From assembly GCA_945877815.1 (NCBI GenBank), contig CAMDWJ010000030.1, forward strand, positions 1 through 49,539: a DNA stretch of 49,539 nt, in the 5' to 3' direction. The notes under the pieces are model-generated. The model had not been told where the DNA came from. It did no database searches and worked only from the letters and a program-made list of their open reading frames with translations. The position numbers and the translations under genes are program-made. Positions 1 through 49,539 of this stretch are shown here, one piece after another. Numbering within the stretch: the first letter of the stretch is position 1; every line of letters starts with the position of its first letter. The DNA comes from Caenispirillum bisanense. Lineage in GTDB: Bacteria; Pseudomonadota; Alphaproteobacteria; Rhodospirillales; UBA2165.

Positions 1-461
1 AATCTTTGTTTCTCGACGCGCCATTCGCCGCCCGATGCGTGCATATCGTCCGCCGGCACCGCCGCTTGATCTTCCGATTTCTTGAAATAAGGCAGGATGT
101 CGTCCCATCCCCAACCCGCGTTGCCCATCTGACGCCAGGTATCGTAGTCGCGCGCCTGACCGCGCATATAGATCATGCCGTTGATCGACGAGCATCCGCC
201 CAGCACCTTGCCGCGCGGATAGGAAATCGCGCGCCCATTGAGGCCGGGTTCGGCTTCGGTGGCGAAGCCCCAGTCGGTGCGCGGATTGCCCATGCAATAG
301 AGATAGCCGACGGGAATTTTGACCCAGATATAATCGTCCTTGCCGCCCGCTTCGATCAGCAAGACCTTGTTGCGCGGATCGGCGCTCAGGCGATTGGCGA
401 GCACACATCCCGCGCTGCCCGCTCCGACGACGATGTAATCGAAGGTGCCAAGATCTTTCAT
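1..461 (-). CDS. GMC-family FAD oxidoreductase (choline dehydrogenase-like), 5' part
   Basis: The minus strand reads open from an ATG at 461 off the left edge, giving the first 153 residues. The N-terminus carries the FAD dinucleotide motif VVGAGSAGCVLANRLS at about residues 11-26. An acidic LLIEAGG follows near 40, and the GMC signature YPRGKVLGGCSSINGMIY lies around 84-101. These are classic N-terminal features of glucose-methanol-choline oxidoreductases, flavoenzymes that oxidise primary alcohols such as choline or long-chain alcohols. The substrate cannot be told because the C-terminal domain is outside the window. It lies downstream of the cupin gene on the same strand, with about 200 bases and a RIME-like repeat between them, so co-transcription is uncertain. 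Confidence 0.95.
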   Translation of the reverse strand, partial: MKDLGTFDYIVVGAGSAGCVLANRLSADPRNKVLLIEAGGKDDYIWVKIPVGYLYCMGNPRTDWGFATEAEPGLNGRAISYPRGKVLGGCSSINGMIYMRGQARDYDTWRQMGNAGWGWDDILPYFKKSEDQAAVPADDMHASGGEWRVEKQR

Positions 462-517
462 CGCCGCCCGACGCGAATTGCATGTTCGAACTGTTCATGG
501 TGCGAGATCAAATTAGC

Positions 518-619
518 TCCGTCATGCCTGTACTTGTTACGGGCATCCACGCTTCTTTTCTCGTTTCGCACCGACGCGCTTAAGCCCGTGGATGGCCCGA
601 ACAAGTCGGGCCATGACGG
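518..619. repeat. RIME-like double-palindrome intergenic repeat
   Basis: About 102 bases hold two palindromic units facing each other. The left unit is GTCATGCCTGTACTTGTTAC followed by GGGCATCCACGC. The right unit is its diverged inverse, GTGGATGGCCCGAACAAGTC followed by GGGCCATGACGG. The outer ends CCGTCATG and CATGACGG are perfect inverted repeats. This two-palindrome architecture of about 100 bases matches RIME/REP-like intergenic elements I know from alphaproteobacteria. The right unit can also form GGGCC-ATGAC-GGCCC followed by six T (608-628), which could terminate plus-strand transcription. Confidence 0.75.
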
Positions 620-660
620 CCCTTTTTTAACCCGGATAACTCGACACGCGCGAACCATCG

Positions 661-1167
661 TCACGCGACCGGATCGGCATCGATCAGGATGAAGAATATC
701 TTGCACGGCTTGGTTCCTCGATTGGCCCACGCATGATAAGTGCCGCGTTGGATCACGACATCGCCCGTATTCAGATGCACTTCGGAATCGTCGAGCAGCA
801 TGTCGATCTCGCCGTCCATGACGATGGCGTAATCGACACTGTTGGTGCGGTGCATGCCGGGATGGCGGGCACCGACCGGCCGGTCGACGCCCTCCGGCGT
901 ATGGCCCGGAGCCGCATGGGCGCCGGTCTCTGGCATGAAATCGATGACCCGAAAAATCGAACCCTTCGCCGGCGGCGGAATGCCGATATCGACATCGCCT
1001 GCATCCGCATCGCCGGCATTCGTGGCCGGCGTGCGATCGGTCACCCATAAAAGGGCTTGGTCGATGGCGGGCAGAGTCCGCGTGCGTTTGGGCTGCCCAT
1101 CCGAGATGACGATGGCCTTGCCGTTTTTATCGTGCCCGGTGACGACCCTGCGAATATTCAAAGTCAT
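661..1167 (-). CDS. cupin-domain protein
   Basis: A 168-residue protein. The cupin beta-barrel is seen in the second half: an HPGMHRTNSVDYAIVMDGEI stretch (cupin motif 1, metal-binding His with Glu) and GDVVIQRGTYHAWANRG (motif 2 with the second metal His). Small single-domain cupins of this type bind a metal and act as sensors, isomerases or dioxygenases on small acids. The specific function is unknown. The ATG at 1167 is preceded by a GGGGGAGG ribosome binding site about 5 bases upstream. Its neighbour downstream is the GMC oxidoreductase, which suggests a small-molecule catabolic setting. Confidence 0.88.
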   Translation of the reverse strand: MTLNIRRVVTGHDKNGKAIVISDGQPKRTRTLPAIDQALLWVTDRTPATNAGDADAGDVDIGIPPPAKGSIFRVIDFMPETGAHAAPGHTPEGVDRPVGARHPGMHRTNSVDYAIVMDGEIDMLLDDSEVHLNTGDVVIQRGTYHAWANRGTKPCKIFFILIDADPVA

Positions 1168-1267
1168 GATGCCTCCCCCTTATTCGTGATTATGGAAGCA
1201 TCTTGCGGAAGGCAAAAAGCATTGTCCACCGCTTGCGAGGAGCCGTGCTGTTGGCCCAGCGAGTGAA

Positions 1268-1606
1268 TCAGCAAGTCCGGGGCTCAGTCATATCCAAAAT
1301 GAACAGACACAAAGCTTCTTCAGCTTCGGCCACAACCGGCCCCATTTCATTCGGCTTGCACGAACGCCATTGAAGCCACCCCCATAAACAATCGCTGTCT
1401 TCCTCCATCGCCGATGCCCGCACGCCTTTACCAATCCAAGGTCCTGTCCCCTCGACCTTCAACGGCGGAATGATGTGAAACATGAACGACGCTACTTCCG
1501 GGCTATCCCACCCACACTGAGCGTAAGCAGCGACCCCATCAATTTCCAAGTATGCTGCTAGCGGACCTTCTTGACCGTGATGCGTTATTATCAATGGCAA
1601 TCCCAT
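1268..1606 (-). CDS. hypothetical protein, 112 aa
   Basis: I do not recognise this protein. It has a balanced composition with many acidic residues, several Trp and Cys, and no signal peptide or membrane segment. The reading frame is open for 112 codons in a locally AT-richer stretch than the surrounding core genes, which fits recently acquired DNA. No strong ribosome binding site precedes the ATG at 1606. It sits at the edge of an accessory patch with a toxin-antitoxin remnant. It could be a chance frame, but the amino-acid mix looks protein-like. Confidence 0.45.
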   Translation of the reverse strand: MGLPLIITHHGQEGPLAAYLEIDGVAAYAQCGWDSPEVASFMFHIIPPLKVEGTGPWIGKGVRASAMEEDSDCLWGWLQWRSCKPNEMGPVVAEAEEALCLFILDMTEPRTC

Positions 1607-1721
1607 GTAGAGGGCATCCTGAAAATTTTAATTGCCAACTAAAACCCTTCATTTGCCAAGATGTTACGTTGGTGTCGCAGCAGTTGCCGCGCCTTCTAAC
1701 TCTACTCGGGCACTTCGGTAG

Positions 1722-1805
1722 AGTGCTATCAGTCGCGACGAAGACAAGAGCACGCAGAGGAAAGACATCGCGAAGGCAATCGAATTAGCAAAGGAGAACG
1801 AGTAA
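1722..1805 (+). pseudogene. C-terminal remnant of a HigB/RelE-like (Gp49-type) toxin
   Basis: Reading 1737-1805 gives DEDKSTQRKDIAKAIELAKE followed by NE and a stop. This strongly resembles the usual C-terminal tail (GGDKSTQ..DI..A..LAKEL) of the addiction-module killer protein family that precedes HigA-like antitoxins. The TAA stop shares its last base with the ATG of the antitoxin at 1805 (TAATG), the normal toxin-antitoxin overlap. Upstream, the same frame hits a stop at 1719-1721 and no toxin body is readable, so the toxin is truncated or scrambled. The family assignment is from memory of the motif. Confidence 0.6.
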
Positions 1806-1851
1806 TGCGCATTCGAAAAAGGCCGCGAAGCCCGTCATCAAGAAGGCCGGA

Positions 1852-2145
1852 GTGAAGAAGGAGTCGGTTCCTTTCGAGACCGCCGAATATTTCCAGACGC
1901 CCGAAGCGCAAGCCGAGCTTCTGGCCGATGCCTTCGAGAGCGGCGATGCCAATTATATCGCCCATGCCCTTGGTATCGTCGCCAAGGCGAAGGGGTGGAC
2001 CGCGCTGGCCGAGAAAACCGGCATGACGCGCGTCGGGTTGGCCAAAGCGTTTAGCGCGAAGGGCGATCCGCGACTATCGACGCTGACCAGCACCTTAAAG
2101 GCGCTCAATCTGAAACTATCCGTCGAGGTCGCTGACGCGGCCTGA
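1852..2145 (+). CDS. HigA-like addiction-module antitoxin (N-terminus probably frameshifted)
   Basis: A 97-residue product with the antitoxin layout: an N-terminal segment (FETAEYFQTPEAQAELLADA) followed by a helix-turn-helix near residues 42-75 (GWTALAEKTGMTRVGLAKAF). This is the pattern of the putative addiction-module antidote family that represses its own operon and blocks a RelE-like toxin. The longest open frame starts at GTG 1852. The natural start is more likely the ATG at 1805, which follows the AAGGAG at 1791-1796. From that ATG the frame is lost in a run of five A at 1816-1820. One additional A would give MRIRKKAAKPVIKKAGVKKE and join the two parts. Either the gene is degenerate or the base call is wrong. 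The partner toxin is a remnant. Confidence 0.75.
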   Translation: MKKESVPFETAEYFQTPEAQAELLADAFESGDANYIAHALGIVAKAKGWTALAEKTGMTRVGLAKAFSAKGDPRLSTLTSTLKALNLKLSVEVADAA

Positions 2146-2298
2146 GCCCACGATGCGCGATGCAATGTTATCGATAAGGACATTGTACCGCGTCAGCTCG
2201 CGACGGAAGCGATGGCAGGCTGAACGAGAGTCATCCCGACCGGGCGGCTTGGCACGAACTTGACCCGCCAATGGGGCGGGTTTAATCCTTTTCCCTGT

Positions 2299-2374
<76 letters not shown>

Positions 2375-2429
2375 TTCTTTTCAATGCATTGAGCGATTTT
2401 TTAGAGTTTATCTAAGGTTTGTATTTCTC

Positions 2430-2451
2430 TTAGGCGACACCTTAGGCGACA
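2430..2451. repeat. direct repeat TTAGGCGACA x2
   Basis: TTAGGCGACA occurs at 2430-2439 and again at 2442-2451, a 12-base period, about 56 bases after the tRNA-Thr CCA. Short direct repeats at this distance from a tRNA 3' end resemble integrase arm sites, but no integrase gene is present. The function is an inference. Confidence 0.4.
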
Positions 2452-2550
2452 AAAAAACGCCGAGATTTGATTCACAAATTTACTTTCCTGATGGCGAGTT
2501 CGCAGGCCGCATTCGCCAGTCCGCGTTTGTCGCCTGATCCGCGAAGGCAG

Positions 2551-2575
2551 AAAAAAGCCGCCCGAGAAAGGCGGC
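2551..2575 (-). terminator. intrinsic terminator, minus strand
   Basis: GCCGCC at 2557-2562 and GGCGGC at 2570-2575 form a 6-bp GC stem with a 7-base loop. On the minus strand the stem is followed by six U (A run at 2551-2556). No intact minus-strand gene ends here, so it probably belonged to a lost gene. Confidence 0.6.
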
Positions 2576-2967
2576 GAGTTGGACTAGGGTTACCTGATCC
2601 TTCGTGTCGGGGGACACTCATCGATCAGTCATTCAAAAATACACTTTATCTGCCACCCGCAAAGCGCGCTTAAGGTGTAGGCGTAATACGTTAGGTTAGT
2701 CATCGGACGACAACTCCGAACGCAGTTAACGCGGCCCATATTATTGCGATGCCGCAACGATCCCTGATTCAATTGACGACCACTTAGATCAGGCTACCGA
2801 GCCTGCCCCCATCGTCAACCTCTGGCTATTCGCGGCGAACTGCGATCGTCGAAACATGACGGACTTCCAGTCTGCGTTTCTAACGGTCGAGTTTTAGCTG
2901 CACGATCCGTCGATCTTCCGTCAGGTGTCATCGTTAGCTGCGTGACCAGCTACATGGGGGGAATGTC

Positions 2968-3048
2968 ATGCAGGCGTTGTTAGTGGCGGTGTTGCTGTTA
3001 TGGGCGGGCGAAGCGACAGCGGAGGAGGACAGACGTCTTCTTCCCTAA
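2968..3048 (+). CDS. 26-residue ORF resembling a signal peptide
   Basis: ATG at 2968 follows a GGGGGGAA ribosome binding site at about 2957-2963. The product starts MQALLVAVLLLWAGEATAEE and ends after 26 residues. It has a hydrophobic core and an A-T-A cleavage-like site but no mature protein. It may be a truncated 5' end of a secreted-protein gene or a leader peptide. No homolog was recognised. Confidence 0.35.
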   Translation: MQALLVAVLLLWAGEATAEEDRRLLP

Positions 3049-3069
3049 TTTCGAGGCCAGGGGGCGACG

Positions 3070-3114
3070 ATGAGCAAAGGTAATTTCAGCGACGATTTTA
3101 AAAGAGCTGCGGCG
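3070..3114 (+). mobile_element. IS3-type transposase OrfA N-terminal remnant
   Basis: The frame from ATG 3070 begins MSKGNFSDDFKRAA, which matches the usual beginning (M.KR.FSDDFKRDAV) of IS3-family OrfA transposases. After about 13 residues the sequence turns into an Ala/Gly-rich frame unlike a transposase, so only the extreme 5' end of the element is left. A GGGGGCGACG stretch precedes the ATG. The match is short and from memory. Confidence 0.4.
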
Positions 3115-3277
3115 GCCCCGGGTTCTGCGGCGGTCGCCTGTTCGGGTACTGGCGGGGCTGCCGTGGGCCTGGTGACAGCCTTCACGGCTCGGGGAGTCCG
3201 GGCGCTCCGGCGGGCTGGTGCCATAAGATGTTCTCCGACCACCGCGTTTCCGGCGGGGTCCGCCACAGCTTTGCGTA

Positions 3278-3306
3278 GATACCCAAATATAGTATATATT
3301 GGTATC
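3278..3306. promoter_or_regulatory. ParD-type operator palindrome
   Basis: A 29-base near-perfect palindrome centred at 3292. The arms GATACC (3278-3283) and GGTATC (3301-3306) flank an AT-rich core, and only two of the fourteen base pairs fail to match. It ends 11 bases before the ATG of parD. ParD antitoxins repress their own promoter through such sites, so it most likely overlaps the promoter of the pair. Confidence 0.7.
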
Positions 3307-3317
3307 AGGAGGCTCGA

Positions 3318-3563
3318 ATGGCCAAAAACACCTCGATCACCCTTGGCGATCACTTCGCCGACTTCATCGATGAGCAAGTAGCTCATGGCCGGTTCGGCTC
3401 GGCGAGCGAAGTGGTGCGCGCGGGACTGCGATTGCTCGAAGAACACGAGGCGAAGGTGAAGGCGTTGCGGGACGCCTTGATCGCCGGTGAGCAATCTGGG
3501 CCGCCCACCGAATTCGACAATCGCGCATTCCTCCGACGAATGCGCGACAAGCATGTCCGGTGA
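3318..3563 (+). CDS. parD: ParD-family antitoxin
   Basis: An 81-residue protein with the ribbon-helix-helix start typical of ParD/CopG antitoxins (TSITLGDHFADFIDEQVAHG). The helical SASEVVRAGLRLLEEHE follows near residues 28-44, with a disordered C-terminal toxin-binding tail. It neutralises the ParE toxin encoded next and, with it, represses the operon. AGGAGG lies 6 bases before the ATG. A palindromic operator sits just upstream. Length and layout are normal for the family, and the gene appears intact. Confidence 0.93.
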   Translation: MAKNTSITLGDHFADFIDEQVAHGRFGSASEVVRAGLRLLEEHEAKVKALRDALIAGEQSGPPTEFDNRAFLRRMRDKHVR

Positions 3564-3852
3564 CGTCCGCCCGGACAAACTCTCCCCTCTGGCGGAAGCC
3601 GATCTGGAAGAAATCTGGCTCTACACGTTCAAGACGTGGTCGCTCGAACAGGCAGATTCTTATCACGCTGACATCGTGGCGGCATTTGAAGGGCTCGCGG
3701 CAGGGGTGAAGGTTGGGCATGCTGTCGATGTCCGCGACGGCTATTTCAATTACGCAGTCGGATCGCATTTCGTGTTTTACCGCCAATCCGATTCCAGCCG
3801 CGCTGTCGTCCGCATCTTGCATCAGCGCATGGATCCCGCCGCGCATCTTTGA
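3553..3852 (+). CDS. parE: ParE-family toxin
   Basis: A 99-residue protein from ATG 3553 that overlaps the parD end by 11 bases. An earlier in-frame start at 3487 would run far into parD and is less likely. It shows the RelE/ParE fold signature: LSPLAEADLEEIWLYT at the N-terminus, a central GHAVDVRDGYFNYAVGSHFV and RAVVRILHQRMDPAAHL at the end. ParE toxins poison DNA gyrase, whereas related RelE toxins cut mRNA. The H..RMD end fits ParE. Complete with no visible lesion. Confidence 0.92.
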   Translation: MSGDVRPDKLSPLAEADLEEIWLYTFKTWSLEQADSYHADIVAAFEGLAAGVKVGHAVDVRDGYFNYAVGSHFVFYRQSDSSRAVVRILHQRMDPAAHL

Positions 3853-4050
3853 GGTGTGCGAAATTGATAAGTACGAGAGCCGGAGTCCGCCATTAGCCGT
3901 CCACCATCGAGAATGTCGCTGCCCCCCCGCCGCTCCGCCACAGGACCGGATTGCCCCGCGGCACCTAGTCTTGGCGCAACGCCCATGATAAGAACCTGTC
4001 CCAAGGTGGCCTTTTTGCGGTCGTCGCGTATTTACGATGGGGAGATTTCA

Positions 4051-5031
4051 ATGAAACGTTTTCAAAAATTGACGTTATCGCTGGGAGCTTTGGCGCTGGG
4101 TGGATTGCTTGCACTGCCCGGCACCGCCCAGGCCCAATATCCGGATAAAGATATTCACGTCATTTGCGGCTATGCCCCGGGTACCGGTGCCGACATCATC
4201 ACACGCTATTTCGCCGAAAAACTGGCCAAAGCGTCGGGCCGTACGGTTATCGTCGAAAACAAAGACGGCGCGCTGACGACCATTGCAGCGACAACCTTTA
4301 AGGCCGCGAAACCCGACGGTTATACACTGATGATCACCGCGGGCAATTCGACGCTCTCTTCGGCGCCGCATCTGTTCAAGCAGATCAATTACGATCCGAA
4401 GACCGACTTCGAACCGATTCACACGCTCATCAAGCTACCGTTCATGGTCGGTGTCGATCCATCCTCGCCGATCAAAACGCTTGCGGAATTGACGGCGACG
4501 CTGAAGGCAAAGGGCGACAAGGCGACCTACGGCTATTCCAGCGCCTTCGCGCAGGTTTCGACCGAACTTTATCAGTCGATGGCAGGCACCAATGCGCTGG
4601 GCGTTTCGTATAAGGGCACGCCTCAGGTGATGCCGGACTTGGCGTCGGGCCAGATCGACTTCATCTTCAGCGACGCGACGTTCTTGCTGGGGCAGGCAGA
4701 GCAGAACCGCTTCCGTCCGTTGGCCGTGACGTTCGCCGAAGGCACCTCGATCGCGCCGACTATCCCTGGCATGAAGGCCGCCGGCCTGCCGGGCTACGAT
4801 CTAGGCGCATGGTGGCTTGCGATGGCGCCGAAAGGTACACCGGCCGAAATCATCAAGAAACTCGAAGGCCTGTTCGCGCAGATCGTTGCCGATCCGCAGA
4901 CCAAGACCGACATGGTCCGCTTCGGTGCCGAGCCTTATATGGCCGGTTCCGCCGCGATCAAACAGATGATCCCCGGCGACATCGACAATTGGGGCAAATA
5001 CGCGAAGCTCGCAAAGATCCAACCGCAATAG
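4051..5031 (+). CDS. tctC: TTT-family solute-binding protein (Bug/TctC)
   Basis: A 326-residue periplasmic binding protein. The ATG at 4051 follows GGGGAG. A longer open frame upstream lacks a ribosome binding site and would place the signal peptide internally. Residues 1-26 are a Sec signal peptide ending AQA. The mature part has Bug-family features: YPDKDIHVICGYAPGTGADI near the N-terminus, A.TFKAAKPDGYTLMI, and the DLASGQIDFIFSD stretch. Bug proteins bind carboxylates such as citrate, nicotinate or terephthalate and hand them to the TctAB membrane pair encoded next. The ligand cannot be predicted. A 15-bp hairpin follows the gene. Confidence 0.95.
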   Translation: MKRFQKLTLSLGALALGGLLALPGTAQAQYPDKDIHVICGYAPGTGADIITRYFAEKLAKASGRTVIVENKDGALTTIAATTFKAAKPDGYTLMITAGNSTLSSAPHLFKQINYDPKTDFEPIHTLIKLPFMVGVDPSSPIKTLAELTATLKAKGDKATYGYSSAFAQVSTELYQSMAGTNALGVSYKGTPQVMPDLASGQIDFIFSDATFLLGQAEQNRFRPLAVTFAEGTSIAPTIPGMKAAGLPGYDLGAWWLAMAPKGTPAEIIKKLEGLFAQIVADPQTKTDMVRFGAEPYMAGSAAIKQMIPGDIDNWGKYAKLAKIQPQ

Positions 5032-5041
5032 CCGAAATCTG

Positions 5042-5078
5042 ACCGGCCCGCGCTGCTTGAATTGCAGCGCGGGCCGGT
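5042..5078 (+). terminator. strong intercistronic hairpin between tctC and tctB
   Basis: ACCGGCCCGCGCTGC (5042-5056) and GCAGCGCGGGCCGGT (5064-5078) form a perfect 15-bp stem with a 7-base loop. Only TTCATATT follows rather than a U tract. This suits partial termination or 3' protection of the tctC message, giving more binding protein than membrane subunits. Confidence 0.75.
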
Positions 5079-5102
5079 TTCATATTCACCGGAACGCCAA
5101 TC

Positions 5103-5558
5103 ATGATACGCCTTAAAAAGCCCCAAGACCTGGGCGCGGCAATCTTGTTTATCCTGCTCGGCTGCATCTGCCTGTGGTTTGGCCGCGACTATCGCTTCGG
5201 CACCCTCGCACGCATGGGCCCAGGATTCTTTCCGCTCACGCTGAGCTGGCTTCTCATCGGCTTCGGGATTGTCATCGGGGGATTGGCGTTTTCGTTCAGC
5301 GAGGGGCCCAAGGTCGCAACCCCCAATTGGCGCGGCCTGTCGATTGTTACCGTTGCGATCATTTTGTTCGGAGCATTGATCAATAGCGCTGGGCTTTTGG
5401 TAACCGCCTTCGTCGTTCCCTTAATCGCCGCATTCGCCTCCACCGAGGTCCGGCGGAAAGAAGCGCTGATCCTAAGCGCGATCGTGTCTATCGCGTGCGT
5501 GGCGGTCTTCGTCTACGGACTGCGTCAGCCAATACCAGTCTTCTTCGGGGATTATTAG
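5103..5558 (+). CDS. tctB: TTT-family small membrane subunit (TctB)
   Basis: A 151-residue membrane protein with four hydrophobic segments (about residues 11-28, 42-66, 79-112 possibly as two, and 122-140). The RMGPGFFPLTLSWLLIGFG stretch is characteristic of TctB. It forms the small integral subunit of the secondary tripartite tricarboxylate transporter and works with TctA in the inner membrane. It starts 71 bases after tctC, across a hairpin, and ends 3 bases before tctA, so translation of tctB and tctA is likely coupled. Confidence 0.93.
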   Translation: MIRLKKPQDLGAAILFILLGCICLWFGRDYRFGTLARMGPGFFPLTLSWLLIGFGIVIGGLAFSFSEGPKVATPNWRGLSIVTVAIILFGALINSAGLLVTAFVVPLIAAFASTEVRRKEALILSAIVSIACVAVFVYGLRQPIPVFFGDY

Positions 5559-5561
5559 CCC

Positions 5562-7061
5562 ATGGACGTTATCGCCAATCTTACTTACGGCTTCGGGCTT
5601 GTCTTCACGTTCCAGAACCTAGGTTTCTGCCTGATCGGCTGCATGCTCGGTACCCTGATCGGCGTGCTGCCCGGCATCGGTCCCATCGCGACCGTCGCGA
5701 TGCTGCTGCCGGCCACCTACGGCCTCGATCCCCTCTCCTCGCTCGTCATGCTCGCCGGCATCTACTACGGCGCGCAATACGGCGGCTCGACAACGGCCAT
5801 CCTCATCAACATGCCGGGCGAAACTTCGTCGGTCGTAACATGTCTGGACGGCTATCAGATGGCGCGCAATGGGCGCGCGGGCTCGGCGCTCGCAATAGCC
5901 GCACTCGGCTCGTTCTTCGCGGGTTGCGTCGGCACGGTCTTCATTGCTGCCTTCGCGCCAATATTGGCGGCCTTGTCGCAAAAATTTGCCTCGCCCGAAT
6001 ATTTCGCGTTGATGGCCTTGGGTCTGATCGCCGCCGTCGTCATGGCGCGCGGATCGGTCCTGAAAGCGCTGGCCATGATTTTCGCGGGCTTGCTGTTCGG
6101 GATTGTCGGCACCGACGTGCAGACCGGCCTTGCGCGCTATACGTTCGGCATCTCAGAACTATGGGACGGCATCGGATTCTTGCCGGTCGTCATGGGCCTG
6201 TTCGGCATTGTCGAAGTCGTCATGAACTTGGAGCGTCCCCAGGAACGCAAATTGCTCGATACCAAGATCACGGGTCTGTGGCCCAACATGCAGGAATTCA
6301 AACAGTGCTGGCCGGCCGTCCTGCGCGGGACCGGTATCGGCTCGCTGCTGGGCATCCTGCCGGGCGGAGGCGCGGTCTTGGCGTCCTTTGCCAGCTACAC
6401 GACGGAGAAGCGGCTCGCGAAAGATCCGTCGCGCTTCGGCAAGGGCGCTCCAGAAGGTGTGGCAGGGCCTGAATCGGCCAATAACGCCGCGGCGCAGACT
6501 TCGTTCATTCCGCTGCTGACGCTCGGCATCCCCGGCAACGTTATGATGGCATTGATGATGGGCGCCTTGATCATCCAAGGCATGAATCCGGGCGCGGCCG
6601 TGCTCGACAAACGGCCCGATCTGTTCTGGGGCATCGTCGCCAGCATGTGGATCGGCAATTTGATGCTGTTGGTCATCAACCTGCCGATGATCGGCATGTG
6701 GGTGAAGGTGCTGAAGGTTCCCTATCGGGCGTTGTTCCCCATCATCCTGGTGCTGAGCCTGATCGGCATCTACACGATCAACAATAGCCTGATGGACATC
6801 TGGCTGACGGCGTTCTTCTGCCTGCTCGGCTATATGTTCGTGAAGTTCGATATGGAGCCGACACCGTTCGTGCTGGCCTTCATCCTCGGCCCGCAGATGG
6901 AGGACAATCTGCGCCGCTCGATGACCCTGTCGCGCGGAGACCCGATGATCTTCGTCAATCGGCCGATCACGCTGACGCTGTTGCTGATCGCCGCGTTCGT
7001 CCTGCTTCTGGTGATATTGCCGTCGATCCGCAAAAAACGCGAAGAAGCGTTCCAGGAATAA
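5562..7061 (+). CDS. tctA: TTT-family large membrane subunit (TctA)
   Basis: A 499-residue polytopic protein of typical TctA length with about ten to twelve hydrophobic segments. Family hallmarks are GTLIGVLPGIGPIATVAMLL near residue 29, YYGAQYGGSTTAILINMPGE near 70, and a second repeat-like LLGILPGGGAVLASFASY near 262. It is the channel-forming subunit driving ion-coupled uptake of the carboxylate delivered by the binding protein. It ends with a basic KKREEAF tail. The next gene is on the other strand. Confidence 0.97.
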   Translation: MDVIANLTYGFGLVFTFQNLGFCLIGCMLGTLIGVLPGIGPIATVAMLLPATYGLDPLSSLVMLAGIYYGAQYGGSTTAILINMPGETSSVVTCLDGYQMARNGRAGSALAIAALGSFFAGCVGTVFIAAFAPILAALSQKFASPEYFALMALGLIAAVVMARGSVLKALAMIFAGLLFGIVGTDVQTGLARYTFGISELWDGIGFLPVVMGLFGIVEVVMNLERPQERKLLDTKITGLWPNMQEFKQCWPAVLRGTGIGSLLGILPGGGAVLASFASYTTEKRLAKDPSRFGKGAPEGVAGPESANNAAAQTSFIPLLTLGIPGNVMMALMMGALIIQGMNPGAAVLDKRPDLFWGIVASMWIGNLMLLVINLPMIGMWVKVLKVPYRALFPIILVLSLIGIYTINNSLMDIWLTAFFCLLGYMFVKFDMEPTPFVLAFILGPQMEDNLRRSMTLSRGDPMIFVNRPITLTLLLIAAFVLLLVILPSIRKKREEAFQE

Positions 7062-7081
7062 ATAGCCGCCCGGTTGGACGT

Positions 7082-7657
7082 CTAATAGGTCCCGCAGGGA
7101 TAGGTCCGGGTCACATTGGCGCGGACCTGTTCCGCGTTTTGGCTCAGGCGCTCCGCGATGATCTGGGTCATCGCGAGGCCGATCGTCGGCTTACGACAGC
7201 TTAATTCGAACGCCCGTTCACGCGGCAAACGGATCAGTTCGCAATTTTCCAGGCAAACCGCGGTAGCCATGCGCCGATGCGCCTCGGAGAAAACGCCGAT
7301 CTCCCCGACGATTTCGCCGGCACCGATAACGGCATCGAGTTCGACGACCGAAACCGAGCCGCTGATCACCACGTACAAATGGTCGGCATAGTCGCCCAGA
7401 CGGAACAGGACCTCGCCTGCCGTGAATTTGGTGCACCCGAACTCCGCCTCCAGCTCGGGCAGAATCGATCCGATGGTGTCGTGGCGGACCTCGTTCTCGT
7501 CGGTGCGGCTATAGGCCAGAATTTCCGTCCAGCGGCGAAAACTGCGCGGCGTGGCATCCAGGCTTTTGCACGCGTCTTCCAGCGAATGGCCGTCGGCGCA
7601 CAGGGCCTCGATCTTGGCTACCGTCGTACGCAGCAGGGTAAGGGTTTCGGTGTTCAT
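7082..7657 (-). CDS. cyclic nucleotide-binding-domain protein with N-terminal HTH-like segment
   Basis: A 191-residue protein. The C-terminal two thirds is a cNMP-binding beta-roll: FTAGEVLFRLGDYADHLYVV, then GSVSVVELDAVIGAGEIVGE and RRMATAVCLENCELIRLPRE. The G-E-I-V-G-E phosphate-binding loop is present, but the usual RTA arginine context reads RRMATA. The first 50 residues (ALCADGHSLEDACKSLDATP then RSFRRW) look like a helix-turn-helix. This would be the reverse of the CRP order, where HTH follows the sensor. It could therefore be a transcription factor or a stand-alone sensor. A GTGA-N6-TCAC palindrome lies about 78 bases upstream. Confidence 0.85.
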   Translation of the reverse strand: MNTETLTLLRTTVAKIEALCADGHSLEDACKSLDATPRSFRRWTEILAYSRTDENEVRHDTIGSILPELEAEFGCTKFTAGEVLFRLGDYADHLYVVISGSVSVVELDAVIGAGEIVGEIGVFSEAHRRMATAVCLENCELIRLPRERAFELSCRKPTIGLAMTQIIAERLSQNAEQVRANVTRTYPCGTY

Positions 7658-7734
7658 GGCCCCATCGTTTTCAAACTTTCGGCCTTAGCGCGGCCGTTGA
7701 TGTCAGCTTGTACGACCAGTCGCGGCCCGAGGCA

Positions 7735-7748
7735 GTGATCGAGATCAC
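7735..7748. promoter_or_regulatory. CRP-type palindrome upstream of the cNMP-binding gene
   Basis: GTGATCGAGATCAC is a GTGA-N6-TCAC inverted repeat with perfect 6-base arms, 78 bases upstream of the start at 7657. CRP-family proteins bind TGTGA-N6-TCACA, so it may be an operator. A second site of the same form is at 9571-9584. Confidence 0.4.
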
Positions 7749-7790
7749 GCCACGACTGATCACCTTCGAAAGGGGCCATATGGGCTAGAT

Positions 7791-7831
7791 AAAAACGGCG
7801 GGCTTCAGGAACAATCCCTGCCCTGCCGTTT
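7791..7831 (-). terminator. intrinsic terminator of the solute-binding-protein gene
   Basis: On the minus strand AAACGGC (complement of 7825-7831) pairs with GCCGTTT (complement of 7793-7799), followed by a run of U. It begins 20 bases after the stop of the gene ending at 7851. Confidence 0.6.
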
Positions 7832-7850
7832 GCGTGACCTCGTAAAACGG

Positions 7851-9425
7851 CTACTTCGCCCAGGACAGATAGTTCGGCAAGAATCCTTTCGGGCTCATAT
7901 GCCCGCCCAGTAGGGTGACGTCCTTGTTGTGGACGACGAGGGCCGGCAGCGGCATCAGGGCATAGAAGAACCCCTCGTCGGTGGCGCGATTGAAGGCTTC
8001 GCGATAGATCGCTTTGCGCTTATCGAGATCGAGTTCGCTCGAACCGGCGACGGCAAGCTCGGAGAGCCGAGCGTCGTGGCTATAATTGCGCGAACCCGGA
8101 TCGAAGAAAAAGTGGGCCGTTCCGCTGACGTCGGGCTGCCCGCCGCCATTGTCCCAGAGACTGACGACAGCGTTCACCTGGCCGTCGTCGCGCACCTTGT
8201 TGTAGACCCCGAACGGCATGACATTGGCGCTCGCGCGGATACCGACAGCGCGCAGGTACCCGGCAACCGCCTGCGTCTGTGGCGCCGACGCGCCCCAAGT
8301 GGCGAGCTGAACATCGAAACCGCCTTCGAGTCCGGCCTCCTTGAGCAAGGCCTTCGCCTTGGCCGGATCGTACGCAACCTGCTTCGAGGTGCTTTCGCAC
8401 GCAACGTGCCACGGGTGGCACATTCCGTTCGGCAAAGGCTCGTTCGCGGCTTCTTTCGGGACAAAGGCCTTTCTCATCGCTTCGCGATCGATCGCGTGCA
8501 GCAAGGCAAGACGCACCCGCTTATCTTTGAACACGCCAATACCCGAGCGATTGGCCGCATCCATGGAGACGTAGATGAACTGGACCTTGGGATAGACAAG
8601 CACGCGCAGATCGGGATTCTTGCGCAGGTCTTCGGCCTGGTCGGTGTTGACCTCGTACATAATCTCGATATTGCCGACAAGCATCTGCGCGACTTGCGTC
8701 TGCTTGTCGGGGATCGGCAGGAAATGCACGCGCGCGACGCCGCCGACCTGTTTCAGATCCTTGCCGTCGGGATACTTGCCGTGCTTGTAGCCGCTCCACG
8801 TTTCTTCGATCACCCCGGCGTTCTCGCTCATGCTGACGACGCGGAACGGCCCGGTGCCGACGGGATTGCGACCGAAGGTCATTTTGTTCTCGATCTTCTC
8901 GTGCACATCGGACGGATAGATCGGAAGGTTGACGGCCATGGCTTGCATGAACGGCGCATAGACCCTCTTGGAGCGCACGCGCACCTCATATTTGCCGAGC
9001 TTCTCGACCGAGTCGATCCAGCCGTAGCGATTTTCCTTGAAACGAAAGTTCGTTTTGGGATCGCTGACATGATCGATGATATAGACCACGTCGTCGGCGT
9101 CGAATTCCGAACCATTGTGGAACGTGACGCCCTGTTTCAACGTGAAATCGATCGTCTTGTCGTCGACGCGCTTCCACGATTGGGCGAGCAATCCGCCGAA
9201 TTCGCGCTTCACGTCGTCATACCAAAGCAGAGAATCGAAGACAGTGTTACCGGTCAACGTGGTCTGCGGCTGCGGATCGTAGATCAGATCGACGGTCTGG
9301 ATCGGCTGCTCGACCGCGATTCGCACGGTGTCCTTCGTTTTCTGCGCGAAAGACGGCGCGGCGATAAGAGTGCTCAGAGCCGACGCCCCGACAATCGATA
9401 GAAAAGCCGTATGCGACTTCAACAT
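7851..9425 (-). CDS. ABC transporter solute-binding protein, family 5
   Basis: A 524-residue periplasmic protein. The ATG at 9425 follows GGGAGG, while an upstream in-frame ATG at 9488 would bury the signal peptide. Residues 1-28 form a signal peptide ending SFAQ. The mature protein has the family 5 (peptide/nickel/opine type) layout: a WYDDVKREFGGLLAQSWK stretch early, then FTLKQGVTFHNGSEFDADDV, and PVGTGPFRVV mid-protein. Such proteins bind oligopeptides, opines or sugar derivatives. No permease or ATPase gene is in the window. It is a paralog of the genes at 38512 and 44296, sharing the QKTKDTV start of the mature chain. Confidence 0.95.
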   Translation of the reverse strand: MLKSHTAFLSIVGASALSTLIAAPSFAQKTKDTVRIAVEQPIQTVDLIYDPQPQTTLTGNTVFDSLLWYDDVKREFGGLLAQSWKRVDDKTIDFTLKQGVTFHNGSEFDADDVVYIIDHVSDPKTNFRFKENRYGWIDSVEKLGKYEVRVRSKRVYAPFMQAMAVNLPIYPSDVHEKIENKMTFGRNPVGTGPFRVVSMSENAGVIEETWSGYKHGKYPDGKDLKQVGGVARVHFLPIPDKQTQVAQMLVGNIEIMYEVNTDQAEDLRKNPDLRVLVYPKVQFIYVSMDAANRSGIGVFKDKRVRLALLHAIDREAMRKAFVPKEAANEPLPNGMCHPWHVACESTSKQVAYDPAKAKALLKEAGLEGGFDVQLATWGASAPQTQAVAGYLRAVGIRASANVMPFGVYNKVRDDGQVNAVVSLWDNGGGQPDVSGTAHFFFDPGSRNYSHDARLSELAVAGSSELDLDKRKAIYREAFNRATDEGFFYALMPLPALVVHNKDVTLLGGHMSPKGFLPNYLSWAK

Positions 9426-9569
9426 GTTGTTCCTCCCGTTATGGCCGCACTTGTCTTTACGCAAGTTACGCGCGAAATCCTTGAACAATATCGAGTAATG
9501 CCTTCAGCCGTGCAATTGCCCTTGGCGCGGGAATTCGCTCATCGGTCGTGACCAATAAACCAACAAAAC

Positions 9570-9585
9570 TGTGACGCACGTCACT
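9570..9585. promoter_or_regulatory. CRP-type palindrome in the divergent intergenic region
   Basis: TGTGACGCACGTCACT matches TGTGA-N6-TCACA at nine of ten fixed positions. The perfect arms GTGACG and CGTCAC lie at 9571-9576 and 9579-9584. It sits between the divergent starts at 9425 (binding protein) and 9763 (gamma-glutamyltransferase), about 145 and 178 bases from them. A CRP-family regulator could control either gene. Confidence 0.45.
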
Positions 9586-9680
9586 GCTACAGCCGATCCG
9601 ACGCGCTAATTTAGACTCGTTCGAATGCGCGATTTTGCCTCCCCCGGAGCGTATTTCGAACGACCTCCCTGTTAAACTCG

Positions 9681-9709
9681 CCGGTCGCATTTGCGGCCGG
9701 TTCTTTTTT
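9681..9709 (+). terminator. plus-strand terminator hairpin in the ggt leader
   Basis: CCGGTCGCA (9681-9689) pairs with TGCGGCCGG (9692-9700), followed by TTCTTTTTT. It is a convincing intrinsic terminator lying 54 bases before the ggt start. The nearest upstream plus-strand gene ends at 7061. The rest of the 337-base intergenic region shows the CRP-like palindrome and no gene or riboswitch that I recognise. Confidence 0.65.
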
Positions 9710-9762
9710 ATGGGGCGGGCAGTCGCTATAAGCAGGATCCAATCAGTCCCGGGGAGATCAAC

Positions 9763-11373
9763 ATGCGCGCATACGACCAGCCAGGCCGCTCCACCGTCAT
9801 TGCCTCCGCCGGCATGGCGGCCACCTCCCACCCCCTATCGAGCATCACCGCGATCCGCACTCTGCTGGCCGGCGGCAATGCCATGGATGCCGCCATCGCG
9901 GCGGTCGCGGTGCAATGCGTGGTCGAACCACAATCGACGAGCATCGGCGGCGATTGTTTCTGTCTCTATGCCCCCGCCAATGCGCCCAAAGGGACCGCCC
10001 CCATCGCCTTCAACGGGTCGGGTCGGGCACCCGCCGCCGCCAAGGCCGAGTGGTACCTCGCCAACGGCATGACCAGCATCCCGTTGCGTTCGGCGCATGC
10101 CGTGACGATCCCTGGCGCGATCGACGCCTGGACGCAACTGCTCGCCCAGCACGGCACCCGCAATCTCGGCGATCTGCTGGAACCCGCCATTCGCTACGCC
10201 CGGGACGGTTTCGCCGTCCATGGCCGCATCGCTTACGACTGGCAACTCTGCGGCGAGATGTTGGCGCAGGACCCGACGGCTGCAGAGAACTACTTACAAA
10301 ACGGAAAGGTTCCCGCACCGGGCGCCGTGATCCGTCTTCCGCTCCTTGCCCGTACGCTCGAAACCGTCGCCGCCAAGGGGCGCGAGGGCTTTTATTCGGG
10401 CTGGGTCGCCGACGATATCGTCGGCTATCTGCGGAGCAAGGGCGGCCTGCATACGATGGCCGATTTCGATTCCGCCATCGGCGATTATGTAAAGCCGGTA
10501 TCGACCAGTTATCGGGGTTACGACGTTTATGAATGCCCGCCCAATGGTCAAGGCATCGTGGCGCTCGCTATGCTCAATATCCTGCAAGGGTTTGATCTCG
10601 CAAGTCTCGATCCGCTCTCGGTCGAGCGGCTCCATATTGAAATCGAGGCCGCTCGCCTCGCCTATCTCGATCGCGACGCAGTGCTGGCCGATCCGAAATA
10701 CTCACTGGTGCCTGTCGAAACCTGGCTGTCGGAAGCGCACGCCGCCGAATTGCGCCAACTCATCGATCCCAGGCGCCGGCGCAGCAACCTCCCGCCCTCC
10801 GCGCTGCCGCCGCACCGCGATACCGTCTATCTCACCGTCGTTGACAAAGACCGCAACGCCGTCAGCCTGATCAATACCTTGTTCCATCCCTTCGGTTCGG
10901 GCCTGTGCGCGCCGCAAAGCGGCGTGATGCTGCAAAATCGCGGCGCGGGGTTCGTCGTCAATCCAGGCCATCCGAATTGCATCGAAGGCGGCAAGCGGCC
11001 GCTGCACACCATCATCCCGGGCATGCTGATGAAAGACGGCCGCGCGCAGATGCCCTTCGGCGTCATGGGCGGGCAATATCAAGCCTGCGGTCATGCCCAT
11101 CTGCTGACCAATATCCTGGATTGGAACATGGATCTGCAGGAAGCCGTCGACTTCACCCGCGTCTTTCCCGACAACGAAGACACGCAAGGCCGGGTACAAA
11201 TCGAAAGCGGTTTGCCCCAAAGCGTGTTGACCGGGCTCGAGCGGCTCGGCCATCGCACCTATATTCCAAGCCGCCCGATTGGCGGCGCGCAGGCGATCTG
11301 GATCGATTGGGAACAGGACGTCTTGCGCGGCGCCTCCGATCCGCGCAAGGACGGCATGGCGATCGGTTACTAA
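9763..11373 (+). CDS. ggt: gamma-glutamyltransferase family Ntn-hydrolase
   Basis: A 536-residue protein from the ATG at 9763 (GGGGAG upstream). The family's autoprocessing Thr is visible as Thr354 in DTVYLTVVDKDRNAVSLINT, aligning with the TTHYSVVDKDGNAVS site of E. coli Ggt. The N-terminal domain has GGNAMDAAIAAVAVQCVVEP and GGDCF. No clear Sec signal peptide is present, so this is likely a cytoplasmic GGT-like enzyme, as in many alphaproteobacterial catabolic GGT paralogs (known for cephalosporin acylase-like or oxamate-type substrates). It cleaves gamma-glutamyl or similar amides. The MFS gene starts 17 bases downstream and is probably co-transcribed. Confidence 0.93.
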   Translation: MRAYDQPGRSTVIASAGMAATSHPLSSITAIRTLLAGGNAMDAAIAAVAVQCVVEPQSTSIGGDCFCLYAPANAPKGTAPIAFNGSGRAPAAAKAEWYLANGMTSIPLRSAHAVTIPGAIDAWTQLLAQHGTRNLGDLLEPAIRYARDGFAVHGRIAYDWQLCGEMLAQDPTAAENYLQNGKVPAPGAVIRLPLLARTLETVAAKGREGFYSGWVADDIVGYLRSKGGLHTMADFDSAIGDYVKPVSTSYRGYDVYECPPNGQGIVALAMLNILQGFDLASLDPLSVERLHIEIEAARLAYLDRDAVLADPKYSLVPVETWLSEAHAAELRQLIDPRRRRSNLPPSALPPHRDTVYLTVVDKDRNAVSLINTLFHPFGSGLCAPQSGVMLQNRGAGFVVNPGHPNCIEGGKRPLHTIIPGMLMKDGRAQMPFGVMGGQYQACGHAHLLTNILDWNMDLQEAVDFTRVFPDNEDTQGRVQIESGLPQSVLTGLERLGHRTYIPSRPIGGAQAIWIDWEQDVLRGASDPRKDGMAIGY

Positions 11374-11389
11374 ACCAGCCCCCACCACG

Positions 11390-12523
11390 ATGATCCAGGC
11401 CCGGCTCGCGTTTTACTACGCGGCGCTGTTCGGCGCGAACGGGGTTTTTCTGCCGTTCTGGCCGGTATGGCTGTCGTCGCGCGGATTGAGCGCGGTCGAG
11501 ATAGGCATCATCTTTGCCTGCACCAGCGCCGCGCGCGTCGTGACCACCCCGCTCGTCGCCCAGATCGCCGACCGGCGCGGCGACCGAAAACCGCTGATCG
11601 TCCTGCTCGCCGGATTGGCCGTGGTTTTATATTGCCTCTACCCGTTCGGCCATAGTTTCGCGGTTCTGCTGATCGTATCCCTGGTCGCCTCGACGACATG
11701 GTCTGCCGGTCAGCCCCTCGGCGAAAGCTTGACCGTGATCGTCGCCAAGGAGCGCGGCTTCGAATACGGCCGCGTGCGCCTATGGGGTTCGATCGCCTTC
11801 ATCGTCATCGCCATCGCGGCAGGCCATCTGCTCACTGGTCGAGATCCCGATGTTATTTATCAGGTCGGGTTTGTCATCGTCGTGCTCATGTTCGCATCCA
11901 CGCTTTGGCTGCCCAATCCGCGCGTGCCGATCTCGACCGCATCGGGCTACCCCTTGGCGCAAATCCTCCGCGCGCCCGGATTCGGTCTGTTCCTGCTCGC
12001 CGCCGGCTGCGTGCAATCGAGCCACGGCGTCTATTACGCGTTCTCGACGCTACATTGGCGGTCGGTTGGACTGGACGACACCTTGATCGGCCTTTTATGG
12101 GCTGAAGGCGTGATCGCGGAAATCATCCTCTTCGCCGCGGCCGCATCGGTAATGCGCCGCGTCGGGCCCGAACGGCTGATCCTTTTGGGCGGTTTGGCGG
12201 GGCTGATACGCTGGTCGGTGCTGGCAAGCACCGATTGGCTGCCGGCCCTGATAGTCGTGCAGATACTCCATGCCTTCACCTTCGGCGCAGCGCATCTGGG
12301 CGCGATCCATTTCATTGCGCGCGCCATACCGTCGCAATTGTCGGCGACGGCACAAAGCGTCTATGCGGCGGCGGTCATGGGAATCGCGACCGGCGGCTCG
12401 ATGTTCATCTCAGGCATGCTCTTCGAGGCGGTCGGCGGACGCGCCTATTTTGCGATGGCCGTGCTTGGCGCCATGGGTGCCGCCTGCGCCGCCGCCCTGA
12501 CTCGAACAAAAGAGAGCGTCTAG
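11390..12523 (+). CDS. MFS transporter (MFS_1-like / nucleoside-H+ symporter-like)
   Basis: A 377-residue membrane protein with about eleven to twelve hydrophobic segments. The LAFYYAALFGANGVFLPFWP start and RGDRKPLIVLLAGLAVVLYC loop are typical of the MFS_1-like group related to the phenylpropionate permease HcaT. The ATG at 11390 is chosen because it lies just past the ggt stop and begins directly at the first helix. A frame extending to 11279 overlaps ggt. It probably moves a substrate or product of the ggt-like enzyme. It ends one base from the convergent gene. Confidence 0.88.
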   Translation: MIQARLAFYYAALFGANGVFLPFWPVWLSSRGLSAVEIGIIFACTSAARVVTTPLVAQIADRRGDRKPLIVLLAGLAVVLYCLYPFGHSFAVLLIVSLVASTTWSAGQPLGESLTVIVAKERGFEYGRVRLWGSIAFIVIAIAAGHLLTGRDPDVIYQVGFVIVVLMFASTLWLPNPRVPISTASGYPLAQILRAPGFGLFLLAAGCVQSSHGVYYAFSTLHWRSVGLDDTLIGLLWAEGVIAEIILFAAAASVMRRVGPERLILLGGLAGLIRWSVLASTDWLPALIVVQILHAFTFGAAHLGAIHFIARAIPSQLSATAQSVYAAAVMGIATGGSMFISGMLFEAVGGRAYFAMAVLGAMGAACAAALTRTKESV

Positions 12524-12524
12524 A

Positions 12525-13307
12525 TCAGCTGCCGGTAAAGGCCGGGGTGCGCTTCTCCAGGAAGGCTTTGCGCCCTTCCTTGAAATCCGCGCTGTTGGAG
12601 CAGGCATCGACAAGCGCAGCGCACATTTCCATGTCCCAATCGGCCGGCGTCTTGAGAACCTCGTTCACGATTCCTTTTGTCGCTTTCACCGACAGCGGCG
12701 CATTCTCGACGATGGCCTTCACATAATCGCGGGTAAATTTCTCAAGATCGGCGTCTTCGGTCAGGCGATTGACGAGGCGGATCTGCAACGCCTCCTCGCC
12801 GCTGTAGCGCCGCGCGGTATAGAGGATTTCCTTCGCCGTCGGTCCGCCCACGGTTTCGACGACCCAGCGCGTGAAGTTCGGGCGATATCCAATGCCGAGA
12901 CGTCCGGCCGGAATGCCGAACTGCGCGCTCTTAGATGCAATTCGGATGTCGCAGGCGCAGGCGAGCGCCATGCCCCCGCCCAGACAATATCCCTGGACCA
13001 TTGCGATCACCGGCTTCGGGCAATCGTGCACGGCTTCGTACATCGAGAGCGAATTGCGCTCGTAGCCATGCGCCTGCTCGGCGTTCGAGCGGCGGTTCTC
13101 GAATTCGGAGATGTCGGCGCCCGATACCCAGGCCTTCGCATCCCCCTTCAGCACGACAACGCGCACGTCGGGATTGGTACCGTATTCCGCCATCACGTCA
13201 CAGATTTTGAGCGCCATCTCCAGGGAGACCGAATTGCGCTTTTCCGGATTATTAAAGATGAGCCAGCCAATGCCGTTCTCAACCTCGGCCAAAATCTTGT
13301 CAGTCAT
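12525..13307 (-). CDS. enoyl-CoA hydratase/isomerase family protein
   Basis: A 260-residue crotonase-fold protein starting at the ATG at 13307 after an AGGGGGA ribosome binding site. Seen features are FNNPEKRNSVSLEMALKICD at the N-terminus, the oxyanion-hole stretch GDAKAWVSGADISEF, and GYCLGGGMALACACDIRIAS. In the place of the first catalytic Glu of hydratases (QPE in the classical enzyme) it has IPAGRLG. This points away from a simple hydratase towards an isomerase, lyase or thioesterase-like crotonase. That comparison is from memory. Convergent with the MFS gene, with a single base between stops. Confidence 0.92.
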   Translation of the reverse strand: MTDKILAEVENGIGWLIFNNPEKRNSVSLEMALKICDVMAEYGTNPDVRVVVLKGDAKAWVSGADISEFENRRSNAEQAHGYERNSLSMYEAVHDCPKPVIAMVQGYCLGGGMALACACDIRIASKSAQFGIPAGRLGIGYRPNFTRWVVETVGGPTAKEILYTARRYSGEEALQIRLVNRLTEDADLEKFTRDYVKAIVENAPLSVKATKGIVNEVLKTPADWDMEMCAALVDACSNSADFKEGRKAFLEKRTPAFTGS

Positions 13308-13533
13308 GGAAATTCCCCCTGGAACGATATTGCGAACGAACATGGCGGAAGAGAGTGGGAAATTCCTATCTCGCTAGAAAACCCCGGAAATTCGTCGTTC
13401 TTAGCCACTGTTTTCGCGAGGAATGTAACAGCCCGCTTTAACAGCGACAAGCATCGGACCGCGCATCACGCACCACGCGCACCTTGCACCACGATGAGAA
13501 CAACGACAGCCCGCATTATAGCTGAGGGAAGAG

Positions 13534-13833
13534 CTAGTCAATAAATGCGGATAAATTGCTTCTCATCAAAGAACAAAAAGAAGTCTGTCCTGCTTTTGTG
13601 CTGGTCAGATTCTTTATCCTCTCCAGATTTTGGAGAATTTCAGGCCAGTACTTTCCGCCTGGAGATACATCGTTCGGACTGTCGAAAAGCGCGGATACGG
13701 ACATGGTAATCATTTGCTCATTCACGTGAAAATCACAGAGGGCAGGAGCTGCACCTAATGCCGCAAGATTCTCCACACGATCGTTCTTCGGTTGCTTGGT
13801 TGATTTAGAGACTTTCACTGACGAACTCTTCAC
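13534..13833 (-). CDS. hypothetical protein, 99 aa
   Basis: I do not recognise this protein. It begins with a Ser/Lys-rich stretch, then a more globular part (CDFHVNEQMITMSVSALFDS and PGGKYWPEILQNLERIKNLT). The start is a GTG at 13833 without a clear ribosome binding site. The frame stays open well upstream, past 13930, and upstream residues also look protein-like (WWVTFSRTGNKAVDD). The true start could therefore be elsewhere, or the gene may have lost its 5' end. The base composition is lower in GC than its neighbours, suggesting acquired DNA. Confidence 0.4.
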   Translation of the reverse strand: MKSSSVKVSKSTKQPKNDRVENLAALGAAPALCDFHVNEQMITMSVSALFDSPNDVSPGGKYWPEILQNLERIKNLTSTKAGQTSFCSLMRSNLSAFID

Positions 13834-13950
13834 TTCGGGGGCACTGAGAGCTTTCGATTTGGAATCATCAACGGCCTTATTCCCGGTTCTGGAAAAAGTT
13901 ACCCACCAATGGCATTGTGGTGCGGCAAATGAAGAGGAAAGAGCCCCCCG

Positions 13951-14751
13951 GTGAAACCTGACCTCCGCTTGGCCGTCAACTTCATCCTGGGTGGATTGGG
14001 CGCCGGATGCGCCGTTGCAGCCTATCTGCTGTCCCTCGTCGGCGGGATTTCCGAGGGCGATCTCATCCTCCCCTACGCCGCGTCCGGCATCATCATGGCA
14101 ATCGGGCTGGTCTGCGTGTGGGTCAAAATCGGGCCGCAGCTTCGCCCCCCTCGCATTTTACTCCGCCAGTCGACGTCGTGGATGGCGCGCGAAGCCTATG
14201 CCGCGTCAATTTTCTACGCTGCCTTGATCGCGGATTGGGCGGCACGAAGTCCGATCCTGGAGGCACTCACTGCGGCGGCGGCGGCGGCCTTCCTCCTGAG
14301 CCAAGGCAAAATCGTTCAGTCGAGCAAAAGCCGCCCGCACTGGCGCGCGCCTGAAATGCCATCTTTGATCGCGATTACCGGCTTGGCGCAAGGTGTCGGT
14401 CTGATCTGCGTATTCGCATTGATCGCACCGCCCATTTTCCGAGCCGAACCGCTGGCAGCGATCGCCGGTATCGTCCTCGCCATGATGGGCGCCTATCGCT
14501 GGCAGGAATATGTCGGAAACGCCGAAAACCAAACTAACGATATGAAGCGTATAACGATGGTGAGCCATGCCTGTCTGCACGGCCTGCCATTTGCGCTCTA
14601 TCTCGCGACGTTCATCCCCTGGTCGGGATCCAAATGGGTCATGGCGGGCGGAGGTTTGGTGGCAATCGCTGGCGCGGCTTTGTGGCAGAATATCCTCGTG
14701 ACCCGTCTGGGCCGGTCGCACGCCTTCGTCGGCACGCCCATCGGGCATTAG
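13951..14751 (+). CDS. DmsC-like membrane anchor protein (orphan)
   Basis: A 266-residue protein with about eight hydrophobic segments. It resembles the DmsC/PadD-type membrane anchors that bind quinol and pass electrons to or from molybdopterin oxidoreductases. Examples are NFILGGLGAGCAVAAYLLSL at the N-terminus and LRQSTSWMAREAYAASIFYA (the L.P..SW..RE family stretch) near residue 70. The start is GTG 13951 with a GAGGAAAGAG stretch about 10 bases upstream. No molybdopterin or iron-sulfur partner subunit is in the window, which is unusual for this family. It precedes the GNAT-C39 gene by 38 bases on the same strand. Confidence 0.75.
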   Translation: MKPDLRLAVNFILGGLGAGCAVAAYLLSLVGGISEGDLILPYAASGIIMAIGLVCVWVKIGPQLRPPRILLRQSTSWMAREAYAASIFYAALIADWAARSPILEALTAAAAAAFLLSQGKIVQSSKSRPHWRAPEMPSLIAITGLAQGVGLICVFALIAPPIFRAEPLAAIAGIVLAMMGAYRWQEYVGNAENQTNDMKRITMVSHACLHGLPFALYLATFIPWSGSKWVMAGGGLVAIAGAALWQNILVTRLGRSHAFVGTPIGH

Positions 14752-14789
14752 TCTTGCTCCGGTTCAATTAGAGGGACTAAATCCGCGCC

Positions 14790-15914
14790 ATGATAAGGGA
14801 CGCGATCCTTTCCGACGTCAAATCGCTGGGCGATCTCGAAGAACGCTGCTTCGAGACCGACCGCATGTCGGAACGCAGCTTTCGTCACATCCTCACGCGC
14901 GGCAAGGCAGCGCTGGTGGTGGACGACGAAAACGGACGCCTGCGCGGCTATGCCCTGGTTCTATTTCACGACAATACCTCGCTCGCGCGGCTCTATTCCA
15001 TCGCGGTGGATACATCGCTTCGCGGCAAGGGTATCGCGCGCGACCTGTTGAAAGCCTCCGAAGAGCGGGCCGTAGCGCGTGGTGCCACGCGTATGCGCCT
15101 CGAAGTTCATGTGGACAACAAGGCGGCGCAGAAATTGTACAAGTCGGTCGGATACCGCGAATTCTCGATCGTTCGCCAATATTATGAAGACAAAGGCGAT
15201 GCGATCCGCATGGAGAAGGAGTTGGCGTCCCATTTGGCGCGCAACCTCGACCGCGTTCCCTATTATCGCCAGACCCTCGATTTTACCTGCGGTCCTGCCT
15301 GCTTGCTGATGGCGATGGTGGCCCAGGTTCCCGATACGCGCGCGGATCGCACCGAGGAGCTGCGTCTGTGGCGCGAAGCGACCACCGTTTTCATGACATC
15401 GGGCCACGGCGGATGCGGACCGATCGGCTTGGCGCTTGCCGCATGGCGGCGCGGCTTCGACGTCGAACTATCCGTGCGCGACGAAGTTGAGCTTTTTGTA
15501 GATTCGGTCCGCAGCGACGAAAAAAAGGAAGTGATCCGACTTGTTGAAAAGGGGTTTTCCGAAGAACTCGCCGCGACGACCATTCATCTGGCACCACGTC
15601 CATTGACCGCATTGGATTTGAAGGAACGGTTGAACCGGGGTGGAATTCCGATCCTTCTCATCAGTTCCTACCGGCTGACAGGCGAAAAGGTTCCCCACTG
15701 GGTCGTTCTGACCGCAGCGGACGAACGATTCGTCTATATAAACGACCCCTACATCGACCGCGACAAGAACCGGAGCGAGACCGACTGCATCGGAATTCCC
15801 ATAATTCCTGCGGAACTCGACCGTATGACGGCGCTCGGCCGTAGAAAAAACGCGGCATCCGTGATCATCTATCCGCCCCGCAAGAACATCACATCCACAA
15901 CAGGCAGGGCTTAA
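14790..15914 (+). CDS. GNAT acetyltransferase fused to a C39-like cysteine peptidase (DUF3335)
   Basis: A 374-residue two-domain protein. Residues 1-145 are a RimI-type N-acetyltransferase with the acetyl-CoA loop RGKGIARDLL near 79-86 and LEVHVDNKAAQKLYKSVGYR. Residues 155-365 are a papain-like C39-family domain with a full apparent triad: Cys167 (DFTCGPACLLMAM), His303 (KVPHWVVL) and Asp319 (YINDPY). The fusion is known to occur next to RimK-like ATP-grasp ligases (RLAN family), as here, where its TAA overlaps the next ATG (TAATG). Role in that context is inferred: cleavage and acetylation of a peptide or of a protein tail made by the ligase. Cytoplasmic, no signal peptide. Confidence 0.88.
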   Translation: MIRDAILSDVKSLGDLEERCFETDRMSERSFRHILTRGKAALVVDDENGRLRGYALVLFHDNTSLARLYSIAVDTSLRGKGIARDLLKASEERAVARGATRMRLEVHVDNKAAQKLYKSVGYREFSIVRQYYEDKGDAIRMEKELASHLARNLDRVPYYRQTLDFTCGPACLLMAMVAQVPDTRADRTEELRLWREATTVFMTSGHGGCGPIGLALAAWRRGFDVELSVRDEVELFVDSVRSDEKKEVIRLVEKGFSEELAATTIHLAPRPLTALDLKERLNRGGIPILLISSYRLTGEKVPHWVVLTAADERFVYINDPYIDRDKNRSETDCIGIPIIPAELDRMTALGRRKNAASVIIYPPRKNITSTTGRA

Positions 15915-17392
15915 TGGCGCGCTACACGATCGTCGTCGATCGGGTCGAAGACTGGAAATGGCCGGAAGACGGATTAAGGTTGATGAGCGCCGACGCGTTC
16001 ATGACCAAGGGGCCACCCGCCGAACAATCGAGCCGCATCATCATCCTATGCCGTCGCTATGTTTATCTGAGTGCCGGCTATTATTGCAGCCTGCTCGCCG
16101 AAGCCCGCGGTCAGGTGCCCATGCCGACCGTCAATGACGTCTTGAGCCTCTCGCAGAAGAGCCTTGTCACCGTAGCCGTACCCGAACTCGAAGAGACCTT
16201 GCAACGGACCATTGCGCGACTGTCGGCGCCACTCGAAGATGCTTTTTCCATTACGATCACCTTCGGCCAACCCGACGATACGCGCTTTCGCCGGTTTGCC
16301 ACCGAATGCTTCGACATTTTCCGTTTTCCCATCATCCAAGTGCATGTCGTCAAAACCGGCAAGGGTTGGACGATCAAGGAAATCGAACCGCTCGGCCTGC
16401 ATCAACTGCCCCAAGAATTGGGCCAGCAATTCCACAATGCACTGCGCGCGCATACGCGGGCACGCAAACCTACCGGACCTGGCTTCCAGCCGTCGCTCTA
16501 CGATCTCGCGATCCTCTACGATCCCGAAGAAATTCTGCCGCCATCGGATGCCGCGGCGCTCGAACGATTCCGCAAGATCGGCGAAGACATGCGGATCGAT
16601 GTCGAGTTGATCACCAAAAAGGATTACGAACGCCTCCCGGAATTCGATGCGTTGTTCATCCGCGCGACGACGGCGATCAATCACTATACCTATCGATTCG
16701 CGCGCAAAGCCGAACTTGAAGGCCTTGCCGTCATCGATGCCACCAGTTCGATCCTGCGCTGCGCCAACAAAGTATTCCTACACGAATTGATGCGCCGTCA
16801 CAAAATCGCGACACCGAAGAGCGAAACCATCAATCGCGCCACCTTCGACGAAGCGACGATCAAAGCGCTCGAACAGGACCTCGGCTATCCGATGGTCCTG
16901 AAAATCCCCGATGGGTCCTTCTCGCGCGGCACGATGAAAGCCGAGAATCGCGCGCAACTCATCGAACATTCCGACACATTGTTGAAAAGTTCGCGCCTGA
17001 TCTTGGCCCAGGAGTTCGTCTATACCAAATTCGATTGGCGCGTCGGCGTCTTGCGCGGCGAGCCAATCTTCGTGTGCCAGTACCTCATGTCGCGCAATCA
17101 CTGGCAGGTGGTCCGTCACCGCGAAGACGGCACCTTCCGCGAGGGCGGCTACAAGACCATGCCGGTCGGCGATGCGCCGCACGAGGTCGTAGCCACCGCG
17201 GTCAAGGCCGCCTCACTGATCGGTGATGGCCTCTACGGTGTCGATCTGAAGCAGACGGATAAGGGGGTCCTGGTGATCGAGGTCAACGACAACCCGAACA
17301 TCGATCACGGGATCGAGGACAAGATTACGCAAGACGCGCTTTACGTAAAAATCCTGTCCGACTTCATCCGCCGCGTCGACGAGGCGGCTTGA
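15914..17392 (+). CDS. RimK-like ATP-grasp ligase with RLAN N-terminal domain
   Basis: A 492-residue protein. Residues 1-200 match the RimK-like ATP-grasp N-terminal (RLAN) type, with LCRRYVYLSAGYYCSLLAEA and an EIEPLGLHQLP stretch. Residues 230-490 are a RimK-type ATP-grasp: the LGYPMVLKIPDGSFSRGTMK nucleotide loop near 328-347 and metal-binding VIEVNDNPNIDHG near 455. ATP-grasp enzymes of this kind join amino acids through amide bonds, as RimK adds glutamates to ribosomal protein S6. The substrate here is unknown. It starts within the stop of the GNAT-C39 gene, so translation is coupled. Its last 29 bases overlap the convergent M14-like gene. Confidence 0.9.
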   Translation: MARYTIVVDRVEDWKWPEDGLRLMSADAFMTKGPPAEQSSRIIILCRRYVYLSAGYYCSLLAEARGQVPMPTVNDVLSLSQKSLVTVAVPELEETLQRTIARLSAPLEDAFSITITFGQPDDTRFRRFATECFDIFRFPIIQVHVVKTGKGWTIKEIEPLGLHQLPQELGQQFHNALRAHTRARKPTGPGFQPSLYDLAILYDPEEILPPSDAAALERFRKIGEDMRIDVELITKKDYERLPEFDALFIRATTAINHYTYRFARKAELEGLAVIDATSSILRCANKVFLHELMRRHKIATPKSETINRATFDEATIKALEQDLGYPMVLKIPDGSFSRGTMKAENRAQLIEHSDTLLKSSRLILAQEFVYTKFDWRVGVLRGEPIFVCQYLMSRNHWQVVRHREDGTFREGGYKTMPVGDAPHEVVATAVKAASLIGDGLYGVDLKQTDKGVLVIEVNDNPNIDHGIEDKITQDALYVKILSDFIRRVDEAA

Positions 17393-18497
17393 GTCCACCG
17401 GCAGCGAGTCCCTGCATCCCCTGGCCCAGCACCCCGCGCGCGCGCGCGATAACCAGATCGCCCCAAGTTTCTTCGTCCGGGCAGAAATGCCGTTTGAGCG
17501 CGGTTTTGATCGTCCGAACTGCCTCGTCATTCCAATCCGCGAAACCGGCGCGATGCAGGACATGGTCGGCGCGGAGTTGGCGGAACATTTCTTCCACCGG
17601 ATAGGTTCCGAACTCGAGCGTCACAAACGTCACAGCGGATCCGAGGGCGTTCATCCAGCCGTAATCGAGCAGTCCGACCTTGGGAACAGATGTCGAGGTG
17701 CCGAGCGCGGGTTCCGTCATCGCGGCCCCATACCAAGCCCGCCCGCGCGCCAGTTCAGGGCTGCCGGTCGGATGGTCGCAGATCACCTCGCCGGTTCCGA
17801 AAGGACCGAGACCGGTGTGAATATCGATGACCGCGACCAGATCTCGCGCGCGCAGATCGAAATCGTCGATTATCGATTCCACCGTTCGGCGCGACCAGGA
17901 CGCAGCCGTTCCGCCGTAGAACAGGCCGTCCGGATGAGTGTATTGCCCCCCGGACACCGCCATCTCCAACGCACGCGTCCCGTGCTTCGCGCCGTACGCC
18001 CCGATAAGCGCATCGGCGGCTGCTACGCTCGGTGCATCGACATCCTGCGGCAAAAGCGCCGAATGCAGTTCGTCGTAGCCGGGATTTGCGGCGAGCGGCA
18101 TCGCAAATTCGACGAAATTGCGGTTGAGATCTACGCCATCCTCGTTGACACGACGAATCCAGGCAAAGCCGTAGGGGTTGAGCGCGTGGATATGCAAAAC
18201 CGCCGCCCCGTTCGGTAAGGGTTTGTTTTCGATCCGTTGCATCCAATCGACTTGCACCGCCGATCCGCAGAACCCCTCGACGCCGTGCGTCGCCGAAATT
18301 GTCACGAGAAGTGCGTGCGCGTCGCGCGGGCCGAACCACGCAACATCGGTCGCGAGCATTTCACTCATGGGGCCGTTCAAGGGATGGGGATAAGCCCGAA
18401 GATCGACAGCGCCCGCCTGCGCGGCTGCGGCGAGAAACCGCATGCGCGCCTCCGCATAGGTCGCCCTGAAAAGCGAAGCCGAACGGATCCTTTCCAC
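17364..18497 (-). CDS. M14-like zinc carboxypeptidase/deacylase (DUF2817)
   Basis: A 377-residue protein if started at GTG 18497. A longer frame to 18560 would run into the FAH gene and lacks the family start. The M14 metallopeptidase residues are visible: zinc ligands His71 and Glu74 in THGVEG, His227 in VIDIHTGLG, substrate loop NEDGVDLNRNF near 118, and catalytic Glu295 in LEFGTYP. No signal peptide. DUF2817 proteins are mostly uncharacterised, while relatives remove C-terminal or side-chain amino acids. It overlaps the ATP-grasp gene tail-to-tail by 29 bases and follows the FAH-family gene on the same strand by 10 bases. Confidence 0.88.
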   Translation of the reverse strand: MERIRSASLFRATYAEARMRFLAAAAQAGAVDLRAYPHPLNGPMSEMLATDVAWFGPRDAHALLVTISATHGVEGFCGSAVQVDWMQRIENKPLPNGAAVLHIHALNPYGFAWIRRVNEDGVDLNRNFVEFAMPLAANPGYDELHSALLPQDVDAPSVAAADALIGAYGAKHGTRALEMAVSGGQYTHPDGLFYGGTAASWSRRTVESIIDDFDLRARDLVAVIDIHTGLGPFGTGEVICDHPTGSPELARGRAWYGAAMTEPALGTSTSVPKVGLLDYGWMNALGSAVTFVTLEFGTYPVEEMFRQLRADHVLHRAGFADWNDEAVRTIKTALKRHFCPDEETWGDLVIARARGVLGQGMQGLAAGGLKPPRRRGG

Positions 18498-18507
18498 TGG
18501 GCGCGTT

Positions 18508-19365
18508 CTATGTTTCCGCGACAATGGGATTGCGCGCAATGCCCAAGCCGGTAATTTCAACCTCCACTGTATCGCCCGGCTTCATCCAAACCGGCGGCGT
18601 TCTGCGATTTCCGACACCGCCCGGCGTTCCGGTGGAAATAACGTCTCCCGCCTTTAAGGTATGAGCCGTCGAAATATAGGCGATCAGTTTTTCGATTTTA
18701 TGATCCATGTTGCTGATCGAGGTGTGTTGCATGACTGTCCCATTGAGCCGAGTCGTCAGCGTCTGCTTGTAGGGATCGCCGAATTCGTCCGGCGTCATCA
18801 GCCAAGGGCCGAACGTGCCTGTCGATTCGAAATTCTTGCCCGCGCCGAATTGGCTTGTGGCGTACTGCCAATCGCGGATCGTACCGTCATTGAAGACCGA
18901 ATAGCCGGCGATGTGGTCGAACGCCTCGCTTTCGGGGATATGCCGTCCCTCCTTGCCGATGATCACGGCAAGCTCGCCTTCGTAATCGAGCTGATGCGAA
19001 ACTTTCGGTCGAATCATCGGAGCGCCGGCCGCGAGCAGGCCATTAGAGACCCGAAGGAACAGCATCGGTTCGGTCTGCTTTCCGCGACCGGTTTCTTCCT
19101 GGTGTTCCTTATAATTCACGCCGACGCACCAGATAACCTGCGCATCAGGAATTAGCGGCAATAAAGTTACCTTGTCGATCGCGGAATCGGGTTTCTTCCC
19201 CTTGACCGCGCGCTTGACCTTGCCGACCCAACCTTTGGTGTTGAGCAATGCGAGCAGGGTCGCCGGCAAATCGGGGGCGGCCTTTGCCAACGACACGAAC
19301 CGGGCGTCGTCGGTCATGACGCCGATCCCGGGAACACGTCCTCGACGGTAGGAAATCAATCTCAC
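18508..19365 (-). CDS. fumarylacetoacetate hydrolase-family protein
   Basis: A 285-residue protein of the FAH superfamily, which cleaves or isomerises 2-keto acid intermediates of aromatic and sugar degradation. Seen are WCVGVNYKEHQEETGR, LDYEGELAVIIGKEGRHIPE (metal-binding E..E), and the C-terminal LKAGDVISTGTPGGVGNRRT signature. The metal-binding carboxylates E and D are in place. The start at 19365 fits the family length. It precedes the M14-like gene with a 10-base gap, so they may be one transcript. Exact substrate unknown. Confidence 0.93.
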   Translation of the reverse strand: MRLISYRRGRVPGIGVMTDDARFVSLAKAAPDLPATLLALLNTKGWVGKVKRAVKGKKPDSAIDKVTLLPLIPDAQVIWCVGVNYKEHQEETGRGKQTEPMLFLRVSNGLLAAGAPMIRPKVSHQLDYEGELAVIIGKEGRHIPESEAFDHIAGYSVFNDGTIRDWQYATSQFGAGKNFESTGTFGPWLMTPDEFGDPYKQTLTTRLNGTVMQHTSISNMDHKIEKLIAYISTAHTLKAGDVISTGTPGGVGNRRTPPVWMKPGDTVEVEITGLGIARNPIVAET

Positions 19366-19504
19366 GAAATTTCTCCCCTATTATAAATCACGCGAGCCTC
19401 TCCGCCTTCTATTGCACCGAGGGTGTGGATCGGGCAAGACGCGATCCCGATCATGCGTCGACGACGGAATGCGTGACAATCGCTTATAATAAGTCGGAAT
19501 TGCC

Positions 19505-20995
19505 TCAGGATTTGGGGCGCTGCGCGATGCTCACCAGGAATTTCTCTTGCGAGCCTGCCCTGAGGAACATGAGTGCGCAGCCTAGGAGGCGATCATCCTT
19601 TTTCGCCCCGGCCATTGGACAGGAGCCTTCATCCAGCGACGCGCGCGAGCGTGCCTCGTCCATCACTTCGGCCGCCGTTATCGCATGCGGCAAATCTGCT
19701 TCCCGCCGGGCATCCTTTTCCTCCGGCCCCGTGACGCCGATATCCGGCAAGACGCCACGCCCTTGGATGGTGCGACCCGAAGGAAGGTAATAAAGCGCGG
19801 TGGTCAACCGCAACGCGCCGTCCCAATCCAGCGGCGAAATTGTCTGTACGGATCCCTTGCCGAAGGAGCGAACGCCGAAAACCGTGGCCCGACGTTGATC
19901 CTGCAGGGCGCCGGCGACGATTTCCGATGCCGATGCCGAGCCGCGATTGATCAAGACGACCATCGGAAGGCCACGGGCCACATCGCCGGGCGACGCATCG
20001 AAACGGCGCATCTCACCCTCGCGATCACGCACAGAAACAATCTTGCCGTCGTTGAGAAAGGCATCAGCGACCGCGACGGACTGCGTCAGCAAGCCGCCAG
20101 GATTGTCGCGAAGATCGAGGATAATCCCCTTGAGGCTGCTTCCGCGGTCTTCACGGATGCGCCGCATTGCTCGCCCGAGGGCTTCCTCGGATCGGCTAAT
20201 GAAATGGGTGACACGGATCACGCCGTAGTCGCCCTCTATACTCCATTTTACCGGTTCGATTTGGATGATGGCTCGGGTAACGGTGACATCGAATTCTCCG
20301 ACATTCTCGCGCCGAATATGCAAAACCACGTTCGTTCGCGGCGCGCCTCGCAGCCGCTTCACCGCGTCGTTGAGCTGCAGCCCTTGAATATTCTCGCCGT
20401 CGACATGCGTGATAAGATCGCCGGACTTGATACCGGCGCGTTCGGCCGGCGTATCGGCGATGGGCGCAATCACCTTGATCATGCCATTTTCGGCATTGAT
20501 CTCGATTCCGAGACCGCCGAATTGGCCCGACGTAACGACCTGCGATTCACGAAACTCGTCCGGATTCAGATAACCCGAGTGAGGATCAAGCGAGGCAAGC
20601 ATGGTATCGAGCGCCGCTTCGGTCGCGGAAACGGGCGTGATCGTTTTCTCGGTCCCGCGCGCTTGCTCAATACCGGAAATTGCCGCCGTCAGCAGATCGG
20701 GCTGATTGACCTCGTGTACGTAGTCGCGGCGGACCCGCAAGAATGCATCGCTGAAATGCTTGAGCTGCTGATCGCGCGTCCCGTCGTCCTTTGTCGACGT
20801 GATGAACGCTTTGCGGAAACGATCGAAATCAGGTGTTCCGTCGAGCGAGGATACCGGTCCGGAACTGAAGCCGCCGAATACCCGTGCGACCGATTTTTCA
20901 CTGGTGCAACCGAGCAGCAGGATCGATCCCGCCACCGCGACCAGAAGCGCCAAGGAGACGGTGCGATGAACGCTTACGAAGGGACGTTTGAACAT
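19505..20995 (-). CDS. S41 C-terminal-processing protease, lipoprotein
   Basis: A 496-residue protein with a lipoprotein signal peptide: a hydrophobic stretch and lipobox LLLGC with Cys30. Domains in order are a helical N-terminal part, a PDZ domain near 155-240 (SGQFGGLGIEINAENG and GIKSGDLITHVDGENI), and the S41 catalytic core. The nucleophile Ser355 lies in RGSASASEIVAG and the general-base Lys380 in SFGKGSVQT, spaced as in Prc/CtpA. It trims C-termini of periplasmic proteins or processes cell-wall hydrolase regulators. Anchored to the membrane on the periplasmic side. The next gene downstream is 140 bases away. Confidence 0.95.
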   Translation of the reverse strand: MFKRPFVSVHRTVSLALLVAVAGSILLLGCTSEKSVARVFGGFSSGPVSSLDGTPDFDRFRKAFITSTKDDGTRDQQLKHFSDAFLRVRRDYVHEVNQPDLLTAAISGIEQARGTEKTITPVSATEAALDTMLASLDPHSGYLNPDEFRESQVVTSGQFGGLGIEINAENGMIKVIAPIADTPAERAGIKSGDLITHVDGENIQGLQLNDAVKRLRGAPRTNVVLHIRRENVGEFDVTVTRAIIQIEPVKWSIEGDYGVIRVTHFISRSEEALGRAMRRIREDRGSSLKGIILDLRDNPGGLLTQSVAVADAFLNDGKIVSVRDREGEMRRFDASPGDVARGLPMVVLINRGSASASEIVAGALQDQRRATVFGVRSFGKGSVQTISPLDWDGALRLTTALYYLPSGRTIQGRGVLPDIGVTGPEEKDARREADLPHAITAAEVMDEARSRASLDEGSCPMAGAKKDDRLLGCALMFLRAGSQEKFLVSIAQRPKS

Positions 20996-21055
20996 TGTCT
21001 CGCCGCTCCTATTGACGGCACGGCCGCTACTACGGGCGGCCCAACGGACGTCATG

Positions 21056-21994
21056 TTATCCTGCTGCTACGATTTTTGCGACCAGCTCCTCACGAATACG
21101 ATCGGCATCTCCATTGGGAACCTGACATGTGCCTGCTCCATCATGCCCGCCGCCGCCATATTCGAGCATCAAACTGCCGATATTCACCGCCGCCGTACGG
21201 TTGAAAATCGACTTTCCGACGGCAAATACCGTGTTCATCTTCTGCATGCCCCAGATCACATACATCGAGACACTGGCTTCCGGAACCAGAGCATAGATCA
21301 TGAACCGATTGCCGCAATAAATGACCTTTTCGTCCCGCAAATCGAAAACGACCAGATTGCCGTAAACTTTGGTGCAGCGGCGGACCTGATCGACAAACTT
21401 GTCTTTTTGCATGGCCAACAGATCGACCCGTTCCTTCACGTCGGGATGGGCAAGGATATCTTCGATCGGGCGGTCGCGGCATAAGTCGATCAGCTGCATC
21501 ATCAGCTGGTAGTTCGAGCAGCGGAAACTGCGGAAACGCCCGAGCCCGGTGCGCGAATCCATGATGAAATTCAAAAGCGCCCAACCACGGGCATTCACGA
21601 CTTCGTCCATGTTAAACTGGGCGGAATCGCCGCGATCCACAGCTTCCATCAATTCGTCGCTGACCCTCGGGAATGCCGCTCGGCCGCCGTAATAATCGTA
21701 AACAACCCGTGCCGCGGACGGTGCTTTCGGTTCATTGACGTAATTAAGCGGCATACGATCCAGACGAATGCTTTCGCTCGAATGATGGTCGAAGGCCCTT
21801 TGCACCCGCCTGTCATAGGGCAGATTAGCGGTGATATCGTTCTCACTCAGTTCGATGATGCCGTCCTGGACGTCCTTGGGATGAACGAATTTGATATCGC
21901 TGATCGCGTCCAATTCCTTGAAAAGGACCGCACAGACAAGACCATCGAAATCGGACCGCGTCACGAGACGGAATTTGTCGTTTTCTTCGGCCAT
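21056..21994 (-). CDS. DHH-family phosphoesterase
   Basis: A 312-residue protein with the DHH superfamily metal motifs: Asp15 and Asp17 in TRSDFDGLVCA, the DHH triad at 69-71 in FDHHSSES, and a glycine-rich C-terminal DHHA1-like end (GGGGHDGAGTCQVP). Members include exopolyphosphatase, RecJ-type nucleases and small-nucleotide phosphodiesterases. Its size without extra domains best fits a small-substrate phosphoesterase, but I cannot choose one. Same strand as the S41 gene with 60 bases between. Confidence 0.9.
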   Translation of the reverse strand: MAEENDKFRLVTRSDFDGLVCAVLFKELDAISDIKFVHPKDVQDGIIELSENDITANLPYDRRVQRAFDHHSSESIRLDRMPLNYVNEPKAPSAARVVYDYYGGRAAFPRVSDELMEAVDRGDSAQFNMDEVVNARGWALLNFIMDSRTGLGRFRSFRCSNYQLMMQLIDLCRDRPIEDILAHPDVKERVDLLAMQKDKFVDQVRRCTKVYGNLVVFDLRDEKVIYCGNRFMIYALVPEASVSMYVIWGMQKMNTVFAVGKSIFNRTAAVNIGSLMLEYGGGGHDGAGTCQVPNGDADRIREELVAKIVAAG

Positions 21995-22114
21995 TCAAAA
22001 CTCCGAACCGGCTGCAAGGCTCAGGTGTTTTACCGGCCCTAATCTGAGGATTTCGTTAATTATATATGCTCGGTTTTTCCCGATTCCAGATGGCCGTCCA
22101 GTTGTTTCAAGCAC

Positions 22115-23161
22115 TTAGGCTCTTACATGAAGGGTGTGGCGGGCCCATACCGATAATCCGAGCAAAACAAAGGCTAAGGCTTGATGGGCGGCTCCAAGCA
22201 GCATCGGAACGACCAGCAGCAGGGTCACGACGCCCAAGCAGGCCTGCAGCAACACCGCAACCGCCAAGGCGTGGTAGGCTCGCCGCACTCCAGGGATGAT
22301 TACGGTTCGGTGGACTCGATACCACAGCACTACGACCAGGACGACGGCCACGGTCGCCATCACTCGATGATCGAATTGAACGGTCGCTACATCCTCGAAG
22401 GGGGCTCGCCAATGGCCGAAAGCACCCTCCGGAATCCAGCGCCCATCCATCAGCGGGAACGTATTATAGGTAAATCCGGCATCCAGACCGGCGACGAATC
22501 CGCCGGCCAGCATTGTCAGTGCGATCCAGGCGATCACCCAAGACGTGGCCCGCGCCAGGGGCCGCAAAGGTTCGTCGAGCGGCTCCACCTTGGCTTCGCC
22601 ACCGAGCAATGTGAGACACAGCCAGAGCATATAGACAAAAATCAACATCGCCGCGCCCAGGTGGGCAACCAGACGATATTGACTGACGTCCGGGACATCG
22701 ACCAAACCGCTCGATACCATAAACCAGCCGATCGCTCCTTGGAGTCCTCCCAAAACGAATAACGCGCCGATTCTCGGAATCAGGTGGCGATCGAGCCAAC
22801 CTCGCAGGATGAACCAAGCGAACGGCACGATGAAAACGACCCCCATCAGCCGTCCCCATAGACGATGAACATATTCGAGCCAGAAAATCGATTTGAAGCC
22901 CTCGACCGTTATGTCGAAATTGATATGGCGATATTGCGGCGTCTGGCGGTAGAGATCGAAAATTGCCTGCCATTCGGCGTCATGCAAAGGCGGCAGCCAT
23001 CCCGTTATCGGGCGCCAATCGACCATCGATAGGCCGGACCCGGTCAGGCGGGTAAAGCCGCCCAAAACCACCGCGCCGAACACCATGACCACCAAGCAAA
23101 GCAGCCAAATCCCGACCTCGCGGCGTTTGCCGGGGCTCGTACTCTGGGGAAGGAATTGCAT
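22115..23161 (-). CDS. ctaA: heme A synthase CtaA/COX15
   Basis: A 348-residue membrane protein with about eight hydrophobic segments, type-2 alphaproteobacterial CtaA. It oxidises heme O to heme A for cytochrome aa3 oxidase. Histidines likely to ligate hemes are in IFWLEYVHRLWGRLMG, LVAHLGAAM, QFDHRVMAT and GAAHQALAFVLL. The VVLGGFTRLTGSGLSMVDWR stretch is a family hallmark. The start at 23161 is preferred because an alternative at 23212 would cut into the region needed by the divergent gene. Neither has a strong ribosome binding site. No other cytochrome oxidase genes are in the window. Confidence 0.96.
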   Translation of the reverse strand: MQFLPQSTSPGKRREVGIWLLCLVVMVFGAVVLGGFTRLTGSGLSMVDWRPITGWLPPLHDAEWQAIFDLYRQTPQYRHINFDITVEGFKSIFWLEYVHRLWGRLMGVVFIVPFAWFILRGWLDRHLIPRIGALFVLGGLQGAIGWFMVSSGLVDVPDVSQYRLVAHLGAAMLIFVYMLWLCLTLLGGEAKVEPLDEPLRPLARATSWVIAWIALTMLAGGFVAGLDAGFTYNTFPLMDGRWIPEGAFGHWRAPFEDVATVQFDHRVMATVAVVLVVVLWYRVHRTVIIPGVRRAYHALAVAVLLQACLGVVTLLLVVPMLLGAAHQALAFVLLGLSVWARHTLHVRA

Positions 23162-23226
23162 GGCGGTTTTCTCGCATATTCCGACGATTAATGAAATGCA
23201 CATCGTCGGCATGTTATGACCGTTCG

Positions 23227-25050
23227 ATGATCGTCCTTGGGCTCAAATGTTTCAGCCACGATACCGGCGCGGCCATTATCGGCGAATCCGCCGGAGGCCT
23301 TGTCGTCCATGCCATCAGCGAGGCGCGTCTCAACCGGCGCAAACATTCCTTCGCCTATCCGCTGATGTCGATCGCCTATTGCCTGGATGCCTTCGGCTTG
23401 AAGTCGCTCGACGAAGTCGATTTCGTTTGCATCGACCGCCACATGGAAATTTGGCCCGAAGCCCGCTCCCAATTCGGCTATGCCGCCGCGGCCGCTCGGC
23501 GCCATCCGCGTTACGACGACAACCACCGCTGGAATTATCTGATCGAGCAAACGTTGAAGTTGGATTGGAACAGCGTCCGCCTAGTCAATCATATCGACGC
23601 CCATGCAGCCTCAAGCTATTTCGCGAGCCCATTCGATGAGGCTGCCGTCCTGGTCGCCGAAGGTGGAACCGGCATCTATCACGGACAGGGCACCAGCCTT
23701 CGCGTTCGCGACCGGGTAGGCTATCTCGGCGATACCTGGCGCGATGGAGCCGTGGTCTCCCCGCGTCGCGATCATTTCGTCAATTCGTCGTTTCTCTACG
23801 ATACCGTCTCGGCGCTGCTGGGTTATGACATCTTCGGCGCTGGCCAAACCATGGCGCTTGCCGGTTTTGCCGATCGCTTCCCGTCCAGCGACCATTTCAC
23901 GGTGGATCCGGACCGATTCGACGGTTTCGTCGTCAATCACGACAAAACGGTGTCCGGCATGCAAAGACTCGAAAAATTTCAAGGTGGCGACACGGCGGGC
24001 CTCATCGCGGAACGATGGGTCAACCTGGCGCGGCAGGCTCAGGCGACCCTGGAAACCGATCTGCTTTACCTTGCCAATCTCGCCCGCGACAAAACCGGTC
24101 TGTCCCGTCTCGCCTATGCCGGCGGCGCGGCTCTTAATTGCCTCATCAACGCCCGTATCCTCGAGACCGGAACGTTTAAGAAACTTTTCGTTCAGCCTGC
24201 CGCGTCAGATGAGGGCATTCCGTTGGGCTGCGCCCTGTCAGGCTATTATGCCGCCGGCGGAAAACAGCGTTGGGTGATGGAGACAGCCTATCTCGGCTGC
24301 CCGCCTGCCCCCGCACCGCTCGGCGAAATTGCCCGCACACATGGCCTCTCGGTCGGTTTCGCCGATCCCGAGGCCATTGCCGCATTGTTGGCCCACGGCG
24401 CGATCATTGGACGTTGTGCCGGCGGCAGCGAATTCGGCCCACGCGCGCTCGGCAATCGCTCCATCCTCGCCGACCCCCGCCCCGCGGGAATGAAAGACCG
24501 TCTCAATGCGGAAATAAAACATCGCGAAGGATTCCGCCCGTTCGCCCCATCGTGTCTGGCCGATGCTCCGCCCGAATGGCTGACAGCGCCCGGCACCAGT
24601 CCGTTCATGTTGCTTGCGGGACGCGTCAGCGCCGAAGGACACGCCATAGCCCCGGCGGTCATTCATGCCGACGGAACAAGCCGCGTTCAAACCGTCACCC
24701 GCGACGCCAACCCGGGCTACTACGATCTCATCAAAGCATTCGGCCTGCGCACCGGCTGCTCGGTCCTGCTCAATACATCCTTCAACGACAAGGACGAACC
24801 GATCGTCGAAACCGAAGAAGATGCGATGAATTGTATGTTGCGGACGGGCCTCGACGCTGTCGTACTGGGCGACCGGCTGGTCAGCCGCACAACAGCGACA
24901 CGCTCGCCCGATGTCGCCCTCCTGCGCCACCAGATCGAAGAGCGCGTCCAAAGCAGTTATTTGCAATTGATCGAGCGCTTTTGCGATATGGAAGGCTACG
25001 TGGCACTTGCAACCCGGCTCAATGCCGAAACATCTCAAACCGCACCGTAA
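23227..25050 (+). CDS. carbamoyltransferase (NodU/CmcH/TobZ family)
   Basis: A 607-residue two-domain enzyme. The ATG at 23227 gives MIVLGLKCFSHDTGAAI, the normal family start. The N-terminal Kae1-like domain has the metal His in VNHIDAHAASSYFASPF and LAYAGGAALNCLINARI. The C-terminal domain has SEFGPRALGNRSILADPRP and VLLNTSFNDKDEPIV. These enzymes use carbamoyl phosphate to put a carbamoyl group on sugars, antibiotics or Nod factors. No biosynthetic cluster for a specialised metabolite is visible. Convergent neighbours are TPR glycosyltransferases, and their stops overlap by 16 bases. A surface or flagellar glycan acceptor is possible but is inference. Confidence 0.94.
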   Translation: MIVLGLKCFSHDTGAAIIGESAGGLVVHAISEARLNRRKHSFAYPLMSIAYCLDAFGLKSLDEVDFVCIDRHMEIWPEARSQFGYAAAAARRHPRYDDNHRWNYLIEQTLKLDWNSVRLVNHIDAHAASSYFASPFDEAAVLVAEGGTGIYHGQGTSLRVRDRVGYLGDTWRDGAVVSPRRDHFVNSSFLYDTVSALLGYDIFGAGQTMALAGFADRFPSSDHFTVDPDRFDGFVVNHDKTVSGMQRLEKFQGGDTAGLIAERWVNLARQAQATLETDLLYLANLARDKTGLSRLAYAGGAALNCLINARILETGTFKKLFVQPAASDEGIPLGCALSGYYAAGGKQRWVMETAYLGCPPAPAPLGEIARTHGLSVGFADPEAIAALLAHGAIIGRCAGGSEFGPRALGNRSILADPRPAGMKDRLNAEIKHREGFRPFAPSCLADAPPEWLTAPGTSPFMLLAGRVSAEGHAIAPAVIHADGTSRVQTVTRDANPGYYDLIKAFGLRTGCSVLLNTSFNDKDEPIVETEEDAMNCMLRTGLDAVVLGDRLVSRTTATRSPDVALLRHQIEERVQSSYLQLIERFCDMEGYVALATRLNAETSQTAP

Positions 25051-26831
25051 ACCGCCTTCTCGAAAAACCGAGCATGTTCTGCGATTGGTGCCGGATCGTC
25101 AATCAGTCGCGGCGCCAACGCCCGAATACGGCTCCGCATCTCGGCATTAAAGACTTCATCGCGGGCCAAGCGCACGGCGAGTTCGACATATTCGTCGCCA
25201 TTCCTGGCCACGAGATCGGTCATGCCCATCCGGCGATAGAGACCCAGCGTCACACGCGAGCGCATGAAATCGCCCGGCAAGGCAACCACGGGCGCACCCG
25301 CCGTCAACGCTTCGAAACTGGAAAGACCGCCGCAGAAATGCGGCGTGTCGAGAACAACTCGCGCCGAAGCCAAAAGGGCCATGAAGCCCGCTCGATCGCG
25401 ACGCGGCACGAAACGAATTCGATCCAGAACATGAGGAATGGTCCGCTTCCAACGCGCTTCCAAGGCCTTTTGCCATTCGGAGTGCTGGCCGGCCAATAGC
25501 ACCAATTCGGCATCAGGGGACCGCGCCAATATGCGACCAATCAGCGGATCGAATTCCGGGTGCAGCTTGAAGAGCGATTGCGGGCATAAAAAAACCGGGC
25601 CGCTCATCTCATCGCATCCGGCATCGGGCGCCGCGACCGACGCCGGCAGGGTATCGAGCCGAACCAGCCGTTCGGTATAAGCTATCTCGGCACCATCGGG
25701 TTCGATCGGTCGGCCCGAGATAAAATAGTCGAGGCTCGTAATTCCGGTCGTGACCGGATGCCCCCATGAGACGCACTGCACCGGGGCCAAACGCGCGAAG
25801 GCCAAAAAATAGGTCAGGGGGTCCATGCCGATATCGGTGAAATAAAGAACATCGAGTTCAGCCGCCGCAAGCGCCTCTCGCGCCGCGGCGAGGTTGTTCG
25901 GCAGCCGATCGAACAACCGCACATCGAACTTGTCGCGCGGAAGTCCTTCGATCAGTCTTTCGTTGAGGCGCGCGATGGTGTGGTCGCGCAGGAATGCCGA
26001 GGCAAAGCCAACGCGAATCCGCCCACCTTCGAGACCACCCATCCAATCGCGGCAATGCGGCGCCGTAAAGGAGAGCGATGGGCAGGCGCCGCGATAAAGT
26101 TCGGCAAGGGATTCCATCAGCGGCCGATCGTCGCGGCCATGATAGGCCAAATGAAAGGGTGTAGCTCCGACCTGCGTCAACGGATCGGTAAGCCGCAATT
26201 CCGCACCAGCCAAATCCGCCAAATTCTCAGCGATGCGCGCCCGTGTATCCTCGATCTCGGCAAGCGAGCCAGCGATGACCGGCATGGCAAGAGCCGCACG
26301 GATGCACGCGCCGGAATTGTCACGCAATGCGGCGGCACGGCCGAAACCGTCGATCGCGTCTTTCGTCCGCCCCAGGAATTCATCGAGATCGGCAAGATTG
26401 CGATGGGCCGGCGAGAAGTGAGGATCGGCAGAAATGGCGGCTCGGTAGGAGTCAGCGGCGTCGGTCCACCGTTTCAGTTGCTTCAGCACGTTGCCGAGAT
26501 TGTTGTGGGCCGGAGCATAAGACGGATCACCGGTAACGGCATGACGATAATGTTCTTCGGCTTCGACGAGACGCCCAAGATCCTTGAGGAGATTGCCGAA
26601 ATTGTAGTGTAGATGTGTTTCGCCGGGTGCGAGGCTGATCGCTTGCTTGAAATGCGCCTCTGCATCCTTAAATACACCGGCAAGATGAGCGACCACTCCA
26701 ATGTCGCCATGAATATCCGCGCGCGAGCCGTCCAATTCTATGGCTTGCGCCAAAGCCTCAAGTGCGGATGCCAATTCACCGCGCTCGAACGCCGCGACAC
26801 CTCGGCGATGCCAGACATCCGCATCGTTCAT
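25035..26831 (-). CDS. TPR protein with SPINDLY/OGT-type glycosyltransferase domain (GT41)
   Basis: A 598-residue protein. Residues 1-170 are four to five tetratricopeptide repeats (for example YNFGNLLKDLGRLVEAEEHY and HNNLGNVLKQLKRWTDAADS). Residues 230-590 match the GT41 domain of bacterial O-GlcNAc-transferase-like proteins: GGRIRVGFASAFLRDHTIAR, the DIGMDPLTYFLAFARLAPVQ with CVSWGHPVTTG, and a C-terminal LDTPHFCGGLSSFEALTAGA nucleotide-sugar site. Such proteins glycosylate proteins on Ser/Thr or act on small molecules. The ATG overlaps the stop of the upstream TPR gene (ATGA), so the two are coupled. Confidence 0.93.
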   Translation of the reverse strand: MNDADVWHRRGVAAFERGELASALEALAQAIELDGSRADIHGDIGVVAHLAGVFKDAEAHFKQAISLAPGETHLHYNFGNLLKDLGRLVEAEEHYRHAVTGDPSYAPAHNNLGNVLKQLKRWTDAADSYRAAISADPHFSPAHRNLADLDEFLGRTKDAIDGFGRAAALRDNSGACIRAALAMPVIAGSLAEIEDTRARIAENLADLAGAELRLTDPLTQVGATPFHLAYHGRDDRPLMESLAELYRGACPSLSFTAPHCRDWMGGLEGGRIRVGFASAFLRDHTIARLNERLIEGLPRDKFDVRLFDRLPNNLAAAREALAAAELDVLYFTDIGMDPLTYFLAFARLAPVQCVSWGHPVTTGITSLDYFISGRPIEPDGAEIAYTERLVRLDTLPASVAAPDAGCDEMSGPVFLCPQSLFKLHPEFDPLIGRILARSPDAELVLLAGQHSEWQKALEARWKRTIPHVLDRIRFVPRRDRAGFMALLASARVVLDTPHFCGGLSSFEALTAGAPVVALPGDFMRSRVTLGLYRRMGMTDLVARNGDEYVELAVRLARDEVFNAEMRSRIRALAPRLIDDPAPIAEHARFFEKAVYGAV

Positions 26832-28048
26832 CGGCGCAGATCACGGGCGAGGCTTGCGAGCGCGAAACCCCAGGCGTCCGACGGCGATTGCCGATACAAG
26901 GAAAATCCCGGAAACCACGGCGAGCTTTCGCCCGTCGCCATCCAACGATACTCAGCCGGATTTGCGACCAGAACGCGCGCCACACGCCCGGCTGCGGCAC
27001 GGAGATGGATATTGGTATTGCTGACCCCGATGTAATCATCGAGCAGATACATCAGGGCGAGCATGTCTTCGATATCGTCATTGCGATTGCTCAGATCGGC
27101 AATGCGTCGTCCTGCAGCCGCCTCTAGGCGCGCGTGTTCGCCTGATTGAGGTGCACGCTGCATATCGATCAGGGTTCCCTGCACTTGGCGCAAAGCCGCG
27201 CCAAGCCGATCGAGAGGCACTTCCTTGAACAAGACACCTTCACCACGTTGGCCGGCTCGCCATGTCAACCCGATATAGGGCGGCGGTCCGGCCTGTTCGA
27301 GCATCGTCCGCAGGAACGCGAGACGATCTGACCGAGGAGCTACGGGAAGTGCGCTAGGGCAAGTCGTGACTCCCAACAAAAACGGCAGATCGCCAAGAGC
27401 CACGCGAAATGTACGCGCAGTATCGTACGTCTCTCCGAAATCCATCATCCGTGAGACAATGTCCCCGATGCGGCCCTCGGCTCGATAGCGAATGACGGCG
27501 CCTCGCGTACGCAGAGCCGGAGCGAAGCGCAGGAAAAATAGCGCATCGCCCAAACCCTGCTCATCGACGATCTCGATGATCGTCCCCGATAGATCCACCG
27601 GCAATTCCGCCAGAGGCGTTTCCGCCCGATCGATGCCGGGACGGAACAGATAGTTCGTCCAACCATCGGCGAAGCATCCTTCGGCTAGATCAATCGTTGC
27701 GAGATTCCAACGCACGGCGGCAAAGGCCGGGCGCAACGCCAAGGCGCGCTCGTAAGACGCCCTCGCCTCCACCAGTTTGCCTTGGATACGTAAATTACTG
27801 CCCAGCCCAGCCCAAGGCTCGGCGACTTCCGGCCCTGCGGAGATGGCGGCACGAAACCGGCGCTCCGCCGATTTATGTTCACCGAGGTCGTCGAGCAGCG
27901 TCCCTAAATTATTCAGGGCCCGCACATAACCGGGATCGATCTCAATGGCGTGTTCATAGCACGCGCGGGCATCGGCGATGCGTCCGGCACGGATATGCGC
28001 GAGCGCCGCATTAAAAAACTCGATGGCCTGCTGGTGGGTTTTCGTCAT
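26828..28048 (-). CDS. TPR protein with C-terminal GT-B-like domain
   Basis: A 406-residue protein started at the ATG at 28048, which lies exactly before the first TPR. The longer frame to 28417 overlaps the divergent gene. Residues 3-130 are three to four TPRs (YEHAIEIDPGYVRALNNLGT). The rest (EIVDEQGLGDALFFLRFAPA, IGLTWRAGQRGEG and LDDYIGVSNTNIHLRAAAGR) resembles the TPR-linked domain of the glycosyltransferase 9/heptosyltransferase-like group found beside flagellar and surface-glycan genes. It lies 26 bases from the divergent DUF4202 start. It is followed by the GT41 gene with a 4-base overlap, so together they form a two-gene operon. Confidence 0.82.
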   Translation of the reverse strand: MTKTHQQAIEFFNAALAHIRAGRIADARACYEHAIEIDPGYVRALNNLGTLLDDLGEHKSAERRFRAAISAGPEVAEPWAGLGSNLRIQGKLVEARASYERALALRPAFAAVRWNLATIDLAEGCFADGWTNYLFRPGIDRAETPLAELPVDLSGTIIEIVDEQGLGDALFFLRFAPALRTRGAVIRYRAEGRIGDIVSRMMDFGETYDTARTFRVALGDLPFLLGVTTCPSALPVAPRSDRLAFLRTMLEQAGPPPYIGLTWRAGQRGEGVLFKEVPLDRLGAALRQVQGTLIDMQRAPQSGEHARLEAAAGRRIADLSNRNDDIEDMLALMYLLDDYIGVSNTNIHLRAAAGRVARVLVANPAEYRWMATGESSPWFPGFSLYRQSPSDAWGFALASLARDLRR

Positions 28049-28074
28049 GGTGCTTCGCGAGTATAGTCGAAGCC

Positions 28075-28662
28075 ATGACAAGGTTCGACGACGCAATCGC
28101 AGGCATCGACACGGCCAATGCGGCAGACCCCAATCAAGAAAGCTTCGCGGGCCAAACCTGGCCGAAAGAGCTTCTCTACGGGCATCGCATGACTGCCTGG
28201 CTCGATCGCCTTGCCCCCGAAGCGTCCGAATCGTTGCGCCTTGCCGCTCGGGCACAACATATCGAGCGATGGCACATTCCGCGCACGAACTACGAGGACG
28301 GCAAGAAGGGCTATCATTTATGGCGCACGACGCTCTACTGCTATCACGCCGAACGCGCAGGGGAAATTCTGGTCGCTGTCGGCTACGATTCGACGACGAT
28401 CGAGAGAGTTGGAGCATTACTGCAGAAAAAGCACTTACGCTCCGACATTGAGGCGCAGACGATCGAAGATGCCGCCTGCCTCGTTTTCCTGGAAAACTAC
28501 TTCACCGACTTCGCCACGAAACATGACGAAGCCAAAATCGTTGATATCGTCAGAAAGACTTGGGCGAAAATGTCGCCGAACGGTCATGCTGCCGCGCTTG
28601 GCCTCGCCGGACAACTTCCGAAGAAGGCACGCCGTCTCGTCGAGGCGGCCTTGGCCCCCTAG
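28075..28662 (+). CDS. DUF4202-family protein
   Basis: A 195-residue protein recognised as the DUF4202 type, an uncharacterised HD-like family. Visible are KELLYGHRMTAWLDRLAPEA, LRLAARAQHIERWHIPRTNY, and LWRTTLYCYHAERAGEI, with several conserved His and Arg that could bind a metal or nucleotide. Function unknown. It starts 26 bases from the divergent TPR gene. Its stop overlaps the convergent giant coiled-coil gene by 4 bases. Confidence 0.88.
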   Translation: MTRFDDAIAGIDTANAADPNQESFAGQTWPKELLYGHRMTAWLDRLAPEASESLRLAARAQHIERWHIPRTNYEDGKKGYHLWRTTLYCYHAERAGEILVAVGYDSTTIERVGALLQKKHLRSDIEAQTIEDAACLVFLENYFTDFATKHDEAKIVDIVRKTWAKMSPNGHAAALGLAGQLPKKARRLVEAALAP

Positions 28663-31600
28663 CCCGCGTCTTCGTCGTCGCCCCCCGGGTCGGCCCTATC
28701 CAGCGCCGCTCTCAGCACCAGATAAACCTTGCCGGCGTCGGACGTCATAAGGGACGCACAAACAACGCCCTCGTGATCGCTACGTTTCGCCGCCGTGATC
28801 AATCCATCGAATTGATGGATATAGCGGTTCACGTAATCGCGGAAACCGGTATTGTCGCGATAGAGCTTGTTGATCCGCGACAGTTTGGCCCGCGTGCGCA
28901 GGCCCAAGATCTTACGCAAGAACACGCCTTTGTCGCCGCGACTGTAGCGATTCCAATCGTCCTCACTGATGTGGGTTTCCATCAGTCGATTCATATCGAT
29001 CGCGACCGATTCAAGTCCCTCGTTCACAAGCGTCATGCGGCGTAGAAAGTCTTCAGTGCCGAGCTTCTTCGACTGTTCCTTCAAGGATTCAGAAATCTGC
29101 TGCGCCCGCGACGAGGCTTTCAACAATTCGTTGGTCTGACGCTTGACCGCATCCACGGCCTCGCCCGTCTGCGCACCGAGATGATTTGCCGCTGCGGTGA
29201 GATTGTCCGTGCCGCGCATCAAGGCACCGTTCCAATTCTCCATCTCGGAGATCGCCTTGCGCGACGTCGCCTCGGCGTTAGATGCGGTTTCGGAAATTGA
29301 AGACCCCGCCATATCGATCCCCGAAACAGCCTTCTCAAAAGAAGTACTCAATTCATTGAGCTGGCGTCGGACCTGTTCGCCAGCCGCCAAAAGCCGCCGC
29401 GATACGCTTGAGGAAGCTTCCCCGGCCCCCTCGGTTTCGGATCGAATGGCTGCGCCAATCTCGCGCAATTTTTCCAAATTCATCTGGGCCACGCGCGCCG
29501 AAGCACGTGCTGTCTTCTCGAAGGCCTGCTCGGCGGCGAGGGCTGCATCCGCGGCCTTGCTAGATGCTTCGGACAATTGATCCGTTCGGACATGCACGAC
29601 ATCGGCAGAACCTTCTAATTTGGAAATTGCCATGTCGGATGAAGCCGCAAGATCGTCAAGACGTTGGCGCACAGTTCGGCTCGCTTCGTCCATGCGATGC
29701 GTCGAAGAATCGGCAACGCCGGCCAACGATTCAGCCCCTTCGCGCAATGCCTCGTTCATCGATCGAGTGCGCTCGACCGCATGTTCAGAGGCTTGCGCGA
29801 CGACATCGGCTTGACGCTGCAAACCGGACGTAACGGTCGTGAGCAGCTTCGCCGCACGATCGACCGCAAGCGCAACCTCGCGCGAACGTTCCTGCAACGC
29901 ATTGCCCACCCGCTCCACCTGCGCCGTAGCCTCGCCGGATGCTCCACCAAGTTCGACAGAGCGTTTGCGCAAAGCTTCAGCAAAGGCTTGAACGTGCGTA
30001 TTGGATTCAGTCGCCGCCTGAGCGAACTCTTCGGTTCGCTGGCGGAAAATAGCCCCCAATCTATTGAGCCGTTCCTCGGTCTCGGTCGATGTTTCGCTCA
30101 CGGTTCCGAGATTGGTCGACAATTCCTCAGCGATACGCTGTAGACGCGAGGCAGCCTCGTCCGCCGCTGACGCCGCTTCGCGCGAACGATCAAGTAATTG
30201 ATTGCCAACGGAACCGACATCCTTGATGGCATTATTGGACGCACTCGCCAGTTCTTTCGAACGCTCGTGCAAGGCTGCGGCCGATTCACTGACCTGCCGA
30301 ACCAGATCGGCCGACAATATGCGCATTCGACCGGCACGATCCTCCAGCGTCTCCCACGTTTCGTCGATTCGCGACACCGCGACATCGGTAATATCCGACA
30401 ATTCGCGCGAACGCTGGTGAAGTTTGGCTCCGACCGATTCAATTTGATCGGTGGCCGTCGTTGTCGTATGCGACAGATCCTTAGATTGCCGATGCAAAGT
30501 ATCGTTCACCGCCCCCAACATGCGCGATGCGCGTTCAGTGGCGTTGGCAATCTCTGTCGAACGATGATCCATCGCATCGCTTGCCTTGGTCAGGTCTTCG
30601 ACGGCTTTGTCCGCCTCGGTCGATAATTGCGACGATTTTTGACGCAAATTCTCGGCGACACCATTGATGCGGTTGGTCGATGATTCGGCGATCGCCGAAA
30701 GTTCCTGGGAGCGGCGCTCCAGGACAACGCCGATGGTACGCAGCCGCTCGGTCGCCTTGCCCGAAGATTCACCCAAGGAGCGCGATTCTTCGCGCAACGC
30801 ATCGCCGACTTCGCTGATCTGTTTGATGCTGTCGGTTGCGGTCGCGGCGACAATGACCGCCTGTTGGATCAAGGCATCCTGCGCCTTGCACATATCGCCG
30901 TTCGACGACTCCGATGTCACATGCAGTTCGCGGATGTGATCGACAATCTGTTCCAGCTGTATTTGCAACTGTCGGGTCGCGGCGGCGGAAGACTGAGTCA
31001 GCGAGTCAATGCGCTCGCGGAAACCGTCACTGATCGAGGTTGTCTGTTGCGTCGCGCGCGCAAGTTCATCGAGATCGCGACGCAGCGCAGCCACAGCCCT
31101 ATCCACGCCGGCGACGCTGGCATCGGCAGCTTCCTTCACCTCAAGCTTCGCATGATGCAGGCGCTGTGCCGCATCCTCGATCAGACCATTGGCATCCTTG
31201 GAAATCCCGGCGAGTTCATCCGCGCTGGCGCGAACCGCATCGCCCGATGCATCGAGACGCAAGGTGACGATATCGCCCACACGGGCAATGTGGTCGGCGC
31301 GGTCCTGCAGGGCCCCGCCCGCCTCGGTCATATCCGAAACCGCCCGTTCCGTCGCAGCGGTTATCTGGTCGGTCTGCTTCTGCATTTCGCTATTCGCGCG
31401 ATCGACCCGGTTAAAGACGGTCTCGACCGTGCGGTCGAGGGCATCGGCCACTTCCTGAATATGCCCGCCGGCACCGCGCGCGCGCGTCGCCGCACGATCC
31501 GAGGCGCTGTCCAGCGTTTCCGCTTGGCGGCGAAATTCATCGGTCGCCAACGTCATTTTCTTGATGGTCGTGTCGCTCGCCGACAGTAAAGCGCGGGTCT

Positions 31601-32870
31601 CCGTGCCGATTTCGGAACCGGCCTCCCGCGCGCGCAATAGCGTGCCTTCCGTCGAGGACTGCAAGTTTTTAGCCTCGGCTTCGATCAGCCTAACGATCTC
31701 ATACGTTTGCGCCGATGCGCGCGCGACCGCGTCATTCAAATTCTCGGCCTGGTGCGATAGCGCTTCACCGATCATATCGGACTGGACGACGACCTGATCC
31801 GAGCGGCGTGTCATGTCGAGCGCATAATCTTTCAAACCGACGCTCGCGGCCTCGACTCGTTTGGCCGCAAGCTCGGTGGCATTCGCCAGCATCGTCGCAT
31901 TGTCCGACAAATCGCGCCCCATGGCCTGCGCGCGAGCTGCGGCGGTGGCCGAAACCTGATCCAGCGTCTGGGCGCGGTTTTGGAACAGGTCAGCGGTATC
32001 GTGCGCACGCTTCGCCGATTCCTCTGCGACGCGCATGAGTTCCTCGCCGCTGCGCTGCAACGCGTTGGTGATATCCTCGGTCCGCGCCGCCGCCTGTTGG
32101 GATACGTTGATCAAATCGTGCGACTGATGGTGCAGCACGTTTCCGGCTTCGCGCGCGCGCGCGATCGCCCGATCCGACGCCGTGACGAGATCTTCGGCCT
32201 GACGGCGTAAATTCTCGCCCGCACTTTCGGATTTCAGCGCCGCTTGATCGGACGCGGCGGCCAAAGCCATCGTTTGCGCCTTGATCAATGCCGCAGCGTC
32301 GGCCGCACGCCCAGCGGCCTCTTCCGAGCTTTCGGTCAATTGGCGCGCTTGCAGGCGAAGATGTTCGGCGATTTCGGAAACACGTCCCGTCGCCATCTCG
32401 GACGGATAGGTAAAACGGCTTAAATGCCACCGCAAGGCGCGTGCTTCGCCTTGATAGATACGCGCACGCTCGTAAACCGCGGCGACGATCCAGAGCAGCG
32501 CGATCGGCGTGGCCACGCCCGCAAAAAGCCCGCCCACTTCATGCGGCAGCAACGTCGCCAACGCGTCGAAACCGAGATCGTTGGCGATATAGAGATAGGC
32601 GCCGGCAAGCCAGCCAAGCGACAAGACCGTCGCGCCGATGGTCAGTAGGCGATAGCGCAGATAAAACGGCGGAGTCCATTCGTCGGGCTCGATTGGAGCA
32701 CTGTCATAAAAACGATTGGTTTCCTTCGCCGGCGGCTCGGCGATTGATGGGCGCTCCTGACGGTCGAAGGGCCATTCGGGCGAGCGTCCCTCGGGCCAAT
32801 TAGCCCCTCGATCATGGACGACCTCGATCGACGGATTAGACGCGTCCTTACGATCCGGCGTAAACGCCAT
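28659..32870 (-). CDS. 1403-residue membrane-anchored coiled-coil protein with 25-residue repeats
   Basis: I do not recognise a named family. Residues 1-70 are polar and Pro-rich, likely cytoplasmic. Two transmembrane helices follow at about 75-95 (LLTIGATVLSLGWLAGAYLY) and 112-133. Residues 207-1254 are a continuous helical stretch of about 42 tandem units of 25 residues with almost no indels, a pattern close to A..R....G..L..RS.EL..AS. A single register slip is seen near residue 607. The last 150 residues are a compact basic domain (DDWNRYSRGDKGVFLRKILG). It lacks HAMP and the conserved chemoreceptor hairpin, so it is not an MCP. The start has GGAGG 7 bases upstream. A role in envelope organisation or cell-pole architecture is only a guess. 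Confidence 0.9.
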   Translation of the reverse strand: MAFTPDRKDASNPSIEVVHDRGANWPEGRSPEWPFDRQERPSIAEPPAKETNRFYDSAPIEPDEWTPPFYLRYRLLTIGATVLSLGWLAGAYLYIANDLGFDALATLLPHEVGGLFAGVATPIALLWIVAAVYERARIYQGEARALRWHLSRFTYPSEMATGRVSEIAEHLRLQARQLTESSEEAAGRAADAAALIKAQTMALAAASDQAALKSESAGENLRRQAEDLVTASDRAIARAREAGNVLHHQSHDLINVSQQAAARTEDITNALQRSGEELMRVAEESAKRAHDTADLFQNRAQTLDQVSATAAARAQAMGRDLSDNATMLANATELAAKRVEAASVGLKDYALDMTRRSDQVVVQSDMIGEALSHQAENLNDAVARASAQTYEIVRLIEAEAKNLQSSTEGTLLRAREAGSEIGTETRALLSASDTTIKKMTLATDEFRRQAETLDSASDRAATRARGAGGHIQEVADALDRTVETVFNRVDRANSEMQKQTDQITAATERAVSDMTEAGGALQDRADHIARVGDIVTLRLDASGDAVRASADELAGISKDANGLIEDAAQRLHHAKLEVKEAADASVAGVDRAVAALRRDLDELARATQQTTSISDGFRERIDSLTQSSAAATRQLQIQLEQIVDHIRELHVTSESSNGDMCKAQDALIQQAVIVAATATDSIKQISEVGDALREESRSLGESSGKATERLRTIGVVLERRSQELSAIAESSTNRINGVAENLRQKSSQLSTEADKAVEDLTKASDAMDHRSTEIANATERASRMLGAVNDTLHRQSKDLSHTTTTATDQIESVGAKLHQRSRELSDITDVAVSRIDETWETLEDRAGRMRILSADLVRQVSESAAALHERSKELASASNNAIKDVGSVGNQLLDRSREAASAADEAASRLQRIAEELSTNLGTVSETSTETEERLNRLGAIFRQRTEEFAQAATESNTHVQAFAEALRKRSVELGGASGEATAQVERVGNALQERSREVALAVDRAAKLLTTVTSGLQRQADVVAQASEHAVERTRSMNEALREGAESLAGVADSSTHRMDEASRTVRQRLDDLAASSDMAISKLEGSADVVHVRTDQLSEASSKAADAALAAEQAFEKTARASARVAQMNLEKLREIGAAIRSETEGAGEASSSVSRRLLAAGEQVRRQLNELSTSFEKAVSGIDMAGSSISETASNAEATSRKAISEMENWNGALMRGTDNLTAAANHLGAQTGEAVDAVKRQTNELLKASSRAQQISESLKEQSKKLGTEDFLRRMTLVNEGLESVAIDMNRLMETHISEDDWNRYSRGDKGVFLRKILGLRTRAKLSRINKLYRDNTGFRDYVNRYIHQFDGLITAAKRSDHEGVVCASLMTSDAGKVYLVLRAALDRADPGGDDEDAG
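29109..32252 (-). repeat. coding region of about 42 tandem 25-residue (75-base) repeats
   Basis: Units align without gaps when the protein is cut every 25 residues. Examples are SDRAIARAREAGNVLHHQSH, SQQAAARTEDITNALQRSGE, TATDQIESVGAKLHQRSREL and EATAQVERVGNALQERSREV, each being the first 20 of 25. Conservation is at the level of residue type (Ala near position 2-5, Leu near 11-15, Arg-Ser before Glu-Leu). The DNA copies are diverged, so this is an old repeat maintained by selection on length. Confidence 0.85.
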
Positions 32871-33088
32871 GGTGGACCTCCGCTACCTTTGAATGGGCAC
32901 CGCCCTCAACTTTGGCCAAAACCAGCCCATCGCATGCTACCACGCCCAGATTTCGGTAACAACGCAAGCTGAGCCACAACCGGTAGGGTAAATGTGGATA
33001 AAATCGCGGAAACCCTGGGGATAACGACCGAGCTTTGCACCCACCCGGCCGACGGGTTACACATCCTTCAGCAACCAGGAGTTCATCC

Positions 33089-33403
33089 ATGGACGACAAA
33101 ACCCGCATAGAGCTCGAGGCCGCCGCCTTTCGCGGTCTTGTCGAGCATCTGCAAACCCGCACCGATGTGCAAAACATCGATCTGATGAATCTCGCCGGAT
33201 TCTGCCGCAATTGCCTATCGAAATGGTACCAGGCGGCTGCCAAGGACCATGGCATCGATATGAGCCAAGATTCGGCCCGCGAAGTGGTCTACGGCATGCC
33301 GTTCGCCGAGTGGAAAGCGAAACACCAGAAAGAGGCGAACCCCACCCAGCAGAAGGCCTTCGAGGATACCAAGCCCCTGCATGCCGTCATCAGCGGGCAT
33401 TGA
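33089..33403 (+). CDS. DUF1244-family protein
   Basis: A 104-residue protein of the DUF1244 family, common in alpha- and gammaproteobacteria and of unknown function. Signature parts are AAFRGLVEHLQTRTDVQNID, LMNLAGFCRNCLSKWYQAAA (paired Cys) and YGMPFAEWKAKHQKEA. The ATG at 33089 follows CCAGGA. The longer frame to 33035 has no ribosome binding site. No signal peptide. The gene is about 220 bases from the divergent coiled-coil gene. Confidence 0.92.
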   Translation: MDDKTRIELEAAAFRGLVEHLQTRTDVQNIDLMNLAGFCRNCLSKWYQAAAKDHGIDMSQDSAREVVYGMPFAEWKAKHQKEANPTQQKAFEDTKPLHAVISGH

Positions 33404-33480
33404 CCCGATTTGACGAACCGCTATGATTCAAGGACTTACGGGCGCCGAGGCTGCGTCCGAACCGTAGCCTGAGGAAGACG

Positions 33481-34077
33481 ATGACCAAACTGATCGTCGG
33501 GATGACCGGCGCGAGCGGCGCGATCTTCGGCGTCCGTCTGCTGCAAGTTCTAGCCGACACCGATGTCGAGGTTCATTTGGTCGTAAGCAAATGGGCTCAG
33601 CAGACGCTTGAACACGAGACCACGGTGACGCTGAACGAGCTTCGCGAGTTGGCCGACGTTTATTACGGCCCCGGCGACATGGGCGCGGCGATCTCGTCCG
33701 GATCGTTCATGACTGACGGAATGGTGATCATCCCCTGCTCGACCCGCTCGGTCGGCGCCATCGCACATGGGATCGGCGAACATCTGGTCCATCGTGCTGC
33801 CGACGTGATACTGAAGGAACGCCGCAAGCTGGTCATGGTGGTCCGCGAAACGCCGCTCAACGAGATCCATCTCGAAAACATGCTCAAGCTGTCGCGCATG
33901 GGCGTTTCGATCCTTCCGCCCATGCCGGCCTTCTATAACCATCCGCAATCGGTCGACGACATCGTCAATCACATCGTCGCGCGCGTGCTCGACCAGTTTT
34001 CCATCACGGCGGACTTCGCCAAGCGATGGGACGGCACGATGCGAAACCGCGAGCCCAAGGTGCACCAGTTGAAATAG
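33481..34077 (+). CDS. ubiX: flavin prenyltransferase UbiX
   Basis: A 198-residue protein with UbiX hallmarks: VGMTGASGAIFGVRLLQVL at the start, GSFMTDGMVIIPCSTRSVGA (FMN-binding), KERRKLVMVVRETPLNEIHL (dimethylallyl phosphate site), and a PAFYNHPQSVDDIVNHIVAR C-terminus. It attaches a dimethylallyl group to FMN, making the prenylated flavin cofactor used by UbiD-type decarboxylases in ubiquinone biosynthesis or aromatic catabolism. No ubiD is in the window. It is 30 bases from, or overlapping with, the next gene depending on that gene's start. Confidence 0.96.
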   Translation: MTKLIVGMTGASGAIFGVRLLQVLADTDVEVHLVVSKWAQQTLEHETTVTLNELRELADVYYGPGDMGAAISSGSFMTDGMVIIPCSTRSVGAIAHGIGEHLVHRAADVILKERRKLVMVVRETPLNEIHLENMLKLSRMGVSILPPMPAFYNHPQSVDDIVNHIVARVLDQFSITADFAKRWDGTMRNREPKVHQLK

Positions 34078-34106
34078 CGGTCGCGAACGTCCGCGCGGGA
34101 ACCGTT

Positions 34107-35237
34107 TTGCGAATCCTCCATACCGAATCCAGCGTCAATTGGGGCGGCCAAGAATACCGCATCCTCGATCAGATGCGTTGGCTGGCCGACAAAGGCCATG
34201 CGGTGGCACTGGCCGCACGGCCCGGCAGCGCCCTGGCCCTGCGGGCACTTCAATATGGCCTTCGCGTTCACGATCTCGCCTATCTTGGCCATTACAATCC
34301 GATGCTCATCGCCGCCGCGCGCCGGCTCGTTCAGCGCGAAAGGTTCGATATCGTCGATTGCCACGGTAGCCGCGACGGCGCGACCCATGGCTTCGCGCGC
34401 GATCTGAGCCCGGTGGTGCGGACCCGGCATCTATCGACCTCGCTCAAGCCCAAGCTGCATCGGCGTCTCCAATGGCGCTGGGGATGCGACCGGGTGATCG
34501 CGACAGCGCAATGTATCAAGGACGAAATCGCCGCGAAGGATTTCGCCGATATCCAACGCATCGACGTCATCGGCGAATGGGCGGCGAATGAATTCTTCGA
34601 TATTGCGAACAAAGACGCACATCGCAAATCGGTGCGCGAAGACTATGCCGTCCCAGCCGGGAGCCCGCTCGTCTGCGTCGTCGGCATGTTGCGCGGCGAC
34701 AAGGCGCAGGAGATCCTGATCCGCATCGCGGCCGAGTTGCGCCGTCGCGGGCGTCCCATAACCGCCCTTATCGTCGGCGCCGATACGGATTCGGCTGCCG
34801 GCTATGAAAAATTCTTGCTCAGGACCGCCGATGAACTCGGCGTTGCCGAGGACGTTCGGTTCACCGGCTATCGCGACGATGCCGCCCGCCTCACGCAGGC
34901 GTCCGACATTCTCGTGATCACCTCGATCGCCGTGGAGGCGCAATCACGGACAGCGCCGCAGGCCTTCGCGTCGCGCACACCGGTTATCGCCAGCGCGATC
35001 GGCGGCGTGTCCGAACTCGTCAGCCCCGGGCGAACCGGCTGGCTGGTCTCACCCGGCGATGTCGGCGCCTATTCAGACGCCATCGAACAGGCATTGGACG
35101 ATCCGGCCGCGACGGCAAGGCTCGTCGATACCGCGCGCATTCTGGCCGAAAGCGAACTCACCATCGATCGGAAAATGGCCGCGACCCTCAACAGCTACCG
35201 GGCCGCGCTCTTAACGTCGGGCAGGAGCGCTCAATGA
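34107..35237 (+). CDS. GT4-family glycosyltransferase
   Basis: A 376-residue GT-B enzyme if started at the TTG at 34107, which gives the family's usual LRILHTESSVNWGGQEYRI opening after a CGCGGGA ribosome binding site. An ATG at 34026 would overlap ubiX by 52 bases. The donor-binding C-terminal half has VCVVGMLRGDKAQEILIRIA, VRFTGYRDDAARLTQASDIL and the E..P.A..EA-like SRTAPQAFASRTPVIASAIG. Such enzymes add a sugar to lipopolysaccharide or another glycolipid. It ends with a 4-base overlap (ATGA) with the hydrolase. Confidence 0.9.
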   Translation: MRILHTESSVNWGGQEYRILDQMRWLADKGHAVALAARPGSALALRALQYGLRVHDLAYLGHYNPMLIAAARRLVQRERFDIVDCHGSRDGATHGFARDLSPVVRTRHLSTSLKPKLHRRLQWRWGCDRVIATAQCIKDEIAAKDFADIQRIDVIGEWAANEFFDIANKDAHRKSVREDYAVPAGSPLVCVVGMLRGDKAQEILIRIAAELRRRGRPITALIVGADTDSAAGYEKFLLRTADELGVAEDVRFTGYRDDAARLTQASDILVITSIAVEAQSRTAPQAFASRTPVIASAIGGVSELVSPGRTGWLVSPGDVGAYSDAIEQALDDPAATARLVDTARILAESELTIDRKMAATLNSYRAALLTSGRSAQ

Positions 35238-36046
35238 ACACTACCAAAGAAGAAACCATTTTTTCGGTCCTCTCGGCCGATGGTACGCGGATCGGCTGCG
35301 CAGTCGAGGGCAGCGGACCGCCGCTCGTCATGATTCACGGCACCGGCGATACCTACAAAGGCTTCCGCCGGCTCAAGGAATTCCTGACGCCGCACTTCAC
35401 TCTCTATATGATGGACCGGCGCGGGCGCGGCATCAGCGATGACGAAGACGATTATTCGCTCCAGCGCGAATACGAAGACGTGGCAGCCGTCATCGACGGG
35501 ATCGGCGGTCCGGTCAATGTGTTCGCCCATTCCTTCGGTGCCATGTGTGCCTTGGACGGAGCATTGCTTGCGCACGATCTGCGTCGCATGATTTGCTACG
35601 AGCCGTCCTTGAACCGATCTCCCGGCGATCCGAAACGCGAGGCAACCATCGATGAGATGCGCCGCCTGATCGCCCTCGGCGACCGCGATGCCGTGGTCGC
35701 AACGCACCTGCGCGGGATCATCAATACGTCGGACGAGGTGATCGCCAAGCAACGCGGATTGACGGAAGCCTGGGCCGCTCGCATGGCCATGGCCCATACG
35801 ATGCCGCGCGAACTGCATGCGTTGCGCGATCACAAATTCGAACCTGAGCGCTATAGCCCCATCCCCGTCCCGGTTCGTTTTTTGTTGGGCGGCAACTCCA
35901 CCGGACGCGGGCCGGAAAATGCCAAGCGTCTGGTCGCGGCGATCCCTGGAGCCGAGCTTGTTGTACTCGATGGTCAGGGCCATTTCGGCTATCTGTCAGC
36001 GCCTGAACTGGTGGCGTCGAAGATCACCGAGTTTCTAACAAAATAA
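35234..36046 (+). CDS. alpha/beta hydrolase
   Basis: A 270-residue alpha/beta-hydrolase fold protein. Seen are the oxyanion stretch VMIHGTGDTYKGFRRL, the nucleophile elbow FAHSFGAMCAL (Ser in G/A-H-S-F-G, near residue 99), an acidic residue after strand 7 and the catalytic His in LDGQGHFGYLSAP near 248. Substrate unknown. The ATG overlaps the glycosyltransferase stop by 4 bases, so it is the last gene of the ubiX-glycosyltransferase-hydrolase run. Confidence 0.93.
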   Translation: MNTTKEETIFSVLSADGTRIGCAVEGSGPPLVMIHGTGDTYKGFRRLKEFLTPHFTLYMMDRRGRGISDDEDDYSLQREYEDVAAVIDGIGGPVNVFAHSFGAMCALDGALLAHDLRRMICYEPSLNRSPGDPKREATIDEMRRLIALGDRDAVVATHLRGIINTSDEVIAKQRGLTEAWAARMAMAHTMPRELHALRDHKFEPERYSPIPVPVRFLLGGNSTGRGPENAKRLVAAIPGAELVVLDGQGHFGYLSAPELVASKITEFLTK

Positions 36047-36070
36047 ATTATTTCGAGTCCGCCCTGGTCG

Positions 36071-36543
36071 CCTTTTCGACATTTCCTGCATCAATTGGGT
36101 GTAACGCTGGCGGCCCTACACGCCGCCGCCGGCGTGCTCTTGCTGTTGATCGCGCTGGATACGATCTTCATGCGGGATTCGGTTATGTTCACGCTGTCCA
36201 AGGACCAAACCTTTGAAGCCGAACGTAAGACAGACATTTCGGTCGTGCCGTTGGCGACACCGATCATTGCCGGACCCGGGGCGATGGGAGGCGTCATCCT
36301 CGTGGCCTCGAAAGCCCAGGCGATCCCGTAGCGCTTGCAGTCATTGTCACAACCGTGCTGATGACGATGGGGTTGACGCTGCTTCTGTTCCTGGGCGCCG
36401 GGCAAATTCGCCATTACATCAGCGACACGACCACCAATGTGATCACCCGTGTCATGGGAATCATCCTGGCCGCATTGGCGATGTAGTTTCTCTTCAACGG
36501 CATCGAACAAAGCGTTTTTTCGGACCTCATTGATCATAGTTGA
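36071..36543 (+). pseudogene. MarC-family membrane protein, degenerate
   Basis: The first frame gives GVTLAALHAAAGVLLLLIAL, then DISVVPLATPIIAGPGAMGG, characteristic of the middle of MarC-family proteins. It stops at a TAG at 36329. A second frame, shifted relative to the first, carries on from about 36322 with ALAVIVTTVLMTMGLTLLLF and IGFN-type C-terminal residues. A second in-frame TAG at 36484 precedes the final FLFNGIEQSVF. The N-terminal third is absent. So the gene is 5'-truncated, frameshifted and nonsense-interrupted. MarC proteins are inner membrane proteins of uncertain function. Confidence 0.8.
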
Positions 36544-36574
36544 CGATTCAACGATCGGCCGCTAGCGTCACGGG

Positions 36575-37126
36575 ATGGCAAACGGCAGTCTCAGGCGACC
36601 CATTGTTCCAACCGGCGCGGTCAAGGACACGCCCGATACTTCGGAACTCGTCTTGGAAGATTTTCTCACCTTCCGATTGCTTATTCTAGCCCGCGCGCTG
36701 GACCGCCAAGCCAAGCGGACCTATGGCGAGTCATTCGGCCTTTCCCTGGTCGAATGGCGCATCCTCGCCAAACTGGGGGCGGTCGGAAGCGCCACCGTCA
36801 ATCGCCTCGCCTCCTGGATGGATTACGACAAGGCGCAGATCAGCAGAGCGGTCGGCATGCTGGTTGAAAACGGCTATCTGAACCGCGCGACCAATGTTTC
36901 AGATACACGCAGCGCATTCCTTACCCTGACAACTGAGGGACAGGAATTTCACCATGAGCTGATGGCGTTCGGGCGGGAGCGTCAGCGCGTGCTTCTCACG
37001 TTGCTTTCGGCCGAACAGCGCCGATCTCTCTACCAAATCATGTCGACACTCACCGACCATTTGCGCAAAGACGACGATAAGGTCCGCAATATCAAGGACG
37101 ACCAAACCACCGAAATTTTAAGCTAA
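36575..37126 (+). CDS. MarR-family transcriptional regulator
   Basis: A 183-residue winged-helix regulator. MarR features are LTFRLLILARALDRQAKRTY for the dimerisation helix and FGLSLVEWRILAKLGAVGSA leading into the helix-turn-helix (ASWMDYDKAQISRAVGMLVE). The wing DTRSAFLTLTTEGQEFHHEL follows. It likely controls the Rieske oxygenase that begins 123 bases downstream in the same direction, a common layout for MarR regulators of aromatic or xenobiotic catabolism. No clear operator was identified. Confidence 0.93.
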   Translation: MANGSLRRPIVPTGAVKDTPDTSELVLEDFLTFRLLILARALDRQAKRTYGESFGLSLVEWRILAKLGAVGSATVNRLASWMDYDKAQISRAVGMLVENGYLNRATNVSDTRSAFLTLTTEGQEFHHELMAFGRERQRVLLTLLSAEQRRSLYQIMSTLTDHLRKDDDKVRNIKDDQTTEILS

Positions 37127-37249
37127 CGATTTTTCGCGGAAAGAACATCGGACCAGACCATTGTCGCACGGAGCTAAAGTAACACCGTTCCAATCCAGCG
37201 ATGCCTTTGACGTCGTTCGGCGCGCGCGCTGCTAATTTGGGGAATAGCC

Positions 37250-38446
37250 ATGGATGTAACCGAAACCAACCGCAATCTCGGCAGCGCCTATAACATGGGC
37301 CCGTCGAACCATGATGCGACGATCACTGAGGTCGGCCGCGGCACGCCGTGCGGCGAATGGATGCGGCGTTATTGGCACCCTGTTTCATTGTCAAGCCGGG
37401 TCAAACACCTGCCCTTGAAGATCAGAATTCTTGGCGAGGACTTGGTTCTGTTCCGCGACAAGAAAGGGCGCGTCGGCTTGGTTCATCCACGCTGCTGCCA
37501 TCGCGGCACCGAACTTTATTACGGTCGCGTCGAGGAAGACGGCATCCGTTGCTGCTACCACGGCTGGCTGTTCGATACCGAAGGGCGCTGCGTGGACATG
37601 CCGTGCGAACCCAACAGCGGCGAAGGCTATCGCCAGAACGTTCGCCAGCCCTGGTATCCGGTCGTAGAGAAATATGGCCTCGTCTGGGCATACATGGGCC
37701 CGCCCGAGAAGAAGCCCGTGCTTCCGCTGTGGAGTAATCTCGAGGAATTGGAGCCAGGCGAACGAATTGTCGCACGCAATGGCAGCATCGGCGCCGGCGG
37801 CGACGCCACGATCGATATCGTACCGTGCAATTGGCTACAAGATTGGGAAAACGTGATGGATCCTTTCCATCTGCCGATCCTGCACACGGCCTTCAGCGGT
37901 GTTCAATTCGTGCCCGAATTCGGCATCATGCCGACGGTCAGTTGGGACTACGACGTAGATGGCGGCATGAAATACACCGCGCACCGCGACCTCGACGACG
38001 GTCGCAAGGTCGACCGCGTCACCTATGTACTGTTCCCGCATGTCCGTATCGTGCCGTCTACCGAAATGGCCGCCGGCCTGGCGGCCGGCGTGGGCTGGGT
38101 CGTACCTGTCGACGACACGCACTTCACCTTGTTCTCGGCTCAAAAAGTTTCGGCCGATTTCAGGCCCGCGCGACGCGAACGTATCCCCGGCAAGACCTGG
38201 GTGGAGATGACCGACGAAGAGCATCAACGCTTCCCCGGCGACTGGGAAGCCCAGGTTAGCCAGGGCACCATTACCCTTCATTCGGACGAGCATCTGGCGG
38301 CATCTGACCGCGGCATCCGCATGCTGCGCAAACTGATGAAAGAGCAGATCGATATTGTCGAAAAAGGCGGTGATCCGCAGGGCGTGACCTTCGATCCGGC
38401 CAAGGCGATCATTCAGGTGAAGTCCGGGAACTTTTTCGCGAAGTAA
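37250..38446 (+). CDS. Rieske non-heme iron oxygenase, large subunit (phthalate/vanillate type)
   Basis: A 398-residue oxygenase component. The Rieske [2Fe-2S] motif is intact: C82-x-H84, 16 residues, C101-x2-H104. The mononuclear iron site reads D204..H207....H212 in NVMDPFHLPILHTAFSG. Such proteins receive electrons from a separate reductase and hydroxylate or demethylate aromatic or related acids. No reductase gene is nearby, so it must be supplied elsewhere. The MarR gene lies upstream. A family 5 solute-binding protein starts 65 bases downstream across a hairpin, suggesting that the binding protein delivers the substrate. Confidence 0.95.
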   Translation: MDVTETNRNLGSAYNMGPSNHDATITEVGRGTPCGEWMRRYWHPVSLSSRVKHLPLKIRILGEDLVLFRDKKGRVGLVHPRCCHRGTELYYGRVEEDGIRCCYHGWLFDTEGRCVDMPCEPNSGEGYRQNVRQPWYPVVEKYGLVWAYMGPPEKKPVLPLWSNLEELEPGERIVARNGSIGAGGDATIDIVPCNWLQDWENVMDPFHLPILHTAFSGVQFVPEFGIMPTVSWDYDVDGGMKYTAHRDLDDGRKVDRVTYVLFPHVRIVPSTEMAAGLAAGVGWVVPVDDTHFTLFSAQKVSADFRPARRERIPGKTWVEMTDEEHQRFPGDWEAQVSQGTITLHSDEHLAASDRGIRMLRKLMKEQIDIVEKGGDPQGVTFDPAKAIIQVKSGNFFAK

Positions 38447-38457
38447 AATCTCCAAAA

Positions 38458-38482
38458 CAGCGCAGTCGACAAGGCTGCGCTG
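38458..38482 (+). other. intercistronic hairpin upstream of a solute-binding gene
   Basis: CAGCGCAG (38458-38465) and CTGCGCTG (38475-38482) form a perfect 8-bp stem with a 9-base loop, without a U tract. It lies between the Rieske oxygenase stop and the solute-binding-protein ribosome binding site (38501). It may stabilise the downstream transcript or stop exonucleases, but does not look like a terminator. Confidence 0.5.
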
Positions 38483-38511
38483 CAATGCCTCAAAAAATAC
38501 GGGGAGCAACA

Positions 38512-40065
38512 ATGATGTTTCCGAATTTCAAATCGGTTGCGATGTCTATCCTTACGGCCGCGATCCTGGTAACTGGGGTATCGGCCAGCCATGCGCAGAA
38601 GACCAAAGACACCGTCGGCATGGCCTTCCTAGAGGCAACGCAATCGGTCGACCCGTATCTCGATCCCAAACCCGAAAACGAATTCATGTCGACCGCGGTG
38701 TTCGACAATCTTATCCAATACGACGAGAAAAATTATCGCTACGCGCCGCTTCTCGCAAAGACGTGGAAACTTGTCGATCCCAAAGCCATCGAATTCGACC
38801 TGCGCGACGACGTGAAATGGCATGACGGCCAGGCCTTCGATGCCGACGATGCCGTCTATACGTTGAATTATCTCATCGATCCCGCCGTCAAACTACGCTT
38901 CAAGAGCAACTGGGCGTTCATGGACAAGGTCGAAAAGCTCGGTCCGCTCAAGATTCGCGTGACGACTAAGGAAGCGATTCCCAACGTCATCGAAAACTTC
39001 GCCTACACGACAGTGATGTTCCCGGAACACGCGCACGGGGCACTCGACGACAAGAACGTCTTCGGCACCAAGCCGTCCGGAACCGGCATGTACAAATTGC
39101 TCCAGGTCGACCGTAACTCAGGCTTCGCGCTTCAAAAGAACCCGGACTACAAGCATGGCGGAGACGCCAAGCCCGCCAGCAATATCGGTAAGCTCAATGT
39201 GCTGCCGATACCCGATTTCGGCACCCAGACCGCCCAATTCATGGTCGGCGCCGTCAACTTGCTGCGCAATATGCCGCTGGAGCAGGCCGAAGAACTCGCC
39301 AAGAACCCGGCCTACACACTGACACTCGCGCAGAGCCTGTCCTATGTCTACATGTCGATCGATGCGGCCGGGCGCAGCGGGCTTAAACCCTTGCAGGATA
39401 TCCGCGTGCGCAAGGCATTGATGATGGCCGTCAACCGCGACGAGGTTTACAAAATCCGCACGGGCAATCGTCCGCTGCCGCGTGGCGTGCCCGATGCATT
39501 GTGCTGGAAGTTCCAGGTCGGCTGCGGCTACACTGCGGCACTCCCCATATACGATCCGGAAGGCGCCAAAAAGCTTATGGCTGAAGCCGGCTATGCCAAT
39601 GGCTTCGACATCGTGCTCTCGACGTTCAATTCGACCAAGGATATGGCCGAAGTCGTCTCCGGCCATCTGCGCAAGATCGGCGTGCGCGCCTCGGTTGAGG
39701 GGCTGACCTTTGCTGCCTATCGCACGAAGCAGGCAGACGGGAAGTTCAATTCCCTGGTATCGGGGTGGAGCGCCGGCGGCCAGACCGATGTGTCGAACAC
39801 CCTGGATTTCTTTTTCGAACCGAGTGCCAAGGATATGTTCCAAGATACCGAACTGCACAAACTACGCGAGATCGGCCTGTCGGAAATCGACGAAGTGAAG
39901 CGCAAGGCTGCCGTCACCAAGATCATGGATCTGGCAACGGAACGCGCATACGCGATCCCGGTGGCCCCGATCCCGCTGGTGTTTCTTCACAGCAGCGATA
40001 TCGCGATCAGCGGCAACAGCTTCGGCGCTTTTGGCATCATGCCCTCTCACATCAACTGGAAATAG
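38512..40065 (+). CDS. ABC transporter solute-binding protein, family 5
   Basis: A 517-residue periplasmic binding protein. The ATG at 38512 follows GGGGAG. Residues 1-29 form a signal peptide ending SHAQ. Mature features are VFDNLIQYDEKNYRYAPLLA, DDVKWHDGQAFDADDAVYTL and PSGTGMYKLLQ, the usual family 5 lobes. It is a paralog of the protein at 7851 and of the broken gene at 44296. It is likely co-transcribed with the Rieske gene. A terminator follows. No permease genes are in the window, so the transporter must use membrane subunits encoded elsewhere or the protein acts in another way. Confidence 0.95.
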   Translation: MMFPNFKSVAMSILTAAILVTGVSASHAQKTKDTVGMAFLEATQSVDPYLDPKPENEFMSTAVFDNLIQYDEKNYRYAPLLAKTWKLVDPKAIEFDLRDDVKWHDGQAFDADDAVYTLNYLIDPAVKLRFKSNWAFMDKVEKLGPLKIRVTTKEAIPNVIENFAYTTVMFPEHAHGALDDKNVFGTKPSGTGMYKLLQVDRNSGFALQKNPDYKHGGDAKPASNIGKLNVLPIPDFGTQTAQFMVGAVNLLRNMPLEQAEELAKNPAYTLTLAQSLSYVYMSIDAAGRSGLKPLQDIRVRKALMMAVNRDEVYKIRTGNRPLPRGVPDALCWKFQVGCGYTAALPIYDPEGAKKLMAEAGYANGFDIVLSTFNSTKDMAEVVSGHLRKIGVRASVEGLTFAAYRTKQADGKFNSLVSGWSAGGQTDVSNTLDFFFEPSAKDMFQDTELHKLREIGLSEIDEVKRKAAVTKIMDLATERAYAIPVAPIPLVFLHSSDIAISGNSFGAFGIMPSHINWK

Positions 40066-40091
40066 CGACTGCGCTCGTTTCTGCGAAAAAC

Positions 40092-40128
40092 CCCGGTCAA
40101 GCAGTTGTCTTGTCCGGGCGTTTTTTTT
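40092..40128 (+). terminator. intrinsic terminator after the binding-protein gene
   Basis: CCCGGTCAAG (40092-40101) pairs with CTTGTCCGGG (40109-40118) with a single T-T mismatch, followed by CG and eight T. A strong terminator 27 bases after the stop. Confidence 0.85.
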
Positions 40129-40166
40129 GTGCGACTCCCGGTTCATCGGTAATCGGAGGGATATCC

Positions 40167-40922
40167 ATGGATCTTCAACTTAAAGGGCGCACCGCATTGG
40201 TCACCGGCGCCTCCAGCGGCATCGGCCGCGGCATTGCGTTGGCTCTGGGCGCCGAAGGCGTGCACGTCGCGATTGTCGCGCGGCGCGAGGACAAACTGAT
40301 CGAGGTCGCCGACCAGATCGAAAAAATGGGCACGCGCCGTCCCGTGATCATCGTGAAGAATTTTCTCGATCCCGATGCGGCGAAGGTAATCGCAGATGCC
40401 GCGCTCAATGCATTGGGCGGCAGGGTCGACATCCTGATCAATAATGCGGGCGGCAGCCGGGCGTTCAACATCGACACCTCCGAGGAGCAATGGGAAGAAG
40501 CGCTGACGCTTAATTTTACCCGTCAACGCCAATTGGCGCGCGCCGTTCTGAATTCGATGATCGCGGGCAAATGGGGCCGCATCATCAATATAACCGGGAA
40601 ATCGGAACCCGACGGCATCAACGGCGCCTTTTGCGCCAAGGCCGCGATGCATTCATGGGCCAAGGGCATCTCGCGCGACGTCGGTAAGCACGGCATTACC
40701 GTGAATTCCATCCCACCCGGCCGGATTGAAAGCGAGCAGATCCTGCGTAACTACACACCCGAATACCGCAAATGGCAGTCCGAACACGAAATCCCGGTCG
40801 GCGAATACGGCCAACCCGAGGACGTCGCCAATCTGGTCTGCTTCTTGGCCTCACCGGCGGCGCGCTACATCACCGGGACCGTCATTCCCGTCGATGGTGG
40901 CTTGCGGCGTTATCAGTTCTAG
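40167..40922 (+). CDS. SDR-family protein lacking the catalytic Tyr
   Basis: A 251-residue Rossmann protein of the short-chain dehydrogenase/reductase family, starting at ATG 40167 with CGGAGGG upstream. It has the TGASSGIGRGIAL nucleotide loop (13-25) and the LINNAGG motif near 90. The catalytic Y-x3-K reads A154-F-C-A-K158, so the Tyr is replaced by Ala while the Lys stays. The usual catalytic Ser position appears to be Thr (NITGK). A fold without the canonical proton donor may bind a ligand or use another chemistry. The C-terminus PASGYITGTVIPVDGG-like (AARYITGTVIPVDGG) is normal. Confidence 0.92.
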   Translation: MDLQLKGRTALVTGASSGIGRGIALALGAEGVHVAIVARREDKLIEVADQIEKMGTRRPVIIVKNFLDPDAAKVIADAALNALGGRVDILINNAGGSRAFNIDTSEEQWEEALTLNFTRQRQLARAVLNSMIAGKWGRIINITGKSEPDGINGAFCAKAAMHSWAKGISRDVGKHGITVNSIPPGRIESEQILRNYTPEYRKWQSEHEIPVGEYGQPEDVANLVCFLASPAARYITGTVIPVDGGLRRYQF

Positions 40923-40943
40923 TGACGAGAGGGTTGCGCGGTC

Positions 40944-41729
40944 TCAGGAACGGAAAGATGTTGGCTCGAACCTTTCCGTGATCGCATAACCGGCATCGGC
41001 CGGTATGCGAAAGATCGATCCACCCTCGACTCGTTCTACCTGCGGACTAATCATCACGACGCGCGAACGTCGCGCGCGATCAAATGCATCCGGGATCGAC
41101 TCGGCCTCTCCGAGTTTTAGCAAGTTGGCTCGGGTGACGAATACAACGGTCCAAAGCCCGGCATCGGCCTCAGCAATAACGCGGGCCGGCGATGTCCAGG
41201 TCGACTGGACGAGTTCGATATCGTCGTGCGCGGCAACCTGATCGGCAGGAGCCGGAGCGAGGTAGAAGCGTGTGTCGAACCGGCGCGGCCGCCCTTCCGG
41301 TGTGACCCAATGGGCGAATGGAATGAGCAGGTCGCTGGCAAATTCCAAATCCTCGGCTGCCGCGATGTCCGCCAAACCAATCTCTCCGGAATGCAGGCGC
41401 TTGCGATATCGCTCGACGATCTGGATCGCATGATCACCGCCGATCAAGGAATCGCTGCCGCGCGGCCGCGCCAGGAGAACGCAAGCCTCCTCAAAGGTTT
41501 CGCGGATACCGCAAACGCGGTGCGCCATATCATCGTCGGAGATACCGTCCGGACGCCGACATAATTCGGCAAGCGCATCGATATTTGCATCGGCATCGTC
41601 AAGTCGTCCACCGGGAAAAACCAACGCATTGGCGAATCCCGCCGATTCCGCCGGCCGCTTGACCATAAATACTTCGAAACCGTCGTCGCCATCGCGCAAC
41701 AACAGGACCGTAGCCGCCATTGAGAGCAT
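40944..41729 (-). CDS. NUDIX hydrolase
   Basis: A 261-residue protein. The ATG at 41729 has GAAAGG upstream, and two Met starts lie close together (41729 and 41720). The nudix region is FPGGRLDDADANIDALAELC with the RETFEEACVLLA box about 27 residues later, so the loop between the glycine and REtfEE is longer than in a canonical 23-residue nudix box. This extended form is known in RppH-unrelated CoA- or nucleotide-sugar-type hydrolases. Substrate unknown. Convergent with the SDR gene, 21 bases between stops. Confidence 0.88.
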   Translation of the reverse strand: MLSMAATVLLLRDGDDGFEVFMVKRPAESAGFANALVFPGGRLDDADANIDALAELCRRPDGISDDDMAHRVCGIRETFEEACVLLARPRGSDSLIGGDHAIQIVERYRKRLHSGEIGLADIAAAEDLEFASDLLIPFAHWVTPEGRPRRFDTRFYLAPAPADQVAAHDDIELVQSTWTSPARVIAEADAGLWTVVFVTRANLLKLGEAESIPDAFDRARRSRVVMISPQVERVEGGSIFRIPADAGYAITERFEPTSFRS

Positions 41730-41876
41730 CGAATACCTTTCAAAGTTCGCGATAAAATGGATAGCCCGATTGACGTTTCCGTTCAAACAGCCATTGCGGC
41801 GCCTTTCTTGTTGACCGGATGACCGAATCCGCTGCCCGATGCCCGCACAATAGTTCTATCAAGGACCTTATGCCCG

Positions 41877-42482
41877 ATGTGCTCGCGCCTCGATAACCAA
41901 CGTGACGTGGTCATGCAGCATTTCGATATTGACGATGGCAACCCGTCTGCGCTGGCAGCTAAATGGGGCGAGATTTTTCCGACCGACCCGACACTCATTG
42001 TCGGGCCAGACCGTCGAACGATTGTCCGGCGATGGGGTCTCGTTGCCGAGTGGTCAAATCGACCGATTATCAATGCCAGATCCGAAGAGGTAACGAGCAA
42101 GCGGTCCTTTCGGCCGCTTCTACAAAATCGCTGCCTCATCCCCGTTACCGGTTATTATGAATGGCGTGTCGATGGTGAGCGGAAGGTAAAGACCAAAATC
42201 AACACGAACGGGATACTCCCGATTGCAGGATTGATGACATCCGATCGGTTCGTTCTGTTCACGTGCGCTCCGAGCCCCGCAATCACGCATATCCATGACC
42301 GTATGCCGGCGATATTGGCTGATGAAGATGCCATCACGGATTGGCTTGATCCCAACACTGATTTTGCCAAACTCCAGCCGCTACTGATGCCATATGCAAA
42401 GCCGCTGTCTTTCACCGAGTTAGATCAACCACCGCGGCCGGCGCGCACACGTCCGGAACCACGCCAAGCGAGCCTATTCTAA
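41877..42482 (+). CDS. SRAP/YedK-family DNA-abasic-site protein (HMCES-like)
   Basis: A 201-residue protein of the SOS-response-associated peptidase family. The ATG is followed by Cys2, which becomes the N-terminal catalytic residue. Conserved Asn66 (INARSEE), Glu95 (VTGYYEW) and His140 (THIHDRMPAIL) complete the site. In homologs Cys2 forms a stable thiazolidine link with abasic sites in single-stranded DNA, shielding them until repair. Intact; the C-terminal tail is Pro/Arg-rich. It is 25 bases before the next gene. Confidence 0.95.
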   Translation: MCSRLDNQRDVVMQHFDIDDGNPSALAAKWGEIFPTDPTLIVGPDRRTIVRRWGLVAEWSNRPIINARSEEVTSKRSFRPLLQNRCLIPVTGYYEWRVDGERKVKTKINTNGILPIAGLMTSDRFVLFTCAPSPAITHIHDRMPAILADEDAITDWLDPNTDFAKLQPLLMPYAKPLSFTELDQPPRPARTRPEPRQASLF

Positions 42483-42507
42483 AAACACGACAGGAGAGAC
42501 CGAAGCC

Positions 42508-42963
42508 ATTAGCAATCCCAACCTCATCATTCCCGCATTGGGCGGACTTTACGACGCAACATCTAAATATGCCGTCCCGCTCATCCGCGTTGCCACCGGC
42601 CTGATCCTCATGCCGCATGGCGCGCAAAAATTGTTCGGCATGTTTGGCAGCAATCCCGATGCCGTCGCCCGCTTCTTCAGCAAGATCGGGTTGGAACCGG
42701 CGGAATTGTTGGTGATGGCCGTCGGATTGGTCGAATTTTTTGGCGGCCTCCTCCTAGCCATCGGGTTCCTGACCCGCCCCGCCGCCGCTGCGATTTTCGT
42801 GGTGCTCACGGTCGCGTGGTTTAAGGTTCACTTGCCCAATGGATTTTTCGCTGGTGCGAATGGCATTGAATTTCCGCTACTCTGGTCGATCCTCGCGCTC
42901 GCATTCGTGCTGCGTGGCGGCGGCGAGTATTCCGTCGATCAAAAAATCGGCAAGGAATTTTAG
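42508..42963 (+). CDS. DoxX-family membrane protein (probable ATT start)
   Basis: A small membrane protein of the DoxX type with four hydrophobic segments: AVPLIRVATGLILMPHGAQK, LLVMAVGLVEFFGGLLLAIG, PAAAAIFVVLTVAWFKVHLP and EFPLLWSILALAFVLRGGG. Standard start codons give TTG at 42538, which lacks a ribosome binding site. An AGGAGAG at 42492-42498 instead points to an ATT at 42508, reading ISNPNLIIPALGGLYDATSK, a usual DoxX opening. So I place the start there (151 residues) and note 42538 as the alternative. Function: DoxX proteins are membrane subunits of redox systems or of unknown role. Confidence 0.85.
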   Translation: MSNPNLIIPALGGLYDATSKYAVPLIRVATGLILMPHGAQKLFGMFGSNPDAVARFFSKIGLEPAELLVMAVGLVEFFGGLLLAIGFLTRPAAAAIFVVLTVAWFKVHLPNGFFAGANGIEFPLLWSILALAFVLRGGGEYSVDQKIGKEF

Positions 42964-42965
42964 AT

Positions 42966-43361
42966 TTACGCCGCGCCGATATAGCTCGTCAGATCGATAA
43001 TCTCCAGAACGTTGCCGTCCGGATCGTGAAAGTAAAATCGCGGTCCGTTAACGGCACCGTTCTGGCGATCTTCTTCAAAGACGATCGGCACATTCTTTTT
43101 CTGTAGCTCGTCTCGCGCCTGGACATAGTCCTCATGCGTGACCTTGAAGGCGTGATGGATATTCTGCACCCGCGCGGTGGAGATTGGTGCATCGACCTTG
43201 GCGAGGATCACGCAATCGCCGCCGGCGTCGAGAAACACCATACCGTTCTTGCCGCGTTCGGGTTGCACAACCTCCATGCCAAGGACATCTTCGTAGAAAG
43301 CCTGAGAGCGCTTGAGGTCGGTGACCGGTATCGTGAAATGGGCGAGACCTGTGATCTTCAT
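42966..43361 (-). CDS. VOC-family (glyoxalase/bleomycin-resistance-fold) protein
   Basis: A 131-residue protein starting MKITGLAHFTIPVTDLKRSQ, a classic VOC opening, with paired beta-alpha-beta modules. The likely metal ligands are His8 near the start, the His of IHHAFKV in the middle, and a C-terminal Glu in FHDPDGNVLEIIDLT. Members include dioxygenases, glyoxalase I and resistance proteins. Substrate unknown. It lies 2 bases from the convergent DoxX gene stop and 7 bases downstream of the PEP-mutase-like gene on the same strand, so it is likely the second gene of a two-gene operon. Confidence 0.92.
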   Translation of the reverse strand: MKITGLAHFTIPVTDLKRSQAFYEDVLGMEVVQPERGKNGMVFLDAGGDCVILAKVDAPISTARVQNIHHAFKVTHEDYVQARDELQKKNVPIVFEEDRQNGAVNGPRFYFHDPDGNVLEIIDLTSYIGAA

Positions 43362-43368
43362 ATCGGCC

Positions 43369-44205
43369 TCAGGTGCGAGGAAATTTGGCGTTCACCGCCG
43401 GGGTTTCCAGTCCGTCCTTCAGGAAATCGAATTTCCCATCCGATTTAAGCTGCGCCAACGTCCGCGCAAGATACCCAAATGCAACACGCGGCAATCCGGT
43501 GGCGAGAGAAATCCGTTTCACGCCCGCTGCCGTCAAAGTGGCGACATCCAAATTGACGCTCGCCATCACATTTATCGGCCCTTCGATCTCGCGGGCCAGA
43601 ATCCGGATCGTCTCGATTTTCTGGAACAGGATCGGATAAACGCAATCGGCACCGGCCCTGAGATACGCATTGCCGCGCCGGATCGCTTCGGCAACCCTAA
43701 CGTCCTCAGGGCGCGCGCGATCGAAGGCAAGATCGGTTCGCGCGTTGATAACCATTGGCACGCCGATCGTATTTGCCATCGCACGCGCGGCAGCGATTCG
43801 CTCGACGGCCAACGATTCATCGAAGATCGTTCCCTTGGCATGATCGATGCCGTCTTCGATGTTAAGACCGACGGCGCCGGCTTCGGCCGCGCCGCGCACG
43901 ATCTCAGCGACCGCATCGGGTGCCGAGCCATAACCCGCCTCGAGATCGGCTGTCACAGGCACGGAGACAACCGCCGCCATCCGGGCAACGGCGCCCAGCA
44001 TTTCGTCACGGGTCAGAATCTGCCCATCGGGCCGGCCGAGCGCCCAGGTAACGCCCGCACTGGTCGTCGCAACGGCAGAGAAACCGGCTTCAGCCACCAA
44101 CACCGCCGTAGCCGCATCCCAGGCATTGGGCAGCACGAGTGGCTCGGAGCGCGCATGCAGCCCACGCAAAATTACGGCCTTGGCGGACAACTCTGAGATA
44201 TTCAT
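43369..44205 (-). CDS. isocitrate lyase/PEP mutase superfamily protein
   Basis: A 278-residue TIM-barrel protein of the isocitrate lyase/phosphoenolpyruvate mutase group. The ATG at 44205 is downstream of a GGGGGG stretch. Features are LVLPNAWDAATAVLVAEAGF, TTSAGVTWALGRPDGQI, PVTADLEAGYG (metal-binding D and E) and LNIEDGIDH. The KKCGH-type catalytic loop of isocitrate lyase is not apparent, so it is a PEP mutase-like C-C or P-C bond enzyme such as methylisocitrate-lyase-like or oxaloacetate-decarboxylase-like. Followed by the VOC gene, 7 bases downstream. Confidence 0.9.
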   Translation of the reverse strand: MNISELSAKAVILRGLHARSEPLVLPNAWDAATAVLVAEAGFSAVATTSAGVTWALGRPDGQILTRDEMLGAVARMAAVVSVPVTADLEAGYGSAPDAVAEIVRGAAEAGAVGLNIEDGIDHAKGTIFDESLAVERIAAARAMANTIGVPMVINARTDLAFDRARPEDVRVAEAIRRGNAYLRAGADCVYPILFQKIETIRILAREIEGPINVMASVNLDVATLTAAGVKRISLATGLPRVAFGYLARTLAQLKSDGKFDFLKDGLETPAVNAKFPRT

Positions 44206-44295
44206 GGAAATGCCCCCCGCTCTTAACGCGGAAGAGTGGCAGACGGGCCGCACTCGAACAAGGTGCAGCCCGCCTCTGCATGAAAGGACTCCGGT

Positions 44296-45577
44296 CTATT
44301 TCCAGCTCAGATCGCTCATGTAGAAGCCGTAGATTTCGTAACGGCCGCCTTTGCGGACTTGGACCTCGTCGATATGGATCATTTGCGCGAAAGTTGAAGC
44401 GACGGGAAGGATGTAAGCGTCCTTGGCGTTGCGGTCGAGGAGTTGCTTCATGACCGCGCGCCGCTGAGTATCGTCCATGGTCGTGTCCGCCGTCTTGGCG
44501 AGTTTCACCATATCGTCGTCCAAGAAGTACTTGTTACGCGCACCTTCCGGATCGAAGAAGAAACTAGTTGTTCCGGAAACATCGGGTACCCGCGGACTAT
44601 GGATCGACATACGGATCGTGGTTTCGCCTTCGCTTTCCTTCTTTCGATAGTTGAGCATCGTGCGCTCGTCGATCTTCGCATTCATGCCGATCTTGCGGAG
44701 TTGGCCGGACATGGCCTTGGCAACCTCGGCCACGACGGTATTGAGCACCGTCGAGATTTCGAGATCGAGCCCATTCGGATAGCCGGCTTCGGCCAATAGC
44801 TTTTTCGCGCCATCGGGATCGTATTTGATCGTGCCGTCTGTGAAATCGCAGCCGACCATGAAGCCCGCAACCTGAGTGCGCGGATCGGGAATGATCTTCA
44901 CCATAACATTCCCGATGTTGGTCAACGGTTTGGCGATACCACCATGTTTATAGTCGGCGTTCTTAGTCATCAAGATGCCCTTATTGCTGTCGAACTGGGT
45001 CATCTTGTAGGGGCCGGTACCGACGGGACTCTTGCCGTAATCGTTGCGCTTTTCGACGTTTTTGTGAATGTGCTCCGGATAGATCCAGGTTTCATAGGCA
45101 AGCTTCGTGAGGAAGAAGGGAGCCGGATTTTCCGAGGTGATGCGGACTTTCGCCGGCCCAATCTTCTCGACCTTGCTGATCCACGCCCACAATTCGCGAT
45201 TGCGCAGGCGCGATTTCGGATCGATCAGCCAGTTGAGCGTATAGACCACATCGTCGGCTGTGAACTTCTCGCCATCCTGCCACTTGATGCTTTCGTTGAT
45301 CTCGAATTCATATGTTTTGTCGTCGATCTTCGTCCACGACTTGGCCAGCAAGGGGGCAACCTTATTGTTCACTTCGTCATAGGCGATCAGGTTGTCGTGC
45401 ATGGCCTCGGCCAGAAAGCGATTAGGCGAACCCGATTATACATGGATCGGACGTCGCGATGTCGCGCACTTCCGGCATGCGGAAGACATCCTTGGATTTT
45501 TGAGCGAGCGCGTCCCCGCCGACGAAACCAATGGCCAAACCCAATGCTGTCACGGAAATGAAGCGCGAGGCGCGCAT
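44296..45577 (-). pseudogene. ABC transporter solute-binding protein, family 5, degenerate
   Basis: The start at 45577 with GGGAGGAC gives a normal signal peptide (MRASRFISVTALGLAIGFVG) and QKSKDVF. The frame then breaks. Removing one G from the G3 run at 45431-45433 (CCC on the plus strand) restores NRFLAEAMHDNLIAYDE and the rest to 44296. A second lesion is visible against the paralog at 38512. The chain jumps from VAGFMVG straight to CDFTDGTIKYDPDGAKK, so about 100 residues of the middle are missing in frame (near 44850). Both lesions argue for a nonfunctional gene. The paralogs are intact. Confidence 0.88.
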
Positions 45578-45709
45578 CTTGTCCTCCCTTGTGTTTATGT
45601 CGAACGGTCGGGCTTTATGTCCCTTGGAAGCGTTGCTTCTCGTGTAAATTACTGCGCAGCGCCGCATCTGCACAATGGCAGGCGAAACAATTCCGGTAGG
45701 TAGAATGAG

Positions 45710-46399
45710 ATGAGCGATCTCGTATCGAGCCTAGTCCACCCGCGAAACACGGTGATTTTCGACCTGGATGGCACACTGATCGACAGCGTTCAGGGGATCA
45801 CCGCGTCAATGAATACCGCTTTGCGCGAGATGGGTCGCCGCCCTCTCGACAGAACCGAGGTCCTGCCGATGATCGGCGATGGCGGGTTGCACACCGTAAA
45901 ATTGGGATTGAACGCCACCGGCGGCAGCACCGGCGTCGATCTGGATGCCGTTTTTGCCCGATGGACTCGCGCCTATACCGAAGACCAAGTCGTCAAGATC
46001 GAAGCCTATCCGCGGGTACTACAAACACTCGAGTTGCTCACCGCAGAAGGTCTCAATCTCGGACTCTGCACCAACAAAACACGGGCCGTTACGATGCCTA
46101 TTCTCGCGGCGGCGGGACTGGCGCGATTCTTCGATATCGTGGTTACGCCGGAAGACACGCCCTTCCGGAAGCCCGACGGGCGGCATATTCTTGCGACCAT
46201 CGCAGCGATGGGGGCCGAGCCCACCCGCTGCGCCTACGTCGGTGATAGCGAAATCGATGCCGCAGCAGCCGCGAGTGCCGGCATTCCCTTCATCCTCGTG
46301 ACCTATGGCTATCGCCGCGGACCGATCGCCGAGATACGCGCCGATGCCTTGATCGACGATTTCGGCGATTTGCCGGCTGCGCTCACGCGATTGTCTTGA
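45710..46399 (+). CDS. HAD-family phosphoglycolate phosphatase-like hydrolase
   Basis: A 229-residue HAD protein. Motif I is VIFDLDGTLIDSVQG (Asp nucleophile and Asp acid), motif II LGLCTNKTRAV, motif III FRKPDGRHI and motif IV YVGDSEIDAAAAASAGIPFI. This is the Gph-like layout with a helical cap. It probably dephosphorylates 2-phosphoglycolate or another small phosphate ester. Divergent from the broken binding-protein gene. It is followed, 113 bases later, by tRNA-Lys. Confidence 0.93.
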   Translation: MSDLVSSLVHPRNTVIFDLDGTLIDSVQGITASMNTALREMGRRPLDRTEVLPMIGDGGLHTVKLGLNATGGSTGVDLDAVFARWTRAYTEDQVVKIEAYPRVLQTLELLTAEGLNLGLCTNKTRAVTMPILAAAGLARFFDIVVTPEDTPFRKPDGRHILATIAAMGAEPTRCAYVGDSEIDAAAAASAGIPFILVTYGYRRGPIAEIRADALIDDFGDLPAALTRLS

Positions 46400-46512
46400 A
46401 AAAGAGCTGATTTCCGCCGCTGGCCGATTTGCCGAAATCGCGCTCAAAATTCCGAAATTTGGGCCAAGTAAGCTTTTGCCTGCCGAGTCTTTCTGCTAAA
46501 CCCCTGCCATAA

Positions 46513-46588
46513 GCGCCCGTAGCTCAGTTGGTAGAGCATCGCACTTTTAATGCGGTTGTCGTTGGTTCGAATCCAACCGGGCGTACCA
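46513..46588 (+). tRNA. tRNA-Lys (anticodon UUU)
   Basis: Acceptor stem GCGCCCG pairs with CGGGCGT (first pair G-U). The D arm is GCTCAGTTGGTAGAGC. The anticodon stem TCGCA/TGCGG encloses CTTTTAA with anticodon TTT at 46546-46548. The T arm is GTTGG-TTCGAAT-CCAAC. Discriminator A at 46585 and encoded CCA at 46586-46588. The 3' flank contains repeats and a transposase remnant. Confidence 0.97.
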
Positions 46589-46879
46589 AACTCCTGCAAA
46601 ATCAGCGCCTTATCCGAAAATGTAACAGCTTATCGGCCCACAGGATTCCGCCATTTCTCGCGGGTCACTGTTACACTTTTTTGTCTCGATAATTGCCTGT
46701 TCGCGAGAGAGTAAAAATGAACGAAATTGTTACACCGAAAAAATAGAAAACTGTTACACCGCTCAAAGATTATTGAGTTTTCTGGAGATTTTAGCACCGA
46801 AATTAAATCAACCGAGCGCACCATTCTTAGTCTAATGAAATCAATGTATTACACCATAAAAGGCTAAGTCTGGTGTGAC
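46589..46879. other. AT-rich tRNA-Lys 3' flank
   Basis: About 290 bases with no gene that I can support. The composition is clearly lower in GC than the rest of the window. The region holds repeated TGTTACAC motifs (separate entry). A minus-strand frame at 46630-46824 has no ribosome binding site and a low-complexity, Phe/Ser-rich composition. Together with the downstream transposase remnant, it looks like a mobile-element scar. Confidence 0.5.
46621..46761. repeat. iterated TGTTACAC motifs
   Basis: TGTTACACCG occurs at 46728-46737 and at 46752-46761 (24 bases apart). TGTTACAC is at 46669-46676, and TGTAACA, the inverse, is at 46621-46627. A looser TATTACACC lies near 46848. Such clusters beside a tRNA may be recombinase arm sites or operators. 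No integrase gene is nearby, so this is inference. Confidence 0.45.
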
Positions 46880-47195
46880 ATGTTTGGCCCCTTTACTCCA
46901 CGCCTGCTCCAAGCCATGCCCCCGCAAGCTGCACGCTGGCGCATTACACGCTTCATCAACCATATTGGCTTCCGGCTCGATCCCGTACGCCGGGCATTGC
47001 GGACTTTCGCAACCCGCATCGAACGCTTCGTTCAGAGATGGACATCGTCGCACTCCAGCGCCCGTCTTGACGGGCCTCAATGCAATCTTCGAGGCCGCAA
47101 TCGCTCTCTCACGCGGTTACCGGAAAACCGCCACCTTCATAACCGTCATCGAACTGATAGCCGCACCGCTGCCCGAGATCCTCAAATCCACTTGA
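46880..47195 (+). mobile_element. transposase C-terminal remnant, ISL3-like, frameshifted
   Basis: Two frames join into one transposase tail. The first frame reads RRALRTFATRIERFVQRWTS then HSSARLDG, near 46997-47077. The second frame continues with LNAIFEAAIALSRGYRKTAT then FITVIELIAAPLPEILKST, ending at a TGA at 47195. The combined string (HSNARLEGLN..F.AA..RARGYR....FI.IIYLIAAPL..L.KST) resembles the C-terminus of ISL3-family transposases. A base was lost or gained near 47077. Upstream, an ATG frame at 46880 may be its continuation. The family call is from memory of the motif. Confidence 0.55.
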
Positions 47196-47331
47196 CAAGC
47201 CTCGACACGATATCATGTACTGAACAGTAATATGCAATTAACGGTTAGTTGAGCAGCAAAAAGGGTATTAAAGCTAGAGCTTTAGACCATTTAGCGGCTT
47301 TCGGGTGCAATGCGGCCATCGGGGGCGCTGC

Positions 47332-49539
47332 GTGGATTCGTTGGAAAAGGCTCCTGGCGACGTCCAAGTGATATCAGTGGAAGGAACCGGAGCAATCCGG
47401 ATCCCCGGGCAACTTTGGCTGGAACACGCCAAATTCGTTCGCGAAGGCGCCGACCTGCTTCTGGTCGGCGCCGACGGCGTCAAAATACTGATTTTCGATT
47501 ATTTCCGCTCGGAAACCCCGCCTGCCCTCATGACCGATGCCGGCGGCACCTTCAGCGCCGCCTTGGTCGCCAAACTGGCGGGCCCCGAGGCTCCGGGCCA
47601 GTTCGCGCAGGCCGCGGCCGGTTCGGTTGCCCAGCCGATCGGCCGTATCGAGACGATTGCCGGCCCGGTTGAGATTACCCGTGCCGATGGTACACGTGTT
47701 ACGGGTTCCAAGGGCGATCCAGTCTTTGCCGGCGATGTGGTCGAAACCGGCGCCCGCGCAGCAGTTTCGCTCCTCTTGGCCGACGACAGCGTATTTTCGC
47801 TGGCCGATAACGGCCGCGTTGTGCTCGACGAGATGGTCTACGACCCGTCCGCACAAACCGGCAAGATGGGCTTGTCCATCGTCACCGGTGTCTTGTCATT
47901 CGTTAGCGGCAAGATCGCCAAGATCGATCCCGACGCAATGACCCTGACGACGCCTGTTGCCACCGTTGGTATCCGGGGCACGACCGGCAGCATAAATTCC
48001 GGAACTACCCTCACCATCGTCCTGTCGCGCGACCCGGACGGCACGATCGGCGAACTCTCGATTACGACGACTCAGGGCGTTCAGGTCCTCAACAGCAATT
48101 TCGCCGCTTTATCGGTCGCCAGCGACGGTTCGACCCAAACCTTCACCATGACTGCGGCGCAGTTGCAGCAGACGTTCGGCGCGGCATTGGGCGGCTTGAA
48201 CGTGGCTCTTTCAGCCCTCGGCCTCACTTTACCGGATGCCAAGCCGAACCTTTCGCCGGCACAAGGTCCGGACGGCGTCGGCCAAAAAGATCAAGGGTTC
48301 GTTCCGACCGAACTTACGGACCAGTTCAACCAGGCCCAACAGGCCGGAGAACAACTAAAACAACTTTTCCAAACCAAACTCGAGGACGTAAATCTTAAAA
48401 TCAACAACATCCTCGATGTTAAAGTTGATCTCCCGTCGGTCGCGGCTTTGCGCGTTGAGTTTGCAGCGATAGACTATAGCGGCCTCGTTTCCCCCCTAGT
48501 CTCAATCGTCCAGAACGCACTCGCCGCCGCACAAAAGGCGGGCTCGGTCGAAACTCAGGCTGCAAGCAAGTTGTCTGCCATTGCCAATACGGTCGTAACT
48601 TTGTCGACCGCAAGCAGCGTCGGTCTATCGTCGACGCAGGCTCAGGAACTGGCAAGTGTAGTCACCGCACCCATGAAAGCGCTGGGCGCTGCGGGTGCTC
48701 TGTCCGCAAGCGCTTCGGCATTTTCGAAAGTGGTTCTGGCCGCTGCTGCCGAGGCAGCCAAGGGTAATGCAATCGATCCAGCCGTCTTAGCTCAGCTTCT
48801 GAAGACGGCCGCCGACTTGACGGCATCCGCCGCCAAGATGGAAAAAATCGTCACGGCCGCAATAACCGCGACAGATGGCGCTTGGACCGCGACCCTGACA
48901 TCGGCGAAGGCGGCTAAAGCAGCTGGCGGCTCTGCAACGAGCGTCCTGGCCTCCGCCAAGATCGCCATAACTGCAAACTTCGAAACCAAGGTAAATGCAG
49001 CTCTCAATGGGTCGGGCGTCTCCTACAGTGAACTCACCACGATCGCAGACGACATTAAGACCGGTCTCGCCACCCTAAATACGCAAATCCAAGCCCGCCC
49101 CATTTCGACTTCTCTGGCCAATGCGCTGAACGCAACGATCAGCACCGCAAATCATGCAGCCGATACGGCGATGCATGCCAAAGAGACAATTGGCGCGATC
49201 GATGCGGCGACGATGTTGGCTAAGGCCACACTGGCCTTCGATTCGGCGACGCTCTCGAAAACCGCTCAGGCCAATGCCGACGCAGCGGTCAATGTTGGAT
49301 CCATTGGCGCCGGGATCGACGCAAGCGCTCTCGCGCTCTTTAACCAAATCCTGACCGTCGATCAATCTTCCGAAAGCAGCGCGAATGAAGCCACGACGGG
49401 CATCGGTGACGCCGTCACCGCGACGCAGGCTGCACAGGATTACTTAGACGGCACAGCACAATCAAAATTAGCAAAAGCTCAAGCCGACGCAGCTACGGCT
49501 CACACCGATCTTGCCGCCAAAGAGGCAGCGGCGGATGCA
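47332..49539 (+). CDS. large FecR-domain surface/secreted protein, 5' part
   Basis: Open from GTG 47332 (GGGGG about 6 bases upstream) to the right edge, so at least 736 residues. The true start could be another upstream GTG. Residues 1-100 are a short N-terminal segment without an evident signal peptide. Residues about 104-215 form a FecR-type domain: GRIETIAGPVEITRADGTRV, then GDVVETGARAAVSLLLADDS, and TPVATVGIRGTTGS at its end. From about 330 on, the chain is Ala/Ser/Thr-rich, low-complexity and helical (for example KAQADAATAHTDLAAKEAAA). FecR domains occur at the N-terminus of large secreted adhesins and surface proteins (type I secretion or autotransporter). The C-terminus is outside the window. 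Confidence 0.85.
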   Translation, partial: MDSLEKAPGDVQVISVEGTGAIRIPGQLWLEHAKFVREGADLLLVGADGVKILIFDYFRSETPPALMTDAGGTFSAALVAKLAGPEAPGQFAQAAAGSVAQPIGRIETIAGPVEITRADGTRVTGSKGDPVFAGDVVETGARAAVSLLLADDSVFSLADNGRVVLDEMVYDPSAQTGKMGLSIVTGVLSFVSGKIAKIDPDAMTLTTPVATVGIRGTTGSINSGTTLTIVLSRDPDGTIGELSITTTQGVQVLNSNFAALSVASDGSTQTFTMTAAQLQQTFGAALGGLNVALSALGLTLPDAKPNLSPAQGPDGVGQKDQGFVPTELTDQFNQAQQAGEQLKQLFQTKLEDVNLKINNILDVKVDLPSVAALRVEFAAIDYSGLVSPLVSIVQNALAAAQKAGSVETQAASKLSAIANTVVTLSTASSVGLSSTQAQELASVVTAPMKALGAAGALSASASAFSKVVLAAAAEAAKGNAIDPAVLAQLLKTAADLTASAAKMEKIVTAAITATDGAWTATLTSAKAAKAAGGSATSVLASAKIAITANFETKVNAALNGSGVSYSELTTIADDIKTGLATLNTQIQARPISTSLANALNATISTANHAADTAMHAKETIGAIDAATMLAKATLAFDSATLSKTAQANADAAVNVGSIGAGIDASALALFNQILTVDQSSESSANEATTGIGDAVTATQAAQDYLDGTAQSKLAKAQADAATAHTDLAAKEAAADA

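Follow-up and report, generated by a model that had tools for sequence, protein, structure and literature searches.

A 1403-residue coiled-coil protein with a 25-residue period, assigned by homology at both ends to the GPR/RgsE family of polar scaffolds

The long open reading frame at positions 28659-32870 is best explained as a whole, with a probability of about 0.7, as encoding a membrane-anchored polar scaffold of the GPR/RgsE family, probably also the family of TipN, that carries a coiled-coil rod and would rather serve as a TipN-like landmark. The earlier note had described the architecture but left the protein unplaced; homology at both of its ends now points to this family.

The window, i.e. 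the whole stretch of 49,539 nucleotides that was analysed, is one complete contig. The gene and its parts are as follows.

28659..32870, minus strand: coding sequence of a putative membrane-anchored coiled-coil scaffold of the GPR/RgsE family, 1403 aa plus stop, with homology at both ends
32649..32870, minus strand: N-terminal tail (residues 1-74), presumed cytoplasmic from basic residues seen by eye around the first membrane helix
32583..32648, minus strand: transmembrane helix 1 (TM1), residues 75-96, from Kyte-Doolittle hydropathy and an AF2 helix
32469..32540, minus strand: transmembrane helix 2 (TM2), residues 111-134, from hydropathy and AF2, preceded by a short loop with an LLPHE motif
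32166..32468, minus strand: stem, residues 135-235, first stretch of the cytoplasmic helix, with near-gapless homology to Rhizobiales proteins and conserved Pro156
29073..32420, minus strand: coiled-coil rod, residues 151-1266, made up of 43 complete units of 25 residues, one of 21 and a partial one
31008..31070, minus strand: the single unit of 21, residues 601-621, which holds the register slip (residue 611), from the seeded joint fit
28695..29084, minus strand: C-terminal all-helical domain, residues 1263-1392, conserved, with profile homology
28662..28694, minus strand: C-terminal acidic tail, residues 1393-1403, from the sequence

Two membrane helices had been proposed as an anchor, and as a prediction this was borne out by hydropathy and by an AF2 model of residues 55-235, which formed a helical hairpin whose second helix continued for long after a break near Pro156 (pLDDT 81, pTM only 0.36, alignment of nine sequences). 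As read from the sequence, the outer flanks of the helix pair were basic and the short intervening loop was acidic, so that both termini are predicted to be cytoplasmic. The LLPHE motif of this loop was common across the order. Helical periodicity ran throughout the rod, which corresponds, at the level of sequence, to the continuous helix of more than 1000 residues that characterises GPR/RgsE. The C-terminal capping domain put forward earlier was also recovered; it was conserved and was modelled by AF2 as all-helical (pLDDT 67). No Pfam match fell on this domain at E ≤ 1, and Foldseek against the PDB gave none at E ≤ 0.001 (best 0.15). VIA-align returned Z scores of at most 8.8, with designed repeats and syntaxin/STAT bundles, a range common for helical bundles, and a PDB sequence search with the C-terminal profile A1 reached at best an E-value of 0.0063, with designed proteins; no relationship was read from either result.

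Homology places the 1403-aa protein in the GPR/RgsE family of polar scaffolds. GPR (Atu1348, Agrobacterium) and RgsE (SMc00190, Sinorhizobium) were represented by Rhizobiales loci of the same order and architecture (L101-L180), the best 80 among 565 loci that were confirmed in a scan with a C-terminal profile of a hendecad branch. Of these best 80, 64 resolved to Hyphomicrobiales (= Rhizobiales), 14 were titled Bosea sp. and two only 'Proteobacteria bacterium', and Bosea, Microvirga, Chelatococcus, Brucella tritici and Aliihoeflea were represented. A first scan of genome contigs with the single protein had returned no relative. In profile-profile comparison (hhalign) with the Rhizobiales loci, the C-terminal domain reached an E-value of 4e-33 and the TM pair with the stem one of 6e-14, and the C-terminus was aligned with that of the Brucella tritici locus L175 over 108 residues, ungapped, at 34% (E 5e-22). 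The published architecture of GPR/RgsE, as far as the available parts of the reports go, comprises two TM helices and a cytoplasmic bulk (PMC8262873, PMC7327166). RgsE homologues from all Rhizobiales families, and distant ones from Rhodospirillales and Emcibacterales, were already in print in the accessible text of PMC7327166; the RgsE homologue of a Brucella species has been located at the new pole (excerpt of PMC9938171).

Within the class, profile A1 matched 107 of 289 genomes, in open frames of 266-2752 aa of which the shortest were cut by contig ends, and 105 of the 107 had one match each. The other 182 gave no match with A1, so that the C-terminal domain either is not universal or has diverged too far to be seen. 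Over 299 sampled genomes of the phylum, A1 gave 73 matches, all of them in the class of the 1403-aa protein, and a search of its own genome with the protein gave one match. Synteny was rejected as proof of orthology: of the 11 neighbour genes tested, none was adjacent to it in the Rhizobiales loci (L101-L180). DUF1244 adjoined it in 13 loci from its own family and CtaA in five from other families, most loci other than L101-L180 having only 1.5 kb of flank.

TipN, which has a topology with two TM helices, is itself likely to be a member of the GPR/RgsE family, judging from a comparison made through Caulobacterales-like genomes. Three genomes of family f93 (G579, G582 and G474) encode proteins of 830, 837 and 1005 aa, respectively, with pairs of hydrophobic helices, and the holdfast protein HfaA was found in two of the three (control C. 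vibrioides). In a very small database, their C-termini were matched with E-values of 1.5e-13, 2.9e-11 and 4.8e-8, and the N-terminal profile found two of the three (2.8e-7 and 1.5e-7) and missed that of G582; A1 run over the whole genomes gave 2.2e-9, 1.0e-5 and 7.0e-4. The E-values of L217-L219 were taken from profiles built without those sequences, and widened profiles that had seen them were set aside. Other HfaA-bearing genomes (f34, f35, f151) had members of 686-1030 aa, and the A1 scan gave no match in the f93 genomes G121, G335 and G614. In the parts of the literature available, TipN of Caulobacter has 882 aa (PMC13170164), GPR is said to resemble TipN (PMC8546619) and the two are called analogous (PMC13170164).

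The strict 25-residue period claimed for the rod in the earlier note was confirmed on formal testing. Autocorrelation (BLOSUM62) over residues 151-1290 gave z-scores of 13.8-18.4 at lags 25, 50, 75, 100, 125, 150, 175 and 200, the next best lag reaching 8.6. When the shuffling preserved helical phase, in 3, 5 or 7 bins, the score at lag 25 was still z 10.5-13.8 and was reached in 0 of 1000 shuffles, and the hydrophobic Fourier peak lay at 3.57 = 25/7 residues per turn. Mean identity among the 43 units was 0.185, against 0.084 for rotated units. A seeded joint fit of the protein with 21 relatives of equal length placed a single slip of 4 at residue 611 and left all other units at 25; it superseded an unseeded fit on the protein alone, in which no slip appeared. 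The units of 25 and the single slip described before were retained, but the count of such units rose from 42 to 43, with a further unit of 21, and the slip moved from residue 607 to 611. The proposed make-up of 11+7+7 also stood, the core steps being 7+7+11; in the joint fit, unit positions 2, 13, 16 and 20 held large hydrophobic residues, position 9 alanine, and positions 5, 6 and 24 small residues. At the DNA level, TRF found no tandem repeat in the window. These observations qualify the rod, on sequence grounds, as a register-locked coil.

Among proteins of the same order, the strongest repeat lag was a multiple of 25 in 45 of the 45 scored, and the slip of 4 was found at rod position 439-486 in 35 of 40 rods, those of L025, L042, L044, L045 and L046 being without a clean slip there. 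The slip statistics (100 of 113 slips phase-preserving in size) were set aside as proof because the model itself favours in-phase registers and the slips near rod position 1100 mark the domain junction.

Rod length was compared over 40 complete rods of the same order (41 rows minus one duplicate, L048 being L019). It was exactly equal, at 1116 residues, in 22 of the 40, the 1403-aa protein included, and these 22 covered nine families (f1, n = 13; f15, n = 2; f3, f5, f9, f18, f21, f25 and f26, n = 1 each). Identity of the equal rods to the 1403-aa protein at zero offset was 22-81%, spread along the rod; the weakest alignment was that of L032, with 22% at zero offset against 17% at the best other offset. 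L100, whose 1116 residues were judged a coincidence (10% identity), was dropped from the set. The other 18 rods were offset by -414, -410, -276, -204, -15, -4 and -1 or by +7, +11, +11, +22, +22, +29, +55, +121, +196, +588 and +784, the lengths running from 702 to 1900 residues.

Such lengths could be read as those of a strict ruler or tether, with the rod fixing a distance of about 165 nm between the inner membrane and a cytoplasmic target and its exact length under selection, and the 22 equal rods in nine families, at identities as low as 22%, speak for it. Length-conserved coiled coils have been described as spacers (PMC5082667, available part). However, in 13 genomes among the 22 equal-rod genomes that the control covered, SMC gave a single full-length match spanning 1141-1145 aa, i.e. 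differing by at most 4 residues, so that near-constant length over about 1000 residues is not special to the 1403-aa protein and may be explained by register alone. The 18 unequal rods also argue against it, three of them differing by whole modules (+196, +588, +784). We therefore regard a strict ruler as quite improbable here, and one of a single fixed length is not general, given this range and the addition of whole modules in some relatives. Of the earlier claim that selection has kept the length, what stands is the equality of 22 of 40 same-order rods, and its extension to a molecular ruler as a general idea was not supported.

The modular growth was apparent from rods of 1312 (L039), 1704 (L035) and 1900 residues (L036), which equal 1116 plus one, three and four times 196. 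At lag 196, the best-window identity was 0.89 in L035 and L036 and 0.45 in L039, and the DNA copies of L036 started 588 bp apart and were 78-88% identical to the reference copy. In L037, from another family and with the gene split across two frames, identity was 0.75 at lags 196 and 392. As 196 equals 7 × 25 + 21, each module carries one slip. L018 belongs to the same family as L039 (f9) and has a rod of 1116, which places the gain, or loss, of the 196-residue step inside f9.

The rod also gave a weak NCBIfam match to TIGR02168 (23.8 bits), as would be expected of an SMC/condensin-like chromosome protein. This origin can be practically dismissed: the match lies inside the rod and far below the cut-off of 567 bits, no ATPase domain over a Pfam cut-off was found in the 1403-aa protein, heads and hinge are absent, and its own genome has a separate SMC (841 bits).

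Outside the order, unit lengths varied widely, an outcome that the earlier note had counted against its reading. The 84 rods scored from L001-L100 comprised 70 of 25 type, five of 11, three of 47, two of 29, one of 18 and three with a weak signal, and the 74 Rhizobiales rods scored among the best 80 of 565 loci comprised 73 of 11 type and one of 29 type. ORFs below 700 aa, contig-edge fragments, duplicates and five loci without a recovered ORF had been excluded. The period label is a mixture in Brucella loci, which scored at both 11 and 29. The median number of residues per turn was 3.570 for period 25 (n = 70), 3.622 for 29 (n = 3) and 47 (n = 3), and 3.662 for 11 (n = 78), in rows that are related and not independent, about half of L001-L100 coming from the order of the 1403-aa protein. 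Two members from large genomes (L220 and L221; 2245 and 2049 aa) gave 3.638 residues per turn, with high lags at 29, 36 and 18. As judged from these sequences, both ends have been kept and the rod repeat differs: most of the sampled lineages have 25, a few have 29/47, and nearly all Rhizobiales rods have 11/22/44.

Heptads wind left-handed and hendecads right-handed, and a straight course corresponds to about 3.6 residues per turn. With their different sequence periods, the rods may differ in twist, packing and supercoil sense. We lean slightly towards a rod rebuilt with different units (25, 29/47 or 11/22/44) between conserved ends, in which the passage from 3.570 to 3.662 residues per turn would cross the straight-helix value, giving opposite or no winding, the 'apolipoprotein' character would be a by-product of hendecads, and length would have changed by 196-residue quanta in one order. 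In the C-terminal tree (86 rows, 50 of 83 inner branches unresolved), at least seven changes between 25 and not-25 were counted. L066 (25) and L073 (29) joined the Rhizobiales clade at its base with 99% SH-aLRT, L073 on a long branch of unsure place, which suggests, and no more, an order of change from 25 to 29 and then to 11. Neither a 25-residue unit nor a switch of period in this family came up in the literature, as covered by open-access listings and the starts of abstracts. MreB over its cut-off was missing in four of 52 genomes (G340, G247, G128 and G044); a link between MreB loss and the 11-residue rod was rejected, the first three having 11-residue rods but G044 keeping 25.

PF01442 apolipoproteins have 11/22-residue repeats. 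Apolipoprotein A1/A4/E domains (PF01442) in the rod are a published descriptor of GPR, and the 1403-aa protein gave no match to this model at E ≤ 1 (cut-off 90 bits), nor did its genome at E ≤ 0.001. All seven Rhizobiales proteins that were tested exceeded the cut-off, with 94-279 bits and the lowest score in the 29-type L154. Values were 76 bits in the 29-type L073 and 18 bits in L095 (29/58), and the five 25- or 47-type members tested were without a match or below 23 bits: L016 and L035 (25) had 21 and 22 bits (at most 22.1), and none was found at E ≤ 0.01 in L076 and L066 (25) or L067 (47). Seven of the 14 control genomes also gave weak matches, all of them below the cut-off. In these sequences, PF01442 goes with 11-residue content and not with the family, and it was not treated as defining for the wider GPR/RgsE family. 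A lipid-binding, apolipoprotein-like rod sorting membrane lipids at the pole would fit the seven Rhizobiales relatives of GPR; with no match in the 1403-aa protein, at most 22.1 bits in four 25-type relatives and weak matches in half of the controls, this role is very improbable. A match that tracks 11-residue content inside a single family is a poor argument for lipid binding by descent, and the apolipoprotein or lipid reading of GPR, of which this match forms a part, is called into question.

As a polar scaffold of the GPR/RgsE family, the protein would be anchored in the inner membrane by its two-helix hairpin, with both termini predicted in the cytoplasm, and TM2 would lead through the stem into a rod of 1116 residues, about 165 nm if fully extended at the standard helical rise per residue, with the helical domain as its end. 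Parallel oligomers would gather at one cell pole, and the need for adjacent helices or rods to pack in phase would keep the register strict; rod length would change a little at a time and, in some relatives, by entire modules of 196 residues. The C-terminal domain may dock partners or aid function at the pole, to judge from deletions in GPR. In the accessible part of PMC8262873, GPR without its last 221 residues showed the strongest failure to complement and GPR without its last 10 gave misshapen, curved and constricted cells, whereas a deletion of 332 residues was milder, retained more function than that of 221 and still allowed paired foci. The C-terminal domain is therefore not needed for ring formation in GPR but matters for function.

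A stricter analogy would make the protein a growth-zone organiser of the GPR type, whose ring would direct the zonal synthesis of peptidoglycan where a pole is growing. It shares homology with the GPR/RgsE family, and the GPR ring is needed for polar growth (PMC8262873, part available); in contrast, its own genome has MreB (528 bits against a cut-off of 366), Rhizobiales being without MreBCD (PMC8546619, excerpt), and a different role outside Rhizobiales has been raised in the available text of PMC7327166. Such an organiser is unlikely. A protein with the PopZ domain (PF10691) is also present in the genome. The co-occurrence of MreB and the PF10691 protein favours a TipN-like landmark role, which by analogy would be likelier than the running of polar growth. 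One-mismatch matches to the consensus of CtrA-type sites numbered three, against 4.6 expected, and none lay near the gene.

GPR/RgsE and TipN are central to the making and recognition of poles in alphaproteobacteria. The family offers a natural series with the same ends and varied rod pitch and length, by which the contributions of length, of pitch and of the end domains can be told apart, and the C-terminal domain, matched by no Pfam model, provides a class-wide marker for finding such scaffolds.

Compared with known systems, SMC arms likewise vary very little in length across some 1100 residues; SMC has ATPase heads, a hinge, different ends and no membrane anchor, unlike the 1403-aa protein. 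The repeats of PF01442 apolipoproteins differ from it in period, and matches over the cut-off were confined to 11-rich branches of the family among those tested. The TipN-like f93 proteins share the two TM helices and the C-terminal match (3 of 3), but their rods are shorter and their 25-residue signal is weak (z 4.9-6.4). The closest likeness is with GPR/RgsE, which likewise combine a pair of N-terminal TM helices (10 loci checked) with a stem, a helical rod of great length and a homologous C-terminal domain; they differ by a rod unit of 11/22/44 or 29 (3.62-3.66 residues per turn) against 25 (3.57), and by a PF01442 match that is lacking in the 1403-aa protein, whose organism has MreB.

Several relatives of the scaffold gene possessed a longer rod built from tandem modules of 588 bp, corresponding to 196 residues, as seen at locus L036 (positions 2839-5490) and also at L035, L037 and L039. 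The register slip was carried within each 196-residue module at these four loci, and rods grown in this way were spread over three families of the window's order. The scaffold gene of L037 was spread across two frames and, in another genome (G029, contig C374), a TGA codon was found in frame inside the matched stretch of the gene; these interruptions may represent either assembly errors or decay.

Members of the scaffold family of very great size were also observed, with 2752 aa at locus L070, where a 44-residue repeat was strong, and 2872 aa in genome G493. Genomes of family f53 (G081, G212, G310, G445 and others) displayed weak matches to the C-terminal domain, in ORFs of just 329-377 aa, which are possibly rod-less versions of the scaffold. 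In G044 (locus L044), from the window's order, the rod was of the 25-residue type and short (702 residues); this genome, listed as 100% complete, was without MreB above the family cut-off.

Two regions of the window concern other genes:

25035-28417, minus strand: two TPR proteins adjoining the scaffold gene, one with a GT41 (OGT-like) domain
14790-17392, plus strand: GNAT + DUF3335 (C39-like) gene, then RLAN/RimK-like ATP-grasp gene

The latter two genes may perhaps form a peptide-modification pair. A TPR homologue adjoined the scaffold gene in 12 distinct loci, and CtaA did so in five, belonging to other families of the window's order.
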